Of a DNA stretch of 37,173 bases, positions 1 to 37,173 are shown one piece after another (the first letter of the stretch is position 1; every line of letters starts with the position of its first letter). Below the pieces are notes generated by a model, which was not told the origin of the DNA, did no database searches, and saw only the letters and a list, made by a program, of their open reading frames with translations. This stretch comes from a virus. The DNA lies in IMG/VR virus record IMGVR_UViG_3300030085_002659, positions 24,269-61,441 of that record. One strand, given 5' to 3'. The position numbers and the translations under genes are program-made.

Positions 1-53
1 ATTTTCTGCTGTTTCTGGGCGTTCCTGGATGCAATTTTATTTATATCTTCCAT
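1..53 (-). CDS. Partial hypothetical protein, N-terminus only
   Basis: An ATG at 53 opens a frame that runs off the window edge after 17 codons (starts MEDINKIAS, rich in Gln and Lys). In the same frame a stop lies only seven codons upstream, so 53 is the only ATG. There is no clear Shine-Dalgarno sequence, although GAGG lies just before the ATG. Too little is visible to name a function; it could be a chance frame. Confidence 0.35.
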   Translation of the reverse strand, partial: MEDINKIASRNAQKQQK

Positions 54-195
54 AACCTCATCTATTGCCTTTTATATCGTTTCGAGAGTCACCCCAACCT
101 TTCAACGCCCTCATTCGGCGCTTGTAGAAAACATTTTGGGTTTATCTCAAAATTTTTCTTCGACACACGACATCGTCCCATCTCACAAGGTCGAG
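54..195. other. Non-coding gap with GC-richer patch and ACGA/TCGTGTGTC element
   Basis: No convincing gene lies here. On the minus strand the segment first shows GGGACGATGTCGTGTGTC (162-179), a small ACGA-TG-TCGT palindrome with a TGTGTC tail, also found near 33165. It is followed by an A-rich stretch and then a patch at about 75-125 that is clearly more GC-rich than the surrounding DNA. That patch can form a short hairpin (CGCC / GGCG around a 7-nt loop). It could be a leader, regulatory RNA or operator region for the gene starting at 53. Confidence 0.4.
162..180 (-). promoter_or_regulatory. Copy 1 of ACGA-N-TCGTGTGTC element (possible operator)
   Basis: On the minus strand this reads TGGGACGATGTCGTGTGTC, with an A-rich AAGAAAAATTTT following. 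The second copy at 33165-33183 reads GGGAACGATTCGTGTGTC followed by AAAAAGAAAATTT. Both sit between genes, and both contain a short dyad ACGA(N1-2)TCGT. Two copies in non-coding gaps suggest a protein-binding or processing site, but no binding protein is known to me. Confidence 0.35.
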
Positions 196-384
196 TTAGT
201 TGTCGTTTCTTGATTGTAGCTCATCTAAGATTTCTTCTTCTTTTATATCGAAGTCCATAACAAATGGTTTTTCACATAGGTCAATCATACGCCATTTTAA
301 CTCGTCTTGAGAATCTACGATTGACTGAGATGTTTTACGAACTTTGTTTCCTACTGATTTTAATACTTCTTTAAATGTTTTCAC
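196..384 (-). CDS. Small hypothetical protein (62 aa), GTG start
   Basis: A 62-residue frame beginning at GTG 384, whose first bases overlap the Nudix gene's stop as GTGA. An AAGGAAG purine stretch lies 5-6 bases upstream, a good ribosome-binding site. The N-terminal half is basic (KTFKEVLKSVGNKVRK) and the C-terminal half acidic (DFDIKEEEILDEL). No cysteines, signal peptide or membrane segment. Not a family I recognise. The four-base overlap implies translational coupling to the Nudix gene. Confidence 0.65.
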   Translation of the reverse strand: MKTFKEVLKSVGNKVRKTSQSIVDSQDELKWRMIDLCEKPFVMDFDIKEEEILDELQSRNDN

Positions 385-776
385 TCTACTTCCTTTATGA
401 ATATTTGATAACTTCCTTTTATTATATATAGTACTTTTTTACTTATTGAAGTAAGGTCGTAATCATTTATCTCATTAAAGGTAATCCATCTCACTTTCTG
501 ATGGACATTGAGCTTTGGTTTTCCACTCTCATATTTGATTATATATGGATAAACCATCACACCATCAATCTCTCTTTCGGGTATGTTATAATAGGGAAAT
601 ATCTCTATATCTAACTCCTCTTTCCATTCTCTTTTGATTGCGTCATAATCAGATTCACCTTCCTCGATTTTTCCACCAGGAAGTTCCCATTGGTTGGGAC
701 ATATACTATCTGATTCTAATCTCTGACCTATAAGGACTTTATCCTCGTCCAATAAAGCCCCACAAACTATCTTCAT
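381..776 (-). CDS. Nudix hydrolase, MutT-like
   Basis: This predicted Nudix (nucleoside diphosphate linked to X) pyrophosphohydrolase would hydrolyse a nucleotide such as an oxidised dNTP, releasing NMP and PPi in the cytoplasm. The Nudix box is clear: GGKIEEGE, seven residues, then REWKEELDI (about residues 34-57). It holds the REUxEE metal-binding glutamates; the Gly normally near the end is Asp. An NxWELPGG strand precedes the box, as in MutT. I prefer the ATG at 776 (MKIVCGALL), which starts at the first beta-strand; an in-frame ATG at 791 would add five residues and lengthen the overlap with the upstream gene. Substrate is unknown; nucleotide-pool sanitation or NDP-sugar/NAD cleavage are both possible. 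Confidence 0.88.
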   Translation of the reverse strand: MKIVCGALLDEDKVLIGQRLESDSICPNQWELPGGKIEEGESDYDAIKREWKEELDIEIFPYYNIPEREIDGVMVYPYIIKYESGKPKLNVHQKVRWITFNEINDYDLTSISKKVLYIIKGSYQIFIKEVE

Positions 777-933
777 CTTGTTCCCCATCATCTTGGATTA
801 TACCAAGGTCTTTGTAGTTAATCGGAATGTCGTATTTCTTACACATAAGAATCATCATTTCCGTTGCTTTTATCATTTTCTCTGGATGTCTATTCCAAAG
901 TATTTGATGCATTAATGTTGAGTCAAAACTCAT
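739..933 (-). CDS. Small hypothetical protein (64 aa)
   Basis: The ATG at 933 overlaps the stop of the nuclease gene as ATGA, and the 3' end runs about 38 bases into the Nudix gene. The protein is rich in methionine, with an acidic C-terminus (DDGEQDEDSLWGF). No recognised domain. The long overlap with the next gene is unusual, but the coupling at the start and the lack of alternative genes in the gap support it being real. Confidence 0.6.
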   Translation of the reverse strand: MSFDSTLMHQILWNRHPEKMIKATEMMILMCKKYDIPINYKDLGIIQDDGEQDEDSLWGFIGRG

Positions 934-1550
934 TGTATATTCGGTATCTGAAAGTCAGACCAATCTCTACCCTTTAAATTTACATTATCGAAGTAGAATG
1001 TCCACTCGTGTTCACCTGCCCATATTTGTTTTGTGAATCCACTCGGTATAAGTGCTCCACCTTCTACATATTCGGGTTCATTATCAAAGTGTACTATCAC
1101 ATTCACTTTCACCTCTTCAAATACCTTGGATAAGTCTCGTTCAAATCTTTCGAGTTCTTTCCATGGTCCTCTGTTTAGTGATTCATGTTGGAGTGCACAA
1201 TTCAGATAATTAAATGTTTCTCTGAGTGTTTCTTTGTCAAAACAATTAAATGCTGCTGCGGGTGCCATATGACCTTTGTCATATACATTTGCTTTGTAGT
1301 CATCATTGTCTGAAGTCTTATATCCCTTCGGTTTCCAAAAGTCCATTCCACTTCTACTGATTTCACCCGTTGGACACATTATCTTGTATGTTACTTGAAG
1401 TGGTTGTTCATATTCTTCACTATAAACAACATCATATAGTTCACCATCGTAATTTACAACTTGTGCAGATACACTCAATGTACCTACTAACATAAAGAAG
1501 ATTATGGCGAATACCATAAAGTAATCTATTAAATCGAATTTATTTTTCAT
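930..1550 (-). CDS. Exported DNA/RNA non-specific endonuclease (NUC1 family)
   Basis: This is a Mg-dependent, sequence-nonspecific nuclease of the Serratia nuclease / EndoG (betabetaalpha-metal) family. The core is YDKGHMAPAAAF (about 90-101), equivalent to DRGH, with His94 the predicted general base. It is followed by NYLNCALQHESLNRGPW (114-130), carrying the metal-binding Asn and the LNRGxW signature, then KELE. I use the ATG at 1550, four bases after the preceding stop, giving 206 aa; an upstream in-frame ATG at 1598 would place 16 residues before a classical hydrophobic leader. Residues 10-29 are strongly hydrophobic and end VSAQ, a likely signal peptide. Export suggests action in the periplasm or outside the cell, such as degrading competitor or extracellular DNA. 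Confidence 0.88.
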   Translation of the reverse strand: MKNKFDLIDYFMVFAIIFFMLVGTLSVSAQVVNYDGELYDVVYSEEYEQPLQVTYKIMCPTGEISRSGMDFWKPKGYKTSDNDDYKANVYDKGHMAPAAAFNCFDKETLRETFNYLNCALQHESLNRGPWKELERFERDLSKVFEEVKVNVIVHFDNEPEYVEGGALIPSGFTKQIWAGEHEWTFYFDNVNLKGRDWSDFQIPNIQ

Positions 1551-1554
1551 AATT

Positions 1555-1653
1555 TTAAAATTTACCATGGTTACACTTTCCACTAAGATAGTATTCATTT
1601 GATATCTTAATGCCTAACCATATGTCTTGGAAGAATTTCTTTATTTTTTTCAT
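1555..1653 (-). CDS. Tiny hypothetical ORF (32 aa)
   Basis: Read directly from the minus strand: ATG at 1653 overlaps the preceding stop (ATGA) and TAA lies at 1555-1557, four bases before the nuclease start. The product is basic at the N-terminus (MKKIKKFFQDIWLGIKI) with one Cys and one His near the end (KCNHGKF). The tight fit between neighbours supports translation, but its length makes it uncertain. No family recognised. Confidence 0.45.
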   Translation of the reverse strand: MKKIKKFFQDIWLGIKISNEYYLSGKCNHGKF

Positions 1654-1811
1654 TTTCTTGCCAATACCTTATACTTAAGTGGTGGTCTGTTTCTCTGATA
1701 TTGTTCCATGGTCCACCTAAGTCTGTCTGTTTTTACCATGAAAATATTGTCCTCACCCTGCTCTGGGTCAATGTACTTGATTTGTATCTTGTAAGTTTTA
1801 AATTTAGCCAT
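1650..1811 (-). CDS. Small basic hypothetical protein (53 aa)
   Basis: Read directly from the minus strand: ATG at 1811 overlaps the stop of the cytidylyltransferase gene by eight bases (ATGGCTAA), and TGA at 1650-1652 overlaps the next ATG. It begins MAKFKTYKIQIKYIDPEQG and has many Lys/Arg near the C-terminus (RNRPPLKYKVLARK). No membrane segment or cysteines. Coding potential is good for its size, but no family is recognised. Confidence 0.6.
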   Translation of the reverse strand: MAKFKTYKIQIKYIDPEQGEDNIFMVKTDRLRWTMEQYQRNRPPLKYKVLARK

Positions 1812-2280
1812 CCATTTCTAATTTTCGTTCAAAATAATCTGCAGAATCTTTTATCTCTGGATTCTGTCTTATTGTTTGCATAGCAATCATATCTTTCATC
1901 TTAGTTGTTGACCAACCATGTGCTCTTGTTGTATAAACAACTTTTGGTGGTAAGTCATCACCTGTGAAAGGTTTTCCAATGTAATCCTCACCTAAGATTC
2001 TTACATCGGGTTTGAAAAACTTAATCAAATCGTAAAGTTCTTCTTCTGTCTGATATACATATACTTCATCGATATATTGGATTGCCATCAATGTACGATA
2101 TCTTTCGTATAATGGTATAACAGGTTTATATTTAGATTTTCTGTGTAGACTTGGGTCTCTCTGAAGAAATACTATAAAGTGGTCACAATGTCTCTTTGCC
2201 TCTTGGAATGTGTAAATATACCCAGGATGAATCAAATCAAAGTTTCCTGCAGTAAATCCAACTATTTTATTTTTTTTCAC
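1804..2280 (-). CDS. Cytidylyltransferase-like nucleotidyltransferase (TagD-type)
   Basis: This is a Rossmann nucleotidyltransferase resembling glycerol-3-phosphate cytidylyltransferase (TagD) and related CTP/ATP enzymes that activate alcohol phosphates. Visible motifs are GNFDLIHPGY (12-21) in place of GTFDxxHxGH, and WSTTKMKD (123-130), matching the ISTTxIK signature. The second catalytic His of HxGH is Tyr21, which may impair or alter catalysis; His18 is kept. Length (158 aa) is close to the family norm. It follows the J-domain gene with a 14-base overlap. It may activate an alditol phosphate or a sugar-1-phosphate-like substrate for the glycan genes, but the Tyr substitution leaves room for a non-catalytic role. 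Confidence 0.8.
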   Translation of the reverse strand: MKKNKIVGFTAGNFDLIHPGYIYTFQEAKRHCDHFIVFLQRDPSLHRKSKYKPVIPLYERYRTLMAIQYIDEVYVYQTEEELYDLIKFFKPDVRILGEDYIGKPFTGDDLPPKVVYTTRAHGWSTTKMKDMIAMQTIRQNPEIKDSADYFERKLEMDG

Positions 2281-2925
2281 TTTTACCTTTTAATAATTTC
2301 TTTGTCTGTTTCCTTAAATCAGGCGGAAGGTCCACATTTCTAATTTTTAATTTGGTCTCTTCCTCAACTCGTTGTACACAAAATTGTCTTTGACTTTTGT
2401 TTCCTCTACCCCATAACCAACCGATTGTATCTTTGATTCTGTTGATTTCATTTTCGAGTTCTCTTAAGTTTCTGGTCAACAAGATTTCATCATTCTTATC
2501 CATATTATAGTCAACCTCATATTCTGCTGCTAACTCTAACATTTTTCCCAAATCTTGTTTTTCATATGCCTCTTTAACCGATTGAAACTCTTGATGTTCC
2601 CCACCTAATTTATCTGGATGGGTCTTAGCCGCGAGTCTCTTATATAGATTCTTGACCTTTTTCGGAGCGTCCCTAAGTAGTTCTCTCTGTTCGTCAAGTT
2701 TCCGTTGTTGTTTTTCTCTCTCTTTCTTTGCATTCTCAAAGTGTGTTGCTGGGTTTTCGAATTCTTTCTGATTCTTTGTATTTTCTATCTTTGCTGCTTT
2801 TTTATAGTATTTATCAAAATATTTGTCAAAATCAGTTGTGTATTTTTCAAAGTCGTCTCTTACATCTTCCAACTCTAATTTCAAATACTCATACTTTAAC
2901 TTTAATATCTTGAGTTTTCTATCCA

Positions 2926-2926
<1 letters not shown>
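2267..2926 (-). CDS. J-domain (DnaJ-like) protein
   Basis: J-domain proteins stimulate the ATPase of Hsp70 (DnaK). The core here is KNLYKRLAAKTHPDKLGGE (92-110), with the diagnostic HPD at 103-105, followed by a helix (EFQSVKEAYEKQD). Unlike DnaJ, the J domain is central: the first ~90 residues are highly charged and predicted coiled-coil, and no zinc-finger or Gly/Phe region is present. The start is GTG at 2926, sharing one base with the GroEL stop (TAGTG), so the two genes are translationally coupled. Coupling to groEL suggests joint action in folding a phage protein. It probably recruits host DnaK, since no Hsp70 is in the window. Confidence 0.8.
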
Positions 2927-4527
<1,601 letters not shown>

Positions 4528-5136
4528 TTATTTACCTTTTTTTTGTTTTTCTCTTGCTTGTTTAATTTGTTCTGCTCTCCATTGAGGTTGTTTTCCACGA
4601 ATGTTTCCACGGAGATTATGGAAACAATTGTAACACAAGAATCTGATATTGTCCCTTTTGTGATTGGTCCAATCATCATCCATGTGGTCAAGAATCAAAG
4701 GTATAGTTCCATCTGTAACCCTTTTTTCATTGTAACCACAATTGTGACATTCATGCGGAAAATTTAATTCTTCTTTATGTGAATTGTTAATTAATCGTTT
4801 CTTTAGTAAAAAAACAGGATATTTAGGATGTTTACCATCTAATATATCATTCAATGCGTATTTACCTTGAGTTACATTATATGGTTTCTTTACACCCTTA
4901 CCTCTTTGATTCTTATGTAAGTCCCAAAGATTTTTACCTGATTCTTCGTCTTTATATAATTTAGAATATTTTTGATATGTAGTCAACGACACATTTAAGA
5001 ATCTTGCTGCGCCTGAGTTTGACTTTGAGTTCTTCATCGCATACCGAATCTGACTCTCTGTTAGGTTCAAGGGAGTTCGTCCCTTTCCTAAAACATAACC
5101 ATTCGGTAATTTAAAACCCTTTTTCATATCTTTCAT
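4528..5136 (-). CDS. HNH endonuclease with helix-turn-helix-like N-terminus
   Basis: A 202-aa predicted HNH nuclease. Two zinc-binding Cys pairs (C130/C133 in CHNCGY; C168/C171 in CYNCF) flank the catalytic strand LILDHMDDDW (147-156, His151), followed by N163. Residues 24-60 (LTESQIRYAMKNSKSNSGAA and after) look like a helix-turn-helix of the kind used by homing endonucleases to find a DNA site. It starts just after an AT-rich gap and ends three bases before groEL, so it interrupts an otherwise GroES-GroEL arrangement. It may be a free-standing homing endonuclease or a nuclease used in host or competitor DNA cleavage. Confidence 0.85.
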   Translation of the reverse strand: MKDMKKGFKLPNGYVLGKGRTPLNLTESQIRYAMKNSKSNSGAARFLNVSLTTYQKYSKLYKDEESGKNLWDLHKNQRGKGVKKPYNVTQGKYALNDILDGKHPKYPVFLLKKRLINNSHKEELNFPHECHNCGYNEKRVTDGTIPLILDHMDDDWTNHKRDNIRFLCYNCFHNLRGNIRGKQPQWRAEQIKQAREKQKKGK

Positions 5137-5153
5137 TTATATATAAATATGGT

Positions 5154-5366
5154 CTACCCATATTTTTGTACTATACTTTCCAAAAATTGGAATTCTTTGT
5201 AACTTAAGGTCATCCTCTTTTTCTCTATCTTCTGCCTTAAATCATACAATTTCTTTTTATCTTTATATTGGAAAATACCTTTTATATGTTTTGGATTAGA
5301 ATATAGAATTTCTTCTGCACTCCTCACATAACTAAAGTGTCGCCAAAGTTCTTTTTCTATTATCAT
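5154..5366 (-). CDS. Hypothetical protein (70 aa)
   Basis: The preferred start is the ATG at 5366, overlapping the previous stop as ATGA; an in-frame ATG at 5372 would add two residues. It is a charged, helical-looking protein (IEKELWRHFSYVRSAEEILY, then KKKLYDLRQKIEKKRMTLSY) with no membrane segment. No family recognised. It is co-transcribed between the membrane protein and the HNH gene. Confidence 0.7.
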   Translation of the reverse strand: MIIEKELWRHFSYVRSAEEILYSNPKHIKGIFQYKDKKKLYDLRQKIEKKRMTLSYKEFQFLESIVQKYG

Positions 5367-5707
5367 TTCCATAATACCTGAACACCTAATAATAGAGTAG
5401 CTAATACTAATGATACTGCGACCTTTGGAGTGATTCCTTCATTGAAGAACTTTGCAACCATGACTGCGTACACAACCATACCCACACCAAATCCTAAGAA
5501 TCTTGCAGGCCATAACAATCCATCAAAACCTTCTACTGCGTATTTAGTTCCCCATATATAAAAGTATGATATTGGTATACCAAATAATGCCAGTAGAAAA
5601 GTATTCTCTTTAAACCATTCCCACTTGAATTGTCCATTTAGTTGAAAGAACACTGCGATGTGTCCTACCAAAAACCAAAATAAACCCAACAACACATACC
5701 TATTCAT
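5363..5707 (-). CDS. Four-helix integral membrane protein
   Basis: 114 residues with about four hydrophobic segments: VLLGLFWFLVGHIAVFF (5-21), FLLALFGIPISYFYIWG (37-53), LGFGVGMVVYAVMVAKFF (71-88) and VAVSLVLATLLLGVQVLW (96-113). It sits directly after GroES (TAATG junction) and before a small gene. No enzymatic motif. It could be an inner-membrane effector or holin-like protein, but no lysis gene is adjacent. Function unknown. Confidence 0.75.
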   Translation of the reverse strand: MNRYVLLGLFWFLVGHIAVFFQLNGQFKWEWFKENTFLLALFGIPISYFYIWGTKYAVEGFDGLLWPARFLGFGVGMVVYAVMVAKFFNEGITPKVAVSLVLATLLLGVQVLWK

Positions 5708-6021
5708 TATCCGTTGATTTTCATTAGTATTTCTTGCTCTCTGTATAGATTTACTTTTTCACCATCTAACTTAAGTTGGATTCCTGTATTAGGTACAATT
5801 ACCATATCACCAACTTTTAATTTCATAGGTATTTCTGTACCTGTTGAGGTAAATATACCACTACCAACTGCGAGTACTTCACCTTTCATCTGTTCTTTGT
5901 TAGATTCAGGTTTGTATAACCCACCTTTGGTCTTTTCCTCTTCTTTGATTACTTTGACTAAAACATAGTCATTTAGTGGTTCATACGATTGCCACCACTT
6001 CTTTTTTGCAGTCTTTGCCAT
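5707..6021 (-). CDS. groES: GroES-like co-chaperonin
   Basis: A 104-aa GroES-family lid protein. Family features are EPLNDYVLVKV (14-24; compare RPLHDRVIVK), KTKGGLYKP leading into the mobile loop, GEVLAVGSG (48-56), LKVGDMVIVP (68-77) and EQEILMKI at the C-terminus. It has an N-terminal basic extension (MAKTAKKKWWQSY). Together with the phage GroEL it would form a dedicated folding chamber. A possible Bacteroidota-type promoter lies just upstream (6042-6072). It is separated from groEL by a membrane protein, a small gene and an HNH gene. Confidence 0.92.
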   Translation of the reverse strand: MAKTAKKKWWQSYEPLNDYVLVKVIKEEEKTKGGLYKPESNKEQMKGEVLAVGSGIFTSTGTEIPMKLKVGDMVIVPNTGIQLKLDGEKVNLYREQEILMKING

Positions 6022-6041
6022 AACTTCTTTCTAATTTGTTT

Positions 6042-6072
6042 ACAATATACAACTTTTTTTTGATATATACAA
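6042..6072 (-). promoter_or_regulatory. Candidate promoter upstream of groES
   Basis: On the minus strand CTTG is followed 20 bases later by TATATTGT, fitting TTG-N20-TAnnTTTG with two mismatches in the last bases. The spacing equals that of the three related promoters at 6.9-9.5 kb and the one at 14.4 kb. It is about 20 bases before the groES ATG, so the leader would be very short. Confidence 0.45.
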
Positions 6073-6075
6073 GTA

Positions 6076-6354
6076 TTATTCTTGATTTCTTTTTAGTATC
6101 TCAATCACTTGTCTTAAATCTTCTGAATCACGGAATACTATTGCATTGTCCGTAATTGTTACTTCCAACTCATTATCCCACTCATCAGTAGTATTTGATT
6201 GGAATTCAATCTCATCGATTAATAATGAATAAAATGCTGGTGGTTCGAACTCTTCAAATACACCATCCATGTTCACAACACTATATTCGTTATTAACTGA
6301 TGTCTCTTCTCTATCGAAACCTAATTCGATGAGGTCTTGTTCAGTTATCATCAT
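6076..6354 (-). CDS. Acidic hypothetical protein (92 aa)
   Basis: Starts at a TAATG junction with the preceding gene. Very acidic, with a short hydrophobic core and a C-terminal helix (SEDLRQVIEILKRNQE). The middle has beta-like segments (ELEVTITDNAIVFRD). Nothing recognisable; a small cytoplasmic protein, possibly an anti-host factor. Confidence 0.7.
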   Translation of the reverse strand: MMITEQDLIELGFDREETSVNNEYSVVNMDGVFEEFEPPAFYSLLIDEIEFQSNTTDEWDNELEVTITDNAIVFRDSEDLRQVIEILKRNQE

Positions 6355-6566
6355 TATATTTTCCCCGCGTCTAACTTATCAGTATTATTAATATCTTCAA
6401 TTAATGACTCAATTTTTTCCTTGGTTAAATCTATGAAACCATCTTCTAACAAACCATATACTTCCCAAAGATTGTCTACAACTAATCTTTTTGAACATAA
6501 AGGACTTTTTGCTTTGATTTCTTTTCCTTCAATTAACCAATCTTTTACATCGTCTCTTAAACTCAT
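6354..6566 (-). CDS. Hypothetical protein (70 aa)
   Basis: A small soluble protein with two predicted helices (MSLRDDVKDWLIEGKEIKAK and FIDLTKEKIESLIEDIN). It follows the HAD gene by ten bases and shares one base with the next gene. No recognised family. Confidence 0.7.
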   Translation of the reverse strand: MSLRDDVKDWLIEGKEIKAKSPLCSKRLVVDNLWEVYGLLEDGFIDLTKEKIESLIEDINNTDKLDAGKI

Positions 6567-6576
6567 GTTACCATAA

Positions 6577-6927
6577 TTATACCGTTACACTATCAAACCC
6601 ACCATTCTTGTCAACAATAATTCCTTTTGCTCTGACTTGAGAAGGATTTTTATCACTTTTATTGTTGATTAAGATTCTCTCAGCTCTACCGATTCCCATC
6701 ACTAACTGATGGAATGGTATTCCTAAGATATCCATTTCTTGAATTGTATCGTCTCTCAAAGACTCAGGTCTTGCGGTAGTCAATACAATATGGTGTCCAC
6801 TTTTGAACCATGAAACCATCTTGTCAACTACACCAGGCAATGCCTTAGATTTGAAAGGGTCAATATCATCGAAAGGTACTTGGTAAACCAAAGTCCCATC
6901 GATATCGCTAAAAATTGTTTTACTCAT
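6577..6927 (-). CDS. Small HAD-family phosphatase
   Basis: HAD (haloacid dehalogenase) fold hydrolase, 116 aa. Motif I is IFSDIDGTLVYQ (5-16; nucleophile Asp8, acid/base Asp10), motif II is VLTTARPE (48-55, Thr50). A following basic segment with RAERILINNK replaces the usual Lys motif III, and a clear motif IV DD pair is not seen, so activity is uncertain. It resembles phosphatases in polysaccharide gene clusters and may dephosphorylate a sugar or nucleotide. Promoter P1 (6933-7009) lies immediately upstream and the leader ends GAGAAAATATG. Confidence 0.78.
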   Translation of the reverse strand: MSKTIFSDIDGTLVYQVPFDDIDPFKSKALPGVVDKMVSWFKSGHHIVLTTARPESLRDDTIQEMDILGIPFHQLVMGIGRAERILINNKSDKNPSQVRAKGIIVDKNGGFDSVTV

Positions 6928-6932
6928 ATTTT

Positions 6933-7009
6933 CTCATTTTTACAGTACTAAAGTACAAAATTTATTTATAATTTCCAAACTTTTAATGTTAAATAATTGT
7001 TAAATTTTA
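6933..7009 (-). promoter_or_regulatory. Early-type promoter P1 with tandem TTTAACA repeats
   Basis: One of three aligned 77-base intergenic copies (also 8739-8815 and 9453-9529). On the minus strand it begins at the stop of the upstream gene, carries two TTTAACA heptamers 11 bases apart, then TTTGG (-33-like), 19 bases, TACTTTAG (-7-like, TAnnTTTG type), and ends TGTAAAAATGAG. The three copies align without gaps. Spacing and motifs match Bacteroidota housekeeping promoters, and the paired repeats could be an upstream element or an operator. Confidence 0.7.
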
Positions 7010-7648
7010 CCAGTTTTCTCTTCTTTTTTGTTCGTCATCCCACACCCAACTCATCAATCTTGTTTCTTCTACATCATGCAGAACGATTGTTTTATCTGTA
7101 ATTTTACTATCGTAGAAATATTCATATCCAAAACAAGCAACATCACCTTCTATTTCTTGAATAATTCTATCAGAAAACATCTTACAACCATTTGCCCAAT
7201 TTATATCGTGATAAGTGTCCATTAATTGATAAATCATTCTTGCGCCAGGCGTTGAACCATATACAGTACAATCGAATAGTGTATTGTTTGCTTGAGTTGG
7301 TTTCAAACCTGTAAAGAATGTTATATTTTCTGAAAGTTGATTTAGAACAATATCAAATGATTGAACTGGCTTACAATCTGCATCACAATATATTCCACCA
7401 TAGTCTCTAAGTAATAGTAATCTAATTCTATCACATATAAATGCCCATCGATATACATCCGGCTTTTTGAGATAATTTATTAAGTATGGGTCATCTTTGT
7501 ACATTTCAAATACCTCATTACCCCAAACTTTACAATCATAATCAAGATTTACTACTGCCATGTCATCAGTAAACTTTTTGATATAATCAGGTATGGGTTT
7601 TTCACCAATCCATAGTTGGTGTATTATTTTAGGTATTTTTGTTTTCAT
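7007..7648 (-). CDS. Glycosyltransferase with DXD motif (GT32-like)
   Basis: Transfers a sugar from a nucleotide donor, probably onto a glycan or protein acceptor. It starts IPKIIHQLWIGEKPIP (5-20), a hallmark of the Gly_transf_sug/GT32 group, and has RIRLLLLRDYGGIYCDADCKP (75-94, one residue longer than written here if Arg74 is counted from the helix), with the metal-binding DAD at 89-91. At 213 aa it is compact but complete through the core. It lies away from the main glycan cassette and its stop is inside promoter P1. It overlaps the SWIM gene by four bases. Confidence 0.85.
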   Translation of the reverse strand: MKTKIPKIIHQLWIGEKPIPDYIKKFTDDMAVVNLDYDCKVWGNEVFEMYKDDPYLINYLKKPDVYRWAFICDRIRLLLLRDYGGIYCDADCKPVQSFDIVLNQLSENITFFTGLKPTQANNTLFDCTVYGSTPGARMIYQLMDTYHDINWANGCKMFSDRIIQEIEGDVACFGYEYFYDSKITDKTIVLHDVEETRLMSWVWDDEQKRRENW

Positions 7649-7833
7649 ATACTTAAGTGTCCTAATTTTTCGTGTAACCTCTTCATGTGTTTACATGGTG
7701 AATAGGGTCTAAACTCTCTTGCTTTACATTCACAATCTGATATGTGGTAATCGATAACAGTTACATTGTAATAAGACAATTTACCTGTCTTCTTGTTACG
7801 ACTACCCATTTCTCTATACTGCCACTTCCTCAT
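7645..7833 (-). CDS. SWIM zinc-finger protein (62 aa)
   Basis: The CxCx(10)CxH pattern CECKAREFRPYSPCKH (34-49) is a SWIM zinc finger, a module that binds DNA or proteins and is seen in transposases, helicases and small phage proteins. The rest is a short basic lead. It overlaps the previous gene by 20 bases; an alternative in-frame ATG at 7809 would give a non-overlapping 54-aa product. A regulator or nucleic-acid-binding accessory is likely. Confidence 0.75.
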   Translation of the reverse strand: MRKWQYREMGSRNKKTGKLSYYNVTVIDYHISDCECKAREFRPYSPCKHMKRLHEKLGHLSI

Positions 7834-8101
7834 CGTCTATTTTTTTCATTAGTAAATCATACGACAATTCAGTTGGTTCTTGAAATAGAACCTCATGGTC
7901 ACGATACTCAAACTTTTCCAAGTCATTGGATTGTTCCTTAACTATCTCAGTTAGTTTACCTTCCAAGTCATCGGTATACATTACAACATCCGTTGCGACT
8001 TCCATTGTGAACTGATGTCCACCTTTCGGTTTCCAATGAGTTCGTCCCTCATGGAATCCATAATTCTCATAATACTGAGTATCAATTACAATCTTTGCCA
8101 T
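7814..8101 (-). CDS. Conserved-looking phage hypothetical protein (95 aa)
   Basis: Begins MAKIVIDTQYYENYGFHEG, with a WKPKGGHQF segment soon after; this resembles small phage proteins of unknown function. The C-terminal half is acidic. The leader TTAAGAAATATG matches that of neighbouring genes. Cytoplasmic, no cysteines. Function unknown. Confidence 0.75.
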   Translation of the reverse strand: MAKIVIDTQYYENYGFHEGRTHWKPKGGHQFTMEVATDVVMYTDDLEGKLTEIVKEQSNDLEKFEYRDHEVLFQEPTELSYDLLMKKIDDEEVAV

Positions 8102-8113
8102 ATTTCTTAATTT

Positions 8114-8269
8114 TTAATGAACAATAAAATCTGTTAACTCTTCACCGATACCAACTCCGTTTTTAGTTATCTCATAACTGGGGTCCATACCTGAACTAAT
8201 TACTGAATCAACTAGCTCTTGAATCGTATCAAAACTTTTATCATAATAACTACAATCTAAACTATACAT
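8114..8269 (-). CDS. Small hypothetical protein (51 aa)
   Basis: I place the start at ATG 8269 (MYSLDCSYYDKSFDTIQELV) because it is preceded by ATAAAAAATATG, the leader shared by neighbours, and because this avoids overlapping the small membrane gene at 8281-8421. In-frame ATGs at 8287 and 8302 are alternatives. Acidic C-terminus. No family recognised. Confidence 0.6.
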   Translation of the reverse strand: MYSLDCSYYDKSFDTIQELVDSVISSGMDPSYEITKNGVGIGEELTDFIVH

Positions 8270-8280
8270 ATTTTTTATTT

Positions 8281-8421
8281 TTAACATGGACAGAATATCC
8301 ATAATGAAACATATAACAATGCGAAAACTCCACCTATAAACAAGGTAGAAACAATTGCCTCTACTGGGTTTTCAATCAAATATTTTACTGCCTCTTTATT
8401 AAATTCGTACCAATCTTTCAT
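8281..8421 (-). CDS. Small single-pass membrane protein (46 aa)
   Basis: Read directly: ATG at 8421, TAA at 8281-8283, leader GTAAAAAATATG. The N-terminus is soluble (MKDWYEFNKEAVKYLIENP), followed by a strong hydrophobic stretch (AIVSTLFIGGVFALLYVSLW) and a short C-P-C end. It fits a one-helix inner-membrane peptide such as an anti-host or superinfection factor. It is just downstream of the terminator at 8443-8495, so it may need its own or read-through transcription. Confidence 0.6.
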   Translation of the reverse strand: MKDWYEFNKEAVKYLIENPVEAIVSTLFIGGVFALLYVSLWIFCPC

Positions 8422-8442
8422 ATTTTTTACTTTTTAGTTTTT

Positions 8443-8495
8443 AAAAAAAAGGTGGTTTGTTTCACAGGTTTTTGTCCCTTAAGTCTAACCACCTT
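8443..8495 (-). terminator. Rho-independent terminator
   Basis: On the minus strand AAGGTGGTT (8495-8487) pairs perfectly with AACCACCTT (8457-8449), followed by a run of eight T (8450-8443). The loop is long (29 bases), so the stem may be helped by internal pairing. It lies 21 bases after the stop of the gene ending at 8516. Confidence 0.65.
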
Positions 8496-8515
8496 AAGAA
8501 AAGACTTGCGTTTCT

Positions 8516-8722
8516 TTATGCAAATGAGCCACTATTGATAAACTTACTAACAACTCCGTATTCTGAGTGACTTAAAGCGTCATACCAATCTGATGCCACC
8601 TCATCTTCTACAAGAGATATCGGACAATCAAAGTCTGGCTTGTTGTTAACAAATGATGGATAAACAATTCCTGTGTTGGTATCGACCCAACTTCCTACTG
8701 ATTTCAATTCTACTAAATTCAT
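8516..8722 (-). CDS. Small hypothetical protein (68 aa)
   Basis: The start is taken as ATG 8722 (MNLVELKSVGSWVDTNTG), preceded by ATTAAAAAATATG. An upstream in-frame ATG at 8743 lies at the expected transcription start of promoter P2, so is unlikely. Acidic, with IVYPSFVNNKPDFDCPISL in the middle. Followed by the terminator at 8443-8495, making this probably a single-gene transcription unit. No family recognised. Confidence 0.65.
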   Translation of the reverse strand: MNLVELKSVGSWVDTNTGIVYPSFVNNKPDFDCPISLVEDEVASDWYDALSHSEYGVVSKFINSGSFA

Positions 8723-8738
8723 ATTTTTTAATTTATTA

Positions 8739-8815
8739 CTCATTATTACACTACTAATATCGTTAATTTTTTTGACAATTCCAAATTTTTAATGTTAAGA
8801 AATTGTTAAATTTTA
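8739..8815 (-). promoter_or_regulatory. Early-type promoter P2 with tandem TTAACA repeats
   Basis: Second copy of the 77-base element. Minus strand: TTTAACA, then CTTAACA 11 bases on, TTTGG, 19 bases, GATATTAG as the -7-like box, ending TGTAATAATGAG. Its -7 box is the weakest of the three. It drives the gene ending at 8516. Confidence 0.65.
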
Positions 8816-9427
8816 TACACATCCCATTATTGAATCGATGTTCTTAAGAACACTTTTACTCATGTATTCTTTATTCCAAGATAACCAGCCACCTTTTTGA
8901 ACAACCTTGTCAATATATTCTTGAGTGTTGTCATTTTGGTGAGTGTAGTTCTTACTGATTTCACACCACTCGTTCCACTCTTTTATCCAATATTCTTTTG
9001 AACCCCAATTAGGTTTGTTCTCAATAAAGATGTAAGAAGGGAAATACTTTAATGGAGTGCCATTGTCAGTAGTTGGTGAATCTTCTCTCATTTCGTACAT
9101 ATCAATCATACCATTGAAAGTACCACCTTGTAAGACACCTTTCCAAGTCTCTATCTTTTGAAAATCAATAGGGTCTACTTTAGAACCATCTTTCTTACAG
9201 ACATTCACTCTTACTGAAGAACCACCACTATAAACATCAGAAGTAGCGGAACAAACTAAGTTAGGAAAGTTTTTCTTGACATATTGTTTGATTATCGAAG
9301 CGCAATACTTTGCTCTCATTTGGATGTAAGTTTCGTCATCCCATTGAGTTGAACCTTTTAGTACTAATGCTGCTTTTGGTAATTCGTAGATATCACCATT
9401 GATTGTTAATTTGATTTTTTTACTCAT
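8813..9427 (-). CDS. Phage protein with LPD29-like region (204 aa)
   Basis: The start is taken as ATG 9427 (MSKKIKLTINGDIYELPKAA), preceded by ATTAAAAAATATG; an in-frame ATG at 9457 lies at the predicted transcription start of P3. The region KYCASIIKQYVKKNFPNLVC followed by SDVYSGGSSVRVNV resembles the LPD29 domain (large polyvalent protein-associated domain), seen in phage and mobile-element proteins. The C-terminal third is Trp-rich and unassigned. Driven by its own promoter, so it may act early in infection. Function unknown. Confidence 0.7.
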   Translation of the reverse strand: MSKKIKLTINGDIYELPKAALVLKGSTQWDDETYIQMRAKYCASIIKQYVKKNFPNLVCSATSDVYSGGSSVRVNVCKKDGSKVDPIDFQKIETWKGVLQGGTFNGMIDMYEMREDSPTTDNGTPLKYFPSYIFIENKPNWGSKEYWIKEWNEWCEISKNYTHQNDNTQEYIDKVVQKGGWLSWNKEYMSKSVLKNIDSIMGCV

Positions 9428-9452
9428 ATTTTTTAATTTATATTTACTATTT

Positions 9453-9529
9453 CTCATTCTTACATAGTAAAGATAGTGAAAAAATGTGGTTTCGCCAAAT
9501 TTCTAATGTTAAATAATTGTTAAATTTTA
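9453..9529 (-). promoter_or_regulatory. Early-type promoter P3 with tandem TTTAACA repeats
   Basis: Third copy of the 77-base element. Minus strand: TTTAACA twice 11 bases apart, TTTGG, 19 bases, TATCTTTA (-7-like; 7 of 8 to TAnnTTTG apart from the last base), ending TGTAAGAATGAG. It starts at the stop codon of the sulfotransferase gene and drives the gene at 8813-9427. Confidence 0.7.
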
Positions 9530-10159
9530 CCTAAATTTGAATTTTTTTCGTGGTTTTTCCCACATATCATAGACTTCGTCTTTTTCATATCCAAAATTAA
9601 CATAATCATCGTAAAATCTATCATAACAAACTTGTCTAAGGTGTTCTTCATCAAATGAAACTCTTGGAAAGACTGATTTACCTATAAATGGAATCTCAAA
9701 ATCATCAGGCATAAACCACAACTCTTTTAAGTCTTCTTTAATACTTTCTGCTCTGATAAGTAAATCTATTTGTGGTCCAACATTTTTGATTCCATTCCAT
9801 AATCCCCACCCATTTATCCAATCTTGTGACATAGATTGTAGAGATTCTATTGGTCCAGTTTTAGGGTCATCAATTTCGTGTTGTTGTCCTGAGTATGCGT
9901 ACTTCCAATAACTTAACCACCTATAATATGGATGTCTGATACTAGCTATGTGAATATAATCATCACCTGCCTCTTCAGGCCAAATGTTTACATGAGTAAA
10001 ATTAGATGGATGTTCTTCACTTGGCCAATCAGGGTTTAAATCACAATGTTCTATAAAAATATCTCTTACAGACCTTGATGCAACCTTTGCAGGTGCAGTC
10101 CATACAAATTTGTATTTGTGACTTATATTTGCACCCCTTTTTTGACTATCAAATGACAT
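9527..10159 (-). CDS. Sulfotransferase-family protein
   Basis: Sulfotransferases move a sulfuryl group from PAPS to a sugar, lipid or protein. The signature here is TAPAKVASRSVRDIF (21-35), equivalent to the 5'-phosphosulfate binding loop, and SIRHPYYRWLSYWKY (73-87), matching the 3'-phosphate binding RxPxxRxxS motif. Length (210 aa) fits a small carbohydrate sulfotransferase-like protein. It adjoins the DUF6445 gene at a TAATG junction. No PAPS synthesis genes are in the window, so host PAPS would be needed. The substrate could be a phage or host surface glycan. Confidence 0.78.
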   Translation of the reverse strand: MSFDSQKRGANISHKYKFVWTAPAKVASRSVRDIFIEHCDLNPDWPSEEHPSNFTHVNIWPEEAGDDYIHIASIRHPYYRWLSYWKYAYSGQQHEIDDPKTGPIESLQSMSQDWINGWGLWNGIKNVGPQIDLLIRAESIKEDLKELWFMPDDFEIPFIGKSVFPRVSFDEEHLRQVCYDRFYDDYVNFGYEKDEVYDMWEKPRKKFKFR

Positions 10160-10740
10160 TATCTCTCTGTATTAAAAAAGAATGTTTGGAATAATCTTCC
10201 ATCGTATTTGTCTCTACCAAAGTAATCTAAAGACTGATGAAAGAAATCACCTCTGTAAATTACTAATCTGTTATAGACATTTGCTAATCTTTCAGTCATT
10301 TCCCATTTTGTCATGTCTTGGGAATCTTTGTAAATTTCATCCATTAGTTCTTTATCATAAGAACCATCGTCTTTTAGTGGATGACTCACTAAGCCAGTTT
10401 CTTTGTGTTTAAATAAACCTGTTCCTGCGCTCAATGGGGCGTTTGGTGTTAAGTAACAAACTCCTGCCCATCTCGTTGTATTATCACAATGAATCCAACT
10501 TCTTTCTCTTGAAGTTGTGTATTGATATGCTCCTGTATATTCATCACCCCAATCAATAATTCTACCCCATTGTGGTGACAATATACCTTCAATGGTATCC
10601 ATTACTGATTTATTAAGAAAGGGTTTTGTTCTTTGTCCTGGGTAGTTACCTCTGACACCGAAGTCTTGTTGTAGTGCGAATTCTCTTACTTCATCTACAT
10701 TTGAGTAAAAGTCATCAACAATGTATGCGTTTACATTCAT
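10159..10740 (-). CDS. DUF6445 protein, 2OG-Fe(II) oxygenase-like
   Basis: Matches the DUF6445 pattern, whose members look like 2-oxoglutarate/Fe(II) dioxygenases. Visible iron ligands are WIHCD (His84, Asp86) and FFHQS (His168); Arg182 in GRLFQTFFF would hold 2-oxoglutarate. Intervening signatures are GVCYLTPNAPLSAGTGLF (93-110) and RLVIYRGDFFH. Such enzymes hydroxylate proteins or small molecules. Next to a sulfotransferase, it may tailor the same surface molecule. The substrate cannot be read from sequence. Confidence 0.8.
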   Translation of the reverse strand: MNVNAYIVDDFYSNVDEVREFALQQDFGVRGNYPGQRTKPFLNKSVMDTIEGILSPQWGRIIDWGDEYTGAYQYTTSRERSWIHCDNTTRWAGVCYLTPNAPLSAGTGLFKHKETGLVSHPLKDDGSYDKELMDEIYKDSQDMTKWEMTERLANVYNRLVIYRGDFFHQSLDYFGRDKYDGRLFQTFFFNTER

Positions 10741-10756
10741 AACTTTTTTCTAATAA

Positions 10757-10900
10757 TTAAATTGTTCTAAATCTTCTCGATGAATTCCAATATATTCTTG
10801 GAGTTGCTCCTAAGTACTTTTTTTTATGAAGTCTTTCATTGAAATCGTTACGAGTCTGATTTAGTTGTGTGTTTCCGTTTTGTTGTTCTTGATTTATCAT
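10757..10900 (-). CDS. Small ORF (47 aa) with A8 run, possibly frameshifted
   Basis: ATG at 10900 follows the kinase stop by four bases and opens a frame (MINQEQQNGNTQLNQTRNDF) that ends just before the DUF6445 gene. It crosses eight consecutive A at 10818-10825 on the minus strand. In another frame, the same DNA ends more naturally as EQLQEYIGIHREDLEQFNY (stop at 10750), but that frame has a TAG shortly upstream. Either the 47-aa product is real or an indel or decay has split the gene. No family recognised. Confidence 0.35.
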   Translation of the reverse strand: MINQEQQNGNTQLNQTRNDFNERLHKKKYLGATPRIYWNSSRRFRTI

Positions 10901-10904
10901 TAAT

Positions 10905-11813
10905 TTATTTCATATACTTTGTTATACTTTCAGGTGCGTTGTCTTTAACCCACGCGAATAGTAACATTTTCCAACTAATTTCTGGCAAAATACCCTTACC
11001 TTCTCTTTTAACTGGCAGAGATAAGAATCCTTTTGCTATTCCTTCTACATTGTTTCCGTCTGCGTCCTTGTAGAATACCGTATGTTTTGGGTTGTTAAGA
11101 ATCACATCAACCCTACCATTTAATCCATTTGGCATTGCCTTTGTTATAAGACCCCAAACAGTATTTGCTGCACCTTCATGAGTTTTTAGTAAAATATCTT
11201 CAGGCACCATTCGTTCTCGTTTTCTATTATTTTCCATTGCGGTTACATAGTTAGTAAGTACCCATGTTAAGTGAATATTTTTAGACTGATATCCGGCTTT
11301 CTTTAACATTGGAATTACATTTGTAATATCTGTGACATCTTTTGCGGTGATGTCAAACATGATATTAGGAAGTGTTTCAGGATTATCTTTTCCGACTAAT
11401 AGTTTTTCTAAGGAACTATCTTTGATACCTGTTGCTTTTACTAATTGATGTAATGCTCTAACATGGTCAGGTTTTTTTAGTTGTAAGTTTCTTAACTGAA
11501 ACCCTTGTGATTGTAAACTTCTGATGTTTTCTATTTCTTTTGCTGGAATGTTTCTACCATATTTCTTTATGATTTGGTCTATTGATGTTTTACCTAATCT
11601 ATTTAAGATTTGAAGTTGTTTTTTCATTTTATCGACATCACGAACTTTAAATGCGGTATTATCTATAAAATGTGAACTTGAGAAACCTTTACCACTACCT
11701 GCACCACCTGCTAAAAAGACAACTTGACCATAAGGTTTTCTTTGATTGTATACAATTAATTTTTCATCTAATTGTTCTTCTGTGATTACTTCGTATATTA
11801 AATCTTTAATCAT
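10905..11813 (-). CDS. P-loop kinase / zeta-toxin-like ATPase
   Basis: 302 aa with Walker A FLAGGAGSGKGFSS (33-46) near the N-terminus, after an amphipathic start (MIKDLIYEVITEEQLDEKL). Phage proteins with GGAGSGKG resemble zeta-toxin or nucleotide kinases that phosphorylate small molecules. Later segments include IHLTWVLTNYVTAMENNRKR, whose Arg/Lys-rich helix is like a kinase lid (about 195-215). No clear antitoxin neighbour. It overlaps none of its neighbours and is followed by a small, possibly frameshifted ORF. Substrate unknown. Confidence 0.75.
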   Translation of the reverse strand: MIKDLIYEVITEEQLDEKLIVYNQRKPYGQVVFLAGGAGSGKGFSSSHFIDNTAFKVRDVDKMKKQLQILNRLGKTSIDQIIKKYGRNIPAKEIENIRSLQSQGFQLRNLQLKKPDHVRALHQLVKATGIKDSSLEKLLVGKDNPETLPNIMFDITAKDVTDITNVIPMLKKAGYQSKNIHLTWVLTNYVTAMENNRKRERMVPEDILLKTHEGAANTVWGLITKAMPNGLNGRVDVILNNPKHTVFYKDADGNNVEGIAKGFLSLPVKREGKGILPEISWKMLLFAWVKDNAPESITKYMK

Positions 11814-12077
11814 TTATACCCTTTTCTGAAACTTTCGTTTTAATCTTTTCTGTTTCTCAGTTTCTTCTCTTACGGAGTGTACACTATCTGCCGAACCTGG
11901 CTGACCTTTTACTTTATAGGGAAACATCTTATTTAGTTTATCCTGGCGTTCATCACACCCACAATCGTCTGCTCCTGCCACTTCTGCAATCTTTTCAGCA
12001 AGTTTATCTAACTTTGTGGCCGATGTGATTTTTTTAATTGTATCACCCAATCCTTTTGATTGTTCATTCCATTTCAT
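11814..12077 (-). CDS. Small phage protein with CGCxxRQ motif (87 aa)
   Basis: Begins at ATG 12077 (MKWNEQSKGLGDTIKKITSA), overlapping the ClpS gene; an in-frame GTG at 12086 is less likely. A CGCDERQDKLNKMFPY segment follows (about 39-54), a pattern that looks like small phage proteins with a possible metal- or DNA-binding Cys pair. C-terminus is highly basic (KQKRLKRKFQKRV). Function unknown. Confidence 0.7.
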   Translation of the reverse strand: MKWNEQSKGLGDTIKKITSATKLDKLAEKIAEVAGADDCGCDERQDKLNKMFPYKVKGQPGSADSVHSVREETEKQKRLKRKFQKRV

Positions 12078-12303
12078 AATTTTCACCTATTTCAACATTG
12101 AAACCATCTTTAAGAAACAATTGATATAGGTTTTCAACCATTACCATGTCCCCTGTATAAATATCACACTTTCCATTATTATGTACTATTTGAGCTATCG
12201 ATTGTCCCTGTGTCATTGGATACGACAAATACTTTCTTAGTACTCTAATAACATCCTCAAAAGAGTGATGGTCATCATTTAATAAATATAGTGTTGAATT
12301 CAT
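12064..12303 (-). CDS. ClpS-like adaptor for Clp protease (79 aa)
   Basis: ClpS binds N-degron substrates and delivers them to the ClpAP/ClpCP protease. Features seen are YLLNDDHHSFEDVIRVLRK (6-24), with the NDD (9-11) that contacts the substrate N-terminus, then QSIAQIVHNNGKCDIYTGD (34-52), carrying the expected His41 and the VHxxGKCxxxTG run I associate with Bacteroidota ClpS. The length (79 aa) is just the core; the N-terminal extension that engages ClpA is nearly absent. It may therefore bind N-degrons and alter or block delivery. Start ATG overlaps the preceding TGA. Confidence 0.8.
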   Translation of the reverse strand: MNSTLYLLNDDHHSFEDVIRVLRKYLSYPMTQGQSIAQIVHNNGKCDIYTGDMVMVENLYQLFLKDGFNVEIGENYEME

Positions 12304-12479
12304 AAATCATAATAAATTACATTTTCTATATCGTATTCATTTTTATACTTTTCAACATATATTGGTACTTCGATACTTGCACCTATAACTGCTTCAACTT
12401 TTACATCATCATTTGTTTGTACATAAACTATAAACTCTTCCTCAAACATTGGGTCAAGTTTTTTTACTACTATTTTCAT
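12300..12479 (-). CDS. Small hypothetical protein (59 aa)
   Basis: Read directly from the minus strand: ATG at 12479 and TGA at 12300-12302, overlapping the ClpS ATG (ATGA) and the previous gene by 26 bases. Sequence is acidic and beta-like (MKIVVKKLDPMFEEEFIVYV; then VEAVIGASIEVPIYVEKY). Its close coupling to ClpS suggests a shared transcript. No family recognised. Confidence 0.65.
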   Translation of the reverse strand: MKIVVKKLDPMFEEEFIVYVQTNDDVKVEAVIGASIEVPIYVEKYKNEYDIENVIYYDL

Positions 12480-12666
12480 TTGGTCTCTCCAACATATCCA
12501 TTAGCTCTTTAATGTGTTGACATTTAGTATAATCTTCTATATCTTCATAGAAGTTTAACATCTTGTTCAACAAGCGTTTTTTAGTAGACAAATCAATGTA
12601 ATCAGGATTATACAATAAGATATCGTAAACCTCATCCATTGCCTTTGTTACATATTCTTCAGCCAT
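12454..12666 (-). CDS. Small helical protein, UVR-motif-like (70 aa)
   Basis: MAEEYVTKAMDEVYDILLYN is followed by TKKRLLNKMLNFYEDIEDYT, then KCQHIKELMDML. The pattern of a helix with YEDxEDYxKCxxIKELM resembles the UVR helical hairpin used by UvrB/UvrC and Clp-associated proteins to bind partners. That it sits two genes from the ClpS-like gene is suggestive, but the match is short. Function unknown. Confidence 0.65.
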   Translation of the reverse strand: MAEEYVTKAMDEVYDILLYNPDYIDLSTKKRLLNKMLNFYEDIEDYTKCQHIKELMDMLERPNENSSKKT

Positions 12667-12692
12667 AAATATATTTTGGAAAGTTAATAAAA

Positions 12693-13076
12693 CTACATTT
12701 TTGCGATAGCTTCAGAGAAAATCCACCCTAATACACCAATTAGTCCACTAAAAAGTACCCAAAGTGCCTTTACAACACCACTTTTCCACTCTTGAAGTTT
12801 ATCTAATTCGTTTTTTAATTCTGATATTTCTTCAGGTAATTCACCTGCATTTTTTCTGAATTCAGTATTTTTGTTTACTCTGACAATTACACCATTTTCT
12901 GGATTAAGTAAGGTATATTTTATATCTGAGAAATCTTCCTTTAAATCTTGTTGAAACTCATGTAGAGCATTGATTGTTTGTTCCATTCGTTTAAGTTCAC
13001 CATTTGGTAACTTAGTTTTCATCTTCCCAATCTCTGCGAGAATCTCGTTGAGTATGTCTTTTTGTGTACCTGCCAT
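12693..13076 (-). CDS. Coiled-coil protein with C-terminal membrane helix (127 aa)
   Basis: About 100 residues of charged coiled-coil (two blocks around 1-50 and 75-93) followed by a hydrophobic segment ALWVLFSGLIGVLGWIFSEA (104-123). This layout is shared by XhlA-like phage lysis accessories, which help holin function at the inner membrane. No signal peptide. It could alternatively be a membrane-tethered scaffold. A ribosome-binding site AAAAGGG lies upstream. Confidence 0.7.
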   Translation of the reverse strand: MAGTQKDILNEILAEIGKMKTKLPNGELKRMEQTINALHEFQQDLKEDFSDIKYTLLNPENGVIVRVNKNTEFRKNAGELPEEISELKNELDKLQEWKSGVVKALWVLFSGLIGVLGWIFSEAIAKM

Positions 13077-13096
13077 TGCGTAAATCCCTTTTATTT

Positions 13097-13825
13097 TTAT
13101 AAATATGAAGTTTTATACCAAATCGCAGCTTTACTATCTGATTTTTCGTGTTCTGGTCTATCTTTTGTAAAGTAATATAATGCGAATGAATATCTTGATA
13201 CTTCCTCAGGACAAACTAATGGTGTTGGGTGTCCATGTATTGAGTCATCCGTTGTATTAAATATTACTGCTCTATTAAATGTAGGTAGTATAGATTTTAC
13301 CTTAACTAATGGGTCTTTTTCATATAAATCTAAATGACCATTATAGTTCCAATTTGGAGTAAGATATAATAGTAAGTTAATTCTTCTCCAGATATCTTTG
13401 TTTGGATGTTTGTTATAGTCTGAATGTAATTCTAATCTACCACCATTTTTAATTTTGTGAATTCCACCACCTTCGAAGTCAACATCTGCAATCAAATCTT
13501 TTATGCCTGTTAAATTCTCTAAAAATAATAAAAATGGTCTTGAGTTAAAATATTGTAAACATTTCCAAACTGCGGGCATATCTGATTCTATTCTGTTTTT
13601 GGAATCTGTATCGAATGGAGTCCACCATTTATTTACCTGCGAGTCCCTTTCGTCTTCAGGATATCCCATCATAGAATCAAACATCCACTCTTGATGTTGA
13701 GACATTTGATTGTAACATTGTAACGCCAAGTCTTCTGGTATGAAGTCATCAATGACAATATGTGGAAACGGATTTGCTAATGCGTAGTTTGACCTACAAC
13801 TATCAGCCAATGATTTGTTTATCAT
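13097..13825 (-). CDS. 2OG-Fe(II) oxygenase, prolyl-hydroxylase-like
   Basis: 242 aa with the double-stranded beta-helix signature: GGRLELHSDYNKHP (128-141; iron ligands His134, Asp136), RRINLLLYLTPNW (147-159), DSIHGHP (194-200; His197 or His199) and RYSFALYYF (211-219; Arg211 for 2-oxoglutarate). This fits the P4H-like 2OG-FeII_Oxy_3 group. Such enzymes hydroxylate proline, sugars or other substrates. It ends with a four-base overlap onto the HAD gene upstream. Several related oxygenases occur in this window. Confidence 0.88.
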   Translation of the reverse strand: MINKSLADSCRSNYALANPFPHIVIDDFIPEDLALQCYNQMSQHQEWMFDSMMGYPEDERDSQVNKWWTPFDTDSKNRIESDMPAVWKCLQYFNSRPFLLFLENLTGIKDLIADVDFEGGGIHKIKNGGRLELHSDYNKHPNKDIWRRINLLLYLTPNWNYNGHLDLYEKDPLVKVKSILPTFNRAVIFNTTDDSIHGHPTPLVCPEEVSRYSFALYYFTKDRPEHEKSDSKAAIWYKTSYL

Positions 13826-14391
13826 AACTTATTTGTATATAATTCTTGTATATAATTCTCTAATATTTCTTTTCTCTGACTTGGTTTAAGATGTTCTACT
13901 GCAAGTACAGATTTGATTCTAACATTAGGATATTTTTTCTGTAATTTTTGTACTGCTCTTACATTCTTGATTGAGTCATCCATGAATGCGATATCAGTAT
14001 ATCCCTTCTCAATATGTTTCTCAATCCAATCTGCTTTGTCTTTAGGATTATTACTTGCTAATGTGACAGGATAAACATCCATACCATAAGTGTCTTTGAA
14101 AAACTTTCTGATTGGAAATCCTAATGCTCTTGCGGTTAATATTGTTACCTTTTTTTCTGGATTAGATAACATCTTCTGTAATAATTTGAAATTCTTTTTG
14201 ATTACTTTAGGATTGTTCAACATACTATTGAAATCTCTAAAGTCAAACTCATCACCCCTTTGTGGTTTGTATTTTGCGTATTGTCCAGGGTCTAATGTAG
14301 TTTCTGTACCATCTTTATGTGTAACATAGATATATGCGGTACTCTTTGCGAGTGTATCATCAAAATCAAAAACTCTTAATACTCTACCCAT
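13822..14391 (-). CDS. HAD-family phosphatase, DFDDT type
   Basis: 189 aa with motif I RVFDFDDTLAKS (6-17; Asp9, Asp11), motif II TILTARALG (84-92), and motif IV IAFMDDSIKN with the DD pair, plus Lys in NPKDKADWIEKH as motif III. This is a complete active-site set, comparable to the 3'-phosphatase domain of phage polynucleotide kinase, though no kinase P-loop is attached. Promoter P5 is just upstream. It may remove a phosphate from nucleic-acid ends or a sugar. Confidence 0.82.
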   Translation of the reverse strand: MGRVLRVFDFDDTLAKSTAYIYVTHKDGTETTLDPGQYAKYKPQRGDEFDFRDFNSMLNNPKVIKKNFKLLQKMLSNPEKKVTILTARALGFPIRKFFKDTYGMDVYPVTLASNNPKDKADWIEKHIEKGYTDIAFMDDSIKNVRAVQKLQKKYPNVRIKSVLAVEHLKPSQRKEILENYIQELYTNKL

Positions 14392-14407
14392 AATTTATCC
14401 TTTTGAA

Positions 14408-14439
14408 TAAATATACGAAAATATTCGCAAATATCCAAA
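14408..14439 (-). promoter_or_regulatory. Candidate Bacteroidota-type promoter P5
   Basis: Minus strand AAAAGTTTGG, then 19 bases, then TATATTTA (TAnnTTTG type, last base A). The upstream block AAAAGTTTGG is identical to that of P1, and spacing equals P1 and P3. It is followed by AAAAGG and the HAD ATG at 14391. Confidence 0.6.
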
Positions 14440-14442
14440 CTT

Positions 14443-14823
14443 TTATTTGATTTTCTTTAGGATAGGTTCGTAATCTAATGCTATCGTATATTGTTCTCTA
14501 TGTCTGTATGCGATAGGTACAAATCTTTGTTTTGTTCTCTTCGATGCGAAATCTGCCAATTGTTTAGTGATGTCATCTTTTGATATACTACCTAAACTAT
14601 CAATCTTATCTAAATCTTTTGAACGACTTGGGATACAAGTTAAAGTTGGGCCTATACCCATAAAATCTGAACTAACCAAATTAAAATTAAACTCAACATA
14701 TTGAGATGGCATTTGTGCATCTTTTGCGTTTGATGTTAATACAACCTTTGCTTTTCCATGAAAGATAGGTCCTTCGTTTAATGGTTGCTTTCCTTCGTTT
14801 AGTATGTCTTTTAATTTTATCAT
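14443..14823 (-). CDS. Hypothetical phage protein with KLKDILNE N-terminus (126 aa)
   Basis: Begins MIKLKDILNEGKQPLNEG, a short amphipathic lead that I associate with many marine phage proteins. A beta-rich body follows (GKAKVVLTSNAKDAQMPSQY) and a basic C-terminus (LDYEPILKKIK). No cysteine pair, membrane segment or active-site motif. Perhaps structural. Not recognised. Confidence 0.7.
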   Translation of the reverse strand: MIKLKDILNEGKQPLNEGPIFHGKAKVVLTSNAKDAQMPSQYVEFNFNLVSSDFMGIGPTLTCIPSRSKDLDKIDSLGSISKDDITKQLADFASKRTKQRFVPIAYRHREQYTIALDYEPILKKIK

Positions 14824-14829
14824 AATTTC

Positions 14830-15021
14830 CTAATTTAATTTTAAGCTACTTAATATTGCGTAAGTTATTAATGAAAATAAAAGGCCATTCAATATACTTT
14901 CGTGATGTTCTTGTTCTGTTTTAACTTTTGGTTTACAACAATCATCTGAAAGTGGTTTACTTGTTCCACATCCAAATAAAAGTATTGAACTTAATGATAA
15001 TGCTATGGCCTTTTTTCTCAT
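14830..15021 (-). CDS. Small lipoprotein with C-terminal hydrophobic segment (63 aa)
   Basis: A basic start (MRKK), hydrophobic core and lipobox LFGC (15-18) mark a lipidated secreted protein. Mature residues include TSKPLSDDCCKPKVKTEQ, then ILNGLLFSLITYAILSSLKL, a second hydrophobic stretch. A lipid anchor plus a second membrane-like segment is reminiscent of unimolecular spanins (u-spanins), which fuse inner and outer membranes at lysis. That role is a hypothesis. Confidence 0.7.
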   Translation of the reverse strand: MRKKAIALSLSSILLFGCGTSKPLSDDCCKPKVKTEQEHHESILNGLLFSLITYAILSSLKLN

Positions 15022-15033
15022 AATTTTAATCCT

Positions 15034-15573
15034 TTAATCTAACAAGTAACCATAAGGTGTTGCGTCTATATCCAATCCTATTGGATAGTTTTCTAATCTT
15101 AAATCAACACTCATATTTCTTTGAATGTATGGATTGTAAAACTCACCTACGGCAGTTAAACAAATTAATCCATCGTGTACATCCATTACTTGAACATCAT
15201 TCCAAATAACATATTCTTGGTCACCTGGTATTTCAACACCTGCGTATTTGTTATCAGGATTTTCCCAAGTGTATTGTCCGATATCTAATAACGCTCCGTT
15301 GTCGTCACCATCTGAATCTAAAACATACAATGCGAAGTGTTGTCTATCTAATCTTGGTTCACCATCATCTACTTGTAAATACAGAATGAATATTTTCTTA
15401 ATAGTATCGCCAATGTATTTTACACCACCAAATGTTTTGATTTGTGCATATCTTTCATTTGGGTCAAAAGATTCACCATCGAGTGAAATCTCTAATACAG
15501 GTTCTAAAACCTCTTCTTTAGTACATCCTAATGTGATTAGGAATATACTCATTAATAATAATAATTTTTTCAT
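15034..15573 (-). CDS. Bacteroidota-type surface lipoprotein (179 aa)
   Basis: N-terminal signal with lipobox TLGC (14-17), then CTKEEV. A Lys followed by acidic residues right after the Cys is like the lipoprotein export signal (LES) that moves Bacteroidota lipoproteins to the cell surface. The body is acidic and beta-like, with DSDGDDNGALLDIG in the middle. No enzyme motif. A surface-exposed phage lipoprotein could block receptors or superinfection. Function unknown. Confidence 0.78.
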   Translation of the reverse strand: MKKLLLLMSIFLITLGCTKEEVLEPVLEISLDGESFDPNERYAQIKTFGGVKYIGDTIKKIFILYLQVDDGEPRLDRQHFALYVLDSDGDDNGALLDIGQYTWENPDNKYAGVEIPGDQEYVIWNDVQVMDVHDGLICLTAVGEFYNPYIQRNMSVDLRLENYPIGLDIDATPYGYLLD

Positions 15574-15577
15574 TTTT

Positions 15578-16570
15578 CTATCTCAACCTTGCTCTATATG
15601 GTATGTCATTTTCTCTCCAAAAAGCGTTTAGCATACTATGAAAGTTTTTGATAAGTTTTATCGCTTCTTTCTTCTTTTCAGGTGTATGGGTATCTAATCT
15701 TCCTTGTGGAATAATTCCTTTTGTAAATTGACTGATTTTAAATATACCAACCTCATTTACAGGTTCAGTTAGATTATCACCACCATCTTTACCTTTTCCT
15801 TTGTGTAAAGACCTATTCATGCCAACGCCTTCTTTCTGATAAGTGTTCCTACCACCTAAACACCTACCATCTAATGTAACCGGCCCTGGACATTTGTTTC
15901 CAAGGTTATCATAATAAATCTCTTTTATATACTTATCTTTCACCAACATTTGATGTAACTCTTTACCTTTTCCTTTTATATCTTTCTCTGCCATTCTATA
16001 TGTAGGTCCTTTGAATAATTTTACATATAGTTTTTCTAAGAAATCATACTTTTTTTCATCAGGTAAAGATTTCATCACTTTATTTATTTTTCCTCTATTT
16101 TTGTAGATATATTTTTTCATATCATCGTAGAAGAATGTATTTACACTTTCGTTTATTGATTCATTGAATATACTTGTTTTTCGTGCATCAATTTTTAACT
16201 TTTTTAGTAAATCATAAATCTGATATATTTCACTATCTTTATTGTGACCAGGATGTAATTCAATATCTATTGTTTTTCCATCGAGTGATGCACCTTTAAA
16301 TTTTCTATTGATTTTCTTTAAACCTAAATTTAATGCTTTAAGTACTTGTTCAGAGTTTTCATCCATCGGCATATCTTTTGGAAACTCAACTTCAAAACTT
16401 TCTTTAACAATTCTAAAGTTGACTACCCTTCTACCATTAATTGTTGGCATACCATGGTCATCTTTTCCGATTGATTTAACAACTACTTTCTTGTTCTTAA
16501 ATCTACCTGTTAAGATGGTGTCGCCTACTTTTACTGGTAATACGATATTTTCCGACCAAAGTGTTTTCAT
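15578..16570 (-). CDS. Phage protein with VGDTxLxGRFKNKKV module (330 aa)
   Basis: N-terminal module VKVGDTILTGRFKNKKVVVK (13-32), followed by HGMPTINGRRVVNFRI, resembles a small domain I associate with many marine phage proteins. The middle is helical and Lys-rich. A Cys-pair segment (GNKCPGPVTLDGRCLGGRNT) and a Gly/Lys-rich run follow, ending in basic residues (IPYRARLR). This mosaic is typical of phage structural or virion-associated proteins, but no enzymatic motif is seen. Confidence 0.72.
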   Translation of the reverse strand: MKTLWSENIVLPVKVGDTILTGRFKNKKVVVKSIGKDDHGMPTINGRRVVNFRIVKESFEVEFPKDMPMDENSEQVLKALNLGLKKINRKFKGASLDGKTIDIELHPGHNKDSEIYQIYDLLKKLKIDARKTSIFNESINESVNTFFYDDMKKYIYKNRGKINKVMKSLPDEKKYDFLEKLYVKLFKGPTYRMAEKDIKGKGKELHQMLVKDKYIKEIYYDNLGNKCPGPVTLDGRCLGGRNTYQKEGVGMNRSLHKGKGKDGGDNLTEPVNEVGIFKISQFTKGIIPQGRLDTHTPEKKKEAIKLIKNFHSMLNAFWRENDIPYRARLR

Positions 16571-16575
16571 TTTTT

Positions 16576-16938
16576 TTATTTTTTAGTTGTGTTTTGAAAC
16601 TTAAACTTCTCACCTGTAATAGATAACTTATCTATAACTTCAGTTTGAATGTCTCTCAATAATTTCTCTAACTTGTCTTTTTCGACAACCATAGCAGATA
16701 CTTTGTCTTCTAATGCCTCATTCTTTGCTTTTAACGCTTCCACTTCTTCAGGATTCTTACCTATAAAAGTATAGATAACAACTGAAAGTGAACCAACTAA
16801 CATACCGACAATTACTTTGAATATATCGTTATTAGTTTCAGGTATCTCAAAAAATGCTAAAAATAACAAAAGTCCCATTACAAGTATGAATACTGTAGCA
16901 GCACCTATATATCCTCTTAGTTCTTTATCTTTAAACAT
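16576..16938 (-). CDS. Membrane protein with two TM helices and coiled coil (120 aa)
   Basis: Hydrophobic segments at YIGAATVFILVMGLLLFLAF (10-29) and IFKVIVGMLVGSLSVVIYTF (39-58), then a long charged coiled coil (LKAKNEALEDKVSAMVVEKD and KLEKLLRDIQTEVIDK). The topology resembles phage holins or membrane anchors. One of several such proteins here. The start follows AGAGGGG. Confidence 0.7.
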   Translation of the reverse strand: MFKDKELRGYIGAATVFILVMGLLLFLAFFEIPETNNDIFKVIVGMLVGSLSVVIYTFIGKNPEEVEALKAKNEALEDKVSAMVVEKDKLEKLLRDIQTEVIDKLSITGEKFKFQNTTKK

Positions 16939-16951
16939 ATCCCCTCTTTTC

Positions 16952-17599
16952 TTAAACTCTATTTGTTTTTTTTAAATAATTAAACATCTCATGACCCAAT
17001 TTCATTCCAAACTTAGAATCACTTGCGTAATGAGCTCTTCCTATATTTCTACTTTTTGATATATCTAATCCTATATTCATCAAATTAAATTTGTGTTTAG
17101 GAAACATATCAGATAATACTCTACCTATAAGTATCCCTTGAGTCGAGTGACCGCTTGGATACGATGGAGTATTCATTGATTCCATCTTTGCCTCTTCACC
17201 AATCTTGATATTCACTAATGGATGGTCTGCCACTTGATATGGTCTTGGTCTATTATAATGTACCTTTAGTGTTCTTGTAAATATACTTGCGTCATCAATT
17301 AATTGTTCTACCAATGCCTCAGGAAATTCTAATCCAACTGTATCAAAGTACTCTTTATATACTTTATCTATCTTATCCATTTTATGCACAAAATCCACAT
17401 CATGTGGAAGTTGAGATAATTCTTCTAATTCTATACGAGTTTTTGAGGACGCATTACATGGTGGCGGGTTTCCCATGAAGTTTTTTATAGGAAAGTCTTT
17501 AAGAAGGTTAGGAATCGTGTTAATCTTTTTTATATCCTTCTCTCTTGGTTTATCCATAAATTTCATGGATTTCAAACTGAGTATATCTGTAAGTTTCAT
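16952..17599 (-). CDS. PAP2-superfamily phosphatase
   Basis: All three PAP2 motifs are present: KVHYNRPRP (112-120; KX6RP), SYPSGHS (146-152; PSGH), and SRNIGRAHYASD (183-194; SRX5HX3D). His151 and His190 form the predicted catalytic pair. Such enzymes dephosphorylate lipid or small phosphate esters (phosphatidate, undecaprenyl-PP) or act as acid phosphatases. It lacks obvious membrane helices, so is likely soluble. It has a KLTDIL N-terminus. The ATG overlaps the stop of the small basic gene (ATGA). Confidence 0.9.
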   Translation of the reverse strand: MKLTDILSLKSMKFMDKPREKDIKKINTIPNLLKDFPIKNFMGNPPPCNASSKTRIELEELSQLPHDVDFVHKMDKIDKVYKEYFDTVGLEFPEALVEQLIDDASIFTRTLKVHYNRPRPYQVADHPLVNIKIGEEAKMESMNTPSYPSGHSTQGILIGRVLSDMFPKHKFNLMNIGLDISKSRNIGRAHYASDSKFGMKLGHEMFNYLKKTNRV

Positions 17600-17733
17600 C
17601 TTCCTTGTCCGCGATATTTCTTCTTATAGTGTTTACTTCCTTTACTTCTTGATGTTTTGGTCTTTGAGTGTATACCCGGCCTCTTCTTTGGGGGTGTACG
17701 ATGATAGGTACTAACTACCGCTCTCTTTGCCAT
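17596..17733 (-). CDS. Very basic small protein (45 aa)
   Basis: Read directly: ATG at 17733, TGA at 17596-17598. Composition is dominated by Lys, Arg, Ser and Tyr (MAKRAVVSTYHRTPPKKRPG, then SRSKGSKHYKKKYRGQGR). It looks like short basic proteins I associate with marine phage genomes; nucleic-acid binding or ribosome-like packing is plausible. Leader AGAAAGG is a good ribosome-binding site. It couples to the PAP2 gene. Confidence 0.7.
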   Translation of the reverse strand: MAKRAVVSTYHRTPPKKRPGIHSKTKTSRSKGSKHYKKKYRGQGR

Positions 17734-17745
17734 TTTATAACCTTT

Positions 17746-18150
17746 CTAAAACTGAGATGCCGACTTAACCTCATCTATATGTTCTTGTAACTCGTCTAAA
17801 GTAACAGGACATTCTAAATCTAATCCTGCTTTATAAACTTCCTCTTTTATACCATCTTTGAATACTATAATGGTCGGCGCCATTCGTATTCTATATTCTT
17901 TTTTAGCGTTTGGTGCAGTTGCTATATCAATTCTGTAATAGTGAGTTATTCCTTCAACTTTATCCCAATCGTGGAATGCGTTCTGTTCATTAAACTTTGC
18001 CCAAAACTCAACTATAACAATTGACATCTCATCGTCACCAAATGCGGACTTATTAGATATTTTTTCGTCAAAATTACTATCCGTAATCCAATCTTGTCCA
18101 AATGTGCTACCACTAATAAGTAACATCAATATCAATAACACTTTTTTCAT
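17746..18150 (-). CDS. Exported thioredoxin-fold protein without CXXC
   Basis: Signal peptide (MKKVLLILMLLISGSTFGQ). The body has the thioredoxin layout: VIVEFWAKFNEQNAF (45-59) where VVVDFWAxWCxxC would be, and RMAPTIIVFKDG (89-100) with the cis-Pro loop. The redox pair is replaced by N54-E-Q-N57, so it cannot be a dithiol oxidoreductase. It probably acts in the periplasm as a binding or chaperone-like module. Nearby genes are also envelope-directed. Confidence 0.82.
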   Translation of the reverse strand: MKKVLLILMLLISGSTFGQDWITDSNFDEKISNKSAFGDDEMSIVIVEFWAKFNEQNAFHDWDKVEGITHYYRIDIATAPNAKKEYRIRMAPTIIVFKDGIKEEVYKAGLDLECPVTLDELQEHIDEVKSASQF

Positions 18151-18162
18151 ACTAAACCCTAT

Positions 18163-18447
18163 TTAGTTATTCTTTTGTATTTCGTAGAGTCGTTCATCAA
18201 TCTTATCTAATTGTTCTTTTATATCATCTACATCATCTTGAGTATCTAAAATAGTCTGGCGAATTAATTCGTCCTTCAGGTCATACTCAGTTCTATCAAT
18301 AACAGGTGCGGGTAGTTCTTTTGCCTCTTGGATGTCACCTTGAAGAGTAAACCACATTCCAATAACTGTTGCGAGTGTAAAAACAATTACCCCGATTGTC
18401 TTTAAATCCAGGGTAATTTTAGTTTCTTCTGATACTTGCTTTGCCAT
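18163..18447 (-). CDS. Small membrane-anchored coiled-coil protein (94 aa)
   Basis: One TM segment (TIGVIVFTLATVIGMWFTLQ, about 17-36) and a charged C-terminal coiled coil (DTQDDVDDIKEQLDKIDERL). Positive N-terminus in. Likely periplasmic coiled coil anchored in the inner membrane, as in spanin or holin accessories. Function not recognised. Confidence 0.72.
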   Translation of the reverse strand: MAKQVSEETKITLDLKTIGVIVFTLATVIGMWFTLQGDIQEAKELPAPVIDRTEYDLKDELIRQTILDTQDDVDDIKEQLDKIDERLYEIQKNN

Positions 18448-18464
18448 AACAATCTCTTCCTCTA

Positions 18465-19718
18465 TTATCTAAATGTATAGTTTATACCAAATGTTGTTAT
18501 GAAAAACTTAGAATCCCACATTTGAGTATATTCACCTTCTGCGAATAAACCAATTGATTTTCCGATTTTCCATCCAAAGTTTGCACCTGCTTGGTAATCC
18601 CACCATTGTTCACCTTTTGCTGCGTCTGCCAATCCGTACTGGTCCCAATCATTTCTGTATAGGTAGGATAGAGGAACTCTTCCTTGTTCGTCTGTATCGC
18701 CCATTACATATTTGTGATAAGGTAGGAATGCTGACCCATACAAGTGTAGCCAAAAGTTTGACTTGTAGTGATAGAAATCGAACCCGACTACTGGTGAAAT
18801 TAATCCAAATTCTGCAGTGTTACCTAATATTTCTCTATTATATCTTGAAATTAGTTGTTTGTAAGCTCCGTCTCTAAATTGTAAATCCGAAGATGCTATT
18901 CTTCTTCCTTCAGGGTCCCACCAAAAGTAACCACCTATGTTTTGTTCTTGACCTGTTACAGGATTTAAAATAGTTGTTGTATAAAATGCGTCTTGATATC
19001 CATACTCATATGCTAATTCATACCAATAATTTTGTTGTGTACCATCATCATTTAAAGCACTTACCCAAATCTCATATGGATTAACACCATAAACTCTTTC
19101 GTGAGTTCTGAATGCTGCTCCTGCTGATATAGAGAACTTTTTACCAATTGGTAATCTTCCTCTTACTTCTGCTGCACTATAATTAAAGTCAAATGCACCT
19201 TGATATCTTTGTTCTAATTTTACAATGTGGTGTTTACCTGTATGTCTAAGGAAGTATCTTAGGTTTTCCCACTCTTCACCTCTTCTTCGTTCCTTCTCAA
19301 AGTGGAATAAGTATTCCCAACCTGTTACTGCTGAAGTTGGTGCGATTAGTGCGTTTTGTCTTTCTAAGTTTTGGTCACCTGTCCAAAAGTTACCTGGCTT
19401 TCTTTCATACCCAAAACGACCTAATTTACGAATACCGAACCCGATTCTGTAATCTGATGGGAAGTATTCAGTAACATCTACTACTTCAGGTACATCATAA
19501 ATACCAGCACCATCTGGCGTTCTAATTAGATATTTCTTATCTGAACTTTCGTAAGGTGCTCTATAATCACCTGCTCCATATACTGTTGCGTATTTGAAGA
19601 AGTTATCATAGAAAGTTTTTAATATTGGTTTTTTGTCTTTCTTTTTTTCATCTTGTGCATTGACACCCATTGGTACAATCATCAAGATAATCATCAAAAT
19701 TGATAATAAATTTCTCAT
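18465..19718 (-). CDS. Outer-membrane beta-barrel protein (417 aa)
   Basis: Has a signal peptide (MRNLLSILMIILMIVPMGVNA, cleavage after VNA), then a Lys/Asp-rich start and many alternating beta-strand segments with aromatic girdles, such as YQGAFDFNYSAAEVRGRL and FWLHLYGSAFLPYHKY. It ends ITTFGINYTFR, close to the terminal aromatic signature of outer-membrane barrels. No enzyme motif. A phage barrel could replace a porin, alter uptake or exclude other phages. Function unknown. Confidence 0.82.
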   Translation of the reverse strand: MRNLLSILMIILMIVPMGVNAQDEKKKDKKPILKTFYDNFFKYATVYGAGDYRAPYESSDKKYLIRTPDGAGIYDVPEVVDVTEYFPSDYRIGFGIRKLGRFGYERKPGNFWTGDQNLERQNALIAPTSAVTGWEYLFHFEKERRRGEEWENLRYFLRHTGKHHIVKLEQRYQGAFDFNYSAAEVRGRLPIGKKFSISAGAAFRTHERVYGVNPYEIWVSALNDDGTQQNYWYELAYEYGYQDAFYTTTILNPVTGQEQNIGGYFWWDPEGRRIASSDLQFRDGAYKQLISRYNREILGNTAEFGLISPVVGFDFYHYKSNFWLHLYGSAFLPYHKYVMGDTDEQGRVPLSYLYRNDWDQYGLADAAKGEQWWDYQAGANFGWKIGKSIGLFAEGEYTQMWDSKFFITTFGINYTFR

Positions 19719-19736
19719 TGTGGTTCTAACCCCTCT

Positions 19737-19985
19737 TTACTTTTTAGCAAATTTTTCTAACCCTGCGATACCAAAACAACCAAGAGTTACAAATACGAAT
19801 GAATTGTAAATGAACTCGTTGATTACTAAATCTTTTCCAAAGTATCCAGTTGCAAGGTCAAAGAATGCGAATAGAGTCATGACTGCGAAAGACATGAAAC
19901 CAATTACATTCTTTTCATTAATGTCGTTGTCGTCCTTAAAGATGTTTTTAAATGCCATCCATTTTCTCCCGATATATTTAAACAT
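19737..19985 (-). CDS. Candidate holin (two TM helices, 82 aa)
   Basis: Basic start (MFKYIGRKWMAFKNIFKDDN), then helices VIGFMSFAVMTLFAFFDLAT and NSFVFVTLGCFGIAGLEKF, size typical of small class II-like holins. It is directly downstream of the SxGC endolysin candidate at 20041-20655, the classical lysis order. It starts after AAATAAAAGG. Holin identity is inferred from position and topology. Confidence 0.68.
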   Translation of the reverse strand: MFKYIGRKWMAFKNIFKDDNDINEKNVIGFMSFAVMTLFAFFDLATGYFGKDLVINEFIYNSFVFVTLGCFGIAGLEKFAKK

Positions 19986-20040
19986 AATATATAACCTTTT
20001 ATTTAAAACTGATTACTAATATAAATAGTCTATTTTAGTA

Positions 20041-20655
20041 TTAACCGTTGATGTCATTTGAATTAATTAAAGTGTATGTAAATGAGTTGCCCCAAACATC
20101 TCTTGCTTTTCTACAAATTTCCATAAACAACTTAAAATCATCGTTTGCTGCGATTACTTGACACCCTGCCGACCACTTGTCAACTTGTACTGATTTACCA
20201 CCTTCTCTTGCAGTCGCTCTGTGAATGTTGATACCATAGATTCCCTCATGTACATTCTCTTCAATAAAGTCGTATGTGTCATCTCTATCACCATCTCTAT
20301 ATACTTTTAATGGTTTCTTTTGTCTCAATGCCTCATACTTACCTTGATGTAGTCCAATCTTATGTGAACCTCTGTATTGACCTTCTTTTAGAATTGCCAC
20401 TCCATTTTTATTTAGAAGTTGTTTTTCAGTCCAATGTGAACCTGGGTCCGTGGTTGCATCAAAACAATGAAAGTTCCACTCACCATTCTCATTTTTATAT
20501 GAGATAGTAAGATGGTCATCGAACCTATTTGTTACTTCATTATTAGTATCTGCGTTTCTTACACCAACGATATTTACATCATAGTTGTCCGATGTAAACC
20601 ATTTGTATCCTTTTGCTTTTACTGCGTCTTGTATTTGTTCTCTTGTATAAGACAT
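20041..20655 (-). CDS. SxGC transpeptidase-like protein, putative endolysin
   Basis: 204 aa. The C-terminal part has YGINIHRATARE (140-151) and VDKWSAGCQVIA (158-169), resembling the catalytic HxxxxxxSxGC arrangement of L,D-transpeptidase (YkuD-like) folds: His145, Ser162, Cys165. Similar phage proteins may cut or edit peptidoglycan. The N-terminal ~130 residues have no match I recognise and may bind the wall. The adjacent holin candidate supports a lysis role; there is no signal peptide. Confidence 0.68.
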   Translation of the reverse strand: MSYTREQIQDAVKAKGYKWFTSDNYDVNIVGVRNADTNNEVTNRFDDHLTISYKNENGEWNFHCFDATTDPGSHWTEKQLLNKNGVAILKEGQYRGSHKIGLHQGKYEALRQKKPLKVYRDGDRDDTYDFIEENVHEGIYGINIHRATAREGGKSVQVDKWSAGCQVIAANDDFKLFMEICRKARDVWGNSFTYTLINSNDING

Positions 20656-20657
20656 GA

Positions 20658-20978
20658 TTATTTCCTTTTTTTACGACCTGCACAATGAGCTTTTTGTGAG
20701 AAACCCTTTGGATTACTGCAGTCGATTGATTTTTTATATTTATCTGACCATTTCTCATCAATCTTTTTGATAAGTTCCTCTAACCTTTTTTCCAAGGTTT
20801 CTTTTTTAGATGGGAGTCCTTTATGTTTAGTTGCCGCATATTTTCTAACATCAGATGGTTTCATGTTCTTAGCAACCTTTTGCGCATCCTTTGAGAAGTC
20901 TGACGCCTTTGCATCACCTTTTTGTATCGCTCTAACGATACCCATGAATTTCTGTTGTTGTTTACTTAATGCGGGCAT
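20658..20978 (-). CDS. DUF3008-like protein with Cys-rich C-terminus (106 aa)
   Basis: N-terminal ALSKQQQKFMGIVRAIQKGD followed by YAATKHKGLP matches the DUF3008 family, small phage and bacterial proteins. The C-terminus, IDCSNPKGFSQKAHCAGRKK, is a short basic Cys module I associate with several phage proteins, possibly DNA- or metal-binding. Start ATG has a strong AAGGAG ribosome-binding site (TAGTAAGGAGATTTT). Function unknown. Confidence 0.78.
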   Translation of the reverse strand: MPALSKQQQKFMGIVRAIQKGDAKASDFSKDAQKVAKNMKPSDVRKYAATKHKGLPSKKETLEKRLEELIKKIDEKWSDKYKKSIDCSNPKGFSQKAHCAGRKKRK

Positions 20979-20990
20979 AAAATCTCCTTA

Positions 20991-21209
20991 CTAATAAGTA
21001 TCTAATAAAAAATTTATAGGGATGGTCCAAGTAATATCAAATGGGTCATTAACCTCTGCTACGCCCTTTTGTTCGTTGAGTGATATAAGAGTCACCCTTT
21101 CGCCCTCTACCAGACTTCCCCTGTGATTGCTGAAGGTCTCCCTCATCAATATTTTTTTTCCTATTTCTTCTTGTAAATTTTTCATAAGTTTCGTAGTATT
21201 CGTCTTCAA
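20991..21209 (-). CDS. Small protein (72 aa), frame overlaps another at an A8 run
   Basis: The frame from 21209 continues through GKKILMRETF to a coherent beta-rich end (GERVTLISLNEQKGVAEVND, then FDITWTIPINFLL). A different frame opens at ATG 21240 (MGKIDLRSIDFEDEYYETYE) and stays open to 21049. Its 5' half looks real, its 3' half looks like shadow. They cross at eight A on the minus strand (21152-21159). One gene with a frame change there, or two overlapping genes, fits equally; an internal ATG at 21185 (MKNLQEEIGK) is another possible start. Confidence 0.55.
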   Translation of the reverse strand: MKTNTTKLMKNLQEEIGKKILMRETFSNHRGSLVEGERVTLISLNEQKGVAEVNDPFDITWTIPINFLLDTY

Positions 21210-21226
21210 AGTCTATACTTCTTAAA

Positions 21227-21478
21227 TCAATTTTTCCCATGTTTGATTATCCTTAAATTCTTGATTTTTTCAAGAAATTGTTCAACTGTATAATTTTTGT
21301 TTTGTTCGTCTTTTATTTTGACTTCTGTAAGTGTATCAGGATATTTTTCTACCAATCTTTCAAGAATTCCAAACCCTTCTTCTGTCCAAAAATTTTTGAA
21401 AGAAACCTCACCTAAGATGTTTGTTGTAAAGTCTGCATCTTCTTCTGAATCGTCTGGTAGTAATATAAAGTATCTCAT
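21227..21478 (-). CDS. Hypothetical protein (83 aa)
   Basis: MRYFILLPDDSEEDADFTTN, then EVSFKNFWTEEGFGILERLV and a Lys-rich C-terminus. Acidic N-terminal half and a helical C-terminal half. Conserved-looking small phage protein, with four-base overlap onto the GT2 gene upstream. Not recognised. Confidence 0.68.
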   Translation of the reverse strand: MRYFILLPDDSEEDADFTTNILGEVSFKNFWTEEGFGILERLVEKYPDTLTEVKIKDEQNKNYTVEQFLEKIKNLRIIKHGKN

Positions 21479-22662
21479 AGATTTATTAAACTTTTTTCAT
21501 AGTGTTTTATTCGATTAACCTTTATATTAAATATGTCTAACTCAAACGAACCGACTTCTAAATCGTTCCCGTCAAAGATTTCTGACCACTTTTGGATGTA
21601 GGAATATGAGTTGTTTGTAAGTCTATTTGCATCAAAACTTATTTCAATATCAGAGTCTTCGTGGACATTTATTTTTTCTCTTAAATCAAAATTAGTATTT
21701 GGTTGTTCCAATTTTATGTAACTATCAATTGCGTCTTCATCAATATCAATTGTAATTCTATCACACCATGGTTCTAAAATGTTTAGTATTTGGGAATTAC
21801 CATTCTCTACATTGAACTCAATATCATATTTATGTGGAACTTCAGGCAACATTAAATTATCATGTTTTACAAAATGTCCCCATTTTCTAATAAAATTCCT
21901 TGTTGACCTCATGTTTTGTTTCAACCACTCATCTGACTCTTTACCCACTTCAGTTAATGTTGGATTATATCTTGAACCTCTACAAGTCATATGATATACA
22001 CACCCATCCCAAGTCTGAATCAAGTCGTATCCATTCAGTAAGAATCTGTTAAATATGTCAGAGTCTTCTTTTGATTGTGGTGCGTAAAGTGGGTCGTGCC
22101 CACCGATTGAGGTGAAGTCTTCTTTGAATAAAAACCAAGGTGCAAATATACCTTTAGTTGTTTTTCCGTGTTTGTATCTTTCTTTACCTGAGTTAAACCA
22201 TTCTAAGAATCCATCTTCATCAAAGTCTTCAGGTTCAGTTTTCCAATCCTTCAACACTTTTTCAGGCCCATCGGGGTGAAGTGGTGGTTCAATTCTTGTC
22301 AATGAAATAACACTTAATGGTTTAATATGTTCTAATACAGATTCCAATGCGTTTGGACAGAGATACATATCAGCATGATAGATTCCTACAATCGGAGTAG
22401 TTGCAACTTCATTTATCAATCTATCATACAGAATAGTATGTCCCAATCTTGTTGGTCCTTCATTTCTAATAGCTTTGAAGTTTGGGTCTTCTTTCATTCT
22501 CTCTTGACACCACTCCCAAGTTCCATCAGAACTGAAATCATCTGCTACACATATTGTTGGGTCAGGTCCACCATTTTTTCTGATTGACTCGTATGACCAT
22601 TTTAAATACTTCAAGTTATCTCTTGAAGGTTGGATAAAACTAATATCTTTTTTACTTAACAT
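21475..22662 (-). CDS. GT2 glycosyltransferase with C-terminal extension (395 aa)
   Basis: A GT-A fold family 2 enzyme. Visible are FIQPSRDNLKYLKWSYESI (9-27), the first strand and helix, ICVADDFSSDGTW (37-49) for nucleotide-sugar, and IYHADMYLCPNALE (94-107), where H-A-D is the DXD-like metal site. A downstream GGHDPLYAPQSKEDSDIF is the acceptor-side loop. About 110 residues after the core (from ~285) form an unassigned extension. It resembles the gene at 24357-25253. Ends in the glycan cassette. Confidence 0.85.
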   Translation of the reverse strand: MLSKKDISFIQPSRDNLKYLKWSYESIRKNGGPDPTICVADDFSSDGTWEWCQERMKEDPNFKAIRNEGPTRLGHTILYDRLINEVATTPIVGIYHADMYLCPNALESVLEHIKPLSVISLTRIEPPLHPDGPEKVLKDWKTEPEDFDEDGFLEWFNSGKERYKHGKTTKGIFAPWFLFKEDFTSIGGHDPLYAPQSKEDSDIFNRFLLNGYDLIQTWDGCVYHMTCRGSRYNPTLTEVGKESDEWLKQNMRSTRNFIRKWGHFVKHDNLMLPEVPHKYDIEFNVENGNSQILNILEPWCDRITIDIDEDAIDSYIKLEQPNTNFDLREKINVHEDSDIEISFDANRLTNNSYSYIQKWSEIFDGNDLEVGSFELDIFNIKVNRIKHYEKSLINL

Positions 22663-23473
22663 AATTTTTTACCTTTTTAATTAAATCATCGTAGGTTTGT
22701 ACATGATATATTTTTTGACCTGATAGTTTAGGGAAGAATCTTTCATATGAGTTATGCTTTACTTCATACCCTTTTATTCCATATATAATATTTTGTCCAC
22801 CAAAGTATGATGCCAATGCTGAGTTACCACCTTGTGTTGATATATGATAATCACAATTACTCAAAACTGCCATTTGTGTTGTATTGTAATCTAACTTGTA
22901 ATCTTTTTGGAAGTCTTGCATCAATGGAATCCCCATTTGATTTGCCAAGTTCCAATCACCCCATACTCGTTGTGGACTTCCATCATTCGTAATATCAGTT
23001 GAGGATGGTCTATTATATACAACTTGAAATTTATCTTTACACAACTCAAATATTATTTGTAATGATTCTAAATCAATGTAATTTATAGGATGGTTACCCC
23101 ATTCTGTTTGAAACTTATTTGAGATTACCAATAATGGTTTCTCTAAAAACATTTCATACTTTGATTGATAATAATCTTTTAGATTTGGTGGTGACCATTT
23201 ATCTTCCCACATCAGTTTATCACCAACGACAGGTTTTGAAAAAACACCTGCCACATGATTATGTGGTTTGTAATAAGATTTACCATCGATGTCTACTCTT
23301 AAAAATGGTTCTCGTGAGTTGTATATTTCATTTACTTTTATATTCGGATAAAGTAACTTTGCACCAACTGCACCATTCACTACAATGTCTTGACCTTGCT
23401 CTTTATACCAATTCACTAAAGGTAGTGCGGTAAATAACTCGTAACCAAATTCACCATTAATATCGAATGTCAT
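22652..23473 (-). CDS. GT-B-like putative glycosyltransferase (273 aa)
   Basis: The start MTFDINGEFGYELFTALPLV resembles the N-terminal loop of heptosyl- and fucosyltransferase-like folds. A later YHISTQGGNSALASYFGGQ (208-226) is like the donor-binding loop that selects the nucleotide. No DXD motif, which fits a GT-B fold. It begins at a TAATG junction with the epimerase gene. Donor and acceptor unknown. Confidence 0.65.
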   Translation of the reverse strand: MTFDINGEFGYELFTALPLVNWYKEQGQDIVVNGAVGAKLLYPNIKVNEIYNSREPFLRVDIDGKSYYKPHNHVAGVFSKPVVGDKLMWEDKWSPPNLKDYYQSKYEMFLEKPLLVISNKFQTEWGNHPINYIDLESLQIIFELCKDKFQVVYNRPSSTDITNDGSPQRVWGDWNLANQMGIPLMQDFQKDYKLDYNTTQMAVLSNCDYHISTQGGNSALASYFGGQNIIYGIKGYEVKHNSYERFFPKLSGQKIYHVQTYDDLIKKVKNYVK

Positions 23474-24360
23474 TACAAATCCAATTTTAATTGTTTACCT
23501 TTATAAAGAGATTTTATGTAATCTTCTAATCTATCTTTTGGTTCCCAGTTAAGAAACTCTATTGCTTCATCAGACTCTCTGATTGTCTCTCTGTAATTAC
23601 CATGTTGGTCTGGAATATATACTTTAGTTGCACCACCATACTTTACAAACATATCAGCAACTTCATTGATTGAGTAATTCATACCTGTACCGAGTTCCCA
23701 TGCGTCAAATGTTGGTTTAACATCATGTCCATTCAATCTTAGTAATGCGTCAACAATATCGTATACATGAGTAAAGTCTCTTCTTTGTTCACCATCACCA
23801 ACGATTGTTATTGGTTCACCACTTTGAACTTGTCTTCTCCAGATACCAATCACTGCCGCCCAATCACCTTCGATAACTTCATGTGGTCCATAGACATTAT
23901 AGAATCTACAAATCTCAATATCCATATTGTAAGTTCTTTTATATAACTTACATAATTCTTCACCAAGATATTTACAAGCCGCATATGGTGATTGATATGG
24001 GTCGTGGTGTTTTGAAGATGAACCTGCGTAAATTACTTTTAAATCTTTTTTTCGTGCCCACTCAAGAACTCTTTGAGTGCCTATTGTGTTTACATTAAAG
24101 GTTTCTGATGGATTTTCGAAAGATGGCTGGATTCTTGATAGTCCAGCCAAGTGATAAACTAAATCAAAACTATCATCCATTCCAAAATAATAGTTTACAT
24201 ACTCAACCGTGCCCTCGACATAATGACACCCATTTACATGATTTTTTTCTGTACCTGTTGAGTAATCATCAAGAGATACTACTTCGTGTCCGTTTGTAAC
24301 TAATCTTTTAATTAAATTTGTACCGACAAATCCGGCACCGCCTGTAACTAATATTTTCAT
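23473..24360 (-). CDS. NAD-dependent nucleotide-sugar epimerase/dehydratase
   Basis: Extended SDR enzyme. TGGAGFVG (6-13) binds NAD, SSS (114-116) and YAACK (126-130) form the catalytic triad region, and CRFYNVYGP and GDGEQRRDFTHVYDI are typical of the UDP-glucose 4-epimerase/UDP-sugar branch. It would interconvert or dehydrate UDP- or dTDP-sugars to supply the glycosyltransferases around it. Length (295 aa) is near the family norm. Confidence 0.88.
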   Translation of the reverse strand: MKILVTGGAGFVGTNLIKRLVTNGHEVVSLDDYSTGTEKNHVNGCHYVEGTVEYVNYYFGMDDSFDLVYHLAGLSRIQPSFENPSETFNVNTIGTQRVLEWARKKDLKVIYAGSSSKHHDPYQSPYAACKYLGEELCKLYKRTYNMDIEICRFYNVYGPHEVIEGDWAAVIGIWRRQVQSGEPITIVGDGEQRRDFTHVYDIVDALLRLNGHDVKPTFDAWELGTGMNYSINEVADMFVKYGGATKVYIPDQHGNYRETIRESDEAIEFLNWEPKDRLEDYIKSLYKGKQLKLDL

Positions 24361-25253
24361 AATAATGGTATTCTATTTGGATTATCTGTTCCCTCTATTG
24401 GTTTTACAAAAGTTTGGTCATCGTGTTCAGGTAACCTACCCCACTTGTTGATAAACTTTCTTGCGTTATTTGATTCTGATTCTTGTTGTCTTTTTGATTT
24501 AGAATTTAATTTATCTTTTGCCTCATCTCTAAAATGAGAACCTCTTGCTGAAAAATGATATACAACTGACTTGGATGACATAACAAATTTATATCCTTCT
24601 AATTGCATTCTAATAAATAAATCCATGTCATCGTATGATGCGGGTGCGAATAGTGGGTCGTTACCACCAATCCAAACATAGTCTTCTTTTTTACAAAAGA
24701 ATCCTGCACCACCACCTTTTCTTACACGAGTCTCTGGCATATCTGATAATTTTTGTGACCAATCATCAAACCACTCTTTATCAAAGTTATGATGGAATTC
24801 TCCAAACTCATCAGTTGATACAAATACAGTACCAGGTCGGTAATCAGGGTCATTAGGAAATATTTTAGGTTGGATTCTAAATGACGATGCGATTATTCTA
24901 TCAATACCATCACCCTCTTCTACAATCTTTTGTAACTCTATATCTTGATTTGGTGCAATCCACATATCAGAATGGATTATGTTTACATACTCGGTTTCTG
25001 ATTTGTCAACACAGAAGTCCATACCACCACCGATTCCTCTTGGTGTATCATTATGTTCTATAAAACCTTTTAGATTCTTATCCTCTTGCATTTGGTTAAG
25101 TAACCACTCGTCTGTACCATCAGTACAATTCTCTGCGTGAATCACAATCGGTTGGTCTTTGTAATATGCATTCTTTCTTACTGATTCGTAAGCAAGTTTT
25201 ACATAATCAAGATTATTATTTGTCGATATACAAGTTGTTATTGGACTTTCCAT
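24357..25253 (-). CDS. GT2 glycosyltransferase (298 aa), paralogue of the one at 21475
   Basis: The start is taken as ATG 25253 (MESPITTCISTNNNLDYVKL); ATG 25265 is an alternative. Motifs align with the gene at 21475-22662: DYVKLAYESVRKN, IIHSDMWIAPN (H-S-D metal site), GGNDPLFAPASYDDMDLF, VYHFSARGS and ARKFINKWG. It lacks the C-terminal extension of its relative. It should add a sugar to the same glycan or a related one. Confidence 0.85.
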   Translation of the reverse strand: MESPITTCISTNNNLDYVKLAYESVRKNAYYKDQPIVIHAENCTDGTDEWLLNQMQEDKNLKGFIEHNDTPRGIGGGMDFCVDKSETEYVNIIHSDMWIAPNQDIELQKIVEEGDGIDRIIASSFRIQPKIFPNDPDYRPGTVFVSTDEFGEFHHNFDKEWFDDWSQKLSDMPETRVRKGGGAGFFCKKEDYVWIGGNDPLFAPASYDDMDLFIRMQLEGYKFVMSSKSVVYHFSARGSHFRDEAKDKLNSKSKRQQESESNNARKFINKWGRLPEHDDQTFVKPIEGTDNPNRIPLL

Positions 25254-26179
25254 ACATCTTTCCATTTATATGTTTTCGTTTGTTTCATAAAGTTGTAAGC
25301 ATTGTATTTAGAATACTCACTTGCTTTAGGATACCAATCGGTTGACTTTCTTTGTTCATTTATATCTTTTCCATCCTCACCAACAACATATTTTCTTTTT
25401 CTTGGATGTTCTCTGTTATGTACTAATAAAATATTCTTTACAATATACAAAGGAATTTGGTTATTTCCAAATATTGTTAACATTTTATTCATAAAAGCAG
25501 TATCTTCGTGAGTGAAGAATACTGATTTAGGTATGTTTACACCACTTCTAATGATTTCAGATGAGATTACTAAACCACATCCGTTAAATTTGTAGTTGTA
25601 TGTAGATTCTATATGTGGTGATTCAACATCTGAATTTATCTCTTCCATTTTATCATAATCCATATAACATCTTGTTCCATACCATGCGTGTGCGTCTCTT
25701 GGTAAATCAGTTAGTTTTGGATGTTCTAATGGTTTCCATGAATCATCCCACATTTTACAAGTTGAAAAAAACCCAACCCACTTTGGTGTTTGGTCTTTAA
25801 CTGCTTCATGTAATGATAATATTGTTTCCATCGCTTGTGATGGTACTAACATATCAGATTCACCCCAAAACAATACATCTACAAGTTCACAATACTTTTC
25901 GTTAAAATCTCTTCTGTAATCTGCGATTGTATATAAGTCTTGAGTTATATCGTAGTCCAACTCATACCCATCGTTTTCTAAACTATCACAGACTCTTATG
26001 AATTCCTTTTTTATGTCGTACAAATCCTTGCTGGATTTTTCTAAATCCTGATTTGTTACTAAACATAAATCAATCAGTACTTTATCTTTTTGATTACCAA
26101 TTGATATTTTCAGAGAATCTACATATTCCTCGAACATATCAATTTCATACCATTGTACTAAACAACCTGCTGCTACCAT
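25238..26179 (-). CDS. GT-A-type glycosyltransferase-like protein (313 aa)
   Basis: The start is taken as ATG 26179 (MVAAGCLVQWYEIDMFEEYV); an ATG at 26206 would overlap the previous gene by 34 bases. FWGESDMLVP (about 104-113) is a DXD-like strand end of the GT-A fold, and HEDTAFMNKM later is like an acceptor helix. The Lys/Arg-rich segment EHPRKRKYVVG follows. A distant member of the glycan cassette; donor unknown. Confidence 0.68.
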   Translation of the reverse strand: MVAAGCLVQWYEIDMFEEYVDSLKISIGNQKDKVLIDLCLVTNQDLEKSSKDLYDIKKEFIRVCDSLENDGYELDYDITQDLYTIADYRRDFNEKYCELVDVLFWGESDMLVPSQAMETILSLHEAVKDQTPKWVGFFSTCKMWDDSWKPLEHPKLTDLPRDAHAWYGTRCYMDYDKMEEINSDVESPHIESTYNYKFNGCGLVISSEIIRSGVNIPKSVFFTHEDTAFMNKMLTIFGNNQIPLYIVKNILLVHNREHPRKRKYVVGEDGKDINEQRKSTDWYPKASEYSKYNAYNFMKQTKTYKWKDVWKVQ

Positions 26180-26997
26180 AATGTATCTCTTGGAATCCCT
26201 TCCCAACCAGGATTAGTTTCTGAATCAATTACCCACGAAACATTTTGTTTCTGCAACCATTGATAGATACCTTTAGTTGCGTTTGCTACTGACTTGATTT
26301 CTCTTGGCCCCATTGATGTTTTTGCATAAACAATCTTCTCGTGTTCGTCACCATAGAAGTGTTCTTGGAATACTCTTTGTGTATCATCTTCAGTTCCGTT
26401 TTCAAATGATGATAAATCACCAATGTCCCAACCAACCGTAACAATCTTTTTACACCCTAAGTAAAGTGCTAATGGGATTGCCATTTCGTACATGATACCA
26501 GGCCCCCAAGGTTGATTGAATCCATATTCGGGGTGGTCTAACTTCATAGTGTCCCAATCCTCTCGTTCTGATAATGAGTGAATCATTTTGTTAGGACCAA
26601 CTCCACCACCTGTATTTGGATTGTTTCTAAATATAGGAATGAATAAATCTGATTCTAAATTATTCTCGAAAATCATTTGAGGATGGAATTGTTCAAAGAT
26701 TGCCCATGTGATGATTGATTTGTTATCTGACCAATCGTATGGTGCGAAGTTACAAAAGTTTAGTAAGTGAAAGTCAGTAACATCTTTTACTAAATTATAT
26801 GATTGTTTGATTGGCATACATAACTTGTCTGCCATAAACTCATTAAGGAATTGTTTATCATACTTTTTGAGTGAAGGACCACCTGCAATTATATATGCAG
26901 TTTCATCTTTGTACTGATTCTTTAGTACCTTTAATCTATCTTCAGGTTCTTCTAATTGTAAAAGTTCTTTTCGTAACTTACTTGTTTGTAATTTCAT
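26173..26997 (-). CDS. Sialyltransferase-like/DUF115-like protein (274 aa)
   Basis: Has AYIIAGGPSLKKYDKQFL (34-51), the GxGPSL motif shared by GT42 sialyltransferases and DUF115/MAF proteins, and GPGIMYEMAIPLALYLGCKK followed by IVTVGWDIGD (165-194), the second CMP-sugar-fold signature (compare SGVYMCAVAIALGYKEIYLSG in Campylobacter enzymes). It may use CMP-sialic acid or a related CMP-sugar. Reactive residues cannot be confirmed by eye. It overlaps the mini-HAD gene by 20 bases. Confidence 0.62.
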   Translation of the reverse strand: MKLQTSKLRKELLQLEEPEDRLKVLKNQYKDETAYIIAGGPSLKKYDKQFLNEFMADKLCMPIKQSYNLVKDVTDFHLLNFCNFAPYDWSDNKSIITWAIFEQFHPQMIFENNLESDLFIPIFRNNPNTGGGVGPNKMIHSLSEREDWDTMKLDHPEYGFNQPWGPGIMYEMAIPLALYLGCKKIVTVGWDIGDLSSFENGTEDDTQRVFQEHFYGDEHEKIVYAKTSMGPREIKSVANATKGIYQWLQKQNVSWVIDSETNPGWEGIPRDTLW

Positions 26998-27238
26998 TGA
27001 ATTGTTTCAAAGTTTGTTCCCATGATTCAAACCTAATACCTCTGTCATCTATGTAACAGATTGCTCTTGGTTTTTCACAAGTTATTTCTTTTATATAAGT
27101 ATCAATCTCATTAGGTGGGTCATATACAGTTCCATCATGGAATCCTTTTGAATTACCATGGACAACACCATCAAAGTCTATCGCAACTTGATAGTTGTTT
27201 TCGTGGTGTTGCATTTTGTCATATTCATCAATATTCAT
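26978..27238 (-). CDS. Minimal HAD-like protein (86 aa)
   Basis: Motif I is VAIDFDGVVHGNSKG (18-32, Asp21 and Asp23), and motif IV-like ICYIDDRGIRFESW (60-73, DD pair). The segment between them is only about 30 residues, so motifs II (Ser/Thr) and III (Lys) appear missing. It is either a degenerate HAD protein or a stripped-down regulatory form. It lies between the 2OG oxygenase and the sialyltransferase-like gene. Confidence 0.7.
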   Translation of the reverse strand: MNIDEYDKMQHHENNYQVAIDFDGVVHGNSKGFHDGTVYDPPNEIDTYIKEITCEKPRAICYIDDRGIRFESWEQTLKQFNEITNK

Positions 27239-27925
27239 TTATTTGTTTCTTTTTCTAAATACATCACCATTTCTATATGAATAAGAACCATAGATAAACT
27301 TTCTTGGTGATTTTGTATTAAATTGTTTAGATACTGAATGATATGAATCAGGCGTTGATAGGAAAAATACTCCTTTGTTTTTCTTTGCCTCAACTGTTTG
27401 GTGTACAGGTAATGCGTTTTCGTTCCATAACCTTTGGTCTAACCTTGTCATACTATCAGATGAATGTATTACAAAGTCACCACCTTCCCAATCTTTATCA
27501 TTAAAGAATATCAAGAAGTTCCAAATTCTCTTGTCAGTATCTCTATGTATTTCTCTTACATATCCATCTGTCGCTGACGACCAATCTATGTGTAAAAAAC
27601 AATTGGTTTTAAGTGAACTATCTTTAGATATTACACTATTCCATTTTTTTAAATCGTCATTATAATAGTCTACAAAACTATGAAATACAGAATCGTCATT
27701 CAGATAGTTATAAAACTTTTTCCAAGTTGGTGCAGTTTCTAACCATTCATTGAACTTAGGACTTCCTGAGTTCATTTTTTTTCTACCACCCATTACTGTT
27801 CCTTCTGAAGATACATCAGGGAACTCTTGTATAAGATTCTCAAGTGTTTCTTCATCAAAACAATTTTCTACTTCTATAATAGGAAACGGGTAGTCCGTTG
27901 AATTTCCTTCACTAAAATTTATCAT
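27239..27925 (-). CDS. 2OG-Fe(II) oxygenase in glycan cassette (228 aa)
   Basis: Beta-helix oxygenase. EIHRDTDKRIWNFLIFFN (125-142) holds iron ligands His127 and Asp129, GGDFVIH is the usual middle strand, and STPDSYHSVSK (190-200, His196) and SPRKFIYGSYS (206-216, Arg208) complete the set. Substrates could be glycan residues or a carrier peptide. It is the oxygenase embedded in the glycan operon; the others lie outside it. Confidence 0.86.
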   Translation of the reverse strand: MINFSEGNSTDYPFPIIEVENCFDEETLENLIQEFPDVSSEGTVMGGRKKMNSGSPKFNEWLETAPTWKKFYNYLNDDSVFHSFVDYYNDDLKKWNSVISKDSSLKTNCFLHIDWSSATDGYVREIHRDTDKRIWNFLIFFNDKDWEGGDFVIHSSDSMTRLDQRLWNENALPVHQTVEAKKNKGVFFLSTPDSYHSVSKQFNTKSPRKFIYGSYSYRNGDVFRKRNK

Positions 27926-27935
27926 ATCTTTCTTT

Positions 27936-28628
27936 CTATTTTATGTTTTCGTACTCTAATATCTTGACATTCAGTCCTTTAAGTACTTCCATTTCTTTAT
28001 TATAATTATGCACCCTACGACCTTCCCTATCAAGTCTTGATGTAGGGTCTGCTAAATCATAGTAATGATATCTTCCTTTTTTATTTGGAATATTTTCAGT
28101 ATAAAATGTATTACCAAAACTCCAAACCTCATCGTATTTATCACAGGCAATCTTGACTAATTGTAATCCTATACAATTTGAGTCAGTACCAAATACATTC
28201 GTTACTTTTGTCATATCAATATTTTGAAGAAGTCTTAAGTATCCTAATTTTGCATTTGTTTCAACTTTGAACTTATCAAATATATCGTGACCCAGTTTTG
28301 CTAATTCTTTTAATTCGTAATCCACTTTTTCTTTTGTCCAAGGTGGAGTCCAATTTGCTGCTGGTGGTCCTGCCGTTCTAATCCAATACTGATTAACATC
28401 ATGAATAGTATCATCTAATCTATGTGTTTCTGATTCACCTGCTACTGCGTCTATAAACTCAGGCGAATGTCTGAATGACCACACATCAGTTTTTGTTCCA
28501 ACATATTTTTCAAATCCCTCAATCCGATACCAGTTACATCTGATAACAACATCAAAGTATTCGTCTATGAATTTACCATATTCATATTCAAGAACCGAAG
28601 GTGAATTACCAATTACGATTGCTTTCAT
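27936..28628 (-). CDS. Sialyltransferase-like glycosyltransferase (GT29-like)
   Basis: N-terminal MKAIVIGNSPSVLEYEYGKF, then IDEYFDVVIRCNWYRIEGFE and VGTKTDVWSFR (43-53) match the CMP-sugar binding start (VVGNGxxL...G..ID..D.ViR.N) of family 29 sialyltransferases. A later NVFGTDSNCIGLQLVKIA is like their second motif. CMP-sialic acid or a CMP-keto-deoxy sugar is the likely donor. The KdsB-type activator at 31419-33140 in the same cassette makes such a donor plausible. Confidence 0.7.
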   Translation of the reverse strand: MKAIVIGNSPSVLEYEYGKFIDEYFDVVIRCNWYRIEGFEKYVGTKTDVWSFRHSPEFIDAVAGESETHRLDDTIHDVNQYWIRTAGPPAANWTPPWTKEKVDYELKELAKLGHDIFDKFKVETNAKLGYLRLLQNIDMTKVTNVFGTDSNCIGLQLVKIACDKYDEVWSFGNTFYTENIPNKKGRYHYYDLADPTSRLDREGRRVHNYNKEMEVLKGLNVKILEYENIK

Positions 28629-29020
28629 TAATCGTATTTTTGATATATTTTTTCTTCAAAAAATTCTGAGTTTAACAAGTGATTAATTTCTTTCTTTTCA
28701 GCTGCTCTTCTATCATTTGTATAATAAACTGCTCTTGCTAACTCAATAAACTCTTCGTCAAATTTATCATCTTTTTCTTTTAATCTAACTGAATCTTCGA
28801 TGACCCACATTTGACCATTGGTCTTTTTAAGTCTATCATAGATTTCTTTTAGTTCTTCACCACCTGCATTCCAAAATGGTTGTAACTTATCTTGTAAGTA
28901 ATTAAGTTCATTTTGTATATTTTGTTTTTGAACTTCATCCTTTACATTTTCAAGTTTTATTTCAAGGATTGATAACTTATCGAATGCGTCACCAATCGGT
29001 GTTTTAATTTCTATTGCCAT
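28628..29020 (-). CDS. DUF6165 family protein (130 aa)
   Basis: Matches DUF6165: TPIGDAFDKLSILEIKLEN (8-26), QMWVIEDSVRLKEKDDKF and LARAVYYTNDRRAAEKKEIN. Members often sit in polysaccharide gene clusters; the function is unknown. All-alpha, no membrane segment. It shares 1 base with the sialyltransferase-like gene and overlaps the epimerase gene by 17 bases. Confidence 0.8.
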   Translation of the reverse strand: MAIEIKTPIGDAFDKLSILEIKLENVKDEVQKQNIQNELNYLQDKLQPFWNAGGEELKEIYDRLKKTNGQMWVIEDSVRLKEKDDKFDEEFIELARAVYYTNDRRAAEKKEINHLLNSEFFEEKIYQKYD

Positions 29021-29942
29021 AGTTTTCTAACATTTTTTTAATACCATCTTCTAAATATACAAAATTTTTATGAGATACACAACTTTTTAGTTTAGAAAGT
29101 GATGGTCGTCTCCACTTAGTATCATTACCCCATGCCTCTTTGTATTTCTTTTTATATTTTTTACCCATGATTCTATGAATAGTTTTAGCTAAATCTTTGA
29201 TTCTAACCTCTTCATCAAATCCGATGTTTATAATTTCGTTGTCGACATTTTCAATAATCTGAGATGCCATCTCTGCATGGTCTGTTACATAACAAAATGA
29301 CCTTGTTTGATTACCATCACCATATAGATAAAATTCCTCATCTGATTGTATTCTTTCGATAAATTCAGGAATTACTTGTCCATATCCATTTGTTGCCATT
29401 CTTGGTCCGTAAGTATTAAATGGTCTAAGAATCACGAAACTCTTTCGTTTCTCATTTGCCCATAACCTTGTCAAAAACTCACCTATACCTTTTGAGGATG
29501 CGTATGAATCTCTATCAGCTGATGGGTGTAGAATCATTGCGTCCTCTTCTTTTGTTGGTATTGCTGGTTCTGGTCCATAAATCTCAGATGACGAGGCATA
29601 AACTACTTTCTTAACTGATGGTGTACATCCGTTTAACACATTCTGAGTCATTAGGATATTGTTGTTACAAACTTTAAATGGAATATCATAAAAATATCTT
29701 GTTCCATTTATTGCTGCGTAGTGAACAACTACATCGAACTGATGTTCTAACATAAACTTTTTTATTGGGTCTTGGTAAACCAAATCCAACTCTTTGAATG
29801 TAAAGTTTTCATGAGTTGGTAAGTTACTTAACTTTCCTCTGAAAAAGTTATCTACTCCAACAACCTCGTGACCTTTATCTAATAAACTATCACAAAGATG
29901 TGAACCCAAAAATCCTGCTGCACCTGTAACTAATATCTTCAT
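29004..29942 (-). CDS. NAD-dependent nucleotide-sugar dehydratase/epimerase
   Basis: Extended SDR. TGAAGFLG (6-13) binds NAD, SSS (117-119) and YASSK (147-151) supply the catalytic Ser, Tyr and Lys, and LRPFNTYGPRM and YGDGNQTRSFCYVTD match the UDP-glucuronate decarboxylase/4,6-dehydratase branch. With the short UDP-glucose dehydrogenase next door, a UDP-glucuronate to UDP-xylose-like step is possible, but the specificity cannot be settled by eye. Confidence 0.87.
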   Translation of the reverse strand: MKILVTGAAGFLGSHLCDSLLDKGHEVVGVDNFFRGKLSNLPTHENFTFKELDLVYQDPIKKFMLEHQFDVVVHYAAINGTRYFYDIPFKVCNNNILMTQNVLNGCTPSVKKVVYASSSEIYGPEPAIPTKEEDAMILHPSADRDSYASSKGIGEFLTRLWANEKRKSFVILRPFNTYGPRMATNGYGQVIPEFIERIQSDEEFYLYGDGNQTRSFCYVTDHAEMASQIIENVDNEIINIGFDEEVRIKDLAKTIHRIMGKKYKKKYKEAWGNDTKWRRPSLSKLKSCVSHKNFVYLEDGIKKMLENYGNRN

Positions 29943-30745
29943 TAAATATCGTATCTCATTCCTGGTGGTACTTTTTTCACGAACTTATCATTTTCTTCGT
30001 CAATAAATCTGAAAATGTCCACATCAATTTTATATTTGTCACATAATACTTTCATAGCTTTAGTATCTTTAGGAAGACACATTCCACCATAACCACCAAA
30101 GTCTTTATTTACATTTAAGTAGTGACCTTCACCAACTCCGTGAAATAAAAATGCATCCTTGATTGCATCATAGTTTGCACCAAAGTGTTTAGCTACTTTG
30201 TAAAAAGAATTTGCAAATGTGATTCTCATCGCTTTGTAAGTATTAGAAAAGTACTTCATCAACTCTGCGTCAATTATTTTTACTTTTACCTTGTGCATTG
30301 GTAATCTACCATGACTCTTTACAATCAAATCATAGTTTTCATCACTATCAGTACCAACAACTAAAATGTTATTATTGTATACAAAGTCTTCGTATGCACA
30401 TCTTTCTCTTAAGAACTCAGGTACAAAACACATATTCAGATTTGGATATTCTTTTCTTAATCTATTTGTTGTACCAGGTTCTATTGTACTTTTTAATGCC
30501 ACAAGACCCTTGTAATTAAAACTACTAAGTTGATTTATTACACTATTAACTGCAGTTAAATCACATTCATCATTTGGACCTGTTGGAGTTCCAACTGTAA
30601 TAAAAACTATTTCTGTATCTAAAGTATCTTCAATCTTAGTTTCTGGCATCTTGATATCATAACCAACGACATCATGTCCCAAGTATTCAAATCCTTTAGA
30701 TATTGCAGAGCCGACTGCTCCGATTCCGATTACTCCTAATTTCAT
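29942..30745 (-). CDS. Short UDP-glucose dehydrogenase-like enzyme (267 aa)
   Basis: Start at ATG 30745 overlaps the previous stop (ATGA); two other in-frame ATGs lie just upstream. It has the Rossmann start MKLGVIGIGAVGSAISKGF, TVGTPTGPNDECDL, STIEPGTT, VPEFLRERCAYEDF and the catalytic loop GGYGGMCLPKDTKA with Cys223 (numbered from this start). After it only ~44 residues remain, so most of the usual C-terminal UDP-binding domain (~130 aa) is missing. It may be inactive, partner-dependent, or use a different substrate. Confidence 0.85.
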   Translation of the reverse strand: MKLGVIGIGAVGSAISKGFEYLGHDVVGYDIKMPETKIEDTLDTEIVFITVGTPTGPNDECDLTAVNSVINQLSSFNYKGLVALKSTIEPGTTNRLRKEYPNLNMCFVPEFLRERCAYEDFVYNNNILVVGTDSDENYDLIVKSHGRLPMHKVKVKIIDAELMKYFSNTYKAMRITFANSFYKVAKHFGANYDAIKDAFLFHGVGEGHYLNVNKDFGGYGGMCLPKDTKAMKVLCDKYKIDVDIFRFIDEENDKFVKKVPPGMRYDI

Positions 30746-31419
30746 TTTTTCCATATATAATTCCAATTGTTTTTATGCCATTTTCCGGCTTTTATATTCT
30801 CTATGATTTCATAGTGTTCCATCCTTGGGTCAAAGTAATGTGGTTTACAATACAAGTGACCATATAGAGGTACTGACCCATCTGTTACTGAGTCTGCAAG
30901 ATTCATGAAACTTCCCTCGTAAACATGAATTTCTTTTGCTTTTTGCATTATTGTTGCGTAGTCTAATATATGCCCATGCCTTCCATCAACATTGATTACA
31001 GGTAAATCTTTATTTTCAAAGTGACTTCTGTCAATAGGATGCATATGTCTATGTGCGTTGTCTGATTGTCTTTCATGGATTATAATATAATCTTTTCCAT
31101 GTTTGTCGACTATTTCGTTATATAACTTAGTTTCTTCGTTTAAATCTCTATTCCAAGTTAAGTTTCGCCAAGAACTTGTATGTTCTACACTATCTTTGAA
31201 TACAATTCTTTTTGACTTTTCTTTTGTATAAATTGGCGACTTTTTACCTAAAACTATATTATTAACATCATTATATAATTTTACATTTAACCAATTTAAG
31301 GCAGGAACATCTAAATAGACCATATCGTATTCTTTACAATAGTACTCTTTTATAACTGATGAGAACATTAACCCATCACCTACTCCACGCTTATGCCAAA
31401 TATCAGCTATCTTTTTCAT
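30742..31419 (-). CDS. GT-B-like putative glycosyltransferase (225 aa)
   Basis: Starts IADIWHKRGVGDGLMFSSVI, close to the R-x-G-x-GD loop at the start of GT9 (heptosyltransferase-like) enzymes. A later KEIHVYEGSFMNLADSVTD is like the C-terminal donor loop. Half the length of a full GT9 (about 340 aa), so one domain may be reduced. It follows the aldolase-KdsB gene directly (TAATG). Confidence 0.6.
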   Translation of the reverse strand: MKKIADIWHKRGVGDGLMFSSVIKEYYCKEYDMVYLDVPALNWLNVKLYNDVNNIVLGKKSPIYTKEKSKRIVFKDSVEHTSSWRNLTWNRDLNEETKLYNEIVDKHGKDYIIIHERQSDNAHRHMHPIDRSHFENKDLPVINVDGRHGHILDYATIMQKAKEIHVYEGSFMNLADSVTDGSVPLYGHLYCKPHYFDPRMEHYEIIENIKAGKWHKNNWNYIWKK

Positions 31420-33140
31420 TAGCTTAACATCTTTTCAACTATTTCGATATCTTCAGGATAATCAACTGCGTGTGATACATTCTCTACCATCACCATCTTT
31501 ACTTTATATCCCATTTCTATAAATCTATCAATCTCGATATCTTCTTGAGATTCAAGTGGTGTCTTTTTACCATATTCCCAAAATGATTTTAAATGTTCTC
31601 TATTGAATCCATAGATACAAACTTGTTTTAGTGGATTACTGGTCGAACCCTGTTTTGTCCCTGGGAGTGGACTTCTTGAACACCAAATCAACTCATCATT
31701 TAGATTTGTGATTACTTTTGGTATCTTTGTATCTTCTACTCTTTCGTGAGGATTAAGTTTCGCCATACAATTTACAATGTGGTCAGGATTATTTATCTTT
31801 GCCTCAATTACCTTTTGGATATCCTCTGGCGATAACATTGGTTCATCACCTTGTACATTGATAATAAAGTCTGCGTCAATCTCTAATGACGCCTCTGCGA
31901 CTCTATCTGTTCCTGTTGGACAATCGTCTGAAGTTAGAATTACTTTCCAACCATGTTCTTTTACAACATCAACGATTTCTTGATTCTCAGTTGCGATGTA
32001 AACATTCTCTTGTCCTACCGCCCACTTCGCAGTTTCAGCTACCCAAAGAATCATCTCTTTTCCATGAATCTTGGCAAGAGGTTTGCCAGGGAATCTTGAT
32101 GATTTGTATCTTGCGGGGATAACTACTGCCACTTTAGGTTCTAATACTCCATCAAGTTTCTTTTCATCAAAACTTACTGATTCAGGAATATCAAGTAATA
32201 CATCTTCTATTCTATTAGGATGTAAAAAAGATTGTTGTAAGTTCTGAGGATATAACGGATGAATATGTTTCAACCCACTAACCATATAATTGTGTGTGAA
32301 TCCCCACTTGTGTTCTTCCATCAAAGGAATCATCCAATCAGAAATAACTTTTTGTAAAGGTTTACAATTATACTCAGTTTTATCATGTGAAAGAAATTTC
32401 ATCTTGTCTTTCGCATATTGATGATAAGTTACAAGTTGTTCGGTTTTTACATTACCGACTCCTCTACCCATTCCAAGTAAAGTACCATCCAACCAAAGTG
32501 CTCCTTCGGATTCTGCGGCAATACAATTAGCGAATGCAAGACCAAGGTTATCGTGTGTATGAACCCCAATCTTTGAATCACCTTCAAATAGTTCAACAAC
32601 TTGTTTTGTTCTATCAGGCGTCAATGCACCATACGAATCAGCAAAGTATAATACAAGTGGGTCTAATCCACTCATTACTTTTACAAAGTCATATATTTGA
32701 GTATCAGTCAATAAAGTTATACCCATCAGATTTACTATCAAATCATATCCCTTTGCTTTGACATAATCACCAATCTTGACAGAATGGTCTAACTCCGAAT
32801 ACTTTATTGCCAGACGACAGATGTCAAATGGTGAATCTTCACTATCATGGATAACATCATCAATCAATGAATAATCTACTTCATCATCTTTGATAAAGTC
32901 TTTTGCGTCAATCATAAACGCAAGTTTCAAGTTTACTGGTTTTCTATAATCTAATACATCCCAAATAAACCTATCGTTACACTTACGATACTTACCACCC
33001 TTAACAGGTGACTTGTATCCCATTTCCATCACTCCAACTCCTGAAAGGTCAAGGGCTTGTACTAAGTCTTTGACCATCTGAGTGTCAAAGTTCCAATTGG
33101 TGTAGTAACCACCATCTCTTAATGTACAATCTAATATCAT
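31419..33140 (-). CDS. Fusion: DRE-TIM aldolase + CMP-KDO synthetase (KdsB-like)
   Basis: 573 aa, two full domains. Residues 1-330 are a DRE-TIM metalloenzyme of the HMG-CoA lyase/4-hydroxy-2-oxovalerate aldolase type: LDCTLRDGGYYTNW (3-16) with Asp4 and Arg8, and IGVHTHDNLGLAFAN (191-205) with metal ligands His194 and His196. Residues 336-573 are a KdsB cytidylyltransferase: VVIPARYKSSRFPGKPL (339-355), TGTDRVAEA, FIINVQGDEP (425-434), and SQEDIEIDRF with VDYPEDIE. The pair could make a keto-deoxy sugar by aldol condensation and then form its CMP derivative. No break lies between domains. Confidence 0.88.
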   Translation of the reverse strand: MILDCTLRDGGYYTNWNFDTQMVKDLVQALDLSGVGVMEMGYKSPVKGGKYRKCNDRFIWDVLDYRKPVNLKLAFMIDAKDFIKDDEVDYSLIDDVIHDSEDSPFDICRLAIKYSELDHSVKIGDYVKAKGYDLIVNLMGITLLTDTQIYDFVKVMSGLDPLVLYFADSYGALTPDRTKQVVELFEGDSKIGVHTHDNLGLAFANCIAAESEGALWLDGTLLGMGRGVGNVKTEQLVTYHQYAKDKMKFLSHDKTEYNCKPLQKVISDWMIPLMEEHKWGFTHNYMVSGLKHIHPLYPQNLQQSFLHPNRIEDVLLDIPESVSFDEKKLDGVLEPKVAVVIPARYKSSRFPGKPLAKIHGKEMILWVAETAKWAVGQENVYIATENQEIVDVVKEHGWKVILTSDDCPTGTDRVAEASLEIDADFIINVQGDEPMLSPEDIQKVIEAKINNPDHIVNCMAKLNPHERVEDTKIPKVITNLNDELIWCSRSPLPGTKQGSTSNPLKQVCIYGFNREHLKSFWEYGKKTPLESQEDIEIDRFIEMGYKVKMVMVENVSHAVDYPEDIEIVEKMLS

Positions 33141-33141
33141 A

Positions 33142-33158
33142 GGAAATTGTTAAATTTT
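33142..33158 (-). repeat. Partial copy of the P1-P3 upstream block
   Basis: On the minus strand AAAATTTAACAATTTCC ends two bases before the fusion gene's ATG. It matches the first 16 bases of P2 (AAAATTTAACAATTTC) but lacks the TTTGG/TAnnTTTG part. It may be an initiation-region or operator remnant. Confidence 0.5.
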
Positions 33159-33164
33159 CTTTTT

Positions 33165-33183
33165 GACACACGAATCGTTCCCA
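33165..33183 (-). promoter_or_regulatory. Copy 2 of ACGA-N-TCGTGTGTC element
   Basis: Minus strand GGGAACGATTCGTGTGTC, followed by AAAAAGAAAATTT, in the 52-base gap between the GT2 gene and the fusion gene. Copy 1 at 162-180 shares the dyad, the TGTGTC tail and the A-rich flank. It sits about 25 bases upstream of the fusion gene start, where it could act as an operator or RNA-processing site. Confidence 0.4.
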
Positions 33184-33192
33184 AAATGGGAG

Positions 33193-33816
33193 TTACACGA
33201 GGGTGTCATAATAATCGTTTTGTTTTATTTGTTTTTCAATATCTTTGTGGTGGAACAATGCTAGTTCCTCTACCCAAGGTAAATTTGAAATAGTATCAAA
33301 CCCATCGAGTTTCTCGTGTACCTTATTTATCCAACGAATGGATTCGGATTTCTTATAAACTCTCCATTGTGGGTCTGGCCAATTCACTCTACCTTTATCA
33401 TCAACATTCCACTTCCATTTTTGAATGTACTCATCTGTTAACCCATCTACCAAATTTACTCTCGGTACAAGGATTACATCTACTGAATTCATTTCAAGGA
33501 TTTGTGGAAGGTTTTGAATTAGTTCTTCGTTTGGAATCTCATCTGCATCAATCTGAAATATGTAATCACCATTACACAAATCAGTTAACTTGTTTTTCCA
33601 ATTTGCAAAATGCCCATCAAACTCACCACTATGCCATGAGTAACTTGGGTTTACTGATTTTGCTCTTAAATATTCCTCTACTTTTTTATCACCATTTTTA
33701 GAGTCGTATAGTATTACTATCTCATCTTCTGGTCTGATATTATCTAAAAGATATGGAATTAGTTTTTGAATTTCTGTAAATTCATTACAAACTGTAACTG
33801 CGTAACTTATTTTCAT
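33193..33816 (-). CDS. GT2 glycosyltransferase (207 aa)
   Basis: GT-A core: ISYAVTVCNEFTEIQKLIPY (3-22), EDEIVILYDSKNGDKKVEEY, and DYIFQIDADEIPNEEL (84-99) with the DAD motif at 90-92. WRVYKKSESIRWINKVHEKL is an acceptor-side stretch. This is a compact family 2 enzyme of the type that builds surface polysaccharides. The gene ends in a 52-base gap before the aldolase-KdsB fusion. Confidence 0.88.
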   Translation of the reverse strand: MKISYAVTVCNEFTEIQKLIPYLLDNIRPEDEIVILYDSKNGDKKVEEYLRAKSVNPSYSWHSGEFDGHFANWKNKLTDLCNGDYIFQIDADEIPNEELIQNLPQILEMNSVDVILVPRVNLVDGLTDEYIQKWKWNVDDKGRVNWPDPQWRVYKKSESIRWINKVHEKLDGFDTISNLPWVEELALFHHKDIEKQIKQNDYYDTLV

Positions 33817-33825
33817 AATTTAATT

Positions 33826-34341
33826 TTATAATCCTACGGGTGGAGTATCTTGTGTTGTTTCCAAATCCGTATCATCTTTCCTTACTTGTTCTTCTTGCCT
33901 TCTCTTAGACCTCGGTGCTATTTTATCGTAAACACCGAAATCATAATTATACACCGTAACTTGACCTACATTCTTTTCTACTAAAGTTCTGTATCCGTTT
34001 TGTAGGTCTTTGTTTTTTAACTTTGATGTATAAAATTGTTTAGAGTTAACTTCTACTCTTAATTTACTTAAATCTAATTTTCTAATCTTAGGAGTATTAC
34101 TTGTTACCTCATCTAAATCTTCTGCGAGTTTAATAAACTTATCTGGTGCACAATCTTTCAAGTCTAAACAATGAAAGTAATTTTTAAAATTAGGTTGTAG
34201 AATAAAGACAAACATATCTCTCTGAGTATTGTCTCGTTTCTTATATCTAATCTTAGCGACCATACCTCTCTCTAATTTAGAATTAGAGACTCTTGTAGGG
34301 TCTGTCATATTACTTCTATGTCTACTTGTATAATCAGGCAT
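33826..34341 (-). CDS. Hypothetical protein (171 aa) inside glycan cassette
   Basis: Not similar to a sugar enzyme. Begins MPDYTSRHRSNMTDPTRVSN, has a beta-like centre (RDMFVFILQPNFKNYFHCLD), and ends with a charged low-complexity tail (RSKRRQEEQVRKDDTDLETT). The start overlaps the GT4 gene stop by eight bases. It may be a virion or assembly protein that happens to lie in the cassette. Confidence 0.7.
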   Translation of the reverse strand: MPDYTSRHRSNMTDPTRVSNSKLERGMVAKIRYKKRDNTQRDMFVFILQPNFKNYFHCLDLKDCAPDKFIKLAEDLDEVTSNTPKIRKLDLSKLRVEVNSKQFYTSKLKNKDLQNGYRTLVEKNVGQVTVYNYDFGVYDKIAPRSKRRQEEQVRKDDTDLETTQDTPPVGL

Positions 34342-35620
34342 CTTTCTTCTTCAATTTAGGTAACTTTAATCCTACTTGTGTTGGACCTTCACCAACTTTA
34401 TATTTTTCAAGTAATTCACCCAACTTGGTTGTCATGTGTTCTTGTGTAAAATTATCTCTAACAAATTGTCTATTCTTACGAGACATCTCTAATGCTTTCT
34501 TGTAATTTTTATACACAGATTTCAAAACACCAGTTGCTTGTTGGTGGTCTATCTTAAACCACTTTGAACCTTCGATGTTCCATTTATTTCTTGCTGATGG
34601 GTGTACTTCTTCTATCTTACCACCAACTAAGAAGTTAAATGAAGGATTTAAAAAATCTAAGTGACCACTCCATGCTGATGCAATAATAGGTTTACCACTA
34701 ATACATGCCTCAAGTAATGGTCTACCAAATCCTTCACCATGAGTAAACGATACATGAGATTTTACTTTTGGATGATTATATACTGAATTCATTTCGTCAT
34801 CGGTTAAATCACCATCTAATATATAAATATTAGGGAAGTTACTTCCACCAATTCTTCTTTTACATCTTTCAATTATCTTTTTAATTCTATGTATATTTGA
34901 TATGGAAGGATTTCCATTATTAGTTTTTAGAATCAACGCAGGTTTACTACCACCTCTAAGATTTGTACCTTTAAATGTATTTAAGAAAACTTTTATTAAT
35001 GAGTATATATTTTTTCTATCATGTCCATCATCACCAGGCAACCAATGTCCTACAAATAAGAAACAAAATTGTTCAGGTATTTTTTCAAATACTGATTTAA
35101 CATTGTTATTAATAGGTTTTTTGTTGTCATAGATATTCTTATCAAACCCCTCAAACAAAACCTCAACAGGTTTTTCTAATTTCAATTCACCAATCTTTTG
35201 TTTAGTTTGGTCATTAAGTTTATCATAGACTGCACTTAATGTTCTTGCTGAATGAACGGATGATGTTAGGGTTAAATCCATTCTATTACATCCATCAATA
35301 AATTCTGCAGATGCATCAGAGGTTTCAATAACTGCAGATACACCAATATTAAAATTACCTACTGGCTGAAATTCACTTGGGATAGTTATCTGAATCCATA
35401 CTTCTGGTTTCTGTTCTAAGTTATTGATGATTCTTGAAGTTAAATCACTATCTTCTGGTGTCAATGCATTCATAGGACATTGACCCCATCTTTGAGACAA
35501 AATTTTAATATCCCATTCCTCACCCTTTACATCTATTAAGGACCTAACGAAATCTCTACTTCTTGCTCCATAACCACTTCTTGTAGCTATTGGACAACTA
35601 ATTACACATAATTTTTTCAT
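34334..35620 (-). CDS. GT4-type glycosyltransferase (428 aa)
   Basis: Two-domain GT-B enzyme. N-terminal LCVISCPIATRSGYGARSRD (4-23) is an acceptor-side Gly-rich loop. C-terminal VSFTHGEGFGRPLLEACISG (290-309) holds the E-x7-E motif of GT4 (E296, E304), followed by KPIIASAWSGHLDF. Related to the gene at 35617-37029. A lipid-linked or protein-linked glycan is a likely acceptor. A four-base overlap joins it to that upstream gene. Confidence 0.85.
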   Translation of the reverse strand: MKKLCVISCPIATRSGYGARSRDFVRSLIDVKGEEWDIKILSQRWGQCPMNALTPEDSDLTSRIINNLEQKPEVWIQITIPSEFQPVGNFNIGVSAVIETSDASAEFIDGCNRMDLTLTSSVHSARTLSAVYDKLNDQTKQKIGELKLEKPVEVLFEGFDKNIYDNKKPINNNVKSVFEKIPEQFCFLFVGHWLPGDDGHDRKNIYSLIKVFLNTFKGTNLRGGSKPALILKTNNGNPSISNIHRIKKIIERCKRRIGGSNFPNIYILDGDLTDDEMNSVYNHPKVKSHVSFTHGEGFGRPLLEACISGKPIIASAWSGHLDFLNPSFNFLVGGKIEEVHPSARNKWNIEGSKWFKIDHQQATGVLKSVYKNYKKALEMSRKNRQFVRDNFTQEHMTTKLGELLEKYKVGEGPTQVGLKLPKLKKKDA

Positions 35621-37029
35621 ACTTTGTAAATATCAAATCTTTGTCTTGGTTTCCAATTTTCTAAACACCCATCAATTGCTTCAATGAATTTTTCACCCAT
35701 TTTTTCTGATGCCATGTCACCATCGTTGAGAATGAAGTCATGACCTTTTTTACCAGCCTCTTCACATCCATCTCTTCCCTTTTCATACCATCGTTGTATT
35801 GCCTCACCAATATCTTTATATGAACATCTGTCATCAAAAATATATGGAGTCAAAGGTGAACCTTGTAGTGATAAGTTAGATGGCCATATAGGTTCTACCC
35901 ACTCACCCCAAGTTAATTCATCTATGATAGGATTGTCTTTGTCGTGTAGTGACCCAATCTCAACATAATCATCTGCGGTTAAAAACTTACCATTTCTTTT
36001 GAATCCACATTGGTCTTGTAGTCCACCTGTAACATTGACTACAACAGGAGTACCTGCTCTTAGTGCTTCACAAGAACCTAATCCAAACCCTTCATTGGAT
36101 GCTACATTTAAAACTATATCACATGAATTGTAAAACATATTTAGTTGTTCGGTTGAAAGTTTGTCTGTACTAAACCCTACATTACCAAACTTACAATTCA
36201 TTTTAGCTAACTCAGGCATATCAGTACCATTATCATCAATCGGATTTGTATGCATCCACAATAACATTTTTTTATCGGGGTGTTTTGCTGCAAATTGTTC
36301 AAATCCAAGAATCACATCACCTGGTACTTTTCTACGAATATTTCTATTACACCACCCAACTATAAAATCATAGTCATTAAGTTTATACTTGTCTTTGTAT
36401 GCTAATAGATTAGTGTCTGTAATCTCAAGTGGTTTGAATAATGGTGTTACACCATGTGGTATATATTTGTATGCCCAATCTTCTTTTGCCATATCATACC
36501 AATCAAGAGTTCTTTTGTTGATACCATATGTTTGTTTTGAAATACCTAATAGTAAATCACAACTTGCATAAAATGGTGAATTCCAATGTGGGTCTGGCAA
36601 AGAGTCCCAAATGTTGTAATACATGATTGGACAAACTTGTCTTACCTCAACTTCCATATCATACAACCATCCCCAAAATCTTGGGTCTGTAAAATGTAAG
36701 ATGGCGTCAGGTTTTTCTATATTGATTAGTTGTCTTAAGATTTCAGGATTACCATAGCCAGTATTTGCGTATATTTTTAGATGTGCATCTTCTACGCCTG
36801 TAAACTTTCTTATATCATCGTCCAATATGAATTGTTTTCCGTGGTCAGGGTGTTTAAGTGCCGCACCCAACTGAACCCAATCATATTTGTGTATAGTAGA
36901 TACAACAATCTCTTTAGATTGTGTTGCGATTCCACTATGTAATCTTAAATCATCTGAGAGTAAAAGTATCTTTGGTTTTTTAGGACCATCATTAGATACC
37001 TTTCTTAGTTTTGGTAGTTCTATACTCAT
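35617..37029 (-). CDS. GT4-type glycosyltransferase (470 aa)
   Basis: LLLSDDLRLHSGIATQSKEI (22-41) is the N-terminal loop, KYIPHGVTPLFKP marks the hinge, GWCNRNIRRKVPGDVI opens the C-terminal domain, and VASNEGFGLGSCEALRAGTP (309-328) carries E-x7-E (E313, E321). Full-length GT-B enzyme. It is the first complete gene of the visible cassette, and a weak promoter-like box lies upstream (37058-37065). It adds a hexose or related sugar from a nucleotide donor. Confidence 0.87.
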   Translation of the reverse strand: MSIELPKLRKVSNDGPKKPKILLLSDDLRLHSGIATQSKEIVVSTIHKYDWVQLGAALKHPDHGKQFILDDDIRKFTGVEDAHLKIYANTGYGNPEILRQLINIEKPDAILHFTDPRFWGWLYDMEVEVRQVCPIMYYNIWDSLPDPHWNSPFYASCDLLLGISKQTYGINKRTLDWYDMAKEDWAYKYIPHGVTPLFKPLEITDTNLLAYKDKYKLNDYDFIVGWCNRNIRRKVPGDVILGFEQFAAKHPDKKMLLWMHTNPIDDNGTDMPELAKMNCKFGNVGFSTDKLSTEQLNMFYNSCDIVLNVASNEGFGLGSCEALRAGTPVVVNVTGGLQDQCGFKRNGKFLTADDYVEIGSLHDKDNPIIDELTWGEWVEPIWPSNLSLQGSPLTPYIFDDRCSYKDIGEAIQRWYEKGRDGCEEAGKKGHDFILNDGDMASEKMGEKFIEAIDGCLENWKPRQRFDIYKV

Positions 37030-37057
37030 TCTATAACTTCTTCTTTTTATTTAACTA

Positions 37058-37065
37058 TAAATATA
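37058..37065 (-). promoter_or_regulatory. TATATTTA box upstream of GT4 gene, weak promoter candidate
   Basis: Minus strand TTTTTTGTATATTTATAG contains TATATTTA, identical to the -7 box of P5, 28 bases before the ATG at 37029. No TTTGG lies at the matching upstream distance, so it is weaker. It could start transcription of the glycan cassette. Confidence 0.35.
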
Positions 37066-37078
37066 CAAAAAATATTTA

Positions 37079-37173
37079 TTAAATCCTATTATATTCATCA
37101 GAAATTCTAACAATATCATCTTCACCAAAATAAGTGCCAGTTTGAACTTCTATGAACTCAACAACTTCATCAG
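37079..37173 (-). CDS. Partial hypothetical protein, C-terminus only
   Basis: A frame enters from the right edge and stops at TAA 37079-37081. The visible 30 residues are acidic (DEVVEFIEVQTGTYFGEDDI, ending VRISDEYNRI). No start is visible. The gap to the GT4 gene is about 49 bases. Too short to name. Confidence 0.6.
   Translation of the reverse strand, partial: DEVVEFIEVQTGTYFGEDDIVRISDEYNRI

Follow-up and report, generated by a model that had tools for sequence, protein, structure and literature searches.

Do near-identical segments that recur between the genes of a virus represent a promoter and, if so, what would recognize them? An earlier note had described three such copies as a Bacteroidota-type promoter with a possible operator. 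Both the primary sigma factor and the promoter of Bacteroidota are unusual. We analyzed the whole stretch of 37,173 nucleotides that contains the copies (the window), which belongs to a virus record of 61,441 bp (G000), and followed the element into other viral and cellular genomes.

Anatomy of the three copies

The copies lie on the minus strand at 6930-7009, 8736-8815 and 9450-9529. They align without a gap, with 79% and 71% identity of copies 2 and 3 to copy 1, in agreement with the near-identity initially noticed. Each begins, as had been described, at the stop codon of the upstream gene, a TAA 2 nt ahead of the first box: 7007-7009 for a glycosyltransferase-like gene (7007-7648), 8813-8815 for the 8813-9457 gene, and 9527-9529 for a sulfotransferase-like gene (9527-10159). 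The predicted promoters themselves span 6940-7004, 8746-8810 and 9460-9524. Their first genes are a 116-aa HAD/polynucleotide-kinase-phosphatase-like protein (6577-6927) past copy 1, a 75-aa protein of no known family (8516-8743) past copy 2, and a 214-aa LPD29-domain protein (8813-9457) past copy 3, all on the minus strand.

In each of the three copies, the boxes form a pair with a period of 11 bp. Both are TTTAACA in copy 1 (7004-6998 and 6993-6987), and the pair of copy 3 lies at 9524-9518 and 9513-9507; in copy 2, the first box is TTTAACA (8810-8804), but the second reads CTTAACA (8799-8793), contrary to what had been claimed. TTTGG (-33 element) followed by 19 bases was found as reported, at 6979-6975, 8785-8781 and 9499-9495. 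The TAnnTTTG-like box (-7 box) that had been described next is recognizable in copies 1 (TACTTTAG, 6955-6948) and 3 (TATCTTTA, 9475-9468) but degenerate in copy 2 (GATATTAG, 8761-8754), making the latter the weakest of the window copies. The segment after the -7-like box is TGTAAnAATGAG in each of them. By analogy with mapped Flavobacterium starts (PMC9723704), from which our +1 numbering is taken, transcription is predicted to start at the G at 6943 in copy 1 (GTAA at 6943-6940), at 8749 in copy 2 and at 9463 in copy 3.

A rigid element on one strand of many phage records

A motif search of the whole 61,441-bp record identified ten TTTAACA-N4-TTTAACA places with up to one mismatch (seven exact, three with one), all on the minus strand and all in the complete arrangement (10/10), whereas neither the plus strand nor the reversed-pattern control yielded any. 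The three copies counted earlier in the small-gene region were thus correct for the window but fell short of the total, the element being a genome-wide phage class. Copies are also present in related phage records, the lack of which would have told against the initial reading. The strict full pattern, including the -33 and -7 boxes, retrieved 69 stretches in viral contigs, and about 150 sites were found in 20 phage records, some of which overlap one another (e.g., G004, G007 and G016). A single G010 site is the sole exception to the rule of one strand per record, and the reversed control found no site in the same 20 records. Nucleotide comparison of the window with named phages gave no match. 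A blastn search of named phages with the consensus returned short, weak matches only, around which Chryseobacterium phage MA9V-1, FCOV-S1, FpV4 and crAss-like records lack the element.

The element reads TTTAACA-N4-TTTAACA-N7-TTTGG-N19-TAnnTTTA/G-N4-GTAA, where the G of GTAA is the predicted +1. We derived a logo from 75 nonredundant sites. As the viral loci were fetched with the pattern itself, conservation at the positions it specifies follows from the search; this does not concern G000 or positions outside the pattern. The logo comprises AAA, box 1 (TTTAACA, -61 to -55), four A/T-rich bases, box 2 (tTTAACA, -50 to -44), TT, five A-rich positions, TTTGG (-36 to -32), 19 bases, TAtcTTTA or TAtaTTTG (-12 to -5), four bases and GTAA (+1 to +4). 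The C is almost invariant in both boxes. In the -7 box, TA (logo positions 49-50) is conserved at 97 to 99% and TTT at 87 to 100%, and the last base is A in 57% and G in 35% of the sites. The AAA ahead of box 1 and the GTAA (G 81%, T 85%, A 79%, A 76%) are conserved although they were absent from the search pattern. The place of GTAA agrees with a start 5 bases past the -7 box. It is this GTAA, at predicted positions +1 to +4, that is the conserved downstream feature and not the ATGAG singled out earlier, which is restricted to a few copies.

Between the conserved blocks, the sequence has diverged almost fully, while the boxes, the -33 and -7 elements and GTAA are fixed. When both gaps were left free in 13 records, 113 of 118 sites kept the exact 11-bp period and N7. 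The -33 to -7 spacing is 19 in 87 of 88 fetched sites, a value partly set by the search. Class, architecture, spacing and strand are properties of the sequences themselves, as are the gene context and the phage restriction described below. The contig has, in addition, plain host-type promoters devoid of boxes (window position 14438; contig positions 20889 and 4747). They have no GTAA, which indicates that GTAA goes with the boxes.

Position relative to genes

Same-strand ORFs of at least 80 aa contain 2 of 111 sites, compared with 68% of random positions. A start codon is found within 60 nt of the predicted +1 at 97 of the 111 (36% for random positions), and the stop codons of the upstream genes cluster at or within box 1. 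One G000 site stands 16 nt ahead of a tRNA-Arg/Met/Leu cluster, an arrangement shared by L016, and an L057 site is 10 nt ahead of a tRNA-Leu gene. Since some copies precede tRNA genes, a purely translational role of the element is excluded. We also considered a translational or leader-peptide role of ATGAG and ruled it out, as a copy would drive tRNA genes, for which ATGAG is dispensable, and as the ATG is not conserved at this position.

The promoter is kept at orthologous genes in different phages: in four of four for the LPD29 gene served by copy 3, for an AAA ATPase gene and for the gene of a 711-aa protein, and in three of three for one further orthologous set. For the HAD gene it is kept in two of four phages, the copy 1 promoter having its ortholog in G004, and for the 75-aa gene in two of two, the copy 2 promoter having its ortholog in G002.

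T4-like phages and the genome block served

The T4 Gp23 capsid protein (PF07068) was detected in 9 of 17 site-bearing records, with E values of about 1e-75 to 1e-79. The 181-kb record G004 encodes UvsX, a replicative helicase, a single-strand binding protein (SSB), ribonucleotide reductase (RNR), DNA polymerase, sliding clamp and clamp loader (gp43/44/45-type), as well as sheath and baseplate proteins, and these genes have orthologs in G002 and G003. G000 is a fragment without a capsid gene that is collinear with G004 from 73 to 137 kb. By their gene content, the related site-bearing records are T4-like phages. That their hosts are Bacteroidota is suggested by the promoter type and by one binned contig (see below).

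In G002, G003 and G004 (167 to 181 kb), 39 of 39 sites fall in a central nonstructural block that makes up 49 to 56% of the genome and is flanked on both sides by structural genes. The SSB, UvsX, helicase, RNR, polymerase, clamp and clamp-loader genes are inside this block, and the capsid, sheath and baseplate genes outside. The structural block carries a different motif, TATTTATA, with 54 sense versus 9 antisense occurrences; this motif, in the form cATATTTATATA, has no -33 element and is late-promoter-like. Because the sites are confined to the nonstructural block and the structural genes bear another motif, the paired-box class most likely represents pre-late (early or middle) promoters, a timing that we deduce from genome position. 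In G008 and G012, however, there are sites beside the capsid gene, so that the pre-late rule is not absolute.

Restriction to phage sequences

At full stringency, the full pattern had no match in 84,980 cellular genomes (257 Gb). Omitting the -7 box gave 12 cellular matches, mostly in Bacteroidota. One of these, L081, is a contig from the bin of a Schleiferiaceae genome; with three sites in 76 kb, it resembles a phage contig. When up to two mismatches were allowed, the paired-box pattern occurred at 24 places in 196 Flavobacteriales genomes versus about 37 for the reversed control, and 3 of the 24 are on one phage-like contig. The combination of a single box with the exact core was found once in 99 Flavobacteriales genomes, and so was its reversed control. 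As a positive control for hosts, the core plus GTAA gave 24 versus 18 in 13 genomes, under a criterion too strict to be informative. This excess is small, so that GTAA is not a host feature and the control did not independently confirm the host core. Since the sampled chromosomes of the host group do not use the paired box, the boxes probably mark phage genes for preferential transcription.

A host-type core with a candidate upstream activating element

Our best overall explanation is a phage-wide class of pre-late promoters with a host sigma-A core and a paired activating box, to which we assign a probability of about 0.75. Transcription itself, when and where it begins, its activation and which protein binds are predictions of this model. 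The initial proposal of a Bacteroidota-type promoter is well supported by the match of the core to the published -7 box (PMC9723704), the intergenic location, the presumed control of tRNA genes by some copies and the conservation at orthologs. Each copy would thus belong to a pre-late promoter class of T4-like phages infecting Bacteroidota. Since the core matches known promoters, host RNA polymerase carrying the primary sigma factor would read TTTGG (-36 to -32) and TAnnTTTA/G (-12 to -5) across the 19-bp spacer, and transcription would start at the G of GTAA. The two TTTAACA boxes, centered near -58 and -47 on the same helix face, would form an upstream activating element, to which two protomers of a sequence-specific protein would bind, contacting the polymerase and favoring phage over host promoters. 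An activating element in contact with the polymerase is the natural reading because the boxes share a helix face and abut the -33 element with rigid spacing. A dedicated protein, probably one encoded by the phage, is favored because the C is nearly invariant in both boxes and because host chromosomes lack them.

More tentatively, at somewhat below even odds, we propose an undescribed activator, encoded or recruited by the T4-like phages of Bacteroidota, that would bind as a pair to TTTAACA-N4-TTTAACA just ahead of the -33 element and redirect the unusual Bacteroidota polymerase to pre-late genes. A search for the MotA-like domain (PF09158) gave no match in 9 records, nor any in the control. 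Sigma-70 region 4 (PF04545) was present in 14 control genomes and absent from 17 phage records, in a search that diverged gp55-like factors would escape; the same search of the 17 records found no sigma factor for the TATTTATA class. Conserved small early proteins, scanned as activator candidates, included no clear DNA-binding candidate.

The boxes might instead be an UP element bound directly by host alpha-CTDs with no additional protein, as T4 early promoters are in E. coli, and the class would then be immediate-early. This is a serious but rather unlikely alternative. The position of the boxes (-61 to -44) and their 11-bp phasing overlap those of UP elements, the A/T-rich paired subsites lie just upstream of -33 (-61 to -55 and -50 to -44), A-tracts flank both boxes in the 75 sites, and T4 early promoters, which also precede tRNAs and novel ORFs, combine a host-type promoter with a strong UP element (PMC2988021, PMC1524935). 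However, each box has an invariant C:G pair, which does not resemble A-tract recognition in the minor groove. Moreover, such elements would be expected at strong host promoters, yet we found no excess of the paired box in 196 Flavobacteriales genomes or of the single box in 99. An activator that is encoded or recruited by the phage is thus somewhat likelier than direct alpha-CTD binding.

Cooperative DNA-binding proteins typically occupy paired sites phased at one turn, which would also fit the operator proposed earlier, at which a repressor would shut off early genes. Nevertheless, the boxes are upstream of -44, clear of -33, -7 and +1, which is unusual for a repressor, and the rigid box-core distance is that expected for contact with the polymerase. 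The fixed phasing just upstream of -33 is more in keeping with upstream activation than with a site for a repressor, and we consider the operator improbable. Even less credible is the idea that these are ordinary host-like promoters that resemble each other through recent duplication or recombination of cassettes and that the boxes do nothing. Copies in a single phage can be very similar, and cassettes with their own promoter do shuffle between T-even phages, but the almost complete divergence of the spacers around fixed boxes, -33, -7 and GTAA argues against it, as do the lack of boxes in hosts and the coexistence of box-free promoters on the same contig.

Relation to known promoter classes

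With the Bacteroidota sigma-A promoter (TTG-N19-TAnnTTTG), the element shares TTTGG, TAnnTTTA/G and the 19-bp spacer; the position of its -7 box, -12 to -5, is taken from the TAnnTTTG box of mapped Flavobacterium psychrophilum sigma-A promoters (PMC9723704). It differs in adding paired TTTAACA boxes and a GTAA start, which are absent at this position in the sampled Flavobacteriales chromosomes. Like the T4 early promoters (UP/-35/TGn/-10, "uber"), it occurs in many copies before pre-late genes, small unknown ORFs and tRNAs and joins a host-type core to conserved DNA upstream of -35, in a place similar to that where host alpha-CTD sits on the UP elements of T4 (PMC2988021, PMC1524935). In contrast, the core is here of the Bacteroidota-sigma type, GTAA is conserved, and a 7-bp box with an invariant C is repeated at 11 bp, where T4 has an A-rich UP element in place of a specific box. 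T4 middle promoters similarly join a phage-specific box to a host -10-type element, but their MotA box replaces the -35 element at -30, whereas here -33 is kept and the boxes are upstream of it. The T4 late promoter (TATAAATA, gp55) resembles the separate A/T motif TATTTATA that precedes structural genes of the same phages without a -33 element, a likeness that concerns this motif and not the paired-box element. On these sequence comparisons, the paired-box class is best read as a Bacteroidota counterpart of the T4 early/middle promoters.

In the open-access literature, we found no description of a promoter class for T4-like Bacteroidota phages, and the paired-box element did not appear in searches on Flavobacteriales myovirus promoters, on TTAACA in Bacteroidota phages, or on TANNTTTG with phage. 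If our reading is true, the element would reveal a phage takeover system in a phylum without such a promoter class in the literature searched. A rigid, phage-restricted motif could help in annotating the pre-late operons of uncultured phages, along with their tRNA arrays and unknown RNAs, allow these phages to be recognized from a DNA pattern alone, and give a lead to the box-reading protein. It is also a possible source of strong promoters for Bacteroidota genetics.

Terminator hairpins overlaid on some copies

At about 10 of the 75 sites, TTTGG can pair with a CCAAA in the spacer, further complementary bases extend the stem, and a T run follows. Examples are found at G000 contig position 1151 and in L012, L014, L023, L028, L041, L055 and L056. 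Exchanging arms between sites weakens the pairing compared with the native arms (z about -6), and of 47 independent sites, 6 reach -8 kcal/mol or lower where 0.6 would be expected. In this minority of copies, an intrinsic terminator over the -33 element and spacer would end the upstream transcript where the next begins; by their sequence, such copies can act both as terminator of one transcript and as promoter of the next. One might then regard the element as mainly a terminator-promoter relay between neighboring genes, with the hairpin as its core function, as the better pairing of native arms would suggest. We hold this to be very unlikely: because few sites have a strong stem, the hairpin is an overlay on a subset and not the general function. 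Of the three window copies, copy 3 alone forms a stem, and this stem is weak (-3.7 kcal/mol). Where it does occur, a terminator hairpin laid over a promoter is a compact design.

In the structural blocks of three related T4-like phages (G002, G003 and G004; sequence stretches L127 to L154), the motif TATTTATA, devoid of a -33 element, is located immediately 5′ of structural genes, with 54 copies in the sense and 9 in the antisense orientation. It likely represents a late promoter class. Copies at positions 5149, 13105, 20027 and 37063 of the window, all on the minus strand, lie upstream of several genes. The window also contains a host-type core promoter, TTTGG-N19-TATATTTA, at 14438 on the minus strand, upstream of a gene for a 189-residue protein (13822 to 14391); it has neither the paired TTTAACA boxes nor GTAA.

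Downstream of the paired-box promoter at position 23260 of the whole phage contig (G000), and immediately 5′ of the tRNA cluster, is a strongly folded, G+C-rich noncoding region of approximately 320 nt (minus strand, contig about 23200 to 22880, corresponding to about 3300 to 2980 of stretch L010). Its counterpart in L016 is 99% identical, and weaker homologs were found in G004 (L133, 319 to 698), G002 (L139, about 17837 to 18248, minus strand), G003 (L151, about 13032 to 13095) and L106. The G000 region matched no Rfam family, and together with its homologs it constitutes a candidate new phage RNA family. In another phage, G010, several paired-box promoters (L067, 1601 to 3936) are each followed by a near-identical sequence, GTCAAGTTAAGGGG...CCCC...CAAGTTGAACCATCTAAA, which may be a repeated structured 5′ leader.

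A CobS/MoxR-like AAA ATPase gene adjoins that of a 711-residue protein with a weak VWA match (G000 contig 5174 to 8659), and each of the two has its own paired-box promoter in four of four phages. The phage of the window also encodes a chaperone and proteolysis set, comprising homologs of GroEL, GroES, ClpS and Hsp20 and a DnaJ-like protein (window 2267 to 6021 and 12064 to 12303; contig 1367 to 1717). Contig 47 of G021 (L081), with three paired-box sites, was binned with a Schleiferiaceae (Flavobacteriales) genome, which weakly hints at the host.
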